Part shown: positions 1 to 64,000 of the stretch, piece by piece
Layout of the letters: every line of letters starts with the position of its first letter
Position numbering within the stretch: position 1 is the first letter of the stretch
DNA from: Allobosea sp. CRIB-10
Lineage (GTDB): Bacteria > Pseudomonadota > Alphaproteobacteria > Rhizobiales > Beijerinckiaceae
Reading direction: 5' to 3'
DNA: 64,000 bases
Assembly (NCBI RefSeq): GCF_900112185.1
Contig: NZ_FOKP01000010.1
Location: 62,001-126,000, forward strand
Made by a program: the position numbers and the translations under genes
Notes under the pieces: model-generated
Told to the model about the DNA's origin: nothing
The model's input: only the letters and a program-made list of their open reading frames with translations
Database searches by the model: none

Positions 1-745
1 TCCAGGACGGTGGCAGGATCGAGCTCAGCGCCAGCCAGAGCGGGATATGCGGCAAGGACTGCACGATCTCGATGACACGCTGGACGACGAGGTCGACCCG
101 GCCGCCATAGTAGCCGGCGATGCCGCCGATGATGACGCCGAGCACGAAGGAGACGCTCACGCCGAGCAGGCCGATGGTCAGCGAGATCCGCCCGCCATAG
201 AGGATGCGCGAGAGCATGTCGCGCCCGAGCCGGTCGGTGCCGAGCAGATAGAGCGTGCCGCCCTCGGGCGGGCAGATCAAATGGAGATTGCCGGGGATCA
301 GGCCCCAGAACTCGTAATTGTCGGCGCGGCAGAAGAAGCGGATCTGCTGCGGCTTGCTGGTGTCGACGTCGTATTCGCGCTTCAGGTTCTCCATGTTGAG
401 GCGCTGGACATAAGGGTAGACGAACGGCCCGATGAAGCTTCCCTCATGGAAGAGATGCACCTCCTGGCGCGGGGCGCGGATGAAATCGGTGTTACGCGTC
501 GTGTAGTGATAGGGCGCCAGGAACTCGCAGAAGGCGGCCGAGGCGTACATCAGCAGGATGACGATGCCGGAGATCACCGCGAGCTTGTGCTTGCGGAACT
601 TCCACCACATCAGCTTCCACTGCGGGGCGAGATAGACGCGCTCCTGCTCGGGCGACATCTTCTCGACCGCATAGGGTTCGAAGGGCGCGGTCGACCAGCG
701 ATGCGGCAGCGGCTCGGAGGGAGGCGGGGCGGAAGGCGTCGTCAC
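1..745 (-). CDS. Peptide/oligopeptide ABC transporter permease, YejE/OppC-like (3' end cut by window edge)
   Basis: Inner-membrane permease subunit of a family 5 (peptide/opine/nickel class) ABC importer. About 248 N-terminal residues are visible. A cytoplasmic leader is followed by a membrane segment (residues near KHKLAVISGIVILLMY), a large periplasmic loop, then the conserved GTDRLGRDMLSRILYGGR segment that begins the permease core of OppC/DppC proteins. The start is a GTG at 745, which overlaps the TGA stop of the upstream permease by four bases (GTGA), so the pair is translationally coupled. It is the fourth gene of the operon that reads ATPase, binding protein, permease, permease. The long loop between the first helix and the core is typical of the YejE branch. 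The substrate cannot be told from sequence. Confidence 0.9.
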   Translation of the reverse strand, partial: MTTPSAPPPSEPLPHRWSTAPFEPYAVEKMSPEQERVYLAPQWKLMWWKFRKHKLAVISGIVILLMYASAAFCEFLAPYHYTTRNTDFIRAPRQEVHLFHEGSFIGPFVYPYVQRLNMENLKREYDVDTSKPQQIRFFCRADNYEFWGLIPGNLHLICPPEGGTLYLLGTDRLGRDMLSRILYGGRISLTIGLLGVSVSFVLGVIIGGIAGYYGGRVDLVVQRVIEIVQSLPHIPLWLALSSILPPSW

Positions 746-1743
746 TTGGTCGCCGTCCCCTGCAGGCGGATGCGTGGATCGAGGATGGCGAGCGCGATGT
801 CGGAGATCAGCACGCCGATCACGGTCAGGAAGGAGAGGAACATCAGGAAGGAGCCGGCGAGATACATGTCCTGGCTCTGCAGCGCCCGGATCAGCAGCGG
901 ACCGGTGGTCTGCAGCGAGAGCACGATCGCGACGATCTCGGCACCGGAGACGATCGAGGGCAGGATGTCGCCGATGTCGGAGATGAAGAAGTTGAGCGAC
1001 ATGCGCAGGGGATATTTGCGCAGCGCCTTGCCCGGCGGCAGGCCCTTGGCACGGGCGGTGACGTAGTACTGCTTCTGGAGCTCGTCGAGCAGATTGGCGC
1101 GCAATGAGCGGATCATGCCGGCGGTGCCGCCGGCGCCGATGATGATCACGGGGATCCAGAGGTGCTCCAGCACCGATTTGAACTTGGCCCAGCTCATCGG
1201 CTGGTTGAGATATTGCGGGTCGACGAGCCCGCCGATCGAGGTGCCGAACCAGACATTGGCGAAATAGAGGAAGACCAGCGCCAGCAGGAAATGCGGCACG
1301 GCGAGGCCGATCAGGCCGATGAAGGAGAGGCCGTAATCGCCCCAGCTATACTGGTGCGTCGCCGAATAGATGCCGATCGGAAAGGCGACGATCCAGGTGA
1401 AGATGATGGTGAAGAACGACACCACCATGGTCAGCAATAGCCGGTCGCCGACGATGTCGCGCACCGGCAGCTGATACTCGAAGGAATAGCCCATGTCGCC
1501 GCGCAGCAGGCCGGTGACCCACCAGAAATAGCGCTCGACCGGCGGTTTGTCGAAGCCGTACTCCTTCTTCAGGAATTCGACCCGGCTCATGTCGGCCTTC
1601 TCGCCCTGCGCCTGCATCTCGGCGACCAGGGTCTCGAAATAGTCGCCTTCGGGCAGGTTGATAACGGTGAATATCAGGACGCTGGTGACGAACAGCGTCG
1701 GGATCATCACCAGGATGCGCTTGAGGATGTACTTCAGCAGCAC
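742..1743 (-). CDS. Peptide/oligopeptide ABC transporter permease, YejB/OppB-like
   Basis: A 333-residue inner-membrane permease that pairs with the YejE-like subunit downstream. The N-terminal helix (MLLKYILKRILVMIPTLFVT) is typical of OppB/DppB/YejB, and six hydrophobic segments follow. The permease coupling region with GTAGMIRSLRANLLDEL and YYVTARAKGLP (the EAA-type loop that contacts the ATPase) lies at about residues 204-240. The start is GTG at 1743, one base after the stop of the binding-protein gene, so the operon is tightly packed. The length and the insertion between helices 1 and 2 (LPEGDYFETLV...) fit the YejB family. The substrate is unknown: peptides, microcin-C-like compounds or opines are all possible for this class. 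Confidence 0.92.
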   Translation of the reverse strand: MLLKYILKRILVMIPTLFVTSVLIFTVINLPEGDYFETLVAEMQAQGEKADMSRVEFLKKEYGFDKPPVERYFWWVTGLLRGDMGYSFEYQLPVRDIVGDRLLLTMVVSFFTIIFTWIVAFPIGIYSATHQYSWGDYGLSFIGLIGLAVPHFLLALVFLYFANVWFGTSIGGLVDPQYLNQPMSWAKFKSVLEHLWIPVIIIGAGGTAGMIRSLRANLLDELQKQYYVTARAKGLPPGKALRKYPLRMSLNFFISDIGDILPSIVSGAEIVAIVLSLQTTGPLLIRALQSQDMYLAGSFLMFLSFLTVIGVLISDIALAILDPRIRLQGTATK

Positions 1744-1744
1744 G

Positions 1745-3658
1745 CTACTTCCCCTCGAACCAGAAGGTGTCGGGCATGTAGCGGCCGAAGAAGGCGCCGG
1801 GCTCGAAACTGTAAAGCCCTTTGTCGGGCACGTTCTTCAACCGAGTGGAAACGACGACGGGTTGCAGCGTCGCGTTGACGACGCCGATGGTGAACAGCTG
1901 CTCGGCGTTGATCTTCAGCATCCGCTGCCAGATCTCCCGGCGCTCCTGATGCGTGGTCGAATGCCGCCAGGCCCGGTAGAGCGCGACGAGCTCCTTCGCC
2001 TCGGCAATGTCGGGGGCCTCGCCCTCGCGGCCGCCGCTCTCGAAATACTGGCCCCAGCGCGGCCAGTTGAACTGGCTCGGCGAGGTCGGCGCCAAAGCGT
2101 CGGGCTCCATCTCGGCGGCGACCAGCGCATTGTCCATGCCGGTCCAGCCGGACATGATCGTCTGGCCGGCGAGGATGCGGCGGCGGAAGACGTCGAGCTG
2201 GCTCGAGCGCGGGTGGATCTTGATGCCGATCGCGATGAAATCCTGCTTGATCAGGTCGAGGATGTCGGTCTCCTCGGTCGAGGCGCCGGCAGTCTCGATG
2301 GTGAATTCGAGGCGCCGTCCATCCGGAAACAGGCGGATCTTCTCGCCGTCGCGCTTGGAGAGACCGATCTCGTCGAGCAGGCGGTTGGCCTCGGCCAGGT
2401 CCGGCGTCATGTTGAGCTTCGCCAGCGTCTCGTCATAGAGCGGGCTTTCTGGCAGCGCGGTGTTGCCGCTCTCCTTGGCGAGCCCGAAGAAGATGACGCG
2501 GTTGATGTCGCGGCGATTGATCGCCAGCGAGAGCGCGCGGCGATAGCGCAGATCGCGGTTGAGGTCGCGCCAGACCGGATCGATCGCGTTGAGATTGGGC
2601 ATCAGCGCAAACGAGGCGCCCTCGGCCCGCTTCCACAGCTTGACCTCGAAGTTCATCCGCTTCGCGGCGCTCTTGAGGAAGGTGTAGTCCTCGAAGCGCA
2701 GATAGCGGGCCTGCAGATCGGTGTCGCCGGCAGCGGTCTTGGCCGGGATCAGGGACGAGCTGCCGATGGTCAGCGTGACCTCGTCGACATAGGGCAACTG
2801 CCGGCCATTCTCGTCGACCCGATGGAAATAGGGATTGCGAACGAAGGTGAAGCGCTCGGCGGGAATGCTGGTCGTGTTGCGCCAGGGGTCGAGCGTCGGC
2901 AGGTCGGGATTCTCCGGCCGGTACTGGCGCGAGAAGCGCTCGTGCAGCGAGCCCCAATCCTTGACGCGGGCCGTCTTGACCTTCTGCTTGAGCTCCTCCT
3001 TGCCGGCATAGCGCTGGTGGAACTGCTTCAAGTAGTGCGCCGGCATGGCGATGTAGAGCGGCTGGGCGCCGGCGAGCGCGGGCAGGAAGACCGGATTCGG
3101 CTGCGACCAGGAATAGCGGATCGTCTGCGGATCGAGAATCTCGAAGCTGGGTTTCTCGCCGCTGATCACCATGGCCTGCGGTGGCCCGCCCGGCGAAAGA
3201 CGCTTGTTGTTGGCGACGTCCTCCCACCAGTAACGGAAGTCCTCGGCGGTGAGGGGATGTCCGTCCGACCAGCGATGGCCGGGGCGCAGGCGCAAGGTGA
3301 AGATGCGGCCCTGCTCGGCCTCGTAGCTCTCCAGCACATCCGGCGCCAGCTCGAGCTTGTCGTCATAGACGACGAGGCGGGTGTAGCCGTAGATCGTCAT
3401 CATGCGGATGTCGCGCTGGTCGCCCATCAGCATGCGCATGGTGCCGCCATGCCGGCCGGGCGCGCGACCCATCGCCGCCACCTCGATCAAACGCGGCGAT
3501 GTCGGCAGGCGCTCGGCAAGAGCAGGCAGTTTGCCCGCCGCGACCTGATCGGCGAGCGCAGGGCTGTCGATCAGCGTCTCGACGCCGGCGAGACCGAAGC
3601 GCGGCGCGAGGAGGGCCGCACCGGTTCCGAGGAGAAAACTCCTGCGTGCGATCCGCAT
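1745..3658 (-). CDS. Family 5 extracellular solute-binding protein (YejA/OppA-like)
   Basis: A 637-residue periplasmic binding protein of the SBP_bac_5 family, the specificity subunit of this importer. The N-terminus carries a twin-arginine-like signal (ARRSFLLGTGAALLAP), so export may be by Tat, which is unusual but known for large alphaproteobacterial binding proteins. Typical SBP_bac_5 signatures are seen: LRPGHRWSDGHPLTAEDF near residue 125 and, later, DLRYRRALSLAINRRDINR. The start codon shares one base with the stop of the ATPase gene upstream (TGATG), indicating coupling. The size (over 600 residues) matches the YejA branch rather than the shorter DppA group. The ligand is not predictable from the sequence. 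Confidence 0.92.
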   Translation of the reverse strand: MRIARRSFLLGTGAALLAPRFGLAGVETLIDSPALADQVAAGKLPALAERLPTSPRLIEVAAMGRAPGRHGGTMRMLMGDQRDIRMMTIYGYTRLVVYDDKLELAPDVLESYEAEQGRIFTLRLRPGHRWSDGHPLTAEDFRYWWEDVANNKRLSPGGPPQAMVISGEKPSFEILDPQTIRYSWSQPNPVFLPALAGAQPLYIAMPAHYLKQFHQRYAGKEELKQKVKTARVKDWGSLHERFSRQYRPENPDLPTLDPWRNTTSIPAERFTFVRNPYFHRVDENGRQLPYVDEVTLTIGSSSLIPAKTAAGDTDLQARYLRFEDYTFLKSAAKRMNFEVKLWKRAEGASFALMPNLNAIDPVWRDLNRDLRYRRALSLAINRRDINRVIFFGLAKESGNTALPESPLYDETLAKLNMTPDLAEANRLLDEIGLSKRDGEKIRLFPDGRRLEFTIETAGASTEETDILDLIKQDFIAIGIKIHPRSSQLDVFRRRILAGQTIMSGWTGMDNALVAAEMEPDALAPTSPSQFNWPRWGQYFESGGREGEAPDIAEAKELVALYRAWRHSTTHQERREIWQRMLKINAEQLFTIGVVNATLQPVVVSTRLKNVPDKGLYSFEPGAFFGRYMPDTFWFEGK

Positions 3659-5541
3659 CAGGCGAACTCCCTGACATCGGCGCCTGGCTTGGCGAGGACG
3701 AGATGGCCGGCGCCGAGGTCGAGATGGGTGAGCGCCTCGCCCTCAGGATCGGGCTTGAAGCCGGCCGGCCAGTGCCGCGTGTCGGAGGCGCCGCCAGGCG
3801 CGGCCAGCTTGAAGTCGAGCTTGCGGTCGAGATCGGCGAAGGGCACCGATTTCAGGAGCGCCTTGGTGTAGGGATGGACCGGCGCGGTGAACAGGGTGTG
3901 GCGCGGCGCGAGCTCGACGATGCGCCCGTTCGCCATCACCGCGATACGGTCGGCCATATAGTTCACCACCGCGAGATTGTGGGAGATGAACAGGAAGGTC
4001 AGGCCGCGCTCGGCCTGTAGGTCCTTGAGCAGATTGAGGATCTGCGCCTGGACCGAGACGTCCAGCGCCGAGACCGGCTCGTCGCAGATGATCAGCTCCG
4101 GATCGAGCGCGAGCGCCCGGGCGATGCCGATGCGCTGGCGCTGGCCACCGGAGAAGGAATGCGGATAGCGTGAGAGGAAGCGCTGATCGAGCCCGACATC
4201 GTCCATCAGCGCCTTGACCCGGGCCTTCTGCTCGGCGCCGTCGCCGCGTTCATGGATGATGAGCGGCTCACGCAGGATGTTCATCACGGTCATGCGCGGC
4301 GAGAGGGAAGAGACCGGGTCCTGGAAGATCATCTGCAGCTTCGGGCGGAAACGGCGCAACTCCTCGCCCTGCAACGAGAGGATGTCGGTGCAGTCCTTGC
4401 CGTCGTCGAAGCGGAGCTCGCCGGAATCGGGCGTCAACGCCCGCATGATCACCTTGCTGAGCGTGGTCTTGCCGCAGCCGCTCTCGCCGACCAGGCCGAG
4501 GCATTCGCCACGCTCGATGTCGAAGCTGACATCGTTGACGGCGGTGACGGTCGAGGTGGTGCCCTTGCCGAAGAAGCGGCTCGAATGGGTCGTGTAGGTC
4601 TTGGTGACATGCCGCACGGAGAGCAGCGGCGCCTGCTGCGCGGCGCCGGGCTGGACCGGTGCCGATTTGGGCGCTGCGGGTGCCCGCGGGCGCGCCTCGC
4701 GCAAAGCGACCAGCCGCTCGCCCTCCTGCATGTCGAAATGCGGCGAGGCCTGGAGCAGGGCCTTGAGATAGGGATGCTGCGGGCGGCGGAAGATGTCCTC
4801 GGCCGGTCCGCTCTCCATGATCTCGCCATGGTAGATCACCACGACCTCGTCGGCCATGTTGGCGACGACGCCGAGATCATGGGTGATCAGCAGGATCGCC
4901 ATGCCCATCTCGGCCTGGAGATCGCGCATCAGGTCGAGCACCTGGGCCTGGATGGTGACGTCGAGCGCCGTCGTCGGCTCGTCGGCGATCAATAGCGCCG
5001 GCTGGCAGATCAGCGCCATGGCGAGCATGGCGCGCTGGCGCAGGCCGCCCGAGAGCTCGAAAGGATAGAAATCGTAGGCGCGGACCGGGTCCTTGAAGCC
5101 GACCCGCTTCAGCATCGCCTCGATCAGGGCGCGCGCCTCCGGCTTCGGCATCGGCCGGTGCAGCAGCAGCGCCTCCTCGATCTGGTTGCCGATCGTGTGG
5201 ACCGGCGAGAGCGAGGACATCGGCTCCTGGAAGATCATGCCGATCCGGCCGCCGCGCAGATCGCGGATCTCCTTGCCCTCGGCCGGCAGTGTGGCGATGT
5301 CGATCACGGCGTCGGGCGTCTGCGGATCGCGGAACAGGATGCTGCCGCCGGTGATGGCGCCGGCGCGCGGCAACAGGCCCATGATCGCCTGCGAGATCAC
5401 CGATTTGCCCGAGCCGGACTCGCCGACGAGCGCAACGGTCTTGCCGGCCGGAATGCGGAAATCGACCCCCTTCACGACATCGCGAGCGAAGCCGTGAATG
5501 GTGAAGCCGATCCGCAGGTCGTTGATCTCGAGAATGTTCAT
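3658..5541 (-). CDS. Fused dual ATPase subunit of peptide ABC importer (YejF/DppDF-like)
   Basis: Cytoplasmic energising subunit with two complete ABC ATPase domains in one 627-residue chain. Domain 1 has Walker A GESGSGKS near residues 40-47, signature LSGGLRQR and Walker [13 protein letters not shown]. Domain 2 has Walker [10 protein letters not shown], signature [14 protein letters not shown] and Walker [13 protein letters not shown]. Both domains end in the peptide-transporter C-terminal extension. I chose the ATG at 5541 because the protein then begins [13 protein letters not shown], as family members do; the open frame continues 96 codons further upstream but that stretch is Arg-rich and unlike the family. 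It is the first gene of the operon and overlaps the binding-protein start by one base. Confidence 0.93.
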
Positions 5542-5830
5542 CTGCGGCTGACGCCGTCGTCCCCTGATGTTCGCGTTGCCGGACCAACGATCGACGCCGT
5601 CATCCGGATCCCTTTGCCACCGAACGTTTCGCCTTTCGCCGTCACGCGGCGCTTTCGTCCGTCCGTCCCTCCCTCCGTCCTTGTCCTGTCTCGATGACGA
5701 CCTTGTAACATGGCGGGCGCTCCCGACGCGCCGCCTCACCCGACCGAACTTGAAATTACCGGACTTGTCGAGTCCCGCAGCTTGTTGCGCCCTGTCGTGA
5801 ACTGCCCACATATGGGGGCGAACCGGCACA
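5542..5830. promoter_or_regulatory. Divergent intergenic region (289 bp)
   Basis: This gap separates the minus-strand peptide ABC operon from the plus-strand pseudo-ABC/cyclase cassette and must hold both promoters. It has a pyrimidine-rich run around 5655-5695 (repeats of cgtccctc). I could not identify a clear promoter or operator. Confidence 0.4.
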
Positions 5831-8605
5831 GTGTCCGCGCGTCCGGATGCGGGATGGGAAAGCCCCTTGGAGAGAAGCCTCTTCCGTTACGTCTGGCAGA
5901 AGAGCCGCCGGGAGCAGATCATTGTTCTGCTGGTGATCCTCGCCTCGATCCCGTTCAACTGGCTGTCCTTCGACGTGCCCAAGCGCATCGTCAACGATGC
6001 GATCCAGGGTGGCGCCTTCAAGGACGGCAAGACGACGGCGACGGTGTTCGACTGGACGCTGCATTGGCCGGAGTTTCTCGGCGGCGGCAGCGTCCAGCTC
6101 TTCGAGGGCTTCAAGGTCAGTCAGGTCGGCCTGCTCCTGACGCTGAGCTTCTACTTCCTTGCCCTCGTCCTGATCAACGGCGGCTTCAAATACGTCGTCA
6201 ACCTGCAGAAGGGCGTGCTGGGCGAGCGCATGCTCCGGCGCATGCGCTACGATCTGTTCGGCCAGCTGATGCGCTTCCGGCCTGAGGAAATCCGCTCGGT
6301 CAAGCCGGCCGAGGTGGCGAGCATGATCAAGGACGAGGTCGAGCCGATCGGCAGCTTCGTCGGCGACGCCTTCATCCAGCCGGCGTTCCTGCTCAGCCAA
6401 GCCCTGACCGCGCTCGCCTTCATCATGATGCAGAGCGTCTGGCTCGGCTCGATCGCGCTGGTCATCGTGCTGATGCAGGCGGTGATCATCCCGATCCTGC
6501 GCAAGGAGCAGCTCAGGCTCGGCCGCGAGCGCCAGATCGCCTCGCGCCAGCTCGCGGGCCGGATCGGCGAGATCGTCGATGCCGGGCCCACCATCCAGGG
6601 CAACGGCGCGACCTCCTATATCCAGTCGGACATCGCCGGGCGGCTGGGAGCGCTGTTCGACATCCGCTATGCGCTCTACAAGCGCAAATTCGCCGTCAAG
6701 TTCCTGAACAACCTGATGGCGCAGATCACGCCGTTCTTCTTCTACGCGATCGGCGGCTTCTTCGCCCTGCAGGGCCGGCTCGACATCGGCCAGCTGGTCG
6801 CGGTCATCGCGGCCTATCGCGACCTGCCGCCGCCGATCAAGGAGCTGATCGACTGGGAGCAGCAGCGCAACGACGTCACCATCAAATACGAACAGGTGAT
6901 CCAGCAGTTCAGCCCGACCGACGTGGTCCTGCTGGAGGAGAAGGGCGAGATCGTGCCGCTGCCTCCGCGCGGCGAGATCCGGCTCGACAAGGTCGAGATG
7001 GTCGACAATCGCGGCCAGCCACTGCTGTCACCGCTGAGCCTGACGCTGCGCCGGCCGGGCGAGGTCGCGCTGATCGGGCCGGCCGGCGGCGGCCGGGACA
7101 CGCTCGGCCGCATCCTCGGCCGGCAGACGATGAGCTATAGCGGCCGCATCCTGATCGATGGCGAGCCGCTTGCAGCGATCAGCGTCGAGCGCGCCAGCCA
7201 TCTGATCGGCTATGCCGGTCCGGAGATCGAGATCATCAACGGCTCGCTGCGCGACAACATCTTGCTGCCGCTGAAGCGCAGACGGCCGGTGGTCAAGCCG
7301 GATCGGAGCGTCGACCAGGAGGAGCATCGCCGCTTCATCGAGGCGCTGCGGGCTGGAAACTCTCCGCTTCCGTTCACCGCGGACTGGACCGACTACGAGG
7401 GCGTCGGGCTCGAGGGCGAGGAGGGGCTGGAGGAGCGCCTGCTCGCCGTGCTCGACACGCTCGGCTGCGCCGACGAAGTCTATGAGCTCGGCCTCGACGC
7501 CAAGGTGATCGCGCCCCTGCCCGAGGGAGCAGCCGAGCGCATTATCGAGGCACGCAAAGTGGTCGCCGCCGAATTGACCAAGACCAAGCTCGGCGGCCTG
7601 ATCGAGACCTTCGATCTCGACCGCTACAACGCCAATGCGACGATCGCCGAGAACCTGGTCTTCGGCGCCATGCGCAATGGCCGCCAGCCGGCCGATTTCC
7701 TGCTCGAGGACGCCTATGCCCGCTCGGTGCTGCAGGCCGAGGCGCTGGATGAGCCGCTGGCCGAGATCGGCGGGCGCATTGCCTCGACCCTGGTCGAGAT
7801 CTTCGCCGGCCTGCCCCAGGGCCATGTCCTGTTCGAGCGCTACGCCTTCGGCGGCGAGGTCGATCTCGAGAAGCTCGGCGAGCTCGCCGAGGCGCTGCGG
7901 CGGCATGATCGGCGCAGCCCGCTCGATCCCACCGTGCAGCGCGAGCTGGTCGCGCTGGCGCTCGGCTATGTCGAGCCCAAGCATAGGCTGAACCTGCTCG
8001 ACATCGCGCTGCGGCGGCGGGTGCTGCGCGCCCGGCACAGCTTCAAGACCTATCTGCCGGGCGAGAAGGCCGACGAGATCGAGTTCTACGATCCCGCCGA
8101 CGTGATCCACGGCGCGAGCGTGCGCGACAACCTGCTGTTCGGACGTATCGGCTTCGGCGTGCCCGATGCCGGGCGCAAGGTGGCGGAGATCGCAAGGGCG
8201 GCGCTCTCGCGCGCCGGTCTCGATTCGTCCGCCTACCGTCTCGGGCTGGGCACCGATGTCGGTCTGCGCGGGCGCTATCTGCCGTTGCGGCTGCGGCTGA
8301 TGGTGCCGCTGGCGCAGGCGCTGATCAAGCGGCCCGACATTCTGGTGCTCGACCTCGACGCCTTCGCCGTGACCTGCCCCGATCCAGGCAGCCTGATCCG
8401 CCGGATCGGCAGCTATTGCCAGGACAGAACGACCTTCCTGCTCTTGACCGACCAGGGGTTGGCTGCCGATATCCCTGAGCAGATCCTATTCAATGGAACC
8501 GTGGCCCGGGTGAGCAGCAGGAACGGAACCGTCGACGAGGTGGATGAGCTGCAGGACGGGCTGCCGAGCCTCAACGGCGCTGTTCCGATCGAGGCAAGGA
8601 CATGA
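5831..8605 (+). CDS. ABC-exporter-like membrane protein with degenerate nucleotide-binding domain
   Basis: A 924-residue protein. Residues 1-340 form an ABC-exporter type membrane domain (helices near 29-45, 100-118, 183-222, 300-330). The nucleotide-binding part is longer than normal (about 380-895) and has lost the catalytic residues. The Walker A region at 416-424 reads GPAGGGRDT, with Arg422 in place of Lys. The Q-loop Gln is replaced (YAGPE, 461-465). No LSGGQ is present (YLPLR at 816-820). Walker B ILVLD ends at 841 and is followed by Leu842, not Glu. The H-loop His position is Asp874. The segment that normally follows the Q-loop occurs three times: SLRDNI at 472, TIAENLVFG at 604 and SVRDNLLFG at 763. 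The start is GTG at 5831. It overlaps the cNMP-binding gene (ATGA). Likely a structural or sensor protein rather than an active pump. Confidence 0.85.
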   Translation: MSARPDAGWESPLERSLFRYVWQKSRREQIIVLLVILASIPFNWLSFDVPKRIVNDAIQGGAFKDGKTTATVFDWTLHWPEFLGGGSVQLFEGFKVSQVGLLLTLSFYFLALVLINGGFKYVVNLQKGVLGERMLRRMRYDLFGQLMRFRPEEIRSVKPAEVASMIKDEVEPIGSFVGDAFIQPAFLLSQALTALAFIMMQSVWLGSIALVIVLMQAVIIPILRKEQLRLGRERQIASRQLAGRIGEIVDAGPTIQGNGATSYIQSDIAGRLGALFDIRYALYKRKFAVKFLNNLMAQITPFFFYAIGGFFALQGRLDIGQLVAVIAAYRDLPPPIKELIDWEQQRNDVTIKYEQVIQQFSPTDVVLLEEKGEIVPLPPRGEIRLDKVEMVDNRGQPLLSPLSLTLRRPGEVALIGPAGGGRDTLGRILGRQTMSYSGRILIDGEPLAAISVERASHLIGYAGPEIEIINGSLRDNILLPLKRRRPVVKPDRSVDQEEHRRFIEALRAGNSPLPFTADWTDYEGVGLEGEEGLEERLLAVLDTLGCADEVYELGLDAKVIAPLPEGAAERIIEARKVVAAELTKTKLGGLIETFDLDRYNANATIAENLVFGAMRNGRQPADFLLEDAYARSVLQAEALDEPLAEIGGRIASTLVEIFAGLPQGHVLFERYAFGGEVDLEKLGELAEALRRHDRRSPLDPTVQRELVALALGYVEPKHRLNLLDIALRRRVLRARHSFKTYLPGEKADEIEFYDPADVIHGASVRDNLLFGRIGFGVPDAGRKVAEIARAALSRAGLDSSAYRLGLGTDVGLRGRYLPLRLRLMVPLAQALIKRPDILVLDLDAFAVTCPDPGSLIRRIGSYCQDRTTFLLLTDQGLAADIPEQILFNGTVARVSSRNGTVDEVDELQDGLPSLNGAVPIEART

Positions 8606-9051
8606 CGCTCGAGAGCGATATAGGCTGCCTGAAGTCGATCCCCCTGTTCCGCGGGCTGCCGGGGCCGCGGCTGAAGCTGCTCGCCTTGATGGGCGAGCGG
8701 CTGCATTTCCCGGCCGGCACCGTCATCACCGAAGAGGGCGACAAGCCGGAGGAGGTCTATTGCGTGCTGGAAGGCGAGGTCGAGCTGTCGCATGAGGCGC
8801 CGGAAGGACCGTCAAAGACCTTCCGGCTCGCGAGCGGCAGCCTGATCGGCGACGTGCCGCTGCTCTGCAACCAGACCTATGCGGCGCGGTCCACCGCCAA
8901 GACCGACGTGGTGGCGCTGCGCCTGCCGCGGACATTGTTCTTCGAACTGCTCGACAACATCCCGGAGTTCTCGGTCGCCCTGTCGCGCGACCTCGCCGGC
9001 CGGCTCTACCGGCTGGCGGACTCCGTCCTGCATGGCGAGAAGACACATTGA
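8602..9051 (+). CDS. Cyclic-nucleotide-binding domain protein
   Basis: A 149-residue single-domain protein of the CRP/cNMP-binding fold with no DNA-binding helix-turn-helix. It starts FRGLPGPRLKLLALMGE and continues with the beta-roll repeat FPAGTVITEEGD...VYCVLEGEVEL. The phosphate-binding cassette is SLIGDVPLL (Gly83-Asp84, where CRP has Gly-Glu) followed by ARSTA with Arg96-Ser97, the pair that holds the cyclic phosphate in CRP-like domains. Ligand binding is therefore plausible. The ATG start overlaps the stop of the ABC-like gene, and the cyclase-like gene starts 16 bp downstream, so the product probably works with both as receptor or adaptor. It is soluble and probably cytoplasmic. Confidence 0.9.
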   Translation: MTLESDIGCLKSIPLFRGLPGPRLKLLALMGERLHFPAGTVITEEGDKPEEVYCVLEGEVELSHEAPEGPSKTFRLASGSLIGDVPLLCNQTYAARSTAKTDVVALRLPRTLFFELLDNIPEFSVALSRDLAGRLYRLADSVLHGEKTH

Positions 9052-9067
9052 AGCGCCGGGGGCGCCG

Positions 9068-10825
9068 ATGACGGCGGTTCCGAGCGCGCCAGCGGGAGGC
9101 AGGCCTGTGAGTTCCGGCTTCGACCAGATGTCGTCCTGGAGCCGCGACGTGCGCTTCGTCTCGGGCTGCATCCTGATGGTCTTCGCGACCACGCATTTCC
9201 TCAACCACGCGCTCGGCATCTTCGGCGTCGCGACGATGGAGGCTGTGCAGGACTGGCGCTACTGGTTCTGGCATAGCTGGATCGGCACGGTCGCGCTCTA
9301 CGGCTCGCTGATCGTTCATCCGGTCTTCGCCCTGCTGCGCGTGGCGCAGCGGCGCACCTTCCGGATGCCGGCGCGCGAAGTCGTCCAGATCGTGCTCGGC
9401 GTCGCGATTCCCGTCCTCCTGATCGACCATATCGTCGGCACCCGGGTGCAGGGCTCACTGTTCGGTCAGGACGAGAGCTATCACGCGGTTCTGCGGCGGC
9501 TCTGGCCCGGCCTTGCCCTGTCGCAGAGCCTGCTGCTGCTGCTGGTCTGGACTCATGGCGTCATCGGCCTGCATTTCACCTTCCGGGCGCGCGAGACCTA
9601 TGCGCGCTGGCGCGATCCGTTCCTGCTGGTCGCGATCCTGATCCCGCTGCTCGCCATCATCGGTTTTTCGGTGGCGGGGCGCGAGGCGCAGATGATGGCG
9701 CTGCCGCCCGAGCTCTACACCGCCCAGCAGGTCGACATGTTCAACCTGAACGTGACCTGGGCCAAGCGCGCCTTCTTCGGCCTGATCGGCGGCTTCGCCG
9801 GCTTCGTCGTGCTGCGCGAGCTTCGGGCACGCGCGCTCGGCGCGATCGCGGTGCGCTTCGTCGGCCATGGCGTGCGCCGGGTCATTCCGGGCCCGACCCT
9901 GCTCGAGATCTTCCGGCGCTTCGGCATTCCCCATGCGGCGCTCTGCGGCGGACGGGCGCGCTGCGCCACCTGCCGCGTGCTGGTGCTCGACGGCGCCGAC
10001 GACCTGCCGCCACCCGGCCCGAACGAGGCGCGGCTGCTGCGCCGGATCTCGGCCGGCGACCATGTCCGGCTTGCCTGCCAGATCAGGCCGAAGCGCGACC
10101 TGCAGGTCCAGATCCTGCTCGCCGCCAAACAGCGCGGCGCCGGCCCGAGCGGCGCCATCGACCCCGACGACCGGATCGGCAAGAAAGGGCTGACGGTGAT
10201 GGTCGCTGACCTCAGGGCCTTCACCGCGCTCTCCGAGCGGCAATTGCCGCATGAGCTGATGAACCTGCTCAACCGCTTCTACGACGAGATGTCCCAGGCG
10301 ATCGCGGCGCATGGCGGGCGGATCGAGGCGATCTATGGCGACGGGCTGATGGCGGTGTTCGGGCTGGAGACGACGCCGGCGCGGGCTGGCGCGGCGGCGA
10401 TCGCGGCGGGCGGCGACATGGTGCGCGCCGTCGAGGCGCTCAACCGCGAATACACCAACGCCCTGCCACTGCCGCTGCGCATCGGCATCGGCATCCATGG
10501 CGGCCAGGCGATCGTAGGCGCGGTCGAGAACGAGAGCATGGGGCGGCGCGAGATCACCGTCGGCGAGACGGTGATGATCGCGAGCCAGCTCGAGGCGGCG
10601 ACGCGGCGGCTCTTGTCCGACATCGTCGTCTCCGCCGAGACGGTGAGCGCGACCGGCCGCAGCTATCGCGACACCGTTCCGCACAAGATCGCGGTCAAAG
10701 GCCGCGACAAGCCGATGCAGGTCTACGGCTTCGGCAGCACGCCGGCTGGCGATCCGCGAGCTGACGAGGCGCGTGACGATGGCCGCGGCGCGCCGACGGC
10801 GGTCGTCGAAGAAAAGCCGGTCTGA
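9068..10825 (+). CDS. Membrane-anchored [2Fe-2S] class III adenylate/guanylate cyclase-like protein
   Basis: A 585-residue protein with three parts. Residues 28-250 form about six membrane helices with histidines (43, 47, 69, 84, 121, 163, 169) placed as in haem-b / SDH-type cytochrome anchors. Residues 265-352 are a plant-type ferredoxin domain with Cys293, Cys299, Cys302 and Cys337 (C-x5-C-x2-C-xn-C). Residues 373-556 are a class III cyclase domain. Both metal Asp are present (381 and 425). However, the substrate Lys position is Ala421, the Thr/Asp position is Ile496, the transition-state Asn is Met503 and the Arg is Gln507. Catalysis is therefore doubtful. I started at ATG 9068, just after the cNMP gene. 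The architecture suggests redox or haem sensing. Confidence 0.87.
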   Translation: MTAVPSAPAGGRPVSSGFDQMSSWSRDVRFVSGCILMVFATTHFLNHALGIFGVATMEAVQDWRYWFWHSWIGTVALYGSLIVHPVFALLRVAQRRTFRMPAREVVQIVLGVAIPVLLIDHIVGTRVQGSLFGQDESYHAVLRRLWPGLALSQSLLLLLVWTHGVIGLHFTFRARETYARWRDPFLLVAILIPLLAIIGFSVAGREAQMMALPPELYTAQQVDMFNLNVTWAKRAFFGLIGGFAGFVVLRELRARALGAIAVRFVGHGVRRVIPGPTLLEIFRRFGIPHAALCGGRARCATCRVLVLDGADDLPPPGPNEARLLRRISAGDHVRLACQIRPKRDLQVQILLAAKQRGAGPSGAIDPDDRIGKKGLTVMVADLRAFTALSERQLPHELMNLLNRFYDEMSQAIAAHGGRIEAIYGDGLMAVFGLETTPARAGAAAIAAGGDMVRAVEALNREYTNALPLPLRIGIGIHGGQAIVGAVENESMGRREITVGETVMIASQLEAATRRLLSDIVVSAETVSATGRSYRDTVPHKIAVKGRDKPMQVYGFGSTPAGDPRADEARDDGRGAPTAVVEEKPV

Positions 10826-10828
10826 GCG

Positions 10829-11440
10829 TCAGAACGCGCCGAAGGCGAGGAAGCGCCTGCGCTGATAGCCGGCCTGAACCAGCGCAGCATCGTTGATGGT
10901 CAAGTCGAGGTCGATCGCCGGCCGATCCTGGCGCTCTGCCAACAGGGCCGGCACCTGGCCGCGCACGCGCTCGAGGCTGTGCGCATGTTCCAGGATCAGC
11001 ACGTCGGCGGCACGCACGAGTGCCAGCAGCCTTGCGTCGATCGCCTCGCCGTCGCCGAACGGTTTGAGCGACAAGCCGAGCAGCACCAGGCCGAACGGCG
11101 ATTGCGGCGCTTCGAGGTCGAGCTGCTGGAGCTTGGCCTGGACATGGCGCACCCGGCACGGCGCGCCGTTCAAGCTCTCCTCGGCGAAGGGGACGATCTT
11201 CGGATCGATGACGGTGACGGAGACAGGCCGATGCGTGATGTAGCCGGTGATCGGCAGTCCGGCGCCGCCGATCTCGATGATGTGATCGCAGCGCCGCAAG
11301 AGATGAGCGGCCAGAACCTGGCGCAACGCCGCGGCCGGGGAGGCCAGATGCGGCAGCAGAACGTCGGGCTCGGCTGCACTGGCCTTTGCCGATGACAGTG
11401 CATATGGTCCGCCGCGTTCCGCCTGATCCCCGGTTTTCAT
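10829..11440 (-). CDS. Rossmann-fold, SAM-methyltransferase-like protein of unknown function
   Basis: A 203-residue protein that I do not recognise as a named family. The segment IIEIGGAGLPITGYI followed by VSVTVIDPKIVPFAEE looks like motif I and motif II of a class I SAM-dependent methyltransferase, and FGLVLLGLSLKPF fits strand 4. It ends three bases from the convergent stop of the cyclase-like gene. Its start is only 18 bp from the divergent start of the next gene, which also encodes a methyltransferase-like protein, so the two may share a promoter region. The substrate is unknown. It could be a polysaccharide- or small-molecule-modifying enzyme linked to the glycosyltransferases beyond. 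Confidence 0.7.
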   Translation of the reverse strand: MKTGDQAERGGPYALSSAKASAAEPDVLLPHLASPAAALRQVLAAHLLRRCDHIIEIGGAGLPITGYITHRPVSVTVIDPKIVPFAEESLNGAPCRVRHVQAKLQQLDLEAPQSPFGLVLLGLSLKPFGDGEAIDARLLALVRAADVLILEHAHSLERVRGQVPALLAERQDRPAIDLDLTINDAALVQAGYQRRRFLAFGAF

Positions 11441-11458
11441 CCTTCAGCCTTTGTCCGC

Positions 11459-12124
11459 ATGTCCAGCGCGCTACCCGCCGACGCTCTCTACGATATCCTG
11501 CGCGGCGTCGCAGCCCTGACCGGCGATGCGATCGTCGCCGATCTGGCTCGGCTCGTCGGCAAGGGGGCGCCGTCCGATCTATCGATCGCCTTCAACCACA
11601 AGCAGATCGCTTCGAAGCGCTGGCTGGTCGACAGTCTTGCCGAGGTCTTGCCGAAGCCGGATGGACCCGTCTGGGTGCTCGGCGCCTGGCATGGCGTGCT
11701 CGGGGCGATGCTGCTCGCCGACGATCGTCTCACGATCCCGCGCGTGGTGAGCCTCGACATTGATCCGGATTGCGCGCCGATCGCCGAGATCCTGAATCAC
11801 CGCCATGTCGCGTCCGGGCGTTTCCGGGCGGTGACGGCCGACATGATGGGCCTCGATTTCGAGCGCGCCGAGGGCGGACAGCCTGGGCTGGTGATCAACA
11901 CCAGCTGCGAGCACCTCGACGACGTGCCCGGCTGGATCGCCGGCCTGCCCGCCGGATTGCCGCTGCTGCTGCAATCGAACGATTATTTTCGCGAGCCGGA
12001 TCATCGCAGCTGCGTGCCTGCGCTCGACGCCTTCAAGGAACAGGTGGGGCTGTCGGAACTGTGGTTTTCCGGGGCGCTGCCGAGCAAGAACTACACCCGT
12101 TTCATGCTGATCGGCCGCAGATGA
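11459..12124 (+). CDS. Methyltransferase-like protein of unknown function
   Basis: A 221-residue protein. VWVLGAWHGVLGAMLL followed by RVVSLDIDPDCAPIAE is the glycine-rich loop and acidic second strand of a class I SAM-binding fold, and GLVINTSCEHLDD is the motif IV position. No membrane segments are seen. The ATG start at 11459 lies 18 bp from the divergent neighbour. Its TGA overlaps the ATG of the glycosyltransferase gene (ATGA), so the two are translationally coupled and probably act in one pathway of glycan or polysaccharide synthesis. The methyl acceptor cannot be predicted. Confidence 0.75.
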   Translation: MSSALPADALYDILRGVAALTGDAIVADLARLVGKGAPSDLSIAFNHKQIASKRWLVDSLAEVLPKPDGPVWVLGAWHGVLGAMLLADDRLTIPRVVSLDIDPDCAPIAEILNHRHVASGRFRAVTADMMGLDFERAEGGQPGLVINTSCEHLDDVPGWIAGLPAGLPLLLQSNDYFREPDHRSCVPALDAFKEQVGLSELWFSGALPSKNYTRFMLIGRR

Positions 12125-13392
12125 GCACCGAGGGGGCCGAGGGGCCGGCGGTCGCGATCGCGATGAAGGGCTATCCGCGCCTGTCGGAGACCTTCATCGC
12201 CCAGGAACTGCTCGGCCTGCAGCGGCTCGGTCTGCCCTTCGCGATCTGGTCGCTGCGTCATCCGACCGACGGCGCGCGGCACACGATGCACAAGGAGATC
12301 GCGGCGCCGCTGCATTATCTGCCGGAGTATCTGCACGACGACTGGCCGCGCGTGCTGCGCGGCATCGTCAGCGCCTTCGCGCGGCCGAGCATCATCAGGC
12401 TGCTAGGTGTCTTCCTTCGCGACCTGTCCCGAGACCGCACGCGCAACCGGCTGCGCCGCTTCGGCCAGGCCTGCGTGATGGCCCATGAGTTGCCGGCAAG
12501 CACGCGCCATCTCCATGTGCACTACCTGCACACGCCGGCCTCGGTGATCCGCTACGCGGCATTGAGCCGGGGCCTGACCTGGTCATTCTCGGCCCATGCC
12601 AAGGACATCTGGACGACGCCGGACTGGGAGAAGCGCGAGAAGATCGCTGATGCGCGCTGGGGCGTGACCTGCACCCGCGACGGCCATGCCGAGCTTACCC
12701 GCCTCGCCGAGCGGGCAGACAAGGTGGCGCTGCTCTATCACGGGCTCGATCTCGCACGCTTTCCGGCTCCGCCCGAGGCGCGCGCGCCGCGCGACGGCTC
12801 AGATCCGACTGAGCCGGTGCGGTTCATCACCATCGGGCGGGCGGTGGCAAAGAAGGGGTTCGACGACCTGCTCGCGGCGCTGGCGATCCTGCCGGCCGAG
12901 CTGAACTGGCGGCTCGTCCATATCGGCGGGGGCGAGATGCTCGCCGTCTTGAAGGCGCAGGCCGAGACGTTGGGGCTCGCCACGCGGATCGAGTGGCGCG
13001 GACCGCAGGCGCAGGATGCGGTGGTCGCGGCGCTGCGCGAGGCCGATCTCTTCGTCCTGCCTTCGAAGCAGGCGGAGAATGGCGATCGCGACGGCCTGCC
13101 CAATGTGGTGATGGAGGCGGCTAGCCAGGCCCTGCCGATCGTGGCGACCGATTTCGCCGGCATCCCGGAATTCGTGCAGCATGGCCGTGAGGGACTATTG
13201 TTGCGGCCGAGCGATGTCACAGCCTTGGCCAAGGCCCTGGACGGGCTCGCCCGCGATCCGCAATGGCGCGCGAAACTCGGCGACGCGGCCTTCAACAGGC
13301 TGAGGACCGAGTTCTCGGCGCAAGCCGGGCTGGAGCGGGTGTATCGGGCGCTGCGCGAGGCGGTCGCCGGCAAGGGCGCCGCCGCGTCATGA
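12121..13392 (+). CDS. GT4-family glycosyltransferase
   Basis: A 423-residue retaining glycosyltransferase of the GT-B fold, family 4 type. N-terminal acceptor half: MKGYPRLSETFIAQELLGLQ, a motif common in colanic-acid/WcaL-like enzymes. C-terminal donor half: FITIGRAVAKKGFDDLLAAL, then ADLFVLPSKQ...GDRDGLPNVVMEAASQALPIVATDFAGIPE, the EX7E-type nucleotide-sugar site. I used the ATG at 12121, which overlaps the upstream stop. The frame is open 117 codons further upstream but over the other gene. It is coupled at its 3' end to the next glycosyltransferase by another ATGA. Probably adds a sugar during exopolysaccharide or surface-glycan assembly; donor and acceptor unknown. Confidence 0.87.
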   Translation: MSTEGAEGPAVAIAMKGYPRLSETFIAQELLGLQRLGLPFAIWSLRHPTDGARHTMHKEIAAPLHYLPEYLHDDWPRVLRGIVSAFARPSIIRLLGVFLRDLSRDRTRNRLRRFGQACVMAHELPASTRHLHVHYLHTPASVIRYAALSRGLTWSFSAHAKDIWTTPDWEKREKIADARWGVTCTRDGHAELTRLAERADKVALLYHGLDLARFPAPPEARAPRDGSDPTEPVRFITIGRAVAKKGFDDLLAALAILPAELNWRLVHIGGGEMLAVLKAQAETLGLATRIEWRGPQAQDAVVAALREADLFVLPSKQAENGDRDGLPNVVMEAASQALPIVATDFAGIPEFVQHGREGLLLRPSDVTALAKALDGLARDPQWRAKLGDAAFNRLRTEFSAQAGLERVYRALREAVAGKGAAAS

Positions 13393-14528
13393 GCGCGAGC
13401 ATCCTGATCACGGTCACGCATCTGCTCGGGATCGGCCATCTCGTGCGGGCGAGGCAGCTGGCGCGGGCACTGGCCGCGGCGGGCCATGAGGTTACGCTCG
13501 CCAGCGGTGGCATGCCGGACGGCAAGGCGGCAGCGGTTTATCGTTTCGTGCAATTGCCGCCGGTGCGCACGCAAGGCACGGATTTCCGCAATCTGCTCGA
13601 CGAGGACGGAAAGGCCGCTACGTCGGAGCGACTGGCCGCACGGTGCGAGCAACTGGTCGCACTGGCGCGCCAGCTTTCGCCGGATATCGTCGTCACCGAA
13701 CATTTCCCGTTCGGCCGACGCCAGCTCGCTGGCGAGTTCCTGGCGCTGATCGAGGCTGCGAAGGCGGCCAGGTCGGGCGTACTTGTGCTGGCTTCGATTC
13801 GCGACGTGCTGGTCGCGCCGCTTCGCCCGGAACGATTGGCCGAGACGGCCGAGCGGATCGCGACGCTGTTCGATGCGGTGCTGGTGCATGGCGACCCACA
13901 AGTCCTGCCGCTCGAAGCCTCCTGGCCGGTGACACCGGAGATCGCCGTTAAGCTGGTCTATACCGGCTATCTGGCGGAACCCCCCGCATTGCCGGGGACC
14001 CCAGCAGAGTCGTCGCGGACGATCCTCGTTTCCGGCGGCGGCTCGGCGGCAGCCCTGCCGCTGTTCAAGGCCACGCTCGCCGCGGCGCGGCTGCTGCCGC
14101 AGCGGCCCTTCCATCTGCTGATCGGCCGCGGCATCTCGGAGGCCGACTTTACCGCCCTGCGACAATCGGCTCCTGACAACGCCAGGGTCGAATGGGCGCG
14201 CCCGGATTTCCCGGCGCTGCTCGCCGCCTGCTCGCTGTCGATCAGCCAGGCGGGCTACAATACGGTGCTCGACCTGTTACAGGCCGGGCGGCCGGCGCTG
14301 CTCGTTCCCTTCGACGCCGGCAACGAGACCGAGCAGGCCCTGCGCGCTGCGGCGCTGGAACGGGCCGGGCTGGCGCGCGTCGTGACACTTGCCGAAGGGC
14401 CGCAGGCACTGGCTTGTGCGATCGAAGCAGCGCTGGTGCAGGGCGCGCCGCCGGCCGCGCGGGTCGATCTGGACGGCGCAGCCGGCGCCGTCGCCGCTAT
14501 CGCCAGGCTGCTCGCGAGCCGCGCCTGA
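13389..14528 (+). CDS. MurG/GT28-like glycosyltransferase
   Basis: A 379-residue GT-B enzyme. The N-terminus ILITVTHLLGIGHLVRARQLARAL carries the GxGH loop of MurG/GT28 and related enzymes. The C-terminal half has ILVSGGGSAA, then LLAACSLSISQAGYNTVLDLLQAGRPALLVPF, the donor-site segment seen in glycosyltransferases that act on lipid- or anthrone-linked acceptors. The ATG at 13389 overlaps the stop of the GT4 gene. It is the last gene of the three-gene coupled set. A role in glycan or glycolipid synthesis is inferred from family and context; the substrate is unknown. Confidence 0.85.
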   Translation: MSASILITVTHLLGIGHLVRARQLARALAAAGHEVTLASGGMPDGKAAAVYRFVQLPPVRTQGTDFRNLLDEDGKAATSERLAARCEQLVALARQLSPDIVVTEHFPFGRRQLAGEFLALIEAAKAARSGVLVLASIRDVLVAPLRPERLAETAERIATLFDAVLVHGDPQVLPLEASWPVTPEIAVKLVYTGYLAEPPALPGTPAESSRTILVSGGGSAAALPLFKATLAAARLLPQRPFHLLIGRGISEADFTALRQSAPDNARVEWARPDFPALLAACSLSISQAGYNTVLDLLQAGRPALLVPFDAGNETEQALRAAALERAGLARVVTLAEGPQALACAIEAALVQGAPPAARVDLDGAAGAVAAIARLLASRA

Positions 14529-14541
14529 GCCGTGCGTGAAT

Positions 14542-14566
14542 GCATGCCGGCGAAGGGACGGCATGC
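14542..14566 (+). terminator. Possible hairpin terminator after the glycosyltransferase operon
   Basis: An 8-bp perfect stem (gcatgccg / cggcatgc) with a 9-nt loop starts 14 bp after the glycosyltransferase stop. There is no T-run behind it, so intrinsic termination is uncertain. Confidence 0.35.
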
Positions 14567-14683
14567 CTCTTGCGAATTGCCGGCCCAAAGCTTTCGATCT
14601 AAGGAGGTTGTACACGCCTCCCTTTCGGTCGGCTCACGAGGACACCGGGTCTTTACCGGCCCCTGTCCTGCGCCCGGAGAAGA

Positions 14684-15679
14684 ATGATGACAACGACGAC
14701 TGCCTCCGCCCCCGGCATGCCCGACATGAAATTGTCGGTGCGTCAGGTCTTCGGCATCGAGTCCGACATGGAGGTGCCGGCCTATTCGCAGCCCGAGGCC
14801 CACGTCCCGGATTTCGATCCGGACTACCGTTTCGACCGCGACACCACGATCGCGATCCTCGCCGGCTTCGCCCATAACCGTCGCGTGATGATCTCGGGCT
14901 ATCACGGCACCGGCAAGTCGACCCATATCGAGCAGGTCGCGGCCCGCCTCAACTGGCCTTGCGTCCGCGTCAACCTCGACAGCCACGTCTCGCGCCTCGA
15001 CCTCGTCGGCAAGGACGCGATCGTGCTGAAGGAAGGCAAGCAGATCACCGAGTTCCAGGACGGCATCCTGCCCTGGGCGCTGCAGAACAACATCGCGCTG
15101 GTCTTCGACGAGTACGATGCCGGCCGCCCGGACGTGATGTTCGTGATCCAGCGCGTGCTCGAGCAGTCGGGCAAGCTGACGCTGCTCGACCAGAAGCGCG
15201 TCATCCGTCCGCACGCTGCCTTCCGGCTGTTCGCCACCGCCAACACGGTCGGCCTCGGCGACACTTCGGGCCTCTATCACGGCACCCAGCAGATCAACCA
15301 GGGCCAGATGGACCGCTGGTCGATCGTCACCACGCTGAACTACCTGCCGCACGACAACGAGGTCGCGATCGTGCTCGCCAAGTCGAAGCACTATCAGGCC
15401 TCGCCGGAGGGCAAGGACATCGTCAACAAGATGGTCCGCGTCGCCGATCTCACCCGCAACGCCTTCATGAACGGCGACCTCTCGACCGTGATGAGCCCGC
15501 GTACCGTCATCACCTGGGCCGAGAACGCGGCGATCTTCGGCGGCGATGTCGGATTCGCCTTCCGCGTCACCTTCCTCAACAAGTGCGACGAGATGGAGCG
15601 CACGCTGGTGGCGGAGTTCTTCCAGCGCTCCTTCGGCAAGGAGCTGCCGGAGAGCGCGGTCAACGTCGTTCTGAGCTGA
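14684..15679 (+). CDS. cobS: Cobaltochelatase subunit CobS (AAA+ ATPase)
   Basis: ATPase subunit of the aerobic cobalamin pathway cobaltochelatase (CobNST), which inserts Co2+ into hydrogenobyrinate a,c-diamide in an ATP-dependent way, analogous to the BchI/ChlI subunit of magnesium chelatase. The 331 residues show Walker [10 protein letters not shown] at 72-80, Walker [12 protein letters not shown] near 140 and the sensor segment [13 protein letters not shown]. The typical N-terminal CobS segment with [15 protein letters not shown] is intact. ATG at 14684 follows a ggagaag ribosome-binding site. The catalytic CobN subunit is not in this window. CobT is four genes downstream on the same strand, separated by a GFA protein and an acetyltransferase. 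Confidence 0.97.
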
Positions 15680-15695
15680 CAACGGGAGGCCTGGC

Positions 15696-16046
15696 ATGGC
15701 CCGGTACGAAGGAAGCTGTCACTGCGGCAGGGTCGCCTATGAGGTCGAGGCCGATCTCGGCCAGACGATTACCTGCAACTGCTCGTACTGCCAGCGCCGC
15801 GGCTCCGTGCTGGCCTTTTCCCCGGCGACCAGCTTCGCGCTGACCAAGGGCGAGGATGCCCTGACCGAGTACCGCTTCAATACGCAGAAGATCCAGCACC
15901 TGTTCTGCGAGAGCTGCGGCATCGAATCCTTCGCGCGCGGTTCGATGCCGGACGGCACGCCTATGGTTGCGATCAATGCGCGCTGCCTTGCCGGCGTCGA
16001 GCCAACCGAGTTGAGCCCGACGATGTATGACGGGCGCGCGCGCTGA
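15696..16046 (+). CDS. GFA (glutathione-dependent formaldehyde-activating / CENP-V) family zinc protein
   Basis: A 116-residue protein of the GFA fold. The zinc-binding cysteines are clear: SCHCGRVAYEV at the N-terminus, CNCSYCQRRG near residue 27 and CESCGI near 71. Family members include formaldehyde-activating enzymes but most have no proven function, so I do not assign a reaction. ATG at 15696 has a good ribosome-binding site (gggagg) and lies 16 bp after cobS. It sits between cobS and the acetyltransferase gene, all on one strand, so it is likely co-transcribed with the cobaltochelatase genes. Confidence 0.9.
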   Translation: MARYEGSCHCGRVAYEVEADLGQTITCNCSYCQRRGSVLAFSPATSFALTKGEDALTEYRFNTQKIQHLFCESCGIESFARGSMPDGTPMVAINARCLAGVEPTELSPTMYDGRAR

Positions 16047-16057
16047 AGGAGCACGCC

Positions 16058-16495
16058 GTGAGCGCCGCCGACAGCAAGCAGGCCACGATCCAGCGCGAGA
16101 CGGATGTCGCCGCGACGCGCGAGGCCGTGCTGCGCGGGCTCGCCGCCCATAACGAGGCCAGGGTCGGCCCGCGCAATGCCGAGCCCCTGGCGCTCAGCCT
16201 GCGCGACGAGAGCGGCGCCATGGTCGGCGGCCTCATCGGCGAGCTGAAATGGGAGTGGCTCTATGTCGACCTGTTCTGGATCGACCAGGCCCATCGCGGT
16301 GCCGGCCATGGCGAGGCGTTGCTGGCGATGGCCGAGCAGGCGGCGCGCGACTATGGCGCGCGCGGCGTCTATCTGGGCACGATGAGCATCCAGGCGCCGG
16401 GCTTCTATCCCCGCATGGGCTATCGCGAATGCGGCCGCATGGAGGACTATCCGGTCGCCGGCCAGAGCTTCCATCACTTCATGAAGGCGCTATGA
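16058..16495 (+). CDS. GNAT-family N-acetyltransferase
   Basis: A 145-residue acetyl-CoA-dependent acyltransferase. The GNAT core is visible: [29 protein letters not shown] contains the strand 4 / motif A with the R/Q-x-x-G-x-G/A-type pyrophosphate loop (HRGAGHG). The C-terminal part is [23 protein letters not shown], the usual motif B. The start is GTG at 16058, 11 bp after the GFA gene. Its stop overlaps the cobT ATG (ATGA), so translation of cobT is coupled to this gene. The acceptor is unknown; position between cobS and cobT may be incidental. Confidence 0.88.
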
Positions 16496-18387
16496 GCATC
16501 TCCAACCGCAAGCCCGGAACCCCGAAGGAAGCGCCGGCCGAGCCGCTGAAGCGCGCGGTCTCGGGCGCGATGAAGGCGATCGCGCGCAAGCCGGAGATGG
16601 AGATCGTCTTCGCCGCCGACAAACCTTCGCTGGTCGGCGAGCGCGCTCGCCTGCCGGAGCCGCCGCGCAAGCTCACTGCGGGCGACGTCGCGATCCTGCG
16701 CGGCCATGCCGATTCGATGGCGCTGCGCCTCGCCTGCCACGACGCCGCGATCCACCGCCGCGCCGCGCCCGAAGGCGATGCCGCCCGCGCCGTCTTCGAC
16801 GCGGTCGAGCAGGCCCGGGTCGAGAGCGTCGGCTCGCGCCGGATGAGCGGCGTTTCCGGCAACATCTCGGCGATGCTGGAGGACCGCTATCACCGCGGCG
16901 GTCGCTATGAGGAGATCACCGACCGGGCCGATGCGCCGCTGGAGGATGCGCTCGCTTTGATGGTGCGCGAGCGCCTGACGGGCCTGAAGCCGCCCAAGGC
17001 GGCGCAGAAGCTGGTCGATCTCTGGCGCGAGCAGATCGAGGCCAAGGCCGGCGACGATCTCGATCGGCTGGCGAAGTCGATCGAGGACCAGCGCGCCTTC
17101 GCCCGCACCGTGCGCGACCTGCTCGTCTCGCTCGACATGGCCGAGCAGTCGAGCCAGGGCGACGATGCCGAGGAGGACGAGGACGATCAGGACCAGTCCT
17201 CCGACGACCAGCAGCAGGAAGAGGGCGAGGCCGAGCAGCAGAGCCAGGGCGAGCGCTCGGAGACCGAGACCAGCGAGGACGCCGCCGAGGAATTGCAGGA
17301 GGGCGCCTCGGAGGCCGCCGACGCTCCGGCCGGCGACTGGGACGAGGAGGACGAGAATTCCGAAGCCGAGGAGGCCGGCGAAGCACCGCGGCCGCGCGAG
17401 AGCCGCGCCAACGACCGGCCGCAGACCGACTACAAGGCCTATACCCAGAAGTTCGACGAGATCGTCACCGCCGAGGAACTCTGCGATGCCGAGGAGCTTA
17501 CGCGCCTGCGCGCCTATCTCGACAAGCAGCTGGCGCATCTGCAGGGTGTCGTCGCCCGGCTGGCGAACCGCCTGCAGCGCCGGCTGATGGCGCAGCAGAA
17601 CCGCTCCTGGCAGTTCGATCTGGAGGAGGGCGCGCTCGATCCCTCGCGCCTGCCGCGCATCATCATCGACCCGTTCCAGCCGCTCTCCTTCCGGCAGGAA
17701 TCGGACACGAATTTCCGCGATACGGTCGTGACGCTGCTGATCGACAATTCCGGCTCGATGCGCGGCCGGCCGATCACGGTGGCGGCGACCTGCGCCGACA
17801 TCCTGGCGCGGACGCTGGAGCGCTGCGGCGTCAAGGTCGAACTGCTGGGGTTCACCACCCGCGCCTGGAAGGGCGGGCTCTCGCGCGAGGCCTGGCTGCA
17901 ATCGGGCAAGCCGGCCAATCCGGGCCGCCTCAACGATCTCCGGCACATCATCTACAAGGCCGCCGACGCGCCATGGCGGCGGGCGCGCAAGAATCTCGGG
18001 CTGATGATGCGCGAGGGCTTGCTCAAGGAGAACATCGACGGCGAGGCGCTCGACTGGGCGCATAAGCGCCTGCTCGCCCGCTCCGAGCAGCGCAAAATCC
18101 TGATGGTGATCTCGGACGGCGCGCCGGTCGACGATTCCACCCTCTCGGTCAATGCCGGCAGCTATCTCGAACGGCATCTGCGCCATGTCATCGCCGAGAT
18201 CGAGACGCGCTCGCCGGTCGAGCTGATCGCGATCGGCATCGGCCACGACGTCACCCGCTACTACCGCCGTGCCGTCACCATCGTCGATGCCGAGGAGCTC
18301 GGCGGCGTGATGACCGAGAAGCTGGCGGAATTGTTCGAGGAGGATGCCGGCGGGGCAAGTTCGCGGGGCTCGCGCCGGCTGCAATGA
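16492..18387 (+). CDS. cobT: Cobaltochelatase subunit CobT
   Basis: A 631-residue partner of CobS in cobalt insertion during aerobic vitamin B12 synthesis, analogous to BchD/ChlD. The N-terminal half binds CobS. The middle (about 215-305) is a highly acidic Glu/Asp/Gln linker, as in other CobT proteins. The C-terminal von Willebrand A domain has the MIDAS motif DNSGSM at 418-423. I used ATG 16492 because the protein then starts [15 protein letters not shown] like known CobT, and it overlaps the acetyltransferase stop; the frame is open another 81 codons upstream but that region is the other gene. The stop overlaps the start of the phytase-like gene. Confidence 0.96.
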
Positions 18388-19394
18388 GCCTGAGCCGCCG
18401 CAGCCTGATCGCCGGCCTCGGCGCGGCGGCTCTGAGCCTGCCTGCGCGGGCGCAGAGCCTGGAGCCAGGGCGGATACCTGTCAGCATCTCGGCTCGGCCG
18501 ATCGCGAGCTTCGAGCCCGGTAACGCCACGAAGTCCCGCTTCGGCCAACTGAGCTTCCGCGGTGGGCTCCAGCTTTCCGGCAGCCATCCCCGTTTTGGCG
18601 GCTTCTCCGGGCTTTGGCGCTCGCTGGAGGGGGAGCGGCTCGTCGCGATCACTGATAACGGCTTCTGGCTGACGGCCAGGATCAGCCGCAAGCAGGGCAA
18701 GCTCGCCGGGCTGGAGGAGGCCGAGCTCGCGCCGATTCTCGGGGCCTCCGGCAAGCCGCTGCACCGCTCGCGTTATTACGACACCGAATCGCTCGCCATT
18801 CAGGGCGGCACCGCCTTTATCGGCGTCGAGCGCGCCCATGACATCCTGCGCTTCGACTTCGCCCGTCACAGCGTCGAAGCCCGGGCGCAATTGGTGCCGA
18901 CGCCGCCCGCGCTGAAGCGCCTGCCGAGCAATCGCGGGCTGGAGGCGCTCGGCGTTCTGCCGGCCGGCCACGCGCTCGCCGGTGCGCTGATCGCGATCTC
19001 CGAGCGCTCCGGCCGCGAGGACGAGCCGACCGCCGGCTTCATCATGGGCGGGCGCCAGCCGGGCACGCTGCAGGTGATCCGCCGCGACGGCTACGACATC
19101 ACCGACCTCGCCTTCCTGCCGGGCGGTGACATGCTGCTGCTGGAGCGCTGGTACAAGCCGCTGCGCGGCGTCGGCCTGCGCATCCGCCGCATCGCCGGCA
19201 GCACGATCCGGCCGGGGGCGAAGCTGGACGGACCGCTGCTGATCGAGGCCGATCTCGGCCAGGAGATCGACAATATGGAGGGGATGGCGGTCCACCAGGA
19301 GAACGGGCGGACCATCATCACCCTGATCTCGGACGACAATTTCTCGACATTCCTGCAGCGGACAGTGCTGCTGGAGTTCGAGCTGGTGCAGTAA
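18384..19394 (+). CDS. Exported esterase-like (phytase-like domain) protein
   Basis: A 336-residue protein with a Tat-type signal ([22 protein letters not shown]) followed by the esterase-like-activity-of-phytase domain, a beta-propeller-like fold. Characteristic segments are [49 protein letters not shown] and a final [28 protein letters not shown]. The start overlaps the cobT stop (ATGA). I recall this gene next to cobT in many Hyphomicrobiales, so the linkage is probably old, but no role in cobalamin synthesis is known to me. The actual substrate is unproven. Confidence 0.88.
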
Positions 19395-19402
19395 TTGGCG
19401 CG

Positions 19403-19509
19403 CGTCATGCTCGGGCTTGACCCGAGCATCTCAGGCCGAAATGGGCTCGACCAGCGCCTTCTCGTCAGGAGATTCTCGGGTCTGCGCTTGGCTTCGCCCG
19501 AGAATGACG
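19403..19509. repeat. Palindromic intergenic repeat (family C)
   Basis: A REP-like element of about 107 bp between the convergent phytase-like gene and rpmB. Ends are cgtcat/atgacg. It contains one strong hairpin (atgctcggg 19407-19415 with cccgagcat 19421-19429) and a second stem (ttctcggg with cccgagaa) in its right half. Single copy in this window. Confidence 0.7.
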
Positions 19510-19524
19510 AGCGAGCCAGCAACG

Positions 19525-19548
19525 AAAAAAGCGGCCTTGCGGCCGCTT
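19525..19548 (-). terminator. Rho-independent terminator of rpmB
   Basis: Read on the minus strand, an 8-bp stem (aagcggcc / ggccgctt, loop gcaa) runs directly into a six-T run, 26 bp after the rpmB stop. This is a classic intrinsic terminator. Confidence 0.9.
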
Positions 19549-19574
19549 CGTTCAGTCCCGAGGGAAACCCGCGC

Positions 19575-19862
19575 TCAGTTGGCGGCGAGCTTCTTCTCGA
19601 TGTCGCGCTTCAGCGCCAGCGCGCCGGTCGACAGGTCGCCGGCCGGAGCCTTGACCAGGAAGGCGTCGAGGCCGCCGCGATGGTCGACGGTGCGCAGCGC
19701 ATTCGCCGAGACGCGCAGGCGGACCGAACGGCCGAGCGCATCCGACTGCAGCGTGACGTTGACGAGGTTCGGCCGGAAGACCGTCTTGGTCTTGCGGTTC
19801 GAGTGGCTGACGAGGTGGCCGGTCTGGGTGGCTTTCCCGGTCAGTTCGCAACGGCGGGCCAT
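19575..19862 (-). CDS. rpmB: 50S ribosomal protein L28
   Basis: A 95-residue large-subunit ribosomal protein. The family signature [26 protein letters not shown] is at the N-terminus, with [10 protein letters not shown] and the C-terminal helix ending [11 protein letters not shown]. It lacks the CxxC zinc pairs of some L28 proteins. It is monocistronic by appearance: a strong terminator follows and the next upstream gene is divergent. The 253-bp region to the DUF3108 gene must hold the promoters of both genes. Confidence 0.97.
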
Positions 19863-20115
19863 GATCGTGTTCCCAAAATCTCCGAATGCTCAACGCAAAA
19901 TGCCGACACGCGACGTGCCGGCAGGCGAGCACCGGAAGTCAAATTGAAGTGGGCGGTCTATAACGGTCCGGTGACAGCCCGTCAAGGCAGGTCGCACGTA
20001 AAGCGCCCGGAAACATCTCGGTAACCATTATCCCGCCAAGCTGGCGCGAAGCCAGTCACGATTCGGACCGAATCTCAGTGCATGCGACGATACCCGTCGC
20101 GCCCGGAGCCTCCAG

Positions 20116-20946
20116 ATGAAGCTCGCTCTGTCGCCTGCCAGCAGCGCCCTGATCGCGGCGCTGATGCTCGCACTGCCGGCGCCGACCGCGCAGGCGGCCT
20201 CGCTCGACGCGACCTATGACGTCAGCCTGCTCGGCCTCTCGCTCGGCAAGGCCAATCTGGCCGGCGGCATCACTGGCGGCAGCTACAAGCTCGACGCCAC
20301 CGCCAAGCTGACCGGCCTCGTCGGCAGCTTTACCGGCGGGCGCGGTTCGGGCACCGCGACCGGCAATCTCAACGGCAGCCGGCTCTCGCCCGCCACCTTC
20401 GCGGTGTCCTCGGCCAATTCCAGCGAAAGCCGCACTGTGCGCATGGCGCTGGGCGGCAATGCGGTGCAGGCGCTGGCGATCGAGCCGCCGATCGATCCCA
20501 AGCCCGATCGCGTCCCGCTCAAGGACGAGCACCAGCGCAACATCATGGATCCGCTCAGCGCCTTCCTGATGCCGGTCGAGGCTTCCGGCCGCACTGGCGG
20601 CGCGGCGGCCTGCAACCGCACGCTGGCCATCTTCGACGGCGCGGCGCGCTACGACATCAAGCTGAGTTATTCCGGCACGCGCGAGATCAAGATCGACGGC
20701 TATAGCGGCCCGGTCTCGGTTTGCCAGGCGCGCTATGTTCCGATCGCCGGCCACCGGGCGCTGCGGCCCGCGACCAAGTTCATGGCCGAGAACAAGGAGA
20801 TCTCGACCTGGCTCGCCCCCGTCGCCGGGACGAACATGATGCTGCCGGTGCGCATATCCGTGAAGACGATGATCGGCACCGCGGTGATCGAGGCCTCGAG
20901 CTTCAAGGTCGATCCCGGCGTCACGGCGACCGCGACGCGGAATTGA
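20116..20946 (+). CDS. DUF3108-domain exported protein
   Basis: A 276-residue protein with a clear Sec signal peptide (MKLALSPASSALIAALMLAL ... AQA). The mature part begins ASLDATYDVSLLGLSLGKANLAG, the beta-rich start of DUF3108 proteins, and it has the conserved DPLSAFLMPV segment. Two cysteines (CNRTLAIFDG and VSVCQARY) could form a disulfide in the periplasm. Function is unknown; the family is common in Proteobacteria and the rpmB / DUF3108 neighbourhood is typical of Hyphomicrobiales. It ends 9 bp from the convergent stop of the putative immunity gene. Confidence 0.88.
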   Translation: MKLALSPASSALIAALMLALPAPTAQAASLDATYDVSLLGLSLGKANLAGGITGGSYKLDATAKLTGLVGSFTGGRGSGTATGNLNGSRLSPATFAVSSANSSESRTVRMALGGNAVQALAIEPPIDPKPDRVPLKDEHQRNIMDPLSAFLMPVEASGRTGGAAACNRTLAIFDGAARYDIKLSYSGTREIKIDGYSGPVSVCQARYVPIAGHRALRPATKFMAENKEISTWLAPVAGTNMMLPVRISVKTMIGTAVIEASSFKVDPGVTATATRN

Positions 20947-20955
20947 GGTTCCCCA

Positions 20956-21630
20956 TCAACGGCTCCGGCCGAGTTCGAACGGGAATGGTACCTGCTCGAA
21001 GATCGGCAAGACTCCGATCTTCTGGATCGTCTTCATCTCCCAGTCGTGCAACATGGCCGCAATACCGGCTTCGTCTCGCGCTTCCAGTAAGGGAGCGAGA
21101 TGGTCAACAATGAGCGCATAGCTACCCTCCGACCAGTAGCGAGATTTTCGGGGGTGCAGCGCCATCCAACGCGCGGTCTCGAGCGCATCATCAAAACGCC
21201 CCATCGCTGAAGCCAGCTGAACTTTATGTAACGGTGAGTTGACTGTCTCGCGGTAGCCGAATTCTCTATTCTGATCGAAGCTTAGAAGCGCATGGAAGCT
21301 TTCGATCGACCTCAGCATCGGTAAGATGCGTTCCTCCACGGCTTGGAGGAATGCGTCCTTGAAGTGCGGCTGAGACCAGTATCGCGGCTGGTCCCGTGCC
21401 GTTGAAAATTCTTCGAGCCAAAAGCCTTGCAAGGTTGCGCAGGGGTCGCAGGTGTAGCCGATCGAGAAGAAGAACTGCGGCAGGTCCGATATGCTCGTGC
21501 GGTCGATCGAGATCGTGCGGATGATGTGGCGGAGGGGCTTGAGGATGACAAACGGCCCATACCGTACCAAGTCGTGGTGCCGAGCTACCAATGTGTCGAG
21601 TAGCTCGGCAATTTGCGTCTTCGATGTCAC
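20956..21630 (-). CDS. Putative immunity protein for the adjacent nuclease-like toxin
   Basis: A 224-residue protein with no family that I recognise. It is soluble, has no signal peptide, and is rich in aromatic residues and helices (for example HFKDAFLQAVEERILPMLRSIESF). Its ATG overlaps the stop of the upstream toxin-like gene by four bases, the usual layout of a toxin followed by its immunity gene. The base composition is visibly lower in G+C than the neighbours (runs such as ttgaaaattcttcgagccaaaa), which suggests recent acquisition. The immunity role is inferred only from position and composition. An unrelated function cannot be excluded. Confidence 0.6.
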   Translation of the reverse strand: MTSKTQIAELLDTLVARHHDLVRYGPFVILKPLRHIIRTISIDRTSISDLPQFFFSIGYTCDPCATLQGFWLEEFSTARDQPRYWSQPHFKDAFLQAVEERILPMLRSIESFHALLSFDQNREFGYRETVNSPLHKVQLASAMGRFDDALETARWMALHPRKSRYWSEGSYALIVDHLAPLLEARDEAGIAAMLHDWEMKTIQKIGVLPIFEQVPFPFELGRSR

Positions 21631-22826
21631 TTGCTCGGCCTGACTTCGAGGACGACGATGCGACGCGCGCTAGCAAAGCCATATCGCCCTGCGTTCGCCA
21701 AAATATCCGAGCGGCGAACGGACAGGCCTCGTCTCCCGGCCTTGAAATCGTAAATGCAAAGTGTTCCGTCAGCCCTCAATTCGTAGGCGTCATAACGCAC
21801 TGTATCGGGATAACCGTACCGGCGCAGGGTCTCCGAGGTCGGTTCGCTTAACTCCTTCAGGAACGACCGCTCGGCCTTCAGGTCGGGATAGTTCTGCGTC
21901 GTGATTTGGTTGCCCATGTTCGTATGCACATACGTCCCGTAAACGGCCGGTGATGGATATTTGCTCGCGGGCCCGACCGTCGCAATGGCGGCGTCGAGGC
22001 GGGACTGCAATTCGGGCAGATAGCGACAGGTTGCTTCCGCTTCGGAGCGGCTGATCTGGCCGACATAGCCAAGGTCGAAGCCAGGCGCTTGGCCGGGCCG
22101 ATAATCTCGCGCGTTAAAAGCAATGGTCGCTTCCTGCCCATCGATCTTGTTTCGCGCCGACAGCCAGGTGAAGAGCGTCAGAGCCGATGTGATCGTGACC
22201 TCCGCCGCCGCGGGGGCAGCGGGCAGCAATGGAGCGAACGCCTCCTGCACGGTCGCCTCGCGCTCCGGCCCGCGTTCGGTCCAGGTCGAGCGTGAGACGA
22301 CTTCGCCGTCGGGACCACCATCGCGGATCGTCTGGGTGCGATCGGAGGTCTCGAAGGTGGTCTTGCCGCCCTCGGGCACCGCGACGGTGTGGCGCTCGTC
22401 CCAGTCGCTCGGCTTGCCGGGGGCAGCGAACTCGGAGTGGATGGTCGAGCCGTCGCGGTTGACGACGGAGCGTTCGGCGAGCGAGCCGTCGGGGCGGGTG
22501 GCGTCCTGATAGAAGGCCCAGCTCTCCTCGCCGCTGGTATCGGGTACGACGTCGCCGAAATTTAATGCGGCCGCGAAGGCGTTTCCGAGATTGCCGATGA
22601 AGTCGGTTCCGGTCAGCGTCGGATCGCCACCACCTCCGCCGCTGGTCCATTGCCCGCCATCGGCATTGCCGGCCGGCACGCGCGGCTGGTCGGGATTGTA
22701 TTTGCGGGCGAGCTCGTGGCGGAGCAGCCGCGTCTGCGCCTTCAGCGAGACAAGCCGGCGGCGCAGAAGGACGATCTCGCGCCAGCGTGCGCTGTCGGCG
22801 GCTGAACGATGCGGCAGGTCGGGCAT
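21627..22826 (-). CDS. Putative polymorphic toxin with C-terminal PD-(D/E)XK-like nuclease domain
   Basis: A 399-residue protein. Residues 12-42 form a helical, possibly coiled region. Residues 43-62 carry the motif YNPDQPRVPAGNADGGQW, which I recall from alphaproteobacterial toxin-like and phage-linked proteins. A Gly-rich hinge (63-67) follows, then a variable middle. The C-terminus has RYDAYELRADG (Asp346) and CIYDFKAG (Asp360, Lys362), which fit the D-x(n)-DxK active site of PD-(D/E)XK nucleases, with a candidate helix Glu319. ATG 22826 is preceded by aggag; the frame is open 41 codons upstream without a good site. The C-terminal third is lower in G+C. No signal peptide is seen. The target and delivery route are unknown. 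Confidence 0.68.
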   Translation of the reverse strand: MPDLPHRSAADSARWREIVLLRRRLVSLKAQTRLLRHELARKYNPDQPRVPAGNADGGQWTSGGGGGDPTLTGTDFIGNLGNAFAAALNFGDVVPDTSGEESWAFYQDATRPDGSLAERSVVNRDGSTIHSEFAAPGKPSDWDERHTVAVPEGGKTTFETSDRTQTIRDGGPDGEVVSRSTWTERGPEREATVQEAFAPLLPAAPAAAEVTITSALTLFTWLSARNKIDGQEATIAFNARDYRPGQAPGFDLGYVGQISRSEAEATCRYLPELQSRLDAAIATVGPASKYPSPAVYGTYVHTNMGNQITTQNYPDLKAERSFLKELSEPTSETLRRYGYPDTVRYDAYELRADGTLCIYDFKAGRRGLSVRRSDILANAGRYGFASARRIVVLEVRPSK

Positions 22827-23014
22827 AACGTGCTCCTGGTTGTGGAGCGTCGTTCTGAGGCCGCCAGAAGCACCGGGGATAAGATCGCTATCTATCCCCG
22901 CTAACGTCCGATTCTGCCTTCGCCTCGCAACGCATGAAGGCTTTGCCATTCGACGAATTGCGGGACTCGGGTGCGAGGCGCTAGCCTTCCCGGCGATTCG
23001 TATCCGGAGCCGCC

Positions 23015-23905
23015 ATGTCCCGCGATTTCGCCTTGCCGCCCGGCCTCAGGCATCGCCAGGTCGTCGTGCGCGACACCATGCTCCATGTCGCCGAGGTCGG
23101 CGACGGGCCGGCGGTGCTGCTGCTGCATGGCTGGCCGGAATTCTGGATGAGCTGGCTGCCGATCATGAATCGGCTGCACGGCGAGTTCCGTTTGATCGCA
23201 CCCGATCTGCGCGGCTTCGGCGACAGCGGCAAATCATCGGCGCCGCGCAGCGATGTCGGTGCCAACGCCCATGCCGACGATATGGCGGCGCTGCTGGAGG
23301 GGCTCGGTGTCGGCCCGGTCGGCGTCGTCGGCCATGATGTCGGCGCCTATGTAGCGCAGGGGCTGGCGCGGCGCCATCCGCAGCGGGTCGAGAAGCTGCT
23401 GTTCTTCAATTGCCCGACACCGAGCGTCGGCTCGGCCTGGGTCCGCGACGGCCATATCAACGAGATCTGGTACCAGTCCTTCCAGCAATTGCCGCTGGCG
23501 GAGCAGTTGATCGGCTCCAGCCGCGAGGCCTGCGCGCTCTATCTCGGGCATTTCCTGACGCATTGGTGCCATCGAAAGGATGCCTTCGCGCCGGTCTTCG
23601 ACAGTTACGTCGAGAATTTCATGAAGCCGGGCAATCTGCGCGGCGGATTCGACTGGTATCGCAGCCAGAACGCGGCGCGGATCGCCGCGATCGACGGCCA
23701 CCCGGCGCCCTCCGTGCCGATCCATCAGCGCACAAGGGTGCATTGGGGCCGGCACGACCCGATCCTGAAATCGGACTGGTCGACCTTCCTGCCGCTCTAT
23801 TTCGACGACGTCGAGGTGAGCTTCTGTGAGGACGCCGGTCATTTCGTCCATGTCGAGGCACCTGACGAAGCCGCGCAGGTCCTGGCCGACGTGTTCGCTG
23901 ATTAG
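23015..23905 (+). CDS. Alpha/beta hydrolase, epoxide-hydrolase/dehalogenase type
   Basis: A 296-residue cytoplasmic alpha/beta-hydrolase. The oxyanion motif is [12 protein letters not shown], followed by [14 protein letters not shown]. The nucleophile elbow is [11 protein letters not shown], with Asp rather than Ser, as in soluble epoxide hydrolases, haloalkane and fluoroacetate dehalogenases. The C-terminal acid and base are WGRHDPIL and [13 protein letters not shown]. The Asp nucleophile excludes an ordinary serine esterase. Which halide or epoxide it acts on cannot be told. It is transcribed away from the toxin-like gene and has no obvious operon partner. Confidence 0.88.
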
Positions 23906-24222
23906 TTGGCGGCTTATTGGCTACCGTATCCCTCGGAGTCCTCTCGCCTTCTGGCGCGCAACACCTACATGAGCGAAAGCGGCCCTCGCGCGCGCAAGTC
24001 GGCGAAGGATGGACAATGAGGGCGATTCAAAATCTTGTGGTTTTTGAATCGCTTGCCGCGATATCTCGCCGTGAACGAAACCTGATTCTGCGGGAGTCAG
24101 CGATTCGGCCTCGCTTCGTTCCGGACTCGTTCTGTTCACGGATCGGGTTGCCTTTGGGTAGCCCATCCCGGTAGGGCTGGCCCGGCGTTTCGCCGCGCAG
24201 GCTGCAGGAAAGCTCCAGCGTC
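23906..24222. other. 317-bp intergenic region with nested inverted repeats
   Basis: No gene is seen here. It holds a perfect 10-bp AT-rich stem (cgattcaaaa 24023-24032 with ttttgaatcg 24042-24051) and a wider pair ccgtgaac (24069-24076) / gttcacgg (24134-24141) that encloses further self-complementary parts (gaacgaa / ttcgttc). The promoter of the helicase gene should lie here too. Confidence 0.5.
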
Positions 24223-27200
24223 TTGATCCAAACCCGTTCCCTTCCGCCCTCGCTCCGCGCCCGCGGTGTCACGGCGGTGCTCGGCCCGACCAATACCGGC
24301 AAGACCCATCTCGCCATCGAGCGGATGGTGGCGCATCCGACCGGCATGATCGGCCTGCCGCTGCGCCTTTTGGCGCGCGAGGTCTATCAACGCGTCGTCG
24401 ACAAGGTCGGGCCTCATGCCGTCGCGCTCGTCACCGGCGAGGAGAAGATCAAACCGGAGCGGCCGAGCTTCTGGGTCTGCACGGTCGAGGCGATGCCGCG
24501 CGACCTCGTGGTCGATTTCGTCGCCATCGACGAGATCCAGCTCGCCGCCGATCTCGATCGCGGCCATGTCTTCGCCGACCGGCTGCTCAATCATCGCGGC
24601 CGCGAGGAGACGATGCTGATCGGCGCCGGCACGATGAAGCCGCTGGTCGAGCAGCTCATCCCCGGCGTCAATGTCGTCTCCCGCCCGCGCCTGTCGAAGC
24701 TCTCCTTCGCCGGCGACCGCAAGATCACCCGGCTGCCGCGACGCTCGGCGATCGTCGCCTTCTCGGCCGAGGAGGTCTACGCCATCGCCGAGCTGATCCG
24801 GCGGCAGAAGGGCGGTGCGGCGGTGGTGCTGGGGGCGCTGTCCCCGCGCACGCGAAATGCCCAGGTCGAGATCTACCAGTCGGGCGATGTCGACTATCTC
24901 GTCGCCACCGACGCGATCGGCATGGGGCTCAACCTCGATGTCGACCACATCGCCTTCGCCGGCGACAGCAAGTTCGACGGTCACCACTATCGCAAGCTTC
25001 ATCCGGCCGAGTTCGGCCAGATCGCCGGCCGTGCCGGGCGCCACCTGCGCGACGGCACCTTCGGCACGACCGGCCGCGCCCCGCCCTTCGAGCAGGAGCT
25101 CGTCGAGGCGATCGAGGATCACCGCTTCGAATCGGTGCGCCAGGTGCAATGGCGCAACTCCGATCTCGACCTGCGCTCGATCCCCGGCCTGCTCGACAGC
25201 CTCAACTTCCAGCCGCAGGAACCGGGTCTGACGCGGGCGCTGATCGCCGAGGACATGACGACGCTGGAGATCCTGGCGCGCGATCACGACGTCTCGCGGC
25301 TGGCGCAGGGCAAGCCGGCCGTGTCCCGGCTCTGGGAAGTCTGCGGCCTGCCGGATTATCGCAAGATCGCGCCGATGCAGCATGCCGAGCTGGCGACCAC
25401 CCTTTATCTGCGCCTGATGCGGCATGGCCGGCTCGATCCGGACTGGTATGCCGGCCAATTGGCGGCGCTCGACCGGGTCGATGGCGAGATCGACACCCTG
25501 TCGGCCCGCATCGCCCAGGTGCGGACCTGGACCTATGTTGCCAACCGTCCGGACTGGCTACCCGATCCTGAGCATTGGCAGGGGGTGGCTCGTCTTGTAG
25601 AGGACAGGCTGTCGGACGCTTTGCACGAACGGCTCGCCAGCCGTTTCGTCGATCGGCGCACGAGCGTATTGATGCGTCGCCTGCGGGAGAATGCGATGTT
25701 GGAGGCCGAAGTCACCTCGACCGGCGATGTCCTGGTCGAGGGTCAGCATGTCGGATTGCTGCAAGGCTTCCGTTTCACGGCGGACCCGAAGGCGGGTGGT
25801 CCGGAAGCGAAAGCTTTGAACGCTGCGGCGCTGAAAGCGCTTGGCGGCGAGCTGGAAGCGCGCGCCTCGCGCGTCGTGCTGGCCGGGGACGAGGCCTTCG
25901 TGCTGTCGCATGATGGGCTGATCCGCTGGATCGGCGAGCCGGTCGCGCGCCTGACCGCCGGCGAGAAGGTGCTGGAGCCGCGCTTGCGCCTGATGGTCGA
26001 CGATCATCTGCCGGCCCCGGCCCGCGAGCAGATCGAGACGAGGCTCGGCGCCTGGCTGAAGCACCATGTCACCAAGCTGCTCGGCCCGCTCCAGATCCTG
26101 GAGAACGCCGAGAGCGTCAGCGGCATCGCCCGCGGCATCGCCTATCAGGCGGCCGAGGCGCTCGGCGTGCTGGAACGCAGCAAGGTCGCCGAGGAGATGA
26201 AGACGCTCGACCAGGAGGGACGGGCGGGCCTGCGCCAGCTCGGCATCCGCTTCGGCGCCTTCCATCTCTATGTCCCGGCGCTGCTGAAGCCGGCGCCGCG
26301 CGCGCTCGCCGCCCAGCTCTGGGCGCTGAAGCACGGCAATCCGGAAGTCTCCGGGCTCGACGACATCTCGCACCTTGCGTCGTCCGGGCGAACCTCGTTT
26401 CCTGCCAACAAGGAGATCCCGAAGGGGCTCTATCGTGCCGCCGGCTACCGCGTCTGCGGCGAGCGGGCCGTGCGCGTCGACATCCTCGAGCGCCTCGCCG
26501 ACCTGATCCGTCCCGCGATCGCCTATCGCCCCGGCGTCACGCTCGGCCAGCCGCCGGTGGGCGCTGCCGATCAGGACGGCTTCGTCGCCACCGGCGCGAT
26601 GACCTCGCTGGTCGGCTGCGCCGGCGAGGATTTCGCCTCGATCCTGCGCTCGCTCGGCTATGTCTCGCAGAAGCGTCCGGGCCCGGCGATCACCGTGCCG
26701 CTCGCTGCCGCGTCCGAGCCGGCCGCGACCACGCCCGCGGTTCCGGTGGAGGTCGTCGTCGAGGCGGCCGATGCGCTGAACGAGGCGCCGTCCACCGAGA
26801 GCGAGGCTGCCGCTGAAGGCGCGGACAGCGCTGCGCCTGCGGGCGAAACCGCGGATGCTCCGATCCTGACCGATGCGGAGATCGCTGCGGCTCCGGCCGA
26901 GGAAGAGGCTGCCGACCCGGTTGAGCCGGTGCCGGCCGACGCGATGTCGACGCTCGCCCTGCCAAGCGATGAGTCGGTGGCAGAAGCTGTGCCTGAAACC
27001 GAGATCGCGGCGACCGAGCCTGCTGTGGCCGCCGAAGCGGCTCCTGCGGCCGAGCCGGAGCTGATCGAGATCTGGCGTCCGCATCGCCATCAGGGCGGGC
27101 GGCGTCCCGAGCAGGGCCAGCGTGGCCGCCGGCCCGATCGTCGTGCCGGTGCTGCCGAGGCCGCTCCGGCGGCCGAAGGCGGCGAGGGCAAGCCCGGCGG

Positions 27201-27540
27201 GCAGCGTCCGCCTAACCGCAATCGCTGGCGCGAGGGGGGCTGGAATGGTCCGCGTCCTGCCGGCGGCGAAGGTGGCAGGCCCGCGGCGCAGGAGGGCGCC
27301 GGCCGCAATGCGCAGGGCCGCGATGGGCGTCCCGAGCGCGGCCCGCGGCCGGAGTTCAAGCGCGATGGCGGTCGCCCGGGTGGCGGTCCGCGTCGCGAGG
27401 AGCGCGGCGGCAAGGAGCAACGCTTCCAGCAGCCGCAGCGGCCGCGCCCGGCCGAGCGCCAGCCCGATCCGGATTCGCCCTTCGCCAAGCTGCTTGCCCT
27501 GAAAGCCCAGCTCGAGGGCAATGACGGGCGCAAGAGCTAG
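24223..27540 (+). CDS. SUV3-like DExH RNA helicase with disordered C-terminal tail
   Basis: A 1105-residue protein. Residues 1-350 are a superfamily 2 helicase core like mitochondrial SUV3: Walker A GPTNTGKT at 21-28, DEIQ at 103-106, motif VATDAIGMGLNLDV and the motif VI segment QIAGRAGRH. The central region (about 350-827) is the conserved alphaproteobacterial extension. From residue 828 the chain is low complexity: first Ala/Glu-rich and acidic, then from about 950 Arg/Gly/Pro-rich with many RPR and GGR units, ending in a short helix SPFAKLLALKAQLEG. It probably unwinds RNA during decay. The start is taken as TTG 24223 because it yields the motif at the expected distance; this is not certain. 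Confidence 0.88.
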   Translation: MIQTRSLPPSLRARGVTAVLGPTNTGKTHLAIERMVAHPTGMIGLPLRLLAREVYQRVVDKVGPHAVALVTGEEKIKPERPSFWVCTVEAMPRDLVVDFVAIDEIQLAADLDRGHVFADRLLNHRGREETMLIGAGTMKPLVEQLIPGVNVVSRPRLSKLSFAGDRKITRLPRRSAIVAFSAEEVYAIAELIRRQKGGAAVVLGALSPRTRNAQVEIYQSGDVDYLVATDAIGMGLNLDVDHIAFAGDSKFDGHHYRKLHPAEFGQIAGRAGRHLRDGTFGTTGRAPPFEQELVEAIEDHRFESVRQVQWRNSDLDLRSIPGLLDSLNFQPQEPGLTRALIAEDMTTLEILARDHDVSRLAQGKPAVSRLWEVCGLPDYRKIAPMQHAELATTLYLRLMRHGRLDPDWYAGQLAALDRVDGEIDTLSARIAQVRTWTYVANRPDWLPDPEHWQGVARLVEDRLSDALHERLASRFVDRRTSVLMRRLRENAMLEAEVTSTGDVLVEGQHVGLLQGFRFTADPKAGGPEAKALNAAALKALGGELEARASRVVLAGDEAFVLSHDGLIRWIGEPVARLTAGEKVLEPRLRLMVDDHLPAPAREQIETRLGAWLKHHVTKLLGPLQILENAESVSGIARGIAYQAAEALGVLERSKVAEEMKTLDQEGRAGLRQLGIRFGAFHLYVPALLKPAPRALAAQLWALKHGNPEVSGLDDISHLASSGRTSFPANKEIPKGLYRAAGYRVCGERAVRVDILERLADLIRPAIAYRPGVTLGQPPVGAADQDGFVATGAMTSLVGCAGEDFASILRSLGYVSQKRPGPAITVPLAAASEPAATTPAVPVEVVVEAADALNEAPSTESEAAAEGADSAAPAGETADAPILTDAEIAAAPAEEEAADPVEPVPADAMSTLALPSDESVAEAVPETEIAATEPAVAAEAAPAAEPELIEIWRPHRHQGGRRPEQGQRGRRPDRRAGAAEAAPAAEGGEGKPGGQRPPNRNRWREGGWNGPRPAGGEGGRPAAQEGAGRNAQGRDGRPERGPRPEFKRDGGRPGGGPRREERGGKEQRFQQPQRPRPAERQPDPDSPFAKLLALKAQLEGNDGRKS

Positions 27541-27563
27541 GCATTCGCACTCCGGGGTATCGC

Positions 27564-27875
27564 TTGCGGGACGACCGGCAACGCCTCGACAAATGGCTCT
27601 GGTTCGCACGTTTCGCGCGGTCCCGTCCCGCCGCCGTGCGGCTGGTGGAGGAGGGGCATGTCCGGGTTGCAAGCAAGCGTGTCGAGAACCCGGCGCTCGG
27701 GGTGAAGCCCGGAGACGTGCTGACGCTCGCTCTGCCGCATGCGACGCTGGTCGTGCGCGTCATCGGTTTTGCTGAACGCCGCGGCTCCTATGAGCAGGCC
27801 CAGACGCTTTACGAGGTCCTCAGCGGACCCGAGCGCGGCGATCAGCCGCTTGCGCCCGACGCCCCCGAGGGATAG
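27564..27875 (+). CDS. S4-domain RNA-binding protein (Hsp15-like)
   Basis: A 103-residue protein consisting of an S4 domain: QRLDKWLWFARFARSRPAAVRLVEEGHVRV followed by KPGDVLTL. This matches Hsp15/HslR-type proteins, which bind stalled 50S subunits carrying nascent chains in E. coli. I used TTG at 27564; no ATG lies upstream of the conserved RLDKWLW segment in frame. It begins 23 bp after the helicase stop on the same strand, so the two RNA-related genes are probably co-transcribed. This helicase/S4/ferredoxin/carD order is common in Hyphomicrobiales. Confidence 0.9.
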   Translation: MRDDRQRLDKWLWFARFARSRPAAVRLVEEGHVRVASKRVENPALGVKPGDVLTLALPHATLVVRVIGFAERRGSYEQAQTLYEVLSGPERGDQPLAPDAPEG

Positions 27876-27922
27876 AGCGCGTAGTGATGCGGCGAGCGCT
27901 GGCCCGCTTGCGAAAAATCATC

Positions 27923-27940
27923 TCGAAACGCACGTTTCGA
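27923..27940. promoter_or_regulatory. Operator-like palindrome upstream of fdxA
   Basis: An 18-bp inverted repeat tcgaaacg-ca-cgtttcga lies 95 bp before the ferredoxin start. The 2-nt centre makes it a poor RNA hairpin, so a protein-binding site is more likely. The regulator is unknown. Confidence 0.4.
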
Positions 27941-28034
27941 TGGAAGTTTGATCTCGTTTCCGGTCGTGACAGGGCCTTGAAACATTCTCTCGACCGGCTC
28001 TAAAGAAGCGCCGGCCGATTGGAAGGACAGCGCC

Positions 28035-28370
28035 ATGACCTATGTGGTCACCGAGAACTGCATCAAGTGCAAATACATGGACTGCGTCGAAGTCTGTCCG
28101 GTCGATTGTTTCTATGAGGGCGAGAACTTCCTCGTCATCCATCCCGACGAGTGCATCGACTGCGGCGTCTGCGAGCCGGAATGCCCGGCCGAGGCGATCA
28201 AGCCCGACACCGAGCCGGGACTCGACAGCTGGCTGCAGCTCAATGCCAAGTTCGCCGCGAGCTGGCCGAACATCACGCAGAAGAAAGACTCGCCGGCCGA
28301 CGCCAAGGAGTTCGACGGCGTGCCGAACAAGCTCGAACTCCTGTCGCCGAATCCCGGCGAAGGCGACTGA
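28035..28370 (+). CDS. fdxA: Seven-iron ferredoxin FdxA
   Basis: A 111-residue electron carrier with one [3Fe-4S] and one [4Fe-4S] cluster, as in Azotobacter FdI-type ferredoxins. Cluster ligands are in [18 protein letters not shown] and [16 protein letters not shown]; the first set has the Cys-x7-Cys spacing of 7Fe ferredoxins. The long C-terminal extension (residues 58-111) with [15 protein letters not shown] is typical of FdxA. ATG 28035 is preceded by ggaagga. Its electron-transfer partner is not apparent from the context. Confidence 0.96.
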
Positions 28371-28759
28371 GCTTACCCTCCGTCAGACCCGAATCGAGGT
28401 TAACCATAGCCGGTCGCAACGCGGCCCGGCGCTGTTTGCATTCCGTTTACCTTTGATTCGGCGCGATTTTTGTGGTATCCACAAGCCACAGTCGAGTTCG
28501 TTCCGCCTGCCCCTGCGAGGTTACACAAACGGGGCACCCCCTGAAACGACAGCAATGCACCACCGGTCAGAATGCCCGGGGTGTGATTGTCTTCGTGTCT
28601 GGCGGTTCGCAAGAAACGATCGGCTGTGGGAGCGTGTTGCGCCGGTGAAAAAGCCAGAAGGCTTACCCGACGTGTCAGGCAGAGTGCCGCCGGTCATCCC
28701 GGCCAGCGGTTGAAAGTCGCGTCTCCGCTCCGGCGGAGAGATGCAGGAGTCGAAACGGC
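28371..28759 (+). promoter_or_regulatory. 389-bp intergenic region with candidate carD promoter
   Basis: No gene is seen. A sigma-70-like pair ttgatt (28453-28458) and tatcca (28476-28481), spaced 17 bp, could drive carD and would give a leader of about 270 nt. I found no recognisable riboswitch or small RNA in that leader. Confidence 0.35.
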
Positions 28760-29356
28760 ATGTCCACTGCGAAGAAGACTGTTGTGCGCCAGGGCTTCAA
28801 GACGGGCGAGTTCGTCGTCTACCCGTCCCATGGCGTCGGTCAGATCACGGCGATCGAGGAGCAGGAAGTCGCGGGCTTCAAGCTCGAGCTGTTCGTCGTC
28901 AGCTTCGCCAAGGACAAGATGACCCTGCGTGTGCCCACCGCCAAGGCGGCGAGCGTCGGCCTGCGCAAGCTCGCCGACACCGACATCGTCGGCAAGGCGC
29001 TCTCGACCCTGACCGGTCGTGCCCGAGTGAAGCGCACCATGTGGTCGCGCCGCGCCCAGGAATACGAAGCGAAGATCAATTCGGGCGATCTCGTCGCCAT
29101 CGCCGAGGTGGTGCGCGATCTCTACCGCTCCGAGGCGCAGCCCGAGCAGTCCTATTCCGAGCGCCAGCTCTATGAGGCTGCGATCGACCGGATGACCCGC
29201 GAGATTTCCGCCGTCGAGGAGATCACCGAGACCGAGGCGCTGAAGAAGATCGAGGGCCAGCTCGCCAAGTCGCCGCGCCGCGCCGGCAAGGCCGATGCCG
29301 CCGAGGCGGCCGAGGGCGAGGATGGCGACGAGGACCTGCAGGAAGAGGCTGCCTGA
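28760..29356 (+). CDS. carD: CarD-family transcriptional regulator
   Basis: A 198-residue protein with the CarD/TRCF RNA-polymerase-interaction domain: FKTGEFVVYPSHGVGQITAIEEQEVAG at the N-terminus, then FAKDKMTLRVPTAKAASVGLRKL. The helical C-terminal DNA-binding part includes LVAIAEVVRDLYR and SERQLYEAAIDRMTREI. CarD proteins bind the RNA polymerase beta subunit and stabilise the open complex at many promoters, including rRNA promoters, in actinobacteria and alphaproteobacteria. It has an acidic tail rich in Glu and Ala. A strong terminator follows. The upstream gap is long, suggesting its own promoter. Confidence 0.94.
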   Translation: MSTAKKTVVRQGFKTGEFVVYPSHGVGQITAIEEQEVAGFKLELFVVSFAKDKMTLRVPTAKAASVGLRKLADTDIVGKALSTLTGRARVKRTMWSRRAQEYEAKINSGDLVAIAEVVRDLYRSEAQPEQSYSERQLYEAAIDRMTREISAVEEITETEALKKIEGQLAKSPRRAGKADAAEAAEGEDGDEDLQEEAA

Positions 29357-29383
29357 GACAGCTTTCCCGCATCGGATAAGAAG

Positions 29384-29413
29384 AGCCCGGCGGAGCGATC
29401 CGCCGGGCTTTTT
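29384..29413 (+). terminator. Rho-independent terminator of carD
   Basis: An 11-bp perfect stem (agcccggcgga / tccgccgggct) with loop gcga is followed by a T-run, 27 bp after the carD stop. It lies just before the convergent hydrolase stop and may act on both strands. Confidence 0.92.
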
Positions 29414-29417
29414 CGTG

Positions 29418-30287
29418 TCAGGCCGCCCCGGTCTCGGCGGCAAGGAAGGCCACCGTCCGCTCCCAGGCCAGCTTGGCCGCCGCGGCATTGTAGCGCTCGG
29501 CGCTGGTGTCGTTGTGGAAGGCGTGGTCGACGTCGGGATAGACGATCGCCTGGTAGTTGACGCCGGCCGCCTTCAGCGCCGCCTCATAGGCCGGCAGGCC
29601 CTCGACCAGACGCGTGTCGCGAGCAGCCTGCTGGATCAGCAGCCGGGCCTTGATCTGCGGCACCTTGGCGAGGTCGGGCGAGCGCCCGTAGAAGACGACG
29701 CCGGCAGTGAGCTCCGGAGCGCTGACGGCGAGATCGTTGACCGCGCCGCCGCCCCAGCAGAAGCCGACCGCGCCGACCTTGCCGGTCGCATCCGGCCGTG
29801 CCTTGAGGAAGGCGAGGGCGGCGCGGCCCTGCGACACGACGTCCTCGGGCTTGAGCTGCGGGAACAAGGCGCGCGCCGCATCGGCATCGGCCGGCGTGCC
29901 GCCGAGCGGGGTGAGGAAATCGACGCCGAGCGCGCTGAAGCCGGCCAGAGCGGCACGGCGGGTGACGTCCTCGATATGCGGGTTCAGGCCGCGGTTCTCG
30001 TGGATGATGAGGACGCCGCCGCGCTTGGCCTGCGTCTTCGGCGTGACGAGATAGCCTTTGAGCTTCACGCCGCCGATGGTCTCGTCGATGCGCCTGCTCT
30101 CGATGCGGGCATCGTCGGCTGGGACCTGCTGGGCCTGGGCGTAGTTCGGTTCCAACAACGACAGCGCCGCTTCAGCTGCCGCCGCGGAGCCGGCGATGGC
30201 GATCAGTCGGTTCATGAAGCTGCGCCGGTCGAGCGGCTTGTGGGTGTATTCGTCGTAGAGTTCGACGATGCGGCGATCGAGCGCCAT
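29418..30287 (-). CDS. Dienelactone hydrolase family protein (exported)
   Basis: A 289-residue alpha/beta-hydrolase. Residues 22-55 hold a Tat-like signal (RRSFMNRLIAIAGSAAAAEA). The catalytic Cys lies in GFCWGGG (Cys177), the acid is probably Asp224 and the base His255 (PDVDHAF); Glu97 in HENRG is the residue that pairs with Cys in dienelactone hydrolases. The enzyme class opens dienelactone to maleylacetate in chlorocatechol breakdown, but most homologues have other, unknown ester substrates. It is followed by no operon partner; the M48 protease gene upstream is on the same strand 74 bp away. Confidence 0.88.
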   Translation of the reverse strand: MALDRRIVELYDEYTHKPLDRRSFMNRLIAIAGSAAAAEAALSLLEPNYAQAQQVPADDARIESRRIDETIGGVKLKGYLVTPKTQAKRGGVLIIHENRGLNPHIEDVTRRAALAGFSALGVDFLTPLGGTPADADAARALFPQLKPEDVVSQGRAALAFLKARPDATGKVGAVGFCWGGGAVNDLAVSAPELTAGVVFYGRSPDLAKVPQIKARLLIQQAARDTRLVEGLPAYEAALKAAGVNYQAIVYPDVDHAFHNDTSAERYNAAAAKLAWERTVAFLAAETGAA

Positions 30288-30361
30288 GACTGCCTCCCTG
30301 TCTTGACGAAGGCCGGCAGGCTAGCACAACACGCCCAGAAAGGGCTGGGCGAGCCGAGCTC

Positions 30362-31837
30362 CTATTCGCTCACGATCTTGTAACGCTGGCCGGGCGTCAG
30401 CTTCGCGCTGCGCTCCAGCCCGTTCAGGATCAGGAAGAGTTCCATCGGCCGGTCGGTCGCCGCCATCCGTTCGGCGAGGCTGGCGGGCATGTCGCCGGCG
30501 CCGGCGGTGACCAGTCGGATCCGCAGGGGGCTGACCGATTGCGCGTCGCTGGCGCTGAGATTGCGGAAGCTGTCGAGCAGAGCGCGCATGGCGCGCTCGG
30601 GATCGGTCTGGCCCTTGGCGGCGAGGATGAAGCGATAGACCCGGGGGCCGGCCTGGACCGCGGCGAGCCGGAAGGTCCAGTCGGCGCCCTTGCCCGAGGT
30701 CATCGCCGCCGGCAGGCCGCCGACGGTCAGCGACTGGACCTCGGCGGTGGTGACGCCGTCGATCCAGCCTGATGCCACATAGGATTCCAGCGTCTGGCCG
30801 GCCTTCAGCGCGACCGAGTCGAAGCGCAGCGCCTGCGAGCCGTCATTGCTGACGCCGACCACCATCTCGCGGGCCGCTTCGAGCTCGAAACCGTCGGGAG
30901 CCGTGAAGGCGATGCGCAGCGCGCTGTTGAGATAGCGGCGGCCCCGCACGACGCCATCGGCCGGATCATCGCCGAAGGCGATGCCATCGACGACGCCGAG
31001 CCAGCGCGCGGCGTCGCGCTCACCGATGCCGGGCGCGCCGATCTGACGCGCGCCATTGGTGACGGCGGCGACGCGCTCCGGCGTCGAGGGATGGCTGGAG
31101 AGGATGTCGAACTTCTTGTCGCCGCCGCCTTGGCCGCCGGCGCGGAAGCTGGTGTTGCGGCCGAGCGAGACCAGGAAGCGGCCGGCGCCATAGGGGTCGT
31201 ATCCGGCGCGGGCGATGTTGCGCACGCTGATCTGGTCGGCGGTCAATTCCTGCTGGCGCGAGAAGCGGGCGAGCGAGAGTTTTGAGCTCTGCTGCACCGC
31301 GGCCCCGGTCGTCGGGTCGTTCAGCACCTGCGCCACGACCTTGCTGACCAGCGCCGATTCTGCTTCCATCTCGGCGCGCTCGACCGCGTGGCGCGCGGTG
31401 ACATGAGCGATCTCGTGGGCCATCACCGAGGCGATCTCGGCCGAGTCGTTCGCAAGGGCAAGCAGGCCGCGCGTGACATAGAGCCGCCCCGTCGGCAGCG
31501 CGAAGGCGTTGACGATCGGCGAGTTGAGGATCGTCACCTCATAGGTACCGATCTGGCCCTCGCCGGCCTTGGCGAGTCGGGCGATGATCGCCTCCAGCTC
31601 GGCCTTGACCTGCGGGGCACGGTATTCGCCGCCGAAGGCGGAGAGCAGGCGCTGATGCTCGCGGTCGGTGCCGCGCTGCAGGCTGGCGACGCGCGGCGCC
31701 GGTTCGCCGCCGGGCTGATTGAGCGGCGCCAGGACCGAATTCTGGTCGCCGAAGCAGGCCGCCAGCAACAGGGCCGGCAGCACCGCGGCGACGAGGCGCC
31801 CCCGGAACGGCTGACGATGTCGCTGAACTCTCCGCAT
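30362..31837 (-). CDS. M48-family metalloprotease lipoprotein
   Basis: A 491-residue zinc protease, probably periplasmic and membrane-anchored. The N-terminus has a lipobox LLAAC (Cys28). The zinc motif is HEIAH at 141-145 (VMAHEIAHVTARHAVE), with the downstream Glu in QQELTADQISVRNIARAGYDP. The region resembles BepA/Oma1-type proteases that police outer-membrane assembly. The C-terminal 200 residues form an extra domain, ending LTPGQRYKIVSE, possibly a small substrate-binding module. It lies 6 bp downstream of the SNase-like gene, so they are probably one operon. Confidence 0.92.
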   Translation of the reverse strand: MRRVQRHRQPFRGRLVAAVLPALLLAACFGDQNSVLAPLNQPGGEPAPRVASLQRGTDREHQRLLSAFGGEYRAPQVKAELEAIIARLAKAGEGQIGTYEVTILNSPIVNAFALPTGRLYVTRGLLALANDSAEIASVMAHEIAHVTARHAVERAEMEAESALVSKVVAQVLNDPTTGAAVQQSSKLSLARFSRQQELTADQISVRNIARAGYDPYGAGRFLVSLGRNTSFRAGGQGGGDKKFDILSSHPSTPERVAAVTNGARQIGAPGIGERDAARWLGVVDGIAFGDDPADGVVRGRRYLNSALRIAFTAPDGFELEAAREMVVGVSNDGSQALRFDSVALKAGQTLESYVASGWIDGVTTAEVQSLTVGGLPAAMTSGKGADWTFRLAAVQAGPRVYRFILAAKGQTDPERAMRALLDSFRNLSASDAQSVSPLRIRLVTAGAGDMPASLAERMAATDRPMELFLILNGLERSAKLTPGQRYKIVSE

Positions 31838-31843
31838 CTGCCC

Positions 31844-32662
31844 CTAGTCGATCAGTTCCAGTGCGCTGCGCGATTCGGCTTCGATCAGGAGGCCGTCGCG
31901 CCCCTCGACCACGCCGCGTATGCGCACGCGTTTACCCGTCAGCGACGAGGCGGTCCAGCCGCTGCGCTGCAATTCACGCCACAGCGCGCGCGACAGAACG
32001 ATGCTGCCGCCGGCGCCGCGCCGTCGCTCGAAATTGAGATAGGTCCGCTGCGCCCGCTCTGCGACGGCAGCGATACGCCCCTCGACCTCGACGATCCGGC
32101 CCGCCTGCGCTTTCATCGCGGCGGCATCATGACCGTCAATCACCGGGCGCGCCACTGCGGCATGTTTTCGCTGCGGGTTTCCGGGCTGGCCGGCCGTCGC
32201 GGCTCGCGGCTCGGCCTTGCGCCAGACCTCGTTGCAGGCGGCAAGACCCGGTTCGGGCAGGCGCAGGGCGGCGCCTTCGGCGAGGAGGGCGGCACTGAGG
32301 TCGGCCTGGCCGGCGAGCACATCAGGAGCCCCGTCGGCGGCGAGGAGGCGCGCCGGGAGGCGCCCCCACCGATCCGCCCCGCCGAGTGGGGCCAGCCGGA
32401 AGGCCTGACCGTGCCAGCGGACGAGTTGCGTGGCGAAGCGCTCGCGCTCGGCGTCGTTCTGCCGGGGGGCGAGTCCGGCGAGCCTGACGCTCCGGCCGTC
32501 GGCGAGCAGCAGGTCGCCATGGCGATCGAGACCGGCGAGGCGGACCAGCTCGACCCCTTCCGCAGTCGCGCAAGCGTCATCCGCCGCTCGCGCGATGATG
32601 GCCGAGGCCGCCATGCCGACGAGGAACGTCACGATCGCTGCAAAGGAAGGCTTCACCCGCAT
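31844..32662 (-). CDS. Exported SNase (thermonuclease)-like protein, active site degenerate
   Basis: A 272-residue protein with a signal peptide (FAAIVTFLVGMAASAIIARA). The first half resembles the staphylococcal nuclease OB-fold: DGRSVRLAGLAPRQN, then ADRWGRLPARLLAADG and LLAEGAALRLPEPG. The DRWGR arginine is kept, but the Asp/Glu cluster after VRLAGI (normally IDAPE) reads LAPRQN, so nuclease activity is doubtful. The C-terminal part (about 185-272) looks like a second OB-fold (VEGRIAAVAERAQRTYLNFE ... LTGKRVRIRGVVEGRDG). It is directly upstream of the M48 protease gene. Function unknown. Confidence 0.78.
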   Translation of the reverse strand: MRVKPSFAAIVTFLVGMAASAIIARAADDACATAEGVELVRLAGLDRHGDLLLADGRSVRLAGLAPRQNDAERERFATQLVRWHGQAFRLAPLGGADRWGRLPARLLAADGAPDVLAGQADLSAALLAEGAALRLPEPGLAACNEVWRKAEPRAATAGQPGNPQRKHAAVARPVIDGHDAAAMKAQAGRIVEVEGRIAAVAERAQRTYLNFERRRGAGGSIVLSRALWRELQRSGWTASSLTGKRVRIRGVVEGRDGLLIEAESRSALELID

Positions 32663-32690
32663 CGGCTTTATGCTAAACGCAAGGACGCGC

Positions 32691-32767
<77 letters not shown>

Positions 32768-32787
32768 GTTTCCTTTTTTCGCTGCAG

Positions 32788-33345
32788 ATGTCGGTTGCCG
32801 ATCCGATCGGCGGAGCCGCCTCCGGCGCTGCGAGGTCGACCTTGCCTTCCAATGTGCCGCCGACGATTCGGACCGACCGCCTGATCCTGCGCGCCCCGGC
32901 CGCAGCCGATTTTTCCGACTATGCCGACTTCCTCGCCTCGGAGCGGGCGCAATATATGGGCGGCCCCTATGATCGGCGTGGCGCCTGGGGCCTGTTCTGC
33001 CATGACGTCGCGCAATGGGCGCTGTTCGGCCATGGCGCGCTGATGATCGATCTGCCGGGCAGGACCTGTGTCGGGCAGGTCGGCATCAATCACGGCCCGC
33101 TCTTCCCTGAGAAGGAACTCGGCTGGCTGATCTATGCCGGGCATGAGGGTCAGGGCTATGCGAGCGAAGCCGCCGCCGCTCTGCGCGACTGGGTCTTCGG
33201 CCAGCTCGGCCTCGGGACGCTGGTCAGCTATGTCGATCCGCGCAACCGGCGCTCGGTCGCCGTCGCCGAACGGCTCGGGGCTCGCCTGGACAACGCTGCT
33301 GCGAGGCCGGACCCCGGCGATCTGGTCTATCGGCATCACCGATAG
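32788..33345 (+). CDS. GNAT-family acetyltransferase (RimJ/RimL-like)
   Basis: A 185-residue acetyltransferase of the RimJ/RimL subgroup. The N-terminal TIRTDRLILRAPAAADF is the hallmark of this group. The acetyl-CoA loop follows in ELGWLIYAGHEGQGYASEAAAALRDW, and LVSYVDPRNRRSVAVAERLGAR is the usual C-terminal motif. The start at ATG 32788, 20 bp after the tRNA, is not well supported by a ribosome-binding site; a start nearer the TIRTDRL segment is possible. The substrate is unknown; members modify protein N-termini or small molecules. Confidence 0.88.
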   Translation: MSVADPIGGAASGAARSTLPSNVPPTIRTDRLILRAPAAADFSDYADFLASERAQYMGGPYDRRGAWGLFCHDVAQWALFGHGALMIDLPGRTCVGQVGINHGPLFPEKELGWLIYAGHEGQGYASEAAAALRDWVFGQLGLGTLVSYVDPRNRRSVAVAERLGARLDNAAARPDPGDLVYRHHR

Positions 33346-33393
33346 GGCAGGAGATCGTGACCAGGCAGGGGCGAGGGGCGATCGGCCCGCGGC

Positions 33394-33582
33394 TCAGTGC
33401 TTCGTCACGTGCTCCGGCTTGCCCTTGCGCTTGGTCGAGGCCAGCTCGTCGAGCTCTTTCTCTGTCATCGACTCGAGCATCGATTTCGAGGCCCCCTTGA
33501 GCTCGCTCTTCGGGATGTCGCCACGCTTGGCGGCGAGCGCCGCTCCGGCCGCCTTCTGCTGCGCCTTTGATTTGGCTGGCAT
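33394..33582 (-). CDS. Small DUF3008-type protein
   Basis: A 62-residue, strongly basic and soluble protein: MPAKSKAQQKAAGAALAAKR at the N-terminus, then KSELKGASKSMLESMTEKEL and a basic tail KRKGKPEHVTKH. This is the pattern of the DUF3008 family, small proteins common in Proteobacteria with no established role. The start is preceded by ggatga on its strand. It is convergent to the acetyltransferase gene. Confidence 0.85.
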   Translation of the reverse strand: MPAKSKAQQKAAGAALAAKRGDIPKSELKGASKSMLESMTEKELDELASTKRKGKPEHVTKH

Positions 33583-33806
33583 CGCTCATCCTCCGATCTT
33601 GGGCTGTGATGCCTGCAACCCGAGCGGCGCGTGCTGGTTCCGTGTTGCCAGGGTGACAGCCCCGCTGGCGTGCTCGCCTTGCGAACCGACCATGCGGGGA
33701 TTGCGAAAGCCCGATCTTGTCGCGGCGGCTTCGGCACGGCAAAGCTGATGGCACGGCTCTTGAGGGAAGACTTCAAGGCCGGCCAACTCTCGCAGCCGGG
33801 ACCATC

Positions 33807-34550
33807 TTGCGCATCCTCGTCCTCAATCCGAACACCAGTGCCGAGATGACCGAGCTTGTCCTGCGCGTGCTGGCGCCGCTGGTGCCTGCCGATGTCGAGC
33901 TCGTGCCGGCGACCGGTCGTTTCGGCGCGCGCTATATCTCCAGTCGCAGCGCCGGCGCCATCGCCGGGCATGCGGCGCTGGACGCCTTTGCCGAGCATGG
34001 GGCGGGGTGCGACGCGGTCTATCTCGCCTGCTTCGGCGATCCCGGGCTGATGGCGCTGAAGGAGATATCGGAGGTTCCGGTGGTCGGCATGGCCGAAGCG
34101 GCCTGCCGGCAGGCCGCTGCGCAGGGCGGGCGTTTCTCGATCGTCACCGGTGGCGAGCGCTGGGGGCCCATTCTCACCGAGTTCACAGCTGCGCTCGGAC
34201 TGGACGGCAGGCTGGCCGCCGTCGAGACGGTGGCGCCGACCGGCGGCGACATCGCGGCCGATCCGGACGGGTCGATCGCGCTGCTGGCCGACGCTTGCCG
34301 GCGAACGGTCGAGCGCGACGGAGCGCAGGCGGTGATCCTGGGCGGGGCCGGGCTTGCTGGCCTCGCGGCGCGGGTCGAACCGTCTGTCGGCGTGCCGGTG
34401 ATCTGCTCGACTTTAGCCGGCTTCGCCGCCGTGCTCGACGCGGTGCGCAATCCGCCGCGGAAGCCGCGTCAGGGTGATCTCGCACTGCCGGCGTCTGTGC
34501 CTAGTATCGGGCTCTCGGCCGGTCTGACGCGCCTGCTGAGCGAGCGCTAG
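33807..34550 (+). CDS. Aspartate/glutamate/hydantoin racemase family protein
   Basis: A 247-residue protein of the Asp/Glu racemase superfamily. It starts LRILVLNPNTSAEMTE, the typical N-terminus of hydantoin-racemase-like proteins. The two catalytic Cys positions are AVYLACFGDPG (first Cys present) and VILGGAGLAGL, where the second Cys is replaced by Gly-Ala. The missing second Cys argues against normal two-base racemisation; a decarboxylase or isomerase with a single Cys is possible (arylmalonate decarboxylase uses one). The start is taken as TTG 33807 on homology; the frame is open upstream. It converges on, and overlaps, the spermidine-synthase-like gene. Confidence 0.8.
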   Translation: MRILVLNPNTSAEMTELVLRVLAPLVPADVELVPATGRFGARYISSRSAGAIAGHAALDAFAEHGAGCDAVYLACFGDPGLMALKEISEVPVVGMAEAACRQAAAQGGRFSIVTGGERWGPILTEFTAALGLDGRLAAVETVAPTGGDIAADPDGSIALLADACRRTVERDGAQAVILGGAGLAGLAARVEPSVGVPVICSTLAGFAAVLDAVRNPPRKPRQGDLALPASVPSIGLSAGLTRLLSER

Positions 34551-35272
34551 CGGCGTCTGCCTCCAGATGGGCGAGCGGGCTGCGCAGCTGCCGCGTTTCC
34601 CTGAGGGACGGCCAGCCAGATCATATGCTTTGCGCCGCCGGCTCCGGCTCGAGCGCGCACCGTCTTCTCTTCGACGGCGAAGCCGGCCTGGCGCAGGCGC
34701 TGGGTGAAGCTGCGGTCCGGCCCCGCCGACCAGACCGCGAGCACGCCGCCCGGCCGCAGCGCTGCCTTCGCATGGCCGAGGCCGGCATGGTCGTAGAGCC
34801 GGTCATTGGCCTCGACCATCAGCCCGTCCGGGCCGTTGTCCACATCGAGCAGGATCGCGTCGTAGCGGCTCGGACCTTCGCGGATCGCAGCCATGACATC
34901 GGCTTCGCGCGCGGTGACGCGGGGATCGTCGAGGCAGCCGGCGAAGATCGGAGCGAGCGGGCCGCGCGCCCAGGCGATCACCGCCGGGATCAATTCGGCG
35001 ACGACGATCTCGGCATCGTCCGGGAGCGCTGCGAGTGCGGCCCGGAGCGTGAAGCCCATGCCGAGGCCGCCGATCAGCAGGCGTAGTCCTGGTCGCGGCC
35101 CGATCCTCTCGATCGCCAGTGTCGCCAGCGCCTCCTCCGAGCCCTTGAGGCGCGAGTTCATCAGCTCGTTATGGCCGAGCGTGATCGAGAACTCGTCCTC
35201 GCCGCGGCGCATCAGTTTCAGCGTGCCGCCGCCCGGGATCGGCGCGGCGTCGAGCTGCATCCAGGGCTTCAT
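34547..35272 (-). CDS. Spermidine-synthase-like protein
   Basis: A 241-residue protein of the spermidine synthase / polyamine aminopropyltransferase fold. The nucleotide loop is LRLLIGGLGMGFTLRAAL, the acidic strand EIVVAELIPAVIAWAR, and the catalytic-region segment YDAILLDVDNGPDGLM. It lacks the N-terminal oligomerisation beta-strands of true SpeE, and the GGxDG-type Asp pair is not clear, so aminopropyl transfer is unproven. It may be a methyltransferase of unknown target. It is 7 bp downstream of the amidohydrolase gene. Confidence 0.82.
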   Translation of the reverse strand: MKPWMQLDAAPIPGGGTLKLMRRGEDEFSITLGHNELMNSRLKGSEEALATLAIERIGPRPGLRLLIGGLGMGFTLRAALAALPDDAEIVVAELIPAVIAWARGPLAPIFAGCLDDPRVTAREADVMAAIREGPSRYDAILLDVDNGPDGLMVEANDRLYDHAGLGHAKAALRPGGVLAVWSAGPDRSFTQRLRQAGFAVEEKTVRARAGAGGAKHMIWLAVPQGNAAAAQPARPSGGRRR

Positions 35273-35279
35273 TGGTGCT

Positions 35280-36515
35280 TCAGTCCAGCCGGGCGCGCTT
35301 GATGAAGGCGCCGGCCTTCATGATGACGGGCATGTGCCGGCCCTGGCGGGTCAGCAGCGACAGATCCTGCAGGGGGTCGCCATCGACGACGATCAGGTCG
35401 GCATGGGCGCCCGGAGCGATGGTGCCGATCTTGCCCTCCAGCTTCAGGAGCTTGGCCGCGACATGGGTCGCGGCGCCGATCACCTCATGCGCCGGTAGGG
35501 CCCGGCCGCGGATGACGAATTCCTCCGACTGGTGGCGATGCATCTCGCCGAGCAGGTCGCTGCCATAGGCCATGGCGAGCCCGGCCTTCTTCATGATCGC
35601 CAGCGATTCCATGCCGGCGGCGCGGACGAATTCGACCTTGGCGACGGAATCGGGCGGGAAGCCGAGCTTGCCGCCCTCGCTGGAGAGCTTGTCATAGGTG
35701 ACGAGCGTCGGCACCGCTACGGCGCCGTTCCTGGCGGCGAGCTTGGCCGTCTCGGCCTTGATCAGGTTGCAATGCTCCAGCGAGTGGACGCCGGCCTCGA
35801 CGCAACGGCGGATCGCCTCGTCGGTGTAGACATGGGCCGAGACATAGGTGCCGGCCATGCGGGCCTCTTCCACGACCGCTTCGAGTTCGCCGACGGAGAA
35901 GCCGAGGAAATGGATCGGGTCCGTCGGCGAGGCGCAGCCGCCATTGGCCATGATCTTGATGAAGTCGGCGCCGCCCTTGAGCTCCTCGCGGGCGGCGCGT
36001 CGGACCTCAGCCTCGCCATCGCAGATGCGGCCGAGCGCGCCGAGGCGGTGACGGGTGCCGGGCGCGAGCCGGTCGTCATAGCGGCCGCGGAAATCGGCAT
36101 GGCCGCCGGTCTGGCTCAGCGCCTTGCCGGAGATCACGAGGCGCGGCGTCGGGTAGTCGTGCTCCTCGGTCGCCTGCTTCAGGCCGAAATCGGCGCCGCC
36201 GACATCGCGCACCGTGGTGAAGCCGCGCAGCAGCATCTCTCGCATGATCACGAGCGAGCGCACGGTGACGAGCGAATCCGGCAGGGCGGCGTTGCGGCCG
36301 AGATCGGCGAGGCCGGCGATGACATGGACATGGGCATCGATCAGGCCCGGCATCAGCGTGCGGCCCTTGAGGTCGACCACCCTGGCCTTCTCTGAGCGGA
36401 CGCTCTTGCCGACCTCGCGGATCAGCCCAGCCTCGACCAGGACGGAGACCGGATCGGCCCGCTCGGGCGCGGTGCCGTCGACGATGCGGGCATTCTGGAA
36501 CAGGGTCGCGGCCAT
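35280..36515 (-). CDS. Amidohydrolase family protein (imidazolonepropionase/Xaa-Pro-dipeptidase-like)
   Basis: A 411-residue metal-dependent hydrolase. The N-terminal composite beta-sandwich and the metal motif GLIDAHVHV (His62, His64) are followed by ADFIKIMANGG (a Lys that may be carboxylated), SAHVYTDEA and SLEHCNLI (metal His), and AYGSDLLGEMH (Asp). The C-terminal GTIAPGAHADLIVVDGDPLQDL is the usual closing segment. Members of this COG1228-like group hydrolyse prolyl dipeptides, organophosphates or mycotoxins; the natural substrate here is unknown. ATG 36515. It heads a possible operon with the spermidine-synthase-like gene. Confidence 0.9.
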   Translation of the reverse strand: MAATLFQNARIVDGTAPERADPVSVLVEAGLIREVGKSVRSEKARVVDLKGRTLMPGLIDAHVHVIAGLADLGRNAALPDSLVTVRSLVIMREMLLRGFTTVRDVGGADFGLKQATEEHDYPTPRLVISGKALSQTGGHADFRGRYDDRLAPGTRHRLGALGRICDGEAEVRRAAREELKGGADFIKIMANGGCASPTDPIHFLGFSVGELEAVVEEARMAGTYVSAHVYTDEAIRRCVEAGVHSLEHCNLIKAETAKLAARNGAVAVPTLVTYDKLSSEGGKLGFPPDSVAKVEFVRAAGMESLAIMKKAGLAMAYGSDLLGEMHRHQSEEFVIRGRALPAHEVIGAATHVAAKLLKLEGKIGTIAPGAHADLIVVDGDPLQDLSLLTRQGRHMPVIMKAGAFIKRARLD

Positions 36516-36554
36516 CGGTTTGGTCCTTGCCTTTGAAAGTTCGTGAGAGGCCGT

Positions 36555-37034
36555 TCAGCGCATCAGCAGCGCTGCGAGCCAGAGGCCCAGGCCGAAGACG
36601 ACGTGGTTGATCAGGCCGATCAGCCGGATCTGGTTGGCATTGGGGCGCTTGCTGGCGGCGAGGCCAAAGCCCATGCCGGGCTGCAGGATGAACCAGCCGC
36701 AGCCGACGGTGACGATGCCGACGATCAGGGCCGGCAGCAGCGTCGGGTTGCGGGCCCAGTCCAGCCCCCAGATCATGATGACGATCGCGGCGAACAGGGC
36801 GCCGATCAGGTAGTGCATGATCCAGCCGATCGCGAGCTCGCCTTGCACCGGCGGCGTGTCTGCGATGGTGTCGTGCATGAAGCGGCCACGCGGCAGATAG
36901 GCGAACCAGCGCCCGACCATCGCCCAGTTCGCTAGCGGGATGCCGAAGGCCCGGTTGAGGACAAGTGCCCAGAGGTCGAGCAGAGCGGTCGCGCCGATGC
37001 CGATCGCGAGCGAGCGGCCGATCACTTCGAGCAT
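36555..37034 (-). CDS. DUF2938-type membrane protein
   Basis: A 159-residue integral membrane protein with about four hydrophobic helices. It matches DUF2938 features: an N-terminal helix IGIGATALLDLWALVLNRA, the segment NWAMVGRWFAYLPRGRF, GELAIGWIMHYLIGALFA and LILQPGMGFGLAASK-like text near the end (ILQPGMGFGLAASKRPN). Function is unknown. It lies 39 bp upstream of the amidohydrolase gene on the same strand. Confidence 0.85.
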   Translation of the reverse strand: MLEVIGRSLAIGIGATALLDLWALVLNRAFGIPLANWAMVGRWFAYLPRGRFMHDTIADTPPVQGELAIGWIMHYLIGALFAAIVIMIWGLDWARNPTLLPALIVGIVTVGCGWFILQPGMGFGLAASKRPNANQIRLIGLINHVVFGLGLWLAALLMR

Positions 37035-37216
37035 GTCTATCCCCTAGGCCGCGAACCGCGCCGCCGGCTATGGAGGCGAAAGGACGCAGTGGGGTCAATC
37101 GCCAGCAGGTTGAATGTCCCCGCCCTTAGCGCAGACGGGGCATGCGGCGGCGCAGCGCAGGAACCGCAGAGGACGTCGCTCGTTCTCCACCAGTGCTTTC
37201 AATGCGGGGGGACGCG

Positions 37217-38332
37217 ATGGCAGTGGCGACGGCGAGCAAGACGAACGCGACCGGGCCGCATGGAGCGCAGGAACTGCCCTCGGTCGTCGTCACCAGCTAC
37301 AATCTCGAAATCCGCGACGGTGACGGCTTCCTCGGCGACAAGGCGAGCCGAGGCGCCTTCATGGATCATCTCGCCGAGTTGCGCAGCCATCTCGCCGAGA
37401 CGGGTGAGGATCCGCTGGCGAAGGCCGGCAAGAGCGTCAGCAAATCGGAGCTCGACAAGCTGCTGACGGAAGGCGAGGCCCGCGAGGCGGCGCTGGTGCT
37501 CTCGGCTGTGGAGCGCTTCGCCCAGTCGCTCGCCTTCGTCATCCGCCGCTTCCTGCGGCAGAAGGCCTGGAGCCCGGTCGAGCGCATTGTCGTCGGCGGC
37601 GGCTTCCGCCAGAGCCGGATCGGCGAGCTGGCGATCGCGCGAGCCGGGATCATCCTGCAGACGGAAGGCTATACGATCGAACTCGTGCCGGTGCGCCATC
37701 ACCCGGACGAGGCCGGGCTGGTCGGCAGCGCCCATCTCGCGCCGAAATGGATATTCGAGGCCTATGATAGCCTGGTCGCGGTCGATATCGGCGGCTCGAA
37801 CATCCGTGCCGGCATTGTCGAACTGCGCCAGGACAAGGCTTCCGATCTGAGCAAGGCACGGGTCTGGGAAACCGAGCTCTGGCGCCATGCCGACGAGGAG
37901 CCGAGCCGCGAGGAGGCGGTGAAGCGGCTCGGCAAGATGCTGCGCGACCAGATCAAGCACGCCGAAGCGGAGGGTCTTCGCGTTGCGCCTTTCATCGGCG
38001 TCGGCTGTCCCGGTCTGATCGAGCCGGACGGGGCGATCGACCGCGGCGCCCAGAACCTGCCGGGCAACTGGTCGAGCAGCCGGTTCAATCTGGTCGAGAG
38101 CATCCGCGAGATGGCGCCGGAGATCGGCGAGCACGACACTGTCGTCACCATGCACAACGACGCGGTCGTCCAGGGCCTGAGCGAATTGCCGTTCATGCAG
38201 GATGTCGAGCACTGGGCGGTGCTGACCATCGGCACCGGGCTCGGCAATGCCAGCTTCCAGAACCGGGCGAAGCCGAAGAGCCGCGACAAGGGCAAGGACA
38301 AGCCGAAGAACGGCAAAGACAAGAAGGACTAA
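37217..38332 (+). CDS. ROK-family sugar-kinase-like protein with circularly permuted domain order
   Basis: A 371-residue protein with all main motifs of the ROK (NagC/glucokinase) fold but in shifted order. Residues 95-175 (FAQSLAFVIRRFL ... VERIVVGGGF ... PDEAGLVGSAHLAP) match what is normally the C-terminal end: the adenosine motif and last helix. They are followed by the normal N-terminal phosphate-1 motif VAVDIGGSNIRAGI (187-200), then GVGCPGLI (261-268), HNDAVVQG with the catalytic-type Asp315, and TIGTGLG (337-343). The chain then ends in a Lys-rich tail. The ROK GH and zinc Cys motifs are absent. ATG 37217 has a ggggga site. Kinase activity is unproven. Confidence 0.8.
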   Translation: MAVATASKTNATGPHGAQELPSVVVTSYNLEIRDGDGFLGDKASRGAFMDHLAELRSHLAETGEDPLAKAGKSVSKSELDKLLTEGEAREAALVLSAVERFAQSLAFVIRRFLRQKAWSPVERIVVGGGFRQSRIGELAIARAGIILQTEGYTIELVPVRHHPDEAGLVGSAHLAPKWIFEAYDSLVAVDIGGSNIRAGIVELRQDKASDLSKARVWETELWRHADEEPSREEAVKRLGKMLRDQIKHAEAEGLRVAPFIGVGCPGLIEPDGAIDRGAQNLPGNWSSSRFNLVESIREMAPEIGEHDTVVTMHNDAVVQGLSELPFMQDVEHWAVLTIGTGLGNASFQNRAKPKSRDKGKDKPKNGKDKKD

Positions 38333-38337
38333 AAGCT

Positions 38338-39270
38338 TCAGTCCCGCTTCGCCGGCAGCGCCCAGAGCAGGCCGCGCGTGACGATCGCCGGGAAGACGGT
38401 GAGATGGTCCTCGCCGGGGATGATCTCGGTCGAGAGCTTCAGGCCCGGATAATTGCGCGAGCGCAGCGCCTGCTCGAACTCCTTGAGATCGGCGATCATG
38501 TCGGTCTTGCCGTCGTAGCGCGGATCGCCCGAGGCCTTGTCGATCGTCTCATAGGAGGCGATCGCCATCAGCACGTTCGCCTTCAGCTCCTTGTTGGCCT
38601 CGGCATAGGCGCGCTCGCGCTGGAACAGCACCTTCTGGTCGAACCAGAGCGAGGGGCTACCGATGATGTAGTGCTGGAACAGCTTCGGCTCGCTCAGCAG
38701 GACATGGAGGCCGAACAGTCCGCCATAGGAATGGCCGGCATAGATGCTGCGAGTCGTATCGGTCCGGTAGGTCGCAGCGACGAAGGGCATCAGTTCCTCG
38801 GAGAGGAAGCGGCGATAGCCCTCAGCTTCACCGAAAACCGGCGGTTTGCCGGAGGGATCGCGCGTCTTCTCGCCGTTCGGCGTCGGCGTGTAGTCGCGCC
38901 GGCGGCTGTATTCGGGGGTGTCGCCGACCGAATAGGACAAGCCAACCAGGATGAACTCCTCCAGCCCCTTGGCCCGGTTGCCGACCCGGCGCGCAATGCT
39001 GCGTACCAGCGGGAAGGCGTAGTCGGCGTCGGTGACGAACAGTACCGGGAAGCGCCGGCGCGGCTGGCTCTGATAGGATTCCGGCAGGCTGACGAAAATC
39101 TCGTAATCGCGCTGCAGCGCCTTGGCGCGGATCGTCCTGACCTCGGTGCCTTTGAGCACGAAGGGCGGCGGCGCAGTGATGCCGTCGGAAGCCGGCGGCT
39201 CGGCATCGGGCCGGGCGATGGCGGCGGTGGCGATGAGCATGAAGGCGATGAAGGCAGGCAGGCGAAGCAT
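38338..39270 (-). CDS. Exported putative esterase (enterochelin-esterase/EstD-like fold)
   Basis: A 310-residue protein with a signal peptide (LRLPAFIAFMLIATAAIARP). It belongs to the putative-esterase group (IroE/Fes, esterase D). Signature segments are FVSLPESYQSQPRRRFPVLFVTDADY, the nucleophile elbow YAGHSYGGLFGLHVLL (Ser in GHSYGG), and the C-terminal GEDHLTVFP with the catalytic His. A ferri-siderophore esterase role is possible but no siderophore genes are nearby. ATG 39270 gives the signal peptide; the frame is open 118 codons upstream, across the repeat. It follows soxA on the same strand after the repeat. Confidence 0.85.
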   Translation of the reverse strand: MLRLPAFIAFMLIATAAIARPDAEPPASDGITAPPPFVLKGTEVRTIRAKALQRDYEIFVSLPESYQSQPRRRFPVLFVTDADYAFPLVRSIARRVGNRAKGLEEFILVGLSYSVGDTPEYSRRRDYTPTPNGEKTRDPSGKPPVFGEAEGYRRFLSEELMPFVAATYRTDTTRSIYAGHSYGGLFGLHVLLSEPKLFQHYIIGSPSLWFDQKVLFQRERAYAEANKELKANVLMAIASYETIDKASGDPRYDGKTDMIADLKEFEQALRSRNYPGLKLSTEIIPGEDHLTVFPAIVTRGLLWALPAKRD

Positions 39271-39351
39271 CCACGACGTCTCCGACAGGACTGTGCCGGG
39301 ATCGTGACGGTTCGCGTAGCCACAGCCAAGAGCGTGCCTTCGATTCCACCA

Positions 39352-39452
39352 GTCGTCCCGGGCGGAGCGAAGCGAAGACCCGGGACCCATTCCGGAACGC
39401 TTCAGGCATGGGTCCCGGATCGGCGCCGCTGACGCGGCTTGTCCGGGACGAC
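39352..39452. repeat. Palindromic intergenic repeat (family A, copy 1)
   Basis: A 101-bp element bounded by perfect 10-bp inverted ends gtcgtcccgg / ccgggacgac. The interior has gacccgggacccattccgga and a matching ggtcccggatcggc. It is closely related to the copy at 62102-62211. It lies between the esterase start and the soxA stop. Confidence 0.85.
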
Positions 39453-39461
39453 TCAAAGGGG

Positions 39462-40223
39462 CTAGCGCCGGAGGCCCGGAGCTTCGACAGGAAGCCCCCT
39501 GGCCCGCACGGCGAGATAGAGTTCGAGCGCGAGGTATTCGTCGGAGCCGTAGTCGAACTGCGTCGCCCTGACGCCGAGCGAGCAGGCGCGCAATCGCCGA
39601 TGCAGCGAGCCGAGCCCGTTCCATTCGAGCCGATAGGCCGGGAAACCAGTGCCGATGCCGTAGCTGATCGTGTCGCCGCGCAGCTTCTGGCCGACGAGGC
39701 CGTCATGGCATTGCGTGCAGGCGAGGTTGAGCTGGCCCTGCCGGCGTTCGTAGAAAGATTTGCCGGCTTCGTAATAGGGCTTGGCCGCGCCTTCGGTCGA
39801 GACCGAGAGCGGCACGCCCTGCGAGAGTGAGGCGACATAGGCGGTGAGGCCGAGCAGTTCCTGGCTCTCATAGCCGAAGGCGGGCTGCTTCTGCCTCTCG
39901 ACCCGGCACTGCTCGATGCGCCCTTCGAGATTGATCAGCTTGCCGCCGGCGGCGTCGACCTGCGGATAGCGGGCGGCTGCGCCGCGCAGGCTCCGCTTGG
40001 GATCGGCATGGCAGGAAGCGCAGGTTGGCGCCACGCCATCGCGGCGGCTGAACAGTTCCTCGCCCTGCTCGACCCAGAGCCAGCCGGGGTTGCGAGCCTC
40101 GTCCTCCTGCTGGCGCTGCATCTGCGGCGAGAGGAAGGCGCTGCCGGGCTTGATCTCCTCGGCACCGGCGGCGCCGGCCAGAGCGAGCAGCGCTGTCGCA
40201 ACGACGCGGCTGGCCGATGTCAT
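39462..40223 (-). CDS. soxA: SoxA, dihaem sulfur-oxidation cytochrome c
   Basis: A 253-residue periplasmic cytochrome of the SoxAX complex, which couples thiosulfate (or related sulfur) to the SoxY carrier cysteine. A signal peptide (SRVVATALLALAGAAGA) is present. Haem motifs are CASCH and CTQCH, so this is the dihaem form. Further cysteines in IEQCRVERQ and LRACSLGVR are where SoxA has its axial/persulfide Cys ligands. ATG 40223 overlaps the soxZ stop (ATGA). It is the last gene of the sox group here; SoxB, which normally releases sulfate, is not next to it. Confidence 0.93.
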   Translation of the reverse strand: MTSASRVVATALLALAGAAGAEEIKPGSAFLSPQMQRQQEDEARNPGWLWVEQGEELFSRRDGVAPTCASCHADPKRSLRGAAARYPQVDAAGGKLINLEGRIEQCRVERQKQPAFGYESQELLGLTAYVASLSQGVPLSVSTEGAAKPYYEAGKSFYERRQGQLNLACTQCHDGLVGQKLRGDTISYGIGTGFPAYRLEWNGLGSLHRRLRACSLGVRATQFDYGSDEYLALELYLAVRARGLPVEAPGLRR

Positions 40224-40546
40224 GTCACGACGAGACGGGCGGTGCGGGTGAAGGTCGCCCCGCCATCCTCGCGCCATTCGAACAAGAGGTCGCCGGTCTC
40301 GACGGCGCGGGTGGTGAAGCTGACGAAGGGGTTGGCGGAGACGCCGGTGTGCATGTCGTAGCGGAACACCGGCTCGCCGGCATAGATCACGGTCAGCCGG
40401 TTCAGGATCTTGCGCGGCACGACGCGGCCCTCGGCATCGACCTGTCCGCCGCGATCCATCGGATGACGGACGAGGACGCGGATTTCGACGATATCGCCGG
40501 CTTTTGCTTCGGCCGGCATGGTGATGCGGGCGTTGAACGATGCCAT
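40220..40546 (-). CDS. soxZ: SoxZ sulfur-carrier partner
   Basis: A 108-residue immunoglobulin-like partner of SoxY in the SoxYZ sulfur carrier complex. The typical SoxZ sequence is seen: ITMPAEAKAGDIVEIRVLVRHPMDRG near the N-terminus and FVSFTTRAVETGDLLFEW near the end. No signal peptide is present; as in other species it is probably exported with SoxY by the Tat system. It starts 6 bp after soxY and overlaps soxA. Confidence 0.94.
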   Translation of the reverse strand: MASFNARITMPAEAKAGDIVEIRVLVRHPMDRGGQVDAEGRVVPRKILNRLTVIYAGEPVFRYDMHTGVSANPFVSFTTRAVETGDLLFEWREDGGATFTRTARLVVT

Positions 40547-40552
40547 TGGCTT

Positions 40553-41047
40553 TCAGCCTCCGTCGATGCAGGCGCTGAGGGTGACCACGATATCGGCATC
40601 GGCCATGACATAGCCGCCACTGCTCAGCGAAGCGACGACCGCGACCTTCTGCGAGGTGGCGAGGCGCAAGGTGGCGCGGATGTCGGCCCGGCCGCTGCGC
40701 GGGGTGAGGTGGAAGCGCGCCACGTCGGGAAACGGGTTCTTCTCGGCGATGACATGGATCCAGCGGACATGGTCGTTCTCCGTCATGGGAGACTCAACCA
40801 GGATGGCGACATCGACCGAATTGCCGTTTTCGACCAGTTGCGGGATGTCGAAGGTGATCTTGCTGCGCTCCGGCACCGCGCCTTCGGTCACGCGCGTGAT
40901 CAGCTCGGCGAGCGCCGGTGGCGCGGCTGCCTGAGTTGATGCCGGCAAGGCGGCGAGCGCGAGGCCGGCGGCGCCGGCCGCCATGACCTCGCGACGCGAG
41001 AGCGCCGGCTCAGGGCGTGCGCAGGCTGGCGAGATAGGTGACGACAT
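40553..41047 (-). CDS. soxY: SoxY sulfur-carrier protein with atypical C-terminus
   Basis: A 164-residue periplasmic carrier. The N-terminus has a Tat signal (ALSRREVMAAGAAGLALAALP). The body includes ITFDIPQLVENGNSVDVAI and ENDHVRWIHVIAEKNPFPDVA, typical of SoxY. In known SoxY the sulfur substrate is bound to the Cys of a C-terminal GGCGG; here the end reads SACIDGG, so the Cys is fifth rather than third from the end and the preceding Gly pair is missing. The ATG at 41047 keeps the Tat motif and overlaps soxX by 38 bp; a start inside the signal peptide is less likely. Confidence 0.9.
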   Translation of the reverse strand: MSSPISPACARPEPALSRREVMAAGAAGLALAALPASTQAAAPPALAELITRVTEGAVPERSKITFDIPQLVENGNSVDVAILVESPMTENDHVRWIHVIAEKNPFPDVARFHLTPRSGRADIRATLRLATSQKVAVVASLSSGGYVMADADIVVTLSACIDGG

Positions 41048-41456
41048 CCTCGATCTCCTGGGCGGTCAGCGCCGGCCGATCGCGAAAGGCCGGGGCAACG
41101 TCTTGCAATCCTTGGTTACGAAAATAGGGCGGCATCACCGTCTGCGGGTTGAGCAGGCTGGCATCGACTAGGCGCAGGCGCAGCTGGCCGGTATCGAGCC
41201 GGGCACCGACGCCGGCGAGATCCGGGCCGATCGTGCCCTGGAAGGGCTCGTTCGGCTCCGGCACCTGATGGCAGATCAGGCAGTTGCCCTGCGTGCGGTC
41301 GAGCACCAGTGCCCGTCCGCGTTCGGGGTCGCCGATCTTGCCGCCGAGCGGCGCGGGAATCGTATCGCCGACGACGGTATAGACTTCGAGCGCGCCGGCC
41401 GGCGCGCTCGCGAGCGCCAGCCAGATCAATGCGGTCCGGATCGCGGCAGGCCTCAC
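41010..41456 (-). CDS. soxX: SoxX, monohaem sulfur-oxidation cytochrome c
   Basis: A 148-residue periplasmic cytochrome that pairs with SoxA. A signal peptide (IRTALIWLALASAPAGA) precedes the mature part. The haem motif is GNCLICHQVP and the axial Met is in TVMPPYF. The C-terminal helix has ALTAQEIEDVVTYLASL. The start is GTG at 41456 and overlaps the stop of the Mo-hydroxylase large subunit (GTGA), so it is translationally coupled to that enzyme. This arrangement is unlike the usual soxXYZAB order and suggests the cytochrome may take electrons from the Mo-enzyme. Confidence 0.9.
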   Translation of the reverse strand: MRPAAIRTALIWLALASAPAGALEVYTVVGDTIPAPLGGKIGDPERGRALVLDRTQGNCLICHQVPEPNEPFQGTIGPDLAGVGARLDTGQLRLRLVDASLLNPQTVMPPYFRNQGLQDVAPAFRDRPALTAQEIEDVVTYLASLRTP

Positions 41457-43648
41457 GCCTTGCGCAGATCCGTGTTCTTCAGCGGCAGGTTGCGCACGCG
41501 CTTGCCGGTGGCGGCGAAGATCGCGTTCAGCACTGCCGGCGCTGCCACCGCGATGGTCGGCTCGCCGACGCCGCCCCAGAATCCGCCGGAGGGCACGATC
41601 ACCGTCTCGACCGCCGGCATGTCCTCCATGCGCACCACCGGATAGGTGTCGAAATTCTCCTCGACCATGCGCCCGTCCTTGACCGTGCACTCGCCGAAGA
41701 GCGCGGCAGAGAGCCCGTAGACGAAGGAGCCCTCGACCTGGCGTTCGATCTGGGCGGGGTTGACGGCGTGGCCAGGGTCGGTCGCGGCGGTGATCTTGTG
41801 GATCTTGAGCTTACCCCCGGCATCGACCGAAACCTCGGCAACCGCCGCGACGTAAGAGCCGAAGCCCATGGTCTGGCAGATGCCGCGATAGACCCCGTCC
41901 GGCGCCTTCGTCCCCCAGCCCGCCTTCTCGGCGGCCGCGTTGAGCACGGCCAGGTGCTTGGGATGGTCCTTCATCAACGCCCGGCGATAGTCGAGCGGGT
42001 CCTTGCCGGCGGCATGGGCAAGCTCATCAATGAAGCATTCCAGATAGATCGCGTTCTGGTTGAGGTTGACCCCGCGCCAGAAGCCCGGCGGCACATGCGG
42101 GTTGCGCATGGCGTGGTCGATCAGGAGGTTCGGGATGGTGTAGCCGATCGACGCCTCCGGCCCCGGCGGGTTGAGGCCCTGGAACACCACCGGATCGCGG
42201 CCGTTCTGGATGTTCTGCGGGAAGATGCCGGCGACGATCGACTGGCCGGAGATGCGCATGCGCAGGCCGGTCAGGTTGCCGTCCTTGTCGAGTGCGCCGG
42301 TGAGCTTGCACTGCGTCACCGGGTGGAAGCGCCCGTGCAGCATGTCCTCTTCGCGCGACCAGATCAGCTTGACCGGCGTGCCTGGGATCTGCTTGGCGAT
42401 GGCGACGACCTGGCGCACCCAGTCATGCACCGCGCCGCGCCGGCCGAAGCCGCCGCCGAGATCGATCTTGTAGGCCTCGCATTTGGCCAGCGGCAGGCCG
42501 GATGCTTCCGATGCGGCAGCGAGTGCCGCTTCGCCATTCTGCGTCGGCGTCCAGACCTCGCAGCGCTCCGGGGTATAGAGCGCGGTCGCATTCATCGTCT
42601 CCATGCAGGCATGGTTCTGGAACGGATAGGAATAGACCTGCTCGATGACGCGTGCGGCATTGGCGATGGCGCCTTTGACGTCGCCGTTCTGGTTGCCGAT
42701 AGCGGCTTGCGGGGCGTCGAGCCCTTCCTTCAGCCAGGCGGCGATGCTCTCGCTGGAGACCTTGGCGTGCTCGCCCTCGTCCCAGGTGATCGGCAGGGCG
42801 TCGAGCGCGGTCTTGGCGCGCCACCAGGTGTCGGCGACGACGGCGATGGCGCCGTCGCCGACCGGCAGGACGTGCTTAACGCCCGGCATGTCCTTGATCT
42901 TGGCGGCGTCGAAACTCTTCACCTTGCCGCCGAAAACCGGGCAGTCCTTGATCGCGGCGTTGAGCATCCCCGGCAGGGTGAAGTCCATGCCGTAGACCTT
43001 CCTGCCAGTGGTCTTGTCGGCGGTGTCGAGCCGCTTCAGCGGCTTGCCGGCGATGGTCCAGTCCTTGGGGTCCTTGAGCGGGACATTGGCGGGGGCAGGG
43101 GCCTGGAGCTTGGCTGCCGCAGCCGCGACCTCGCCATACCGGATCGAGCGGCCGGAGCCCTTATGACTGATCACGCCCTTGACGACGCTGCATTCGCTAG
43201 CTGGCACCTTCCAGCCATCCGCGGCGGCCTGGACCAGCATCATCCGGGCCGCTGCACCCCCCTTACGGACATAGTCATGGGATTCGCGGATACCGCGGCT
43301 GCCGCCGGTCGAGAAATTGCCCCAGACGCGGTTGCGGGCGAGGTTCTGGCCCGGCGTCGGATATTCGGTGGTGACCTTGGCCCAGTCGCAGTCGAGCTCC
43401 TCGGCAACGAGTTGGGCGAGGCCGGTCAGCGTGCCCTGGCCCATTTCCGAGCGGGCGATGCGGATCACCACCTTGTCGTCGGGATGGACCACGACCCAGG
43501 CGTTGACCTCCGGTACTGCGCCTTGCGCCTGTACCTCGCTGGAGAGGGGAACGGAAAAGCCGAAGCTGAAGGCGCCGGCGGCTGCGGCCGAGCCTTTCAG
43601 AATCGAACGGCGGGAGAGTTTGGTATCGGTCACAGAGGCTAGACTCAT
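41453..43648 (-). CDS. Molybdenum hydroxylase large subunit (IorB/xanthine dehydrogenase family, Tat-exported)
   Basis: A 731-residue molybdopterin-cytosine-dinucleotide enzyme subunit of the isoquinoline 1-oxidoreductase / aldehyde oxidase class. A Tat signal (LSRRSILKGSAAAAGAF) sends it, folded, to the periplasm. Cofactor segments include SEMGQGTLTGLAQLVAEEL, GGGFGRRGAVHDW, RPP-type GFWRGVNLNQNA and the C-terminal WGGVGEPTIAVAAPAV with the catalytic-base Glu. This class lacks FAD and passes electrons through the [2Fe-2S] subunit to a cytochrome. It lies 78 bp after the small-subunit gene and is coupled to soxX. The organic substrate is unknown. Confidence 0.92.
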   Translation of the reverse strand: MSLASVTDTKLSRRSILKGSAAAAGAFSFGFSVPLSSEVQAQGAVPEVNAWVVVHPDDKVVIRIARSEMGQGTLTGLAQLVAEELDCDWAKVTTEYPTPGQNLARNRVWGNFSTGGSRGIRESHDYVRKGGAAARMMLVQAAADGWKVPASECSVVKGVISHKGSGRSIRYGEVAAAAAKLQAPAPANVPLKDPKDWTIAGKPLKRLDTADKTTGRKVYGMDFTLPGMLNAAIKDCPVFGGKVKSFDAAKIKDMPGVKHVLPVGDGAIAVVADTWWRAKTALDALPITWDEGEHAKVSSESIAAWLKEGLDAPQAAIGNQNGDVKGAIANAARVIEQVYSYPFQNHACMETMNATALYTPERCEVWTPTQNGEAALAAASEASGLPLAKCEAYKIDLGGGFGRRGAVHDWVRQVVAIAKQIPGTPVKLIWSREEDMLHGRFHPVTQCKLTGALDKDGNLTGLRMRISGQSIVAGIFPQNIQNGRDPVVFQGLNPPGPEASIGYTIPNLLIDHAMRNPHVPPGFWRGVNLNQNAIYLECFIDELAHAAGKDPLDYRRALMKDHPKHLAVLNAAAEKAGWGTKAPDGVYRGICQTMGFGSYVAAVAEVSVDAGGKLKIHKITAATDPGHAVNPAQIERQVEGSFVYGLSAALFGECTVKDGRMVEENFDTYPVVRMEDMPAVETVIVPSGGFWGGVGEPTIAVAAPAVLNAIFAATGKRVRNLPLKNTDLRKA

Positions 43649-43726
43649 GGCGTCCTCCTGATTGCGGATGGCGCTGCGGCGAGGTGGTGGCGCTCGAGCC
43701 GCGCGCGGAAAATGGGTGAGATCGGA

Positions 43727-44194
43727 TCAGCCGCGATTCATCTGGCCGCCGGCGGCGACGTCCTTGATGGCGGCCTTGACGCGGTTATAGGTGCCGCAGC
43801 GGCAGATATTGGTCATCTCGGCGGCGATGTCGGCATCGCTCGGCTTGGGATTGGCCTGGAGCAGTGCGGCGGCGGCCATGATCATGCCGCTCTGGCAAAA
43901 GCCGCATTGCGGCACGTCGTGCTCGATCCAGGCCTTCTGGATCGGATGGTTGCCGTCGGGCGAGAGGCCCTCGATGGTGACGATCTTCTGCTCGGCGGTG
44001 AGGGCGCTCACCGGCATGGCGCAGGAGCGGGTGGCGACGCCGTCGATATGCACGGTGCAGGCACCGCATTGGGCGACGCCGCAGCCATATTTCGTGCCGG
44101 TCAGGCCGATCTGCTCGCGGATCACCCAGAGCAGGGGCGTGTCGTCCTCGACCGCAACGTCAATCGTCTTGCCATTGATGCTGAGCTTAGCCAC
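43727..44194 (-). CDS. [2Fe-2S] small subunit of molybdenum hydroxylase (IorA-like)
   Basis: A 155-residue iron-sulfur subunit. The first cluster is plant-ferredoxin-like ([20 protein letters not shown] ... RSC). The second is the helical C-terminal cluster ([11 protein letters not shown] ... NICRCGTY). It transfers electrons out of the Mo site of the large subunit. The start is GTG 44194 with a gggagg site 5 bp before it; the frame is open 49 codons further upstream but that stretch is unlike the family. No signal peptide is seen, so it is probably exported together with the large subunit. Confidence 0.93.
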
Positions 44195-44630
44195 CGCAAA
44201 CCTCCCGGTTTCGATTCCAAGATCGGCGAGAGAGCCAGCGCGCCTCGCCTGATGCACATGCCGGCCCGTCAGCAGCCGGAGGTGTTCTTTGGAGGAATTC
44301 AAACCCAGAAGCGCGATTGCCGCCAGAGGTTGTACGGTCACCGGCGATCACGGTCCCGTTGGGCTGTTTCCGGGCACCTGCTCTGCGATCCGCGCGGCTT
44401 TCATCAGCGCCGCCATGATGCTGTCCGGTTTTCCGCCGAAGACACCCAGCCTCTGGTGCGTCGGCTGCGGCGTGCTCTCACAGGAATGTGATGCTGTTGC
44501 ACGATCATCGCCCGCCAGCGCTGCAAAGCTGCGAACGCCGCCATGCTGCCGCTTCGTCAGACATGCTTGCTTTCGTCCCGCTGCAATGGCGAGGCTGCGC
44601 GACGATGCGAATCAGCCCGGCAGGACCGCA
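44195..44630. other. 436-bp divergent intergenic region
   Basis: This holds the promoters of the Mo-hydroxylase/sox operon (minus) and the MscS-type channel gene (plus). The plus frame of the channel is open over most of it (from 44289) but the encoded text does not look like protein of this family. I see no RNA gene or clear operator. Confidence 0.4.
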
Positions 44631-47216
44631 ATGTCGATGATATACGGCCTCGACCGAGCCTTCCGGCGTTGCGGCGGCGCCGCGCTCTTCGCGCTGGCGC
44701 TGCTGCTCCTGCCGCTGACGGCGCTGGCGCAATCGGCCGACCCCGCAAGTCCCCGCGCGCGCCTGGATTCGATCAGGGGCGAGCTCACCCAGATCGAGGC
44801 GTCCCTCACCAATCCGAACGTCTCCGACGATGAGTTGCAGCGCCAGCGCCTGCGCCTGCAACCTCTGCTCGATCAATTGAGGCTCCTCACCGATGAGCAG
44901 GTGCCGCGCACCGAGCAGGCCAGGCTCAGGCTCGAACAGCTCGGGGCGAAGCCGGACGCCAATGCGCCGCCTGAGACGCCGGACGTGGCGCGCGAGCGCG
45001 ACACGCGCACGAAGAGTTTTGCCGAGGCCGATGAAACCCTGAAGATCGGGCGTGCGACACTGTTGCAGGCCGAGCAGTTGCAGAGCTCGATCAGCGATCT
45101 CAGGCGCGACCGTTTCGCCAAGGCCCTGTTCGCCGCCGGCCCGTCGATCCTCAATCCAGAGGTCTGGTCGACGACGCTGACGGCCTTTCCGTCAGATCTG
45201 CGCGCCTCGCAATTCATCTTCGGCGACTGGCTCTCGGTCTTCACCACGGCCCTGTTCAGCCCGCGCGGCACGCTGGTGGCGCTGGCCTTTCTCGGTGCGA
45301 TCGCACTCTATGTCGCGCGCGCCCGCTACATGCCGCGGCTGACGGCCCGACTGGCGGCGAGCGTCGATTCGAGCGACCGCCATATCCTCTATGCGGCACT
45401 GATCCGCATCGTCGCGCGGACGGCGCCACCGGCGCTGGCGAGCTGGCTGATCTATGCCGGGTTGAACACCGCTGGCCTGCTGCCGCCGCGGATCCAGCCC
45501 GTCATCCTCGCCATCGTCTTCGGCCTGGCCCTGATCGCCTTCGTCCAGGCGCTGGCAGATGCCATGTTTGCCCCCGGTGAGCCGCAACGTCGCCTCGCCA
45601 GCGTGATGGAATCGACCGCGAAGACGGTGACCTGGCTCGCCAGCTCGCTCGTCATCGTGATGGCGATCGGCAAGGTGTTCGAGGCCTGGCTGCAGGCGAT
45701 CGCCGCCGGCCTCACCTTGTCGATCATCGTGCGTGGCGTTTTCGCCACCATCTTTGCGATCATCCTGATCGCTGGGCTCTATCGCCTGCGCGACAACCAG
45801 GAGATCGAGCAGGAAGCGTGCCTCGGCCCCTATGTGCCGGTCGATGGCGCCAGCCTCGGCCCGGTCCGGATCCTCGGCTGGGTCGTCGGCGTCGCTGTCC
45901 TCCTGTCGCTGCTGCTCGGCTATGTCGTGTTGGCGACCTTCCTGACCGAGCAGGTGATCTGGCTCGGCATCCTCGCCGCCGTCTTCGTGCTGCTGATGCA
46001 GCTGATCGAGCTCGGCATCAGCAGCCAGCTCACTGGCGAGGGCCGCTTTGCGCTGACGCTGCGGGCTGGCATCGGCCTGCGCGCGGGGACGCTGCAGAAG
46101 ATCGCGGTCGTGCTCTCAGGCGCGCTCAAGATCGTGCTGATCGTCGTCACGGTGATGCTGGCGCTGGCGCCTTGGGGGCTGGAATCGACAGATTTCCTGA
46201 CCTCGCTGCGGGCCGCCTTCTTCGGCTTCCAGGTCGGCGGGGTCACGGTCTCTCTGTCCTCGATCGTCGTGGCGATCCTGCTGTTCGCGCTCGGCCTCGC
46301 GGCGACGCGCTCGCTGCAACGCTGGCTCGACGGCAAGTTCCTGCCGACGACCTCGCTCGACACCGGCCTGCGCAACTCGATCACGACCGCGGCCGGCTAT
46401 GTCGGCTACGCGGCGGCGGCGGCCGTCGGCTTCTCCTCGTTGGGCCTCAGCCTGGAGCGGCTCACCCTCGTCGCCTCGGCGCTCTCGGTCGGTATCGGTT
46501 TCGGCCTGCAGTCGGTGGTGTCGAACTTCGTCTCCGGCCTGATCCTGCTCTGGGAGCGGCCGATCCGCGTCGGCGACCAGGTCCTGGTCGGCGACGCCGA
46601 GGGCATCGTCAAGCGCATCAATGTCCGCTCGACCGAGATCGAGACCTTCGACCGCTCCTCGGTGATCGTGCCGAATTCGAACCTGGTCTCGGGCGTGGTG
46701 CGCAACCGCGTCCGCTCCGACCGGACCGGCCGGGTGCTGATCTCGATCAGCGTCCCGCGCCGGCTCAATCCAACGGATGTGCGCGCCATGCTGCTCGACG
46801 CCGCCGAGGCTCATGGCGATGTGCTGAAGAAGCCGCCGCCGAACGTGCTGTTCAAGAAGCTCGGCACGACGACGATGGATTTCGACCTGATCTGCGTCGT
46901 CGGCGATGTCGACATCGTCGGGCGCGTCACCAGCGACCTGAACTATGTGATCCACCGGCGCCTGACCGAGCTGGAAACCCCGGTCCCGACCGAGCTCACC
47001 GTCAAGGGGCTGGAGGGTGTCGAGCACTCGCTCGGCGAGATCGCCGCGGCGGTGTCGAAGGAGGTCGGCCGCCGTGCCAAGCCGGCTGGCGGGCGCGTCT
47101 CAGTCAAGCGCTCAGGCCCGCCGGCCGAGAGCGAGGAACAGCCGGAGGAGGCTCCGGCCTCGCCACCCGCCAAACCGGAACCCGCCGCGAGCGGCAAGGA
47201 CGAGACCAAGGATTGA
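44631..47216 (+). CDS. MscS-family mechanosensitive channel with DUF3772-type periplasmic domain
   Basis: An 861-residue inner-membrane channel. A signal-like helix (FALALLLLPLTALAQ) leads to a periplasmic helical region, about 30-170, rich in Leu/Gln/Arg coiled-coil repeats (DUF3772 type). Many membrane helices follow. The pore helix and MscS core are LTLVASALSVGIGFGLQSVVSNFVSGLILLWERPIRVGD, followed by the beta domain (IVKRINVRSTEIETFDRSSVIVPNSNLVSG). The C-terminal 50 residues are a Pro/Glu/Lys-rich tail. It releases solutes when membrane tension rises. ATG 44631 (or 44637) is used because it gives the leading helix. The lipoprotein gene follows 4 bp later. Confidence 0.9.
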   Translation: MSMIYGLDRAFRRCGGAALFALALLLLPLTALAQSADPASPRARLDSIRGELTQIEASLTNPNVSDDELQRQRLRLQPLLDQLRLLTDEQVPRTEQARLRLEQLGAKPDANAPPETPDVARERDTRTKSFAEADETLKIGRATLLQAEQLQSSISDLRRDRFAKALFAAGPSILNPEVWSTTLTAFPSDLRASQFIFGDWLSVFTTALFSPRGTLVALAFLGAIALYVARARYMPRLTARLAASVDSSDRHILYAALIRIVARTAPPALASWLIYAGLNTAGLLPPRIQPVILAIVFGLALIAFVQALADAMFAPGEPQRRLASVMESTAKTVTWLASSLVIVMAIGKVFEAWLQAIAAGLTLSIIVRGVFATIFAIILIAGLYRLRDNQEIEQEACLGPYVPVDGASLGPVRILGWVVGVAVLLSLLLGYVVLATFLTEQVIWLGILAAVFVLLMQLIELGISSQLTGEGRFALTLRAGIGLRAGTLQKIAVVLSGALKIVLIVVTVMLALAPWGLESTDFLTSLRAAFFGFQVGGVTVSLSSIVVAILLFALGLAATRSLQRWLDGKFLPTTSLDTGLRNSITTAAGYVGYAAAAAVGFSSLGLSLERLTLVASALSVGIGFGLQSVVSNFVSGLILLWERPIRVGDQVLVGDAEGIVKRINVRSTEIETFDRSSVIVPNSNLVSGVVRNRVRSDRTGRVLISISVPRRLNPTDVRAMLLDAAEAHGDVLKKPPPNVLFKKLGTTTMDFDLICVVGDVDIVGRVTSDLNYVIHRRLTELETPVPTELTVKGLEGVEHSLGEIAAAVSKEVGRRAKPAGGRVSVKRSGPPAESEEQPEEAPASPPAKPEPAASGKDETKD

Positions 47217-47220
47217 TGCG

Positions 47221-47751
47221 ATGCGTCTTTTTCCCGCGCTGCCCGCGCCCCCGCAGCGGTGGCGCTCGATGAGTTGTCCTGCCGCGTTTGCCGCAGCGCT
47301 TTCGCTGCTGAACCTCGCCGGCTGCACCGAGCCGGTCCGGACCCAGCCGGCCTTCTACCGCGATCTCGGCTCTCCCTCTGCCAGGGTCGATGCGGAGGCT
47401 GCGCGCGCGACCATCTCGGCCTATCGGCTGAATGCGGGCCTGGGGACGCTGAAGCTCGATCCGGCCTTGATGCAGGCGGCCGAGCAGGAAGCAGCCGCGA
47501 TGGCGGCTGCCGACAAGCCGGCCCAGGCCGAGGCGGTGAAGGCGAGACTTGCGCGAGCGGGGCAGCCGGGTACCGAGGCCAATCTCTCGGCCGGCTATCG
47601 CCGGCTGGCGGAGGCCTTCTCGGGCTGGCGCGACTCGCCGCAGCACGACCGGGTGATGAAGGCGCCGAAAGCGACCCGCATGGGCATCGCCTCCGCCTAT
47701 GCACCGGGCTCGAAATACCAGGTCTATTGGGCGCTGGTGGTCGCGCCCTGA
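47221..47751 (+). CDS. CAP-domain (SCP/PR-1-like) lipoprotein
   Basis: A 176-residue protein with a lipobox NLAGC (Cys35), so a lipid-anchored envelope protein. The mature part is a small CAP/SCP domain: ARATISAYRLNAGLGTLKLDPALMQAAEQEA near the start, then GYRRLAEAFSGWRDSPQHDRVM with the conserved His, and MGIASAYAPGSKYQVYWALVVA at the end. Role is unknown; bacterial CAP proteins are often bound to the cell wall or outer membrane. ATG 47221, 4 bp after the channel gene, so both form one operon. Confidence 0.88.
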   Translation: MRLFPALPAPPQRWRSMSCPAAFAAALSLLNLAGCTEPVRTQPAFYRDLGSPSARVDAEAARATISAYRLNAGLGTLKLDPALMQAAEQEAAAMAAADKPAQAEAVKARLARAGQPGTEANLSAGYRRLAEAFSGWRDSPQHDRVMKAPKATRMGIASAYAPGSKYQVYWALVVAP

Positions 47752-47755
47752 GCGA

Positions 47756-48580
47756 TCAGGGCTTGGCGCCGACCGGCAGCGGCGGCGCATCGGCCTTGAG
47801 CACGATGCCGACGCGGCGATTGAAGGCGAGATAGGGGTTGTCCTTGACCAGCGGCTCGGTGTCGGCCTTGCCGGTGATCGAGACGAAGCGCTCGTCGGGG
47901 ACGCCGGCATTGCCGAGCAGTTCGCGCACCGCCGAGGCGCGGCCGACCGACAGCGCCCAGGGATTGCCGGGCGCGACCGTACTCGGCCGCTGGGTGGCGG
48001 TGTGGCCGCTGATCGCGATCTTGTTGGGCATGCGGCGCAGCGTCGGGGCGATCGCGGCGAGCAAGCGGCGCATACGCTCGTTCGGTATGGTCGAGCCTTC
48101 GTCGAACATGGCGCGGTCGTCCTGGTCGACCAGCTGGATGTCGATGCCCTGCTCGGAGACCTCGACCAGGATGTTGCGCGAGAGCTCGCCGATCTCCGGC
48201 ATCTCGCGCAGCGCCTGACGCAGCGAGGCGGCCGCGAGCGCAAAGCCGCGATCATGCGTGGCCGAGACCAGGCCCTCTTCCTTCTGCTGGTTCTGGTTCG
48301 GCGCTGTGTTGTCGGAGGCCTCCTCGAGCGGGCGGACATAGGCATTCTTGATGTGCGTCTTGGTCGGGATGCCGTCGACCTCGACGATCCCGGCCAGCTT
48401 GAAGTCGCGCTGCGTGCCGAAGGCGTCGCGCATCGAGCCGGCGACGATCTGCATCTTCTGCTTGTCCTGGCTCGAATAGGCGGCGACCATGACGAAGAAG
48501 GCCATCAGCAGGGCCATGAGGTCGGCGAAGGTCACGAACCAGCCGTGGCCGCCATGTCCGCCTCTTTTCTTCTTGGCCAT
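47756..48580 (-). CDS. motB: MotB-type stator protein (OmpA-like peptidoglycan-binding)
   Basis: A 274-residue stator subunit. The N-terminal membrane helix has FVTFADLMALLMAFFVMVAAYS, with the proton-carrying Asp in the FADLM motif. The C-terminal OmpA-like domain has ISGHTATQRP and LSVGRASAVRELL, then NRRVGIVLK, the peptidoglycan-binding region. With the MotA-like neighbour it forms a proton-driven stator that turns the flagellum, or in some species drives other envelope processes. No other flagellar gene is in this window. It converges with the lipoprotein gene. Confidence 0.88.
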   Translation of the reverse strand: MAKKKRGGHGGHGWFVTFADLMALLMAFFVMVAAYSSQDKQKMQIVAGSMRDAFGTQRDFKLAGIVEVDGIPTKTHIKNAYVRPLEEASDNTAPNQNQQKEEGLVSATHDRGFALAAASLRQALREMPEIGELSRNILVEVSEQGIDIQLVDQDDRAMFDEGSTIPNERMRRLLAAIAPTLRRMPNKIAISGHTATQRPSTVAPGNPWALSVGRASAVRELLGNAGVPDERFVSITGKADTEPLVKDNPYLAFNRRVGIVLKADAPPLPVGAKP

Positions 48581-48593
48581 TGCCCGGGGCCGC

Positions 48594-49373
48594 TCAGGTC
48601 GCTTCGGCCATCTCGGCCCGGTGATGGTCGGGCAGATAGGCGAGCAGCATTTCGCGCACGAGCGTCGGGCTCTTGGCGTCGCGCATCTGCAGCACGCCGT
48701 CGATGATCAGCGTGCGCGAGATCTCCTCTTCCTCCAGCTTGATGTGCAGCTTGTCGGCGATCGGCAGCGTGATCATGTTGGCGATCACGGCGCCGTATAG
48801 CGTCGCCAGCAGGGCGGTCGCCATGGCCGGGCCGAGCTTGGACGGGTCGGACATGTTGGCGAACATCGTCACCATGCCGAGAATCGTGCCGATCATGCCC
48901 CAGGCCGGGGCGCAGTCGCCGATGGCGCGGTAGACCTTCGAGCCTTCATCGAGCCGCTGCAGGAAGTTGTCGCGGTCGCGCTCCATCGTGTCGCGGATGA
49001 AGTCCTTGTCGTAGCCGTCGGCGATGTAGCGCAACCCTTGCGCCAGGAAGGTGTCGGAGACCTCGACGTTCTCAAGCGCGACCGGGCCGCTCTTGCGGTT
49101 GATCTCGGCGACGCGGGTGATCTCGTCGATCAGCTCGCGCGGATGGATCGAGCGCATGGTGAAGGCGAAGCGCAGCCCCATCGGCAGGCCGTGGGCGATC
49201 ACCGAGAAAGGAAAGCGGATCATGGTCGCGGCCGCGGCGCCGCCGAAGATGATGATGACGGCGTGCTTGTCGTAGAAGGCGGCGAAGTTGCCGCCGTCGA
49301 TGATGATGATCGCGCAGATGGTAGCGATACCGCCCAGAATGCCGATGCCGGTCGCGATATCCATGGATGCCAT
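48594..49373 (-). CDS. motA: MotA/TolQ/ExbB-family proton channel (MotA-type)
   Basis: A 259-residue stator subunit with four membrane helices. The first helix is [22 protein letters not shown] and the pair near the end is [20 protein letters not shown] and [22 protein letters not shown], as in PomA/MotA. The cytoplasmic loop carries [20 protein letters not shown]. It works with the MotB-like protein encoded 13 bp downstream. The start is ATG 49373 or the ATG three codons later (49364); the upstream frame is open but lacks family similarity. Confidence 0.87.
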
Positions 49374-49508
49374 CCCAAGCCGGCCAGACCCGGCATTCGG
49401 CCGGGCCCCAGCTTTCGCTGTCGCGGAAACCATAGGGACCGGCGGTTGAAGGAAGCGTTAAGGTTTGGGGGCTTGCTCGCGCCGCAACCTCGGCTAAAGC
49501 TTTCGGCG

Positions 49509-51314
49509 ATGTCTCTGCTTGCGATCTACGCCCGCGTCCTCGGCGAGCTTGGCCCGGAACGGCGCCTCGGGCTCATTCTCGCCATCGCCAACGTCGCGCT
49601 GGCGGGCGCAGCCTTCGCCGAGCCGATGCTGTTCGGCGCGCTGATCGACAAGCTGACCAGCCTGCAGACCGCCGGCACGCGCCCGAGCTGGGCCGACATC
49701 AGCGTCCTGCTCGGTGCCTGGGTCGGCTTCGGCCTGTTCAATATCGGCGCCGGCGTCTTCGTCGCGCTCTTCGCCGACCGGCTGGCGCATCGACGCCGGC
49801 TGGCGGTGATGGCGAACTATTTCGAGCATGCACTGACGCTGCCGCTCGCCTACCACACGCAGACCCATTCAGGCCGCGTGCTCAAGGTGATGTTGGAGGG
49901 CACCAGCGGCATGTGGGCGCTGTGGCTCTCCTTCTTCCGCGAGCATTGCGCCAGCTTCGTCGCGCTCTTCATCCTGCTGCCGTTCACGCTCTGGAAGAAC
50001 TGGCAGCTCGGCCTGGTGCTGATCTTCCTCGTCGTGCTGTTCGGGACGCTGACCGCCTTCGTGCTGCGCAAGACCGACAAGCTCCAGAGCAATGTCGAGG
50101 CCTATCATTCGAGCCTGGCGGAGCGGGCCTCCGACGCGCTCGGCAACGTCCCGGTAATCCAGAGCTTCACCCGGATCGAGGCCGAGGTGCGCGGGCTGCG
50201 CAACACCATCACCAGCCTGCTCGAAGCGCAGATTCCGGTGCTGACCTGGTGGGCGGTCGCGACCGTCGCGACCCGCGCCTCGGCGACGCTGACCGTGCTC
50301 TCGATCTTCGTCGTCGGCACCTGGCTCCTGATGCAGGGGCTGACCACGGTCGGCGAGATCGTCACCTTCATGGGCTTCGCCACGATGCTGGTCGGCCGGC
50401 TCGAGCAGATCGTCGCCTTCGTGAACTTCATCTTCATGCAGGCGCCAAAGATGCGCGAGTTCTTCGAGGTGATCGACACGCTGCCGGCGGTGCGCGACCT
50501 GCCCGGCGCGGCCGATGCCGGGCGGCTCGAGGGCCGCATCGCCTTCGAGGACGTCTCCTTCTCCTATGACGGCAAGCGCGCCGCCGTCGCCGACGTCTCC
50601 TTCGAGGTCAAGGCCGGCGAGACCATCGCCATCGTCGGCTCGACCGGTTCGGGCAAATCGACCACGCTCGGCCTGCTGCACCGGGCCTTCGATCCGCAAT
50701 CGGGCCGCATCCTCGCCGATGGTCGCGACATCCGCGAGATCTCGCTGCTCTCGCTCCGGCGCAATATCGGCGTCGTCTTCCAGGAGCCGATGCTGTTCGC
50801 GCGCTCGATCCGCGAGAACCTGACCGTCGGCAAGCCGGACGCGACCGATGCCGAGATGATGGAAGCCCTTGACCGTGCTCAGGCCACCGAGGTCATGGCG
50901 CGCCAGACCGACGGGCTCGACACCATCGTCGGCGAGCGCGGCCGCACCCTCTCGGGCGGCGAGCGCCAGCGCCTGTCGATCGCCCGCGCTCTGCTCAAGA
51001 ACCCGCCGATCCTGATCCTCGACGAGGCGACTTCGGCCCTCGATGCGGCGACCGAAGTGAAGCTGCAGAAGGCGCTCGACGAGGTGATGAAAGGCCGCAC
51101 CACCTTCGTCATCGCCCACCGCCTCGCCACCATCCGCAATGCCGACCGCATCCTGGTGTTCGAGCAGGGCAAGGTGATCGAGATGGGCTCCTTCGAGGAG
51201 CTCGTCGCCAAGGGCGGGCGCTTCGCCGCACTGGCCCGGGCGCAGTACCTCGTCACCGACAAGCCGGTCGCGACCGTGTCGTCGCTGGCGAGCAAGGGCA
51301 TCGTCGACGGCTGA
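49509..51314 (+). CDS. ndvA: Cyclic beta-1,2-glucan ABC exporter NdvA/ChvA-like
   Basis: A 601-residue ABC exporter with fused membrane and ATPase domains. The N-terminus [33 protein letters not shown] and the helices that follow match NdvA/ChvA, which export cyclic beta-1,2-glucan to the periplasm of rhizobia and agrobacteria. The ATPase domain is complete: Walker [11 protein letters not shown] near residue 377, Q-loop VVFQEP, signature LSGGERQR, Walker [13 protein letters not shown] and H-loop IAHRL. ATG 49509. The glucan synthase gene ndvB is not in this window. It is divergent from the motA-like gene. Confidence 0.92.
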
Positions 51315-51422
51315 GCAAAGCGTCCTTCCGCTTACCCGCGAGGTAATCGACCTGCCGCCAGCCCTGTTGCATGGTCCCGGCCATCGCGGGCTTCGAGCCC
51401 GCTTCGCACGGGAACCCGCATC

Positions 51423-51752
51423 ATGACCGCCTATGCCATCGCTCACCTGCGCGACGTCCAACTGAACGCCGAGATCGTCGACTACATCAAGCGCATCGAC
51501 GAAACGCTCATCCCCTTCGGCGGCCGCTTCCTGATCCATGGCGTGACGCCGGAGGTCATGGAAGGGCCCTGGGAGGGCGATCTCGTCGTCATCGCCTTCC
51601 CGGACATCGCTGCCGCTCGCGGCTGGTATGCGTCGCCCGGCTATCAGGCGATCCTGGCGCTCAGGACGGAGAACTCGCGCAGCGCCGCGATCATCCTCGA
51701 CGGCGTGCCTGACGGCTACAAGGCGACCGACTTCCTGGCCAAGCTCGCTTGA
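51423..51752 (+). CDS. DUF1330 family protein
   Basis: A 109-residue small cytoplasmic protein of the dimeric alpha-beta barrel type. DUF1330 features: MTAYAIAHLRDVQLNAEIVDYIKRIDETLIPFGGRFLIHG and then DLVVIAFPDIAAARGWYASPGYQAIL, with the conserved WY-SP-YQ-I pattern. The biochemical role is unknown. It converges on the secreted-protein gene three bases downstream. Confidence 0.92.
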   Translation: MTAYAIAHLRDVQLNAEIVDYIKRIDETLIPFGGRFLIHGVTPEVMEGPWEGDLVVIAFPDIAAARGWYASPGYQAILALRTENSRSAAIILDGVPDGYKATDFLAKLA

Positions 51753-51755
51753 CCA

Positions 51756-52151
51756 TCAGGGCGCCGGCTCGTCCGGCGGGTGATGCAGGCAAGGGTCGAG
51801 CTTGACGTGGTCCGGCCCGAACTGCTCCCAGCTGCCGCTGACGACGACGCGTTCGCCAGCTTTCCGGCCGTTGTCGTCATAGGTGACGCAGAGCACCTGC
51901 GGATCGGGCGCCTGGCACAGGCCGAGATAGGTCAGGCCGGCGCCGGTCTTGACAATGGTCAACGGACCCTCGACCTGGATGGTGACGAGTTCGCCCTCCC
52001 GGCCGGCCAGCGACTTCAGCGCCGTGCGCAATTGGCTGCAGCTCGCGCGGAAGCTCGGCTCCGGCTGGGCGCGCGCTGCAAGCGTGCCGGCAAAGAGCGC
52101 AGCTGCAGCGAGAAAGACGAGGCGGGAAGGGCGAAGGCTGGGCGCGCTCAT
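51756..52151 (-). CDS. Small secreted protein of unknown function
   Basis: A 131-residue protein with a signal peptide (SRLVFLAAAALFAGTLAARAQ). The mature part has four cysteines (SCSQLR, GLCQAPD, VLCVTYDD, DPCLHH), which may form two disulfides in the periplasm. The body has two short beta motifs (LVTIQVEGPLTIV and RVVVSGSWEQFGPDHVKLDPC). I do not recognise a family. ATG 52151 is chosen as the start because the signal peptide follows directly. It is divergent to the Ca2+/H+ antiporter gene. Confidence 0.72.
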   Translation of the reverse strand: MSAPSLRPSRLVFLAAAALFAGTLAARAQPEPSFRASCSQLRTALKSLAGREGELVTIQVEGPLTIVKTGAGLTYLGLCQAPDPQVLCVTYDDNGRKAGERVVVSGSWEQFGPDHVKLDPCLHHPPDEPAP

Positions 52152-52298
52152 CGCACAGCTCTCGACTTGCTTTGTGGCGCTATTGCGAAGGATTGCCGCA
52201 CGCGGGCAAACAGCGCGTGTCACGGACCTGCCGTTGTGAGATCATTTTCGGCGTCTACTCGCCGATCTCCATTTTCAACGACGGATCCATTGCCCGAC

Positions 52299-53471
52299 AT
52301 GATGATCGCCCGTCTCGCCTGCGCCTGGGCCTCGGTCGCAGCCTTTCAGCTCTTCGGCGGCACGTTGCTGGCGCAATTAGGGGCGCCGCTACCGTCGCTG
52401 CTGATCTTCGCCTGGCTGCTCGGCGTGATCGTCTGGTCGGCCTTCGGCGTGGTGCACGAGGCCGAGGAACTGGCGCACCGGCTCGGCGAGCCCTATGGCA
52501 CGCTGATCCTGACGCTCTCGATCGTCATCATCGAGGTCGCCCTGATCTCGGCGGTGATGCTGGGCGCCAAGGGCGCACCGACGCTCGGACGCGACACGAT
52601 GTTCGCGGTGCTGATGATCGTCCTCAACGGCGTCGTCGGCATCGGCCTGCTGATCGGCGGCCTCCGGCATTTCTCGCAGAGCTACAATCTCAAGGGCGCC
52701 TCGGCCTATCTGGCAGTGATCATCCCGCTCACCTTGATCCCACTGGTGCTGCCGAATTTCACAACCTCGACGGCCGACGGTACGCTGACGACCTTCCAGT
52801 CGATCGCGTTTTCGCTGTTCACGCTGCTGCTCTACGGCGCCTTCCTGATCCTGCAGACCGGCCGGCACAGCGTCTTCTTCAAGGAACCGGCGGGCGAATC
52901 GAACATGCCTTACGGCGCGGCCTATGTCCGGGCCAGGATGCAGGTGGACGGCGACCCCGGATTAATCCCGGCGCCGGATCCGGAGCCTGTCGATGAGCCA
53001 TCGCATTCGCCTGCCGCAGGCTCGACCTCGCGCCATGTCGTGCTGCTGCTCGCCAATATCCTGCCGATCGTCATCCTGGCGAAGAGCCTCGCCGTGGTGC
53101 TGGATTTCGGCATCGCCCGGCTCGGCGCGCCGGTTGCGCTCGGCGGCATTGTGATCGCCATGGTGGTGTTCACGCCCGAATGCATCGCGGCACTCAAGGC
53201 GATCACCGCCAATCAGCTGCAGCGGGCGATCAATCTATGCCTCGGCGCCGCCGCCTCGACGCTCGGTCTGACGGTCCCGGCGGTGCTGGTCATCGGCTTG
53301 CTCACCGGGCAGGAGGTCGTGCTCGGCCTCTCCGGCACCAATATGGTGATCCTGTCGATGACGCTGCTGCTGTCGACGCTGACCTTCACCGGCACGCGCA
53401 CCACCATGCTCGAAGGCGCGGTGCATCTCTCGGTGTTCTTCGTCTTCCTGGTGCTGGTCTTCAGCCCCTGA
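52299..53471 (+). CDS. Ca2+/H+ antiporter (ChaA/CaCA family)
   Basis: A 390-residue inner-membrane exchanger of the cation/Ca2+ superfamily with about 10-11 helices. The two alpha-repeats are visible: VVHEAEELAHRLGEPYGTLILTLSIVIIEVALISAVML in the first half and VVFTPECIAALKAITANQLQRAINLCLGAAASTLGLTVPAVL in the second, each with the acidic residue (Glu in IIEV and in TPEC) that binds the cation. A hydrophilic, acidic cytoplasmic loop (about 210-240) separates them. ATG 52299 is used. The last 11 bp overlap the convergent CorC-like gene. Confidence 0.9.
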   Translation: MMIARLACAWASVAAFQLFGGTLLAQLGAPLPSLLIFAWLLGVIVWSAFGVVHEAEELAHRLGEPYGTLILTLSIVIIEVALISAVMLGAKGAPTLGRDTMFAVLMIVLNGVVGIGLLIGGLRHFSQSYNLKGASAYLAVIIPLTLIPLVLPNFTTSTADGTLTTFQSIAFSLFTLLLYGAFLILQTGRHSVFFKEPAGESNMPYGAAYVRARMQVDGDPGLIPAPDPEPVDEPSHSPAAGSTSRHVVLLLANILPIVILAKSLAVVLDFGIARLGAPVALGGIVIAMVVFTPECIAALKAITANQLQRAINLCLGAAASTLGLTVPAVLVIGLLTGQEVVLGLSGTNMVILSMTLLLSTLTFTGTRTTMLEGAVHLSVFFVFLVLVFSP

Positions 53472-54786
53472 CCGAGGCAGTGGCCGCGTCCGACTCGGCC
53501 AGCGTGCCGTTGCCGGCAGGCGCGACCCTGAGCGCCGTCAGCCGATTGCGGCTCTTGCGCATCACCTCGAAACGGAAGCCGTGGAAGGTGAAGGCCTGGC
53601 CGGCATCGGGGATGGCGCGGGCCTCGTGGATGACGAGGCCGGCGATGGTCGTCGCCTCGTCGTCCGGAAGTTGCCAGTCCATCGCCCGGTTGAGGTCGCG
53701 GATCGGCACGCCGCCATCGACGATGACGGCCCCGTCGGGCTGCTGGCGCAGGCCGGGCACGGCGATGTCGTGCTCGTCGCGGATGTCGCCGACGATCTCC
53801 TCGAGGATGTCCTCGAGCGTCACCAGCCCCATCACCTCGCCATACTCGTCGACGGCGAGGGCGAAATGCGTCTTGCGGGCGAGGAAAGCCTTGAGCTGCT
53901 CGGGCAGCGGCGTGTTCACCGGCACGAACCAGGATTCGAGCGCGATGGTCGCGACATCGAGCTTGCAGGCATCGCCGCCGGCGGCATCGAGGGCGCGCAG
54001 CAGGTCCTTGGCATGCAGGACGCCGACGATGTTCTCCGGCTTGTCGCGCCAGAGCGGCATGCGGGTATAGGGCGAGGCCAGCACCTCGCGCACGATCGCC
54101 TCGGGGCCGAGGTCGAGATTGATCGTGCGCATCTTGGTGCGATGGATCATCACATCGGCGACTTCGAGCTGCTTCAAGTCGAGCAGGCCGCTGACCATGT
54201 CGCCATCGGCCTTCTCGACCGTGCCCTCCTGGCGCATCAGCTCAACCTGGTCGCGCAGGATCTCGTCGATCGCCAGCACCGGACGCTGCGAGTCGATCCG
54301 CAGCCCGAACAGGCCGAGTGAGCGGCGCGCGAACCATTGCATCAGCCGGACCGGCGGGCCGAGCAAGGCGAGCAGGCGCGCCACCGGCCGCACCAGCTTG
54401 AGTGCCATCCGCTCGGGATCGGCGACGGCGGCCATGCGCGGCGCGAGTTCGCCCAGCACAACGACGACCAGAGCGACCGCGATCGCCAGGCCCGCCGCAC
54501 CGCTGGCTCCGAATGAGGCGAGCGCGGCATAGGCGGCGAAGCTTGCCGTCGCGGTCTTCACCAGCGTCCGCGCCAGCAGGAAGACGCCGCTCAGGCGCTC
54601 GCGATCGCCAAGCACGCGCAGGGCAATCGCGGCGCGGCGACTGCCGGCCTTCTCCTGCTGGACGAGCCTGGCGCGCGAGATCGCATGGAGCGCTGCATCG
54701 GCCGCGGCCAGGAAGCCGGTCAGCAGCACGCCGAGCGCGACGACGGCGATGGCGAGCCAGGGGTCGAGATGAGGAATGGCGACCAT
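53461..54786 (-). CDS. CorC/HlyC-type transporter-associated protein (CNNM + CBS)
   Basis: A 441-residue membrane protein of the hemolysin C / CorC family. Residues 1-200 hold the CNNM (DUF21) membrane part: WLAIAVVALGVLLTGFLAAADAALHAISRARL and LAIAVALVVVVLGELAPRMAAV. Two CBS domains follow (DVMIHRTKMRTINL ... TRMPLWRDKPENIVGVLHAKDLLRAL and FALAVDEYGEVMGLVTLEDILEEIVGDIRDE), then the C-terminal CorC/HlyC domain. Members affect Mg2+/Co2+ efflux; haemolysin naming is historical. It is the third gene after aroK and aroB, with an 11-bp gap after aroB, so probably one operon. Confidence 0.92.
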   Translation of the reverse strand: MVAIPHLDPWLAIAVVALGVLLTGFLAAADAALHAISRARLVQQEKAGSRRAAIALRVLGDRERLSGVFLLARTLVKTATASFAAYAALASFGASGAAGLAIAVALVVVVLGELAPRMAAVADPERMALKLVRPVARLLALLGPPVRLMQWFARRSLGLFGLRIDSQRPVLAIDEILRDQVELMRQEGTVEKADGDMVSGLLDLKQLEVADVMIHRTKMRTINLDLGPEAIVREVLASPYTRMPLWRDKPENIVGVLHAKDLLRALDAAGGDACKLDVATIALESWFVPVNTPLPEQLKAFLARKTHFALAVDEYGEVMGLVTLEDILEEIVGDIRDEHDIAVPGLRQQPDGAVIVDGGVPIRDLNRAMDWQLPDDEATTIAGLVIHEARAIPDAGQAFTFHGFRFEVMRKSRNRLTALRVAPAGNGTLAESDAATASVRG

Positions 54787-54797
54787 GGCGGAAGCGC

Positions 54798-55943
54798 TCA
54801 GGTTCCCGCGAGTTCACTTTCGATGAAGTCGTGCGCCGCCTCGGTGGCGACGCCGGGCGCGATGAAGCTCCTGCCGATCCCATGCGCCAGGATGAAGGTC
54901 AGCGCGCCGCGCTTGACCTTCTTGTCCTGGGTCATCGCCTCGACGATCTCGGCCGCCGTGCCGGCGCCGCCGGGCACGTCCTGCAGCCGGGTCGGCAGGC
55001 CGACCGAGGCGATATGGGTGGCGACGCGGCCGGCGTCCTGGCCGGAGCAGAGGCCGAGCCGCTGCGAGAAGCGGAAGGCGAGGCAAAGCCCGATCGCGAC
55101 CGCCTCGCCATGGACGAGGCGGCTGGAATCGTAGCGGGTCAGCCGCTCCAGCGCATGCGCGAAGGTATGGCCGAGATTGAGCAGGGCCCGGTCGCCGTCC
55201 TCGCGCTCGTCACGGGCAACGATCGCGGCCTTGGCCCGGCAGGCTGTCGCGACCGCATGGTCGCGCTCGGGGCCGCCTTCCATCACGCGGCGCCAGTTGA
55301 CCTCGCACCAGTCGAAGAAGGCGGGATCGTCGATCAGCCCGTACTTCACCACCTCGGCATAGCCGGCCTTGAACTCGCGCTCGCTCAGCGTGTCGAGCAA
55401 AGCGGTGTCGCAGACCACCAGCGCCGGCTGGTGGAAGGCGCCGATCAGGTTCTTGCCATGGCTGGAATTGATGCCGGTCTTGCCGCCGATGGAGGAATCG
55501 ACCTGGGCGAGCAGGCTGGTCGGGATCTGCACCAGCCGCACGCCGCGCCGCAGCACCGAGGCGGCGAAGCCCGAGAGATCGCCGACGACGCCGCCGCCGA
55601 GCGCGATGACGAGATCATTGCGCTCGATCTTGGCGGCAAGCAGACCGTCGCAGAGCTCGATGAAGCGGGCGTAGGATTTGGTCGCCTCGCCGGGAGGCAC
55701 GGTCAGGCGCGTCGTGGGGACGCCGACCCTGTGCAGGCAGGATTCGAGCGCCGGCGCATGCAGGGCGGCCAGGTTCTCGTCGGTGACGATGGCGGCACGG
55801 GCGCCGGGAAAGCGGCGGGCGATCGTCTCGGCAGCCTCGCAGAGCTGATGACGGCCGATCAGGATGTCGTAGGAGCGCTCGGCCAGGGCGACCGGCACGA
55901 TGATGGGCTCTGCGGTGGCGGGAGCGGGGACCGCGGCGTTCAT
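54798..55943 (-). CDS. aroB: 3-dehydroquinate synthase
   Basis: A 381-residue cytoplasmic enzyme, second step of the shikimate pathway, which turns DAHP into 3-dehydroquinate with NAD+ and a divalent metal. The NAD-binding region has RNDLVIALGGGVVGDLSGFAASVLRRGV, followed by PTSLLAQVDSSIGGKTGINSSHGKNLIGAF; the Lys and metal residues lie in GKTGIN, VKYGLI and the LNLGHTFAHALE His motif. ATG 55943 shares its first base with the stop of aroK. The operon order aroK-aroB-corC is common in Hyphomicrobiales. Confidence 0.97.
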   Translation of the reverse strand: MNAAVPAPATAEPIIVPVALAERSYDILIGRHQLCEAAETIARRFPGARAAIVTDENLAALHAPALESCLHRVGVPTTRLTVPPGEATKSYARFIELCDGLLAAKIERNDLVIALGGGVVGDLSGFAASVLRRGVRLVQIPTSLLAQVDSSIGGKTGINSSHGKNLIGAFHQPALVVCDTALLDTLSEREFKAGYAEVVKYGLIDDPAFFDWCEVNWRRVMEGGPERDHAVATACRAKAAIVARDEREDGDRALLNLGHTFAHALERLTRYDSSRLVHGEAVAIGLCLAFRFSQRLGLCSGQDAGRVATHIASVGLPTRLQDVPGGAGTAAEIVEAMTQDKKVKRGALTFILAHGIGRSFIAPGVATEAAHDFIESELAGT

Positions 55944-56530
55944 TAGGTCGTCTCCCGGCGCAGCCGCTGGTCCAGCGCCGTCATGGCGTCCTCGACCACG
56001 ACCTCATGCGGATCGTCGCGAGAGAGCAGGGTGATGTCGGCGAGAGCATAGACGGGTTCGCGTTCGGCCAGCATCCGGCGCATGGTCGCTTCGGGATCGG
56101 TGGTCTGGAGCAGCGGGCGGTTGCTGCGCTTGCGGACGCGGCGCATCAATACGTCGAACTCGGCCTTGAGCCAGATCGAGACGCCGAGCTCGGCGATGCG
56201 GGCGCGGGTGTCGGCGTTCATGAAGGCGCCGCCGCCGGTCGCCAGCACGAGGGGCGCGCGCGTGGTCAGGATGCGGGCGATGACGCGACGCTCGCCGTCG
56301 CGGAACTCGCTCTCGCCGCGCTGGGCGAAAATCTCCGGGATCGTCATGCCGGCAGCGGTCTCGATCTCGGTATCGGCATCGACGAAGGGCAGGCCGAGCC
56401 TTGCGCCGAGGCGTTTGCCGACCGAGCTCTTGCCCGAGCCCATCATGCCAACCAGCACCACGGCCCGCGCACCAAGCGCGGCGCGCAGGGCGATGCGATC
56501 CACGTGTTCGATCGTTTCCGCCATCGTCAT
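55943..56530 (-). CDS. aroK: Shikimate kinase
   Basis: A 195-residue P-loop kinase that phosphorylates shikimate at the 3-hydroxyl with ATP. Walker A is LVGMMGSGKSSVGKRLG; the shikimate-binding Asp is in FVDADTEIE, the Arg motif in GESEFRDGERRVI and the Gly-rich loop in LVLATGGGAFM. The lid is RPLLQTTD. ATG 56530 or 56524 are the likely starts; the frame is open about 56 codons upstream without homology. It is translationally coupled to aroB and divergent from the pabB-pabC gene, 122 bp away. Confidence 0.96.
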   Translation of the reverse strand: MTMAETIEHVDRIALRAALGARAVVLVGMMGSGKSSVGKRLGARLGLPFVDADTEIETAAGMTIPEIFAQRGESEFRDGERRVIARILTTRAPLVLATGGGAFMNADTRARIAELGVSIWLKAEFDVLMRRVRKRSNRPLLQTTDPEATMRRMLAEREPVYALADITLLSRDDPHEVVVEDAMTALDQRLRRETT

Positions 56531-56652
56531 CGACTGAATTCCTTGAGCCCGCTCTAGCATGAGGATCGCGGCACCGCCATGTGCCATGCGCCATGGCTTG
56601 ACCGGACGAGCTGAACCGGGTCCGTAGCGCCGCGACGGGGGTGAGGGGCGTG

Positions 56653-58485
56653 ATGCCGGTGGCTGGAGCAAATTGCGGGATCGCCGGGGTGCGGCCACCC
56701 TTCGTGCTGCTGGAAGACCGCAGCGGGGCAGGGCAGGCGCTGCTCTTCACCGACCCCGTCGAGATCATCGAGGCGACCGAGCCATCCGGCATCGTCGGGG
56801 CGTTCGCCCGCATCGAGGCCGCATTGGCGCGCGGCCTGCATGCAGCCGGCTTCCTCTCCTATGAGCTCGGCTACGCTTTCGAGCCGCGTCTGGCGGCGCT
56901 GTTGCCGAGTGAGCATCGTCTGCCGTTGCTCTGGTTCGGCCTGTTCGAGGCGCCGCGCAGCATCGCGCCAGCGGGACTCGACAGGGGCTTCTCAGCATTG
57001 TGTCCGCCGCCGCTCGACGATCTGGCATTCGGGCTGGACGAGGCCGGGCACGCGGAGGCGGTCCAGCGCGTGCTCGACTATCTCCACGCCGGCGACGCCT
57101 ATCAGATCAACCTGACCTTCCCGATCCGCTTCCGTTATCGCGGCGATCCGCTCGCACTCTACAGCGCGCTCAGGGCGAGCCAGCCGGTCGCGCATGGCGG
57201 CATGGTCGCGACAGGTGAGGCGAGCATCCTTTCGGTCTCGCCGGAGCTGTTCATCGAGACCGCAGGCGGGCGCGCCGTCACCCGGCCGATGAAGGGGACG
57301 GCAGCGCGGGGCGTCGATGCACAGGCCGACGATGTGGCGAAGACGGCCTTGCTTGCCGATCCGAAGCAGCTGGCCGAGAACCTGATGATCGTCGACCTCC
57401 TGCGCAACGACCTTGGCCGGATCAGCGAGCAGGGTTCGGTTGCGGTGCCATCGTTGTTCAGTACCGAGACCTATCCGGGCTTCCACACGCTGACCTCGAC
57501 GGTGACGAGCACATTGCGGCCGGGCCTCTCGCTCCTCGAGCAGATGCAGGCGCTCTTCCCCTGCGGCTCGGTCACCGGCGCGCCAAAACTGCGGGCGATG
57601 GAGATCATCCGCAAGCTCGAAGCCGCTCCGCGTGAGGTCTATACCGGCTCCATCGGCATGATCGCCCCGAATGGCGACCTCAATTTCAACGTCGCGATCC
57701 GGACCGCGACACTGCTGCCGGGTGGCGAGGGCGTCTACGGCGTCGGCGGCGGCATCGTCGTCGATTCCAGGCCAGCCGAGGAATATGCCGAGTGCCGGTT
57801 GAAGGCAGGGGTGCTGACTGACCTTGCCGCGGATTACGGGCTGATCGAGACACTGCGCTGGTCCGGCGGCTATGTTCGGCTTGCCTTGCACCTTGAACGT
57901 CTGGCCGCCTCGGCGGCGGCGCTCGGCTTTCGCTTCGATCGCAATCAGGTGCTCCGCCAGCTTAGCGAGGTTGAAGCGTCATTCCCCGTCGCTGAGGAGC
58001 ATCGCGTGCGCTGTGAGCTGCGCCGCGATGGGAGCTTCCAGATCACCACCGCGCCGATGCCGCCTGCTGCCGACGGCGCGGTTCGGATCACCGTCGCCAG
58101 CCAGCGGGTCGATGCCGGCGATCCGTTCCTGCGCCACAAGACGACGCGCCGCGCGGTCTATGAGCGAGCCTTCGCCGAGGCGGCCGCGCAGGGCTGCGAC
58201 GATGCGCTGCTGCTCAACCGGCAAGGCTTCGTCACCGAGACCAGCCGCAGCACCATCTTCGTCGAGCGCGACGGCGTCTTGCTGACGCCGCCGCTGGAGC
58301 ACGGCCTGCTGCCGGGCGTGCTGCGCAGCGAGCTCATCGAAACCGGTGCCGCGCGGGAGGCGCCACTGCGTCTTGATGATCTCCGGCAGGCTGGACGCTG
58401 GTTCGTCGGCAACAGCCTGCGCGGGTTGCAGATTGCAGAGATCGCCGGTTCCGCCCTTGCGCCCGGTACCCCCAATCAGAAATAA
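56653..58485 (+). CDS. pabB: Fused aminodeoxychorismate synthase component I / aminodeoxychorismate lyase (PabB-PabC)
   Basis: A 610-residue bifunctional protein for 4-aminobenzoate (folate) synthesis. Residues 1-390 are PabB: GDAYQINLTFPIRFRYRG near the Mg2+/chorismate site, ITRPMKGTAARG-like text (TRPMKGTAARG), LLRNDLGRIS, PCGSVTGAPKLRAMEII and GVGGGIVVDSRPAEEYAE. Residues 395-600 are a PLP-dependent lyase of the branched-chain aminotransferase fold (IETLRWSGGYVRLALHLERLAASA, LRHKTTRR with the PLP Lys, LLNRQGFVTETSRSTIFVE). The fusion is known in several bacteria. The glutaminase PabA is not next to it. ATG 56653 is chosen over the GTG 12 bp upstream. Confidence 0.93.
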   Translation: MPVAGANCGIAGVRPPFVLLEDRSGAGQALLFTDPVEIIEATEPSGIVGAFARIEAALARGLHAAGFLSYELGYAFEPRLAALLPSEHRLPLLWFGLFEAPRSIAPAGLDRGFSALCPPPLDDLAFGLDEAGHAEAVQRVLDYLHAGDAYQINLTFPIRFRYRGDPLALYSALRASQPVAHGGMVATGEASILSVSPELFIETAGGRAVTRPMKGTAARGVDAQADDVAKTALLADPKQLAENLMIVDLLRNDLGRISEQGSVAVPSLFSTETYPGFHTLTSTVTSTLRPGLSLLEQMQALFPCGSVTGAPKLRAMEIIRKLEAAPREVYTGSIGMIAPNGDLNFNVAIRTATLLPGGEGVYGVGGGIVVDSRPAEEYAECRLKAGVLTDLAADYGLIETLRWSGGYVRLALHLERLAASAAALGFRFDRNQVLRQLSEVEASFPVAEEHRVRCELRRDGSFQITTAPMPPAADGAVRITVASQRVDAGDPFLRHKTTRRAVYERAFAEAAAQGCDDALLLNRQGFVTETSRSTIFVERDGVLLTPPLEHGLLPGVLRSELIETGAAREAPLRLDDLRQAGRWFVGNSLRGLQIAEIAGSALAPGTPNQK

Positions 58486-58515
58486 CGGGTTGGGGTGCAT
58501 GGGGAATCGCCGGCC

Positions 58516-58659
58516 GTGCCGACGCTGTTCAAGTTCCTGACGTTCCTGGCTGTCATTGCCGGGCTAGTCTATGGCGGCATGCTCGCCCTGGTCACCTTCG
58601 TGAAGCCGGAGCCGCGCGAGATGGTCGAGATCGTGCCGCCCTCGAAGCTGCAGAAATGA
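58516..58659 (+). CDS. Small single-helix membrane peptide upstream of xerD
   Basis: A 47-residue peptide. From GTG 58516 it reads MPTLFKFLTFLAVIAGLVYG, continues GMLALVTFVKPEPREMVEIV and ends PPSKLQK. One hydrophobic helix spans about residues 5-31, followed by a short charged tail. Its stop overlaps the xerD ATG (ATGA). I recall very similar short frames beside xerD in other Hyphomicrobiales, so it is likely a real conserved gene. The function is unknown. The start could also be the internal Met at residue 22, but then the helix is lost. Confidence 0.75.
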   Translation: MPTLFKFLTFLAVIAGLVYGGMLALVTFVKPEPREMVEIVPPSKLQK

Positions 58660-59591
58660 GCAAGCAGGCGCGCTCCTGGCTCAACGGCTTCCTCGACATG
58701 CTGGCGGCCGAGCGCGGCGCGGCCAAGAACACGATCGAGGCCTATGAGCGTGACCTCGAGGATTATCTTGGCTTCGCCGCCAGCCAGGGCGGCCCCGCCG
58801 CGGCTACGGCGGACGATATCCGGGCCTATCTGGTCGAGTTGTCGGAACGCGGGCTGAAGGCCTCCTCGGCCGCGCGTCGGCTCTCTGCGGTCCGGCAATT
58901 CCATCGCTTCCTCTATACGGAAGGGCTGGCGGGAGGCGACCCTACCGCGGCGATCGAGGGGCCGCGGCTCGGCCGGCCGCTGCCGAAGGTGCTCAGCGTC
59001 GCCGAGGTCGATAGGCTGATCGGCACGGCCCAGCAGATGGCGGAGCAGGAGGGCCAGTCGCCGGCGGCGCGGGCGCGCAGCGTCAGGATGCGCTGCCTGA
59101 TCGAGATGCTCTACGCCACCGGCCTGCGCGTCTCCGAATTGATCGCATTGCCGCTCTCGGCCGCGACGACGCGCGAGCGCTTCCTGGTGGTGCGCGGCAA
59201 GGGCGACAAGGACCGGTTGGTGCCGCTGAACGAGGCGGCGCGCGTCGCAGCCACGGCGCATCTTGCCGTGCTGCGGGAGCAGGGCACGCCGGATGGGCGC
59301 TGGCTTTTCCCTTCCGATGGCGAGAGCGGGCACCTCACCCGCCAGGCTTTCGGACGCGACCTCAAATCGCTGGCCGCCGCGGCCGGCCTGTCGCCGGCCA
59401 AGGTCTCGCCGCATGTGCTCAGGCATGCCTTCGCCAGCCATCTCCTGCAGAACGGAGCCGATCTGCGTGTCGTGCAGGAACTGCTGGGCCATGCCGACAT
59501 CGCGACGACCCAGATCTACACCCACATCCTCGACGAGCGGCTGAAGAACATGGTGCGCGACCTGCATCCGCTGATGGATGGCGAGGGGTAG
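58656..59591 (+). CDS. xerD: Site-specific tyrosine recombinase XerD
   Basis: A 311-residue recombinase that, with XerC, resolves chromosome dimers at dif. The N-terminal SAM-like DNA-binding domain covers about 1-105 (WLNGFLDMLAAERGAAKNTIEAYERDL). The catalytic domain has Arg158 (ATGLRVSEL), Lys182 (GKGDKDR), His253 and Arg256 (HVLRHAF), His279 (LLGHADI) and Tyr288 (TQIYTH), so all six catalytic residues are in place. The position next to the aro block is conserved in the order. Its context is housekeeping, not an integrated element. Confidence 0.96.
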   Translation: MSKQARSWLNGFLDMLAAERGAAKNTIEAYERDLEDYLGFAASQGGPAAATADDIRAYLVELSERGLKASSAARRLSAVRQFHRFLYTEGLAGGDPTAAIEGPRLGRPLPKVLSVAEVDRLIGTAQQMAEQEGQSPAARARSVRMRCLIEMLYATGLRVSELIALPLSAATTRERFLVVRGKGDKDRLVPLNEAARVAATAHLAVLREQGTPDGRWLFPSDGESGHLTRQAFGRDLKSLAAAAGLSPAKVSPHVLRHAFASHLLQNGADLRVVQELLGHADIATTQIYTHILDERLKNMVRDLHPLMDGEG

Positions 59592-59616
59592 GGCTAAGCT
59601 AGGGTTGATCCACCTC

Positions 59617-59735
59617 AGCCCTCATCCTGAGGAGGCCGCGTCAGCGGCCGTCTCGAAGGATGCTCCAGATGGTTCCAGAGCCTCCTCGAACATCCTTCGA
59701 GACGCAGCCTTCGGCTGATCCTCAGGATGAGGGCT
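59617..59735. repeat. Palindromic intergenic repeat (family B)
   Basis: A 119-bp element between the convergent xerD and ybaL-like genes. It has perfect 17-bp inverted ends (agccctcatcctgagga / tcctcaggatgagggct) and an inner 13-bp perfect pair (gtctcgaaggatg 59650-59662 / catccttcgagac 59691-59703). Only one copy is seen here. A palindromic repeat of this kind is widespread in Hyphomicrobiales genomes. Confidence 0.88.
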
Positions 59736-59753
59736 TTCGGGAGTTCGCCGGAT

Positions 59754-61544
59754 TCACGCCGCGTTCGGCGCGCTCGGAGCCGGTTCCTCACCCTTCCTGC
59801 CGCAGAGCGCCAGCATTGCGCGGGCGATCTCGGCCTCGCCCATGATGGTGCGGCTCGCGCCGCACTCCCTGAGATGCTCGACCTCGGCGAGGGAATGGGC
59901 GCGGGCGACGATCGGCAGGTTCGGGTTCTGTCTGCGCGCCTGCTCGCAGACCTGGCCGGCCTCGAAGCTGCCGGGGATGGCCACGAAAAGGCGCTGCGCC
60001 CGCGCAAGGCCTGCGGCGCCGAGCACCTCCGGATCGGCGGCATTGCCGACCAGCACCTCGGCACCGTCGCGGCGGGCGGCGGCGACACCGTCATCCTGAT
60101 CCTCGATCACCAGCAGCTTTTCGCCCATGGCCGTAAGGCCGGCGCCGAGCAGCGAGCCGACGCGGCCATAGCCGACGACGACGATGTGATCGGAGAGTTC
60201 GGTCGGGGCGATATCGCGTTCGGGGGCGGGTGCGGGCTCGGGCTCCGGCTTTGCGGCCGGGGCTTCCGGCTGGGGGACGGGCGCGGCCTCGACCGGCTTC
60301 GGTTCTGCCGGCCTGGGCTTGGCCGGTGCCGGGTCGGGCGGGGCGAAGCGGTCGACGAGCTTGAACATCAGCGGGTTGAACACGATCGAGAAGATCGCAC
60401 CGGCGAGGATCAGGTCGCGGCCCTGTTCCGGAAGCAGCTTCAGGGAGACGCCGAGCCCCGCGAGGATGAAGGAGAATTCGCCGATCTGCGCCAGGCTCGC
60501 CGAAATCGTCAGCGCGACCTGATCGGGCTTGCCGAAAGCGCGCACGATCAGCCAGGCCGCCAGGGTCTTGCCGAACAGGATGATGGCGATGGTTGCGATA
60601 AGCGGCAGCGGCGCGCGCAGCAGGATACCGGGATCGAACAGCATGCCCACGGAGACGAAGAAGAGCACGGCGAAGGCATCGCGCAGCGGCAGCGATTCCT
60701 CGGCGGCGCGATGGCTGAGCGGCGATTCGCTCAGGATCATGCCGGCGAAGAAGGCGCCGAGAGCGAAGGAGACGCCGAACAGGCTGGCAGCGAGATAGGC
60801 GACGCCGAGCGCGATCGCCAGCACGGCGAGGCGGAAGAGCTCGCGCGAGCCGGTATGGGCGACCCAATGCAGGATCCAGGGGATCAGCCGGCGCCCGACG
60901 ATCAGCATGAAGGCGACGAAAGCGGCGACCTTGGCGAGCGTCAGGCCGAGCACGCCCCAAAGGCCGAGATCGAAGCGCGTCGCCAGCGGGCCGCCGCCTG
61001 CGGCGGCTCCGGAGCCGCCGTTCAGCACATCGGCGACCGCCGGGATCATCACCAGCGCCAGGACCATGGCGAGGTCCTCGACGATCAGCCAGCCGACGGC
61101 GATCTTGCCCTTCTCGGTCTGGACGATGCGACGCTCCTGCAAGGCGCGCAGCAGCACGACCGTACTGGCGACCGAGAGCGCCAGGCCGAAGACGAGGCCG
61201 GCCGGTACGCTCCATCCGAGCAGCAAAGCGAGCCCCAGGCCGAGCAGGGTCGCCGTGCCGATCTGCACCAGCGCGCCCGGCACGGCGATGGCTTTGACCG
61301 AGAGCAGGTCCTTCAGTGAGAAATGCAGGCCGACGCCGAACATCAGCAGGATGACGCCGATTTCGGCGAGGTCGTTGGCGAGGCCCTGATCGGCGACGAA
61401 GCCCGGGGTGAACGGCCCGACCGCGACGCCGGCGAGGAGATAGCCGACGAGCGGGGAAACCCTGAGTTTCTGTGCCAGCGCCCCGAACACGAAGGCGAGG
61501 CCGAGGCCCATGACGATGATGGCGATCAATGGGCCGTGATGCAT
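59754..61544 (-). CDS. CPA2-family monovalent cation:proton antiporter (YbaL/KefB-like)
   Basis: A 596-residue inner-membrane antiporter. About 12 helices cover residues 1-380 with the core VGYLLAGVAVGPFTPGF, EIGVILLMFGVGLHFSL, GWLIVEDLAMVLALV (the ED pair that binds the ion) and LGAFFAGMILSESPLSH. A Pro/Ala/Glu linker spans about 398-442. The C-terminal TrkA-N (RCK) domain has VVVGYGRVGSLLGAGL and LVIEDQDDGVAAARRDGAEVLVGNAADPEVL, so it probably binds NAD(H). Substrate is probably K+ or Na+. ATG 61544. Confidence 0.92.
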   Translation of the reverse strand: MHHGPLIAIIVMGLGLAFVFGALAQKLRVSPLVGYLLAGVAVGPFTPGFVADQGLANDLAEIGVILLMFGVGLHFSLKDLLSVKAIAVPGALVQIGTATLLGLGLALLLGWSVPAGLVFGLALSVASTVVLLRALQERRIVQTEKGKIAVGWLIVEDLAMVLALVMIPAVADVLNGGSGAAAGGGPLATRFDLGLWGVLGLTLAKVAAFVAFMLIVGRRLIPWILHWVAHTGSRELFRLAVLAIALGVAYLAASLFGVSFALGAFFAGMILSESPLSHRAAEESLPLRDAFAVLFFVSVGMLFDPGILLRAPLPLIATIAIILFGKTLAAWLIVRAFGKPDQVALTISASLAQIGEFSFILAGLGVSLKLLPEQGRDLILAGAIFSIVFNPLMFKLVDRFAPPDPAPAKPRPAEPKPVEAAPVPQPEAPAAKPEPEPAPAPERDIAPTELSDHIVVVGYGRVGSLLGAGLTAMGEKLLVIEDQDDGVAAARRDGAEVLVGNAADPEVLGAAGLARAQRLFVAIPGSFEAGQVCEQARRQNPNLPIVARAHSLAEVEHLRECGASRTIMGEAEIARAMLALCGRKGEEPAPSAPNAA

Positions 61545-61669
61545 GGGTCTCCGGTGGGTCGGCGGGAAAGGGGACGCCTGCGACTGTGCGGATCGCGGCG
61601 GGGGAATTCAACCTTCGATGGAAGACAAAAGTCGCAAGCTGGCTGCGACATGGCGCGCGGTGCGCGGGA

Positions 61670-61996
61670 TCAGGCCTTGGTCGGCTTGTGCTCGAGCAGA
61701 ATCTGGCCCTGTTTCTCGACGCCGAGCTTCAGCTTCTCGGCGAAGATGGCGAGCATCAACGGCAGCATCACCTCGACGCGCACCAGCGCATCCTCGACCT
61801 CGATCTTGCCATTGATGGTGTGGCCGAGCGCGGCGACGCCGAATTGCAGCGTGTCGCCCTGCCAGCTTTCCTCGACGAGCTGCATGCCGAAGCCGCCGAG
61901 CTTGTCACGGACCTTGCCGACGCCGCCCTGCAGCCGCTGGCGCGCCGCCTCGCGGCCGAGCGAATGCGAGATCGTGATGGTGACGGGGCGTTTCAT
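61670..61996 (-). CDS. Polyhydroxyalkanoate-system family protein
   Basis: A 108-residue protein of the PHA_gran_rgn family. The N-terminus PVTITISHSLGREAARQRL is the family hallmark, and the middle GDTLQFGVAALGHTINGKIEVEDALVRVEVMLP continues it. Members are found near polyhydroxyalkanoate genes in Proteobacteria but the function is unproven; no PHA synthase or phasin gene is in this window. It lies 125 bp upstream of the antiporter gene on the same strand. Confidence 0.88.
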   Translation of the reverse strand: MKRPVTITISHSLGREAARQRLQGGVGKVRDKLGGFGMQLVEESWQGDTLQFGVAALGHTINGKIEVEDALVRVEVMLPLMLAIFAEKLKLGVEKQGQILLEHKPTKA

Positions 61997-62101
61997 GCGT
62001 CAGGTCCAAGAGGCGTGAGCGAGCTGGCGTGCAGCTGAGATGGGCTGCGCGGCCGGCGCTTGCAACCGTCTATGACTCTGACCGGTTCGATATGTGAACG
62101 A

Positions 62102-62211
62102 GTCGTCCCGGGCGACCGCAGGGAGACCCGGGACCCATTCCGGAACCTTTATCGGAAAGGCTCAGGAATGGATCCCGGATCGGCGCGGCTGCGCCGCTTG
62201 TCCGGGACGAC
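62102..62211. repeat. Palindromic intergenic repeat (family A, copy 2)
   Basis: A 110-bp element with the same 10-bp inverted ends as the 39352 copy (gtcgtcccgg / ccgggacgac) and a shared core gacccgggacccattccgga. The differences are an extra stretch (cctttatcggaaagg) in the middle and scattered substitutions. Confidence 0.85.
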
Positions 62212-62237
62212 CCGGTTGAGTGAGTAACGTGCGAGAT

Positions 62238-62447
62238 TCAATGGCTGCGGGCTTCGAGCGCCTGTTGGCCATGGGGCGTGACTTTCCAGAGCTCGTCGCC
62301 AGGCTCGGCCAGGCCGCGACCCTGAAGCAGGCGCAGCATCGCCTCACCGAAGATGAAGCGGCGCGTCTCCTCGCTGATGCTCTCCAGCGCGATCCACTCC
62401 GGATCGGTCATCACGATGGTCTCAGGGTTCGTCGCGGTCTCGGCCAT
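62238..62447 (-). CDS. Small protein of unknown function
   Basis: A 69-residue soluble protein. It begins MAETATNPETIVMTDPEWIA and has a helical middle (SEETRRFIFGEAMLRLLQGRGL), then WKVTPHGQQALEARS, which resembles the wing of a small winged-helix domain. ATG 62447 has a strong ggaggagg ribosome-binding site, so this start is well supported and the upstream open frame is not used. No family is recognised. The downstream side is the family A repeat. Role unknown; a DNA-binding or adaptor function would fit the composition but is a guess. Confidence 0.72.
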   Translation of the reverse strand: MAETATNPETIVMTDPEWIALESISEETRRFIFGEAMLRLLQGRGLAEPGDELWKVTPHGQQALEARSH

Positions 62448-62585
62448 ATCGTCCTCCTCCGTGGCGGTTGCGGCGGTCAGAGGCAAATTCGCCAGTAATT
62501 TGGGAGAGTATATGGCCGGCTTCGGGTCGCGCTGCGGCAATTGCGCGGGTTTTCCGGGTTAGTCCGTGGTTTCTCCGGATGAGCC

Positions 62586-63371
62586 CTAGCCGTAGGGCAG
62601 GCGTAGGCCCGCCTCCGCGGCGCAGGCCTTGAGCGCGAGCAGGATCGCGCTCTCGTCGGTCTCGACGCCGTGACGTTGCAGGCAGGGCACGAGGATCGCC
62701 GCCTCGGCATGGCCGGCCGGGCCGATCACCGGGCAGGCGATGTCGGTGACGGCCAGGATGTCGCGGCTCGGCGCGATGCGGTGGCCGAGCGCGCGCACTT
62801 CCGCGAGCGCAGCCTGTGTTGCCGGCTCATCGAGGCGCTTCCGGATCTCCGGCGGCGCCTCGCGCATCAGCCCGCGCCGGCGTGCCTCCGACTGGAAGGC
62901 GAGGATGAGCAGGCCGGAATTGGCATCGAGTGCCGGGCGGCCATAGCCGGGGCGGACGATGACGCTGGCGTCGAGATGACCGGCGGTGGTCGCGAGCACC
63001 ACGGTCTGAGCCCGGCTCAGCACGACCAAATGGGCGGCCTGGCCGCTCTCCTCGCTGAAGCGCTCCATCAGCGGCAGCACCACCGAGGTGAGCTGCTTGC
63101 CGCCCGGCGTCCTGATGCCGAGGTCGAACAGGCGGCGCGACAGGCCGAGCCGGTCGGTGCCGGCCTCGCGTTCGAGATAGCCGCGCTGCTGCAGCACGAA
63201 GACCATGCGGAAGATTTCGCTCTTCGAGCGTTGCAGCCGCTCGGCGATCACGCGGGTCGAGAGCGGCTCGCCGGTCTCGGCGAGGAGTTCGAGGATGTCG
63301 AGACCCTTTTCCAGGGCGGGAGCGGCATAGGCCGCCTTCTCGTCAGTGTCGGCTTCGGGAAGAACGCTCAT
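62586..63371 (-). CDS. IclR-family transcriptional regulator
   Basis: A 261-residue regulator. The N-terminal winged helix-turn-helix is GLDILELLAETGEPLSTRVIAERLQRSKSEIFRMVFVLQQRGYLER. The C-terminal effector-binding domain has LSRRLFDLG, LMERFSEESGQAAHLVVLSRAQTVVLAT and GLLILAF, typical of IclR. These proteins respond to small aromatic or aliphatic acids, amino acids or sugars. It is divergent from the amino-acid ABC transporter gene (152 bp gap), so that operon is the likely target. The N-terminal sequence EADTDEKAAYAAPALE is a variable leader. Confidence 0.94.
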   Translation of the reverse strand: MSVLPEADTDEKAAYAAPALEKGLDILELLAETGEPLSTRVIAERLQRSKSEIFRMVFVLQQRGYLEREAGTDRLGLSRRLFDLGIRTPGGKQLTSVVLPLMERFSEESGQAAHLVVLSRAQTVVLATTAGHLDASVIVRPGYGRPALDANSGLLILAFQSEARRRGLMREAPPEIRKRLDEPATQAALAEVRALGHRIAPSRDILAVTDIACPVIGPAGHAEAAILVPCLQRHGVETDESAILLALKACAAEAGLRLPYG

Positions 63372-63446
63372 GCTGCGCCTGTTTCATATGTGAAGCTTGA
63401 CATCAAATAAGAAGCCAAACTAGCCTCCGGGTAAAGAGGGAGAGAC

Positions 63447-63518
63447 ATGAGCGCATCGCTGCAATATCCGTCCAGTGCATCCGGACGGCGGGCCCATGGC
63501 CCGCAGCCCCAAGGCTGA
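63447..63518 (+). promoter_or_regulatory. Possible leader ORF with hairpin before the amino-acid ABC permease
   Basis: An ATG with a ggagag site opens a 23-codon frame (MSASLQYPSS then ASGRRAHGPQPQG) that stops 5 bp before the permease start. A 7-bp stem gcgggcc/ggcccgc with a 3-nt loop lies inside it at 63488-63504. It may be a translational control leader or a gene remnant. Confidence 0.4.
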
Positions 63519-63523
63519 CTGCG

Positions 63524-64000
63524 ATGAAGTACGGGCTCCAGTTTCGCGACGTCTTTGCGGCCTGGGAGTCCATTCTCGACGGCGTCTGGATCACGCTGCT
63601 GCTGTCGGCCGTTGCGATGGTCGGCGGGCTCCTCATCGGCGTCCTCTGCGCAGCCGGGCGCACCTACGGCCCGGCCTGGCTGCGCCGCATCGTCGGCGCC
63701 TATGTCGAGATCATCCGCAACACGCCGCTGCTGGTGCAGCTCTTCCTGATCTTCTTCGGTCTGCCGAGCTTCGGCGTCAGGCTCGACGGGCTGACCGCCG
63801 CTATGATCGCGCTGGTGATCAATCTCGGCGCCTACACCACCGAGATCGTCCGTGCAGGCCTGGAGGCCGTGCCGAAGGCGCAGATCGAGGCGGGCCATTC
63901 GCTCGGACTCTCCGGGCTGCAGGTCTTCCGCTACATCGTCGTCTTCCCGGCGCTGAAGGCGATGTTCCCGGCGCTCGCCAGCCAGTTCGTCCTGCTGATG
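63524..64000 (+). CDS. Polar amino-acid ABC transporter permease (His/Glu/Gln/Arg/opine family; 3' end cut)
   Basis: The first 159 residues of an inner-membrane permease. It starts MKYGLQFRDVFAAWESILDG and continues VWITLLLSAVAMVGGLLIGV, typical of HisM/GlnP-like proteins. Further segments are AYVEIIRNTPLLVQLFLIFFG (the conserved RxTPLLVQL motif) and NLGAYTTEIVRAGLEAVPKAQIEAGHSLGLS, the EAA-type loop that contacts the ATPase. The window ends inside a helix. No binding-protein gene is seen before it. The neighbouring IclR regulator and the short leader frame are the only visible control features. The specific amino acid cannot be named. Confidence 0.94.
   Translation, partial: MKYGLQFRDVFAAWESILDGVWITLLLSAVAMVGGLLIGVLCAAGRTYGPAWLRRIVGAYVEIIRNTPLLVQLFLIFFGLPSFGVRLDGLTAAMIALVINLGAYTTEIVRAGLEAVPKAQIEAGHSLGLSGLQVFRYIVVFPALKAMFPALASQFVLLM

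Follow-up and report, generated by a model that had tools for sequence, protein, structure and literature searches.

The window, i.e. the whole stretch of 64,000 nucleotides analysed here, contains a compact unit of three genes encoded on one strand (Table 1). Genes 1 and 2 overlap in an ATGA at 8602-8605, and a gap of 16 bp separates genes 2 and 3 (9051 to 9068). An earlier note on this DNA had described three packed co-directional genes; coordinates, overlap and gap were all recovered. Gene 1 encodes a pseudo-ABC protein (pABC), gene 2 a cyclic nucleotide-binding (CNB) protein, and gene 3 a protein of the CyaC type. The start of gene 1 is probably TTG 5867 rather than GTG 5831, because the common first Met of the family aligns there and a codon-usage caller selects the same codon. 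A scan for promoters and terminators returned no promoter-like and two terminator-like sites, which is not above shuffled sequence. A divergently oriented importer gene neighbors the unit, and two glycosyltransferase genes lie downstream of it.

Table 1. Genes of the unit and its neighbors (positions refer to the window).
Feature	Position	Strand	Remarks
Gene 1, pseudo-ABC exporter-like membrane protein	5831..8605	+	924 aa from GTG 5831; probably 912 aa from TTG 5867
Gene 2, stand-alone CNB protein	8602..9051	+	149 aa
Gene 3, CyaC-type protein	9068..10825	+	585 aa; His-bearing TM domain, Fer2 [2Fe-2S] domain, degenerate class III cyclase domain
Importer ATPase, oligopeptide/YejF type, divergent neighbor	3661..5541	-	two ABC_tran and oligo_HPY
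GT4 glycosyltransferase	12121..13389	+	kind found near pABC-CNB in many Alphaproteobacteria
GT28-like glycosyltransferase	13389..14525	+	same neighborhood as GT4

At the level of domain organization, gene 1 resembles the ABC exporters. Pfam assigns ABC_membrane and ABC_tran domains, the exporter-type transmembrane domain (TMD) being present with an E-value of 1e-11 (PF00664); BmrA aligns with an E-value of about 3e-18, others align too, and the MsbA model matches far below its cut-off. No peptidase family was found in the Pfam scan of gene 1 at E <= 1. The TMD covers about residues 13-360, and the two degenerate halves of the nucleotide-binding domain (NBD) lie at about residues 380-485 and 781-890, with an insert of ~300 residues between them. 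This insert contains repeats of the Q-loop/helical entry motif: copies 2 and 3 match with a probability of 99.3 (E 3e-20), copies 1 and 3 with 94.9, and copies 1 and 2 with 81, values that are rough, as sub-alignments of a single alignment were compared. Of the 62 pABC alignment columns listed as invariant, 50 fall in the TMD. Two AlphaFold models built on 10-sequence alignments reach a mean pLDDT of only 53 and 45 and are reliable solely in the transmembrane part of gene 3.

A complete Walker A and a Walker B with catalytic Glu are absent from gene 1 of the window; R422 occupies the position of the Walker-A Lys and L842 that of the catalytic Glu. The protein is thus, as the earlier note had put it, exporter-like but without the ATPase residues. 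The same holds to differing degrees for its relatives. None of 139 aligned pABC rows (109 from Hyphomicrobiales and 30 from other orders; the window was entered twice, as WIN and L001) combines a GK[ST] Walker A with a DE Walker B. In Hyphomicrobiales, the Walker-A Lys is found in 3 of the 109 rows and the catalytic Glu in nine, with both in a single row. The rows from elsewhere (L172-L201), which represent the 30 best-scoring members from other alphaproteobacterial orders, possess the Lys in 23 cases, the Glu in 17 and both in 13; however, the Lys is followed by Glu or Asp in 27 of these 30 instead of the usual Ser or Thr, and the Walker-B Asp is replaced by Asn in 23. Judged from these alignments, the ATPase motifs are incomplete in every sampled member and most eroded in Hyphomicrobiales, i.e. 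the loss is graded. A class-wide loss of the ATPase was rejected, since most members outside Hyphomicrobiales still have the Walker-A Lys, and nucleotide binding by these proteins is possible.

Some ABC exporters are heterodimers in which one site is degenerate, and on this precedent pABC could bind nucleotide without fast turnover as a nucleotide-sensing ABC protein, or could pair with an active ABC half. The Lys and Glu that are kept outside Hyphomicrobiales would suit such a function, as would the LSGGQ-like signature retained in a few rows. We nevertheless consider it rather improbable: the Lys is lost in 106 of the 109 Hyphomicrobiales rows, and no exporter half adjoining pABC was found among the ABC neighbors scanned (window, L072, L073, L074, L086, L089, L091, L118, L121, L238), a scan that covered eight of the 17 order-level ORFs at 115-160 bits and no weaker matches. 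All scanned cases are importer ATPases of the YejF type, which rules them out as exporter partners. Genes of this type also recur near the cassette elsewhere, on the side away from the glycosyltransferases.

Homologs of gene 1 are widespread in Alphaproteobacteria. They are found in 89 out of 297 Hyphomicrobiales genomes (98 places) and in 128 out of 337 sampled alphaproteobacterial genomes (87 of 242 genera). In a sample of the phylum, 28 of 299 genomes possess relatives, and the only one outside the class is a TMD match. The CNB protein is a near-constant partner. For the order, we compiled 100 loci (L068-L167), namely six second copies found in Bosea genomes together with 94 of the 98 places, the four excluded places being two main copies from Bosea and two fragments at contig ends. 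A CNB domain accompanies pABC in all 100: 81 loci have it as an adjacent gene of the same orientation and 18 as a C-terminal fusion, while in the remaining locus it adjoins pABC within an over-extended ORF. At the class level (L172-L201), the CNB gene is adjacent in 28 of 30 loci, one miss lying on a short contig and one locus having no CNB found; in longer stretches of 20 of these loci (L219-L238) it is adjacent in 18.

Within the genus Bosea, gene 1 is matched in 24 of 25 genomes, one match having a stop inside the searched stretch. Gene 3 was found in 18 of the 19 genomes searched, and in all 18 it follows gene 1 directly, in the same orientation; the one genome that lacks it (G015) is also the one that lacks gene 1. 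The linkage of gene 3 to gene 1 is not due to chance. The genes do not occur mostly apart in other genomes, and the coupled, conserved gene set that the earlier note proposed is upheld, as a linkage within Bosea and as the pABC-CNB pair across Alphaproteobacteria.

Gene 2 is a clear member of the CNB family (Pfam: PF00027, cNMP_binding, E 3.5e-18), but its phosphate-binding cassette is altered. The position of the cassette Glu is taken by D84 and that of the Arg by Y93, so that neither of the two residues is present. The placement of Tyr93 on the Arg position follows both from the alignment with relatives and from the HMMER alignment to PKG. The phosphate-binding Arg-Ser that had earlier been thought to be kept is R96-S97, three residues beyond the Arg position, and this claim has to be withdrawn. 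Outside the Bosea main copy, the Arg is present in 122 of 126 deduplicated CNB rows of the wider family (including six fused second copies from the genus), and the next residue is mostly Thr. In contrast, it occurs in none of 35 Bosea-group loci, where Tyr (18), Phe (9), Asn (4), Thr (3) and Ala (1) are found instead; 24 of these loci (L001-L024) represent one per genome, and some strains are present twice. The best single-domain match of solved structure to the window CNB is 5d1i, a 'Cyclic nucleotide-binding protein' presumably from Brucella. It scores 117 bits to the profile of the CNB family, whereas seven other proteins with CNB domains from the same loci score 64-87, and it has an Arg at the position lost in Bosea. 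The Bosea CNB may retain some activity or may bind another ligand.

Gene 3 combines a Fer2 and a Guanylate_cyc domain (Pfam) with membrane helices carrying conserved His residues and a Cys-x5-Cys-x2-Cys...Cys pattern, which agrees with its earlier description as a redox-type [2Fe-2S], class III cyclase-like membrane protein. In NCBIfam, the Fer2 part is matched by NqrF, and gene 3 also has a weak match of the SdhC b558 type (23.6 bits, with a cut-off of 96). His43, 47, 84, 121 and 163 as well as Cys293, 299, 302 and 337 are invariant in 15 of 15 rows. In the AlphaFold model, whose only good part is the transmembrane one, His43/47, 84, 121 and 163 are distributed over four helices. The ligands predicted for a CyaC-type protein, i.e. 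at least four His for two haems and four Cys for the [2Fe-2S] cluster, are accordingly available in the sequence. Taken alone, gene 3 is of the CyaC type and thus of a kind already described. A fold search with its model places class III cyclases among the best 50 of 470 matches, the corresponding part of the model being of low confidence.

The cyclase domain itself is degenerate. In the window, the metal-binding Asp residues D381 and D425 are kept, but Ala421, Met503 and Gln507 stand in place of the catalytic Lys, Asn and Arg. At the altered positions, four solved cyclases aligned to gene 3 carry Lys (replaced by Glu in Cya2), Asn and Arg. All 11 complete Bosea-group rows show Ala or Ser, Met and Gln for the three residues. 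Seven CyaC-type relatives retain the full set of Asp, Lys, Asp, Asn and Arg, and seven other Hyphomicrobiales cyclases are without the Lys and the Asn, five of them still having the Arg. In the tree of gene 1, the 16 tips classed as having a degenerate cyclase form one clade with a support of 1.0; six Bosea tips among them were classed by genus membership, without the cyclase end of gene 3. Seven non-Bosea tips of this clade retain the CNB Arg. Since these sisters with a degenerate cyclase keep the Arg, the cyclase decayed before the CNB. The Bosea cyclase domain, too, may retain some activity or bind another ligand.

Outside Bosea, cyclases with intact site residues adjoin the pair in other genera. 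Counting as cyclase any match of at least 60 bits to the profile, we examined the 82 unfused order loci, 76 of which are flanked by 5 kb or more on either side. In 43 of the 76 (24 of 41 genera), a class III cyclase of the same orientation is located downstream at a distance of less than 5 kb, compared with none within 5 kb upstream. The 14 fused loci with flanks have no same-strand downstream cyclase, five downstream on either strand, and five upstream. Cassette cyclases are of several types: the CyaC type, a type with Lys replacing the Arg (27 rows), and a few others. The window's own genome contains three PF00211 places in 6.33 Mb. Furthermore, a protein of the metallo-beta-lactamase fold directly follows the CNB gene in 49 of the 76 unfused loci. 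One member matches PF12706 and ribonuclease Z models, and it reaches 41 bits against the model of a cyclic-nucleotide-degrading phosphodiesterase, whose cut-off is 400; that the cassette metallo-hydrolase is a cyclic-nucleotide phosphodiesterase is a guess. At the class level, the 20 longer stretches contain a cyclase within 7 kb in only one case, on the opposite strand, plus one weak match 11 kb away. Because nearly all of these loci are without a nearby cyclase, control by a cyclic nucleotide would there require a distant one.

Ka/Ks ratios were computed against seven of ten close relative loci (the ten having 71-94% identity and including Bosea lupini). For the near relatives L031-L034 and L037, the ratios of the three genes are 0.00-0.21 and mostly below 0.2; they are 0.21-0.32 for L038 and 0.42-0.72 for L040, the most distant locus used, with the CNB gene highest. 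From L038 to L040, Ks barely increases while Ka nearly doubles or more, and the ratios against L040 are therefore probably inflated. They still speak against strong long-term constraint on the CNB. Among near relatives, all three genes are under purifying selection. A sequencing error or pseudogene is ruled out, because the residue losses are common to the genus and Ka/Ks is low against near relatives. The concern that this copy might be a mere variant of active homologs is answered in the same way: intact homologs of genes 2 and 3 do exist, but losses common to many genomes are not sequencing errors. An operon that is decaying toward pseudogenes could account for three proteins with degraded active sites and for the value of 0.72 reached by the CNB against the most distant relative used. 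This explanation is highly improbable and already largely refuted by the near-universal presence of gene 1 in the genus, by ratios far below 1 against near relatives, and by the same cyclase substitutions being fixed in 11 of 11 complete rows.

The best explanation as a whole, to which we hold only tentatively, is a pABC set by cyclic nucleotides in Hyphomicrobiales and a contact-based redox signaling in Bosea. The pABC family comprises membrane proteins of the ABC exporter fold with the CNB as a near-constant partner that is sometimes C-terminally fused. In Hyphomicrobiales, the state of pABC would most likely depend on the binding of a cyclic nucleotide by the CNB rather than on ATP hydrolysis, and in many members the pair would work with a dedicated class III cyclase and possibly a phosphodiesterase. 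Since the pair often has beside it a cyclase of its own and a metallo-hydrolase whose fold is also that of cyclic-nucleotide phosphodiesterases, the device is most likely a membrane protein set by a cyclic nucleotide. In the Bosea clade, the partner cyclase would have been of the CyaC type (haem plus [2Fe-2S]) before the nucleotide chemistry was lost; key residues disappeared first from the active site of the cyclase and then from that of the CNB, but the redox ligands did not change. Because the nucleotide chemistry appears lost and the proteins are kept by selection, the function that most likely remains is redox signaling by contact: the unit, presumably a complex, would let the CyaC-like protein pass a respiratory redox signal on to the pseudo-exporter by contacts between the proteins.

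Signaling via a cyclic nucleotide, as suggested in the earlier note, agrees with the wider family, where the CNB Arg is nearly always kept and intact cyclases adjoin the pair, but it is not supported for the Bosea copy. The original model, in which an active redox-regulated cyclase produces a cyclic nucleotide that the CNB senses and relays to the pseudo-exporter in Bosea as well, would explain gene order and domain set, the versions with intact residues in related genera, and the conservation of both metal Asp in Bosea. Yet the Lys, Asn and Arg of the cyclase are replaced in every complete Bosea-group row and the CNB Arg in every Bosea-group locus, and we regard this model as quite improbable for Bosea.

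After the CNB, glycosyltransferases are the most widely shared neighbors of pABC. Members of three related clusters (GT28, GT4, GT4) occur in the fetched stretch of 70 out of 98 order loci (37 of 49 genera) and of 16 out of 18 class loci, mostly on the strand opposite to pABC. A role of pABC in glycan assembly is hence a serious rival or complement to our explanation: pABC could carry or sense a glycolipid, and the CNB and the cyclase could tune this process. The recurrence of these genes, including the GT4 and GT28 in the window, argues for such a role, which would be compatible with the explanation preferred here; the opposite orientation of most of them argues against it, and active flipping would be unexplained without a working ATPase. 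On balance, we consider it unlikely.

A bolder formulation of the preferred explanation, i.e. a family of ABC fold controlled by cyclic nucleotides in which the CNB has replaced ATP, with an ATPase partly eroded elsewhere in Alphaproteobacteria and gone in Hyphomicrobiales, and with a Bosea scaffold run directly by a haem/[2Fe-2S] pseudo-cyclase, is doubtful. ABC exporters are defined by ATP-driven motion. If the formulation is true, the family would represent this fold driven by another ligand, with the ATPase eroded and TMD and CNB kept, an idea akin to CFTR or to cyclic-nucleotide-gated channels. The Bosea version would be a test case for a signaling module that outlives its second-messenger chemistry; in it, a redox sensor of the respiratory type would be linked with a membrane protein encoded near a conserved glycosyltransferase cluster.

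No description of the three-gene set was found among the matches listed in the open-licence literature, which is weak evidence of absence. Parts of it do resemble known systems. Both TMD and NBD halves of the type IV ABC exporters BmrA and MsbA align with gene 1, which differs from them by its incomplete ATPase motifs and by the insert of ~300 residues. The coupling of a CNB domain to an ABC exporter fold is shared with HetC of Nostoc PCC 7120, whose CNB does not respond to cAMP and reportedly binds ppGpp (PMC10986499). In HetC, the CNB is N-terminal and is combined with a C39 peptidase and an ATPase with an essential catalytic Glu, whereas the pABC family has incomplete ATPase motifs and a CNB that is separate or C-terminal; the combination of C39 peptidase, active ATPase and CNB in one chain is not found in gene 1. 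CyaC of S. meliloti (SMc01818) is composed of a 6TM anchor with two haem b, a [2Fe-2S] cluster and a class III cyclase, and is an active, quinone-responsive enzyme (PMC10463352). Gene 3, compared by architecture, shares this kind of organization, including invariant His and Cys. CyaC is active and has the regulator genes cycR and smc01817 as neighbors; the Bosea protein is without the catalytic Lys, Asn and Arg and adjoins pABC-CNB. CyaC and HetC are the nearest described systems known to us.

Among the order-level (Hyphomicrobiales) loci, the cNMP-binding-type domain (CNB) is fused to the C-terminus of the pseudo-ABC protein in a series of natural fusions (L079-L081, L083, L118, L119, L137 and L157-L167); in six Bosea-genus genomes, these fusions include second copies of the pseudo-ABC gene. 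At 49 of the 76 unfused order loci, a metallo-hydrolase directly follows CNB. This enzyme, the one of L122 and its relatives, carries a WGVRGSIP motif and is a candidate cyclic-nucleotide phosphodiesterase.

DUF3095 (PF11294) proteins forming one protein cluster lie near the cassette at L094 and seven other loci; judged by eye, their sequences contain class III cyclase-like motifs. For the proteins of L070 and L071, which have membrane and [2Fe-2S] parts of CyaC type, a search for the cyclase domain found none.

TMD-only paralogues of gene 1, with open frames of 350-507 aa, occur at four loci in three Bosea-genus genomes, i.e. the window's own and two others, one of which has two. Their match to gene 1 is limited to the TMD, and the NBD is absent. 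Further TMD-only matches were found in other genomes of the class-level and phylum-level samples.

Coordinates of paralogues and neighbouring genes
Feature	Locus	Strand	Remark
TMD-only paralogue of gene 1	L168:7623-8981		window's own genome
TMD-only paralogue of gene 1	L169:8748-10268		Bosea-genus genome
TMD-only paralogue of gene 1	L170:8474-9862		Bosea-genus genome
TMD-only paralogue of gene 1	L171:8853-9902		Bosea-genus genome
CyaC-type membrane/[2Fe-2S] protein, no cyclase domain found	L070:3837-5330	(-)	several kb from cassette, opposite strand to it
CyaC-type membrane/[2Fe-2S] protein, no cyclase domain found	L071:3647 onward		several kb from cassette, opposite strand to it
DUF3095 protein	L094:3531-4730
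Metallo-hydrolase	L122:6869-7762

Within gene 1 itself (window 5831-8605), the NBD insert (protein residues about 440-800) contains the Q-loop/helical entry motif three times, an unusual internal expansion of the ABC domain. In the 30 best-scoring members from other alphaproteobacterial orders (L172-L201), the residue after the Walker-A Lys is mostly Glu or Asp, replacing Ser/Thr, and the Walker-B Asp position is mostly Asn; this combination is a consistent and unusual variant of the nucleotide site.
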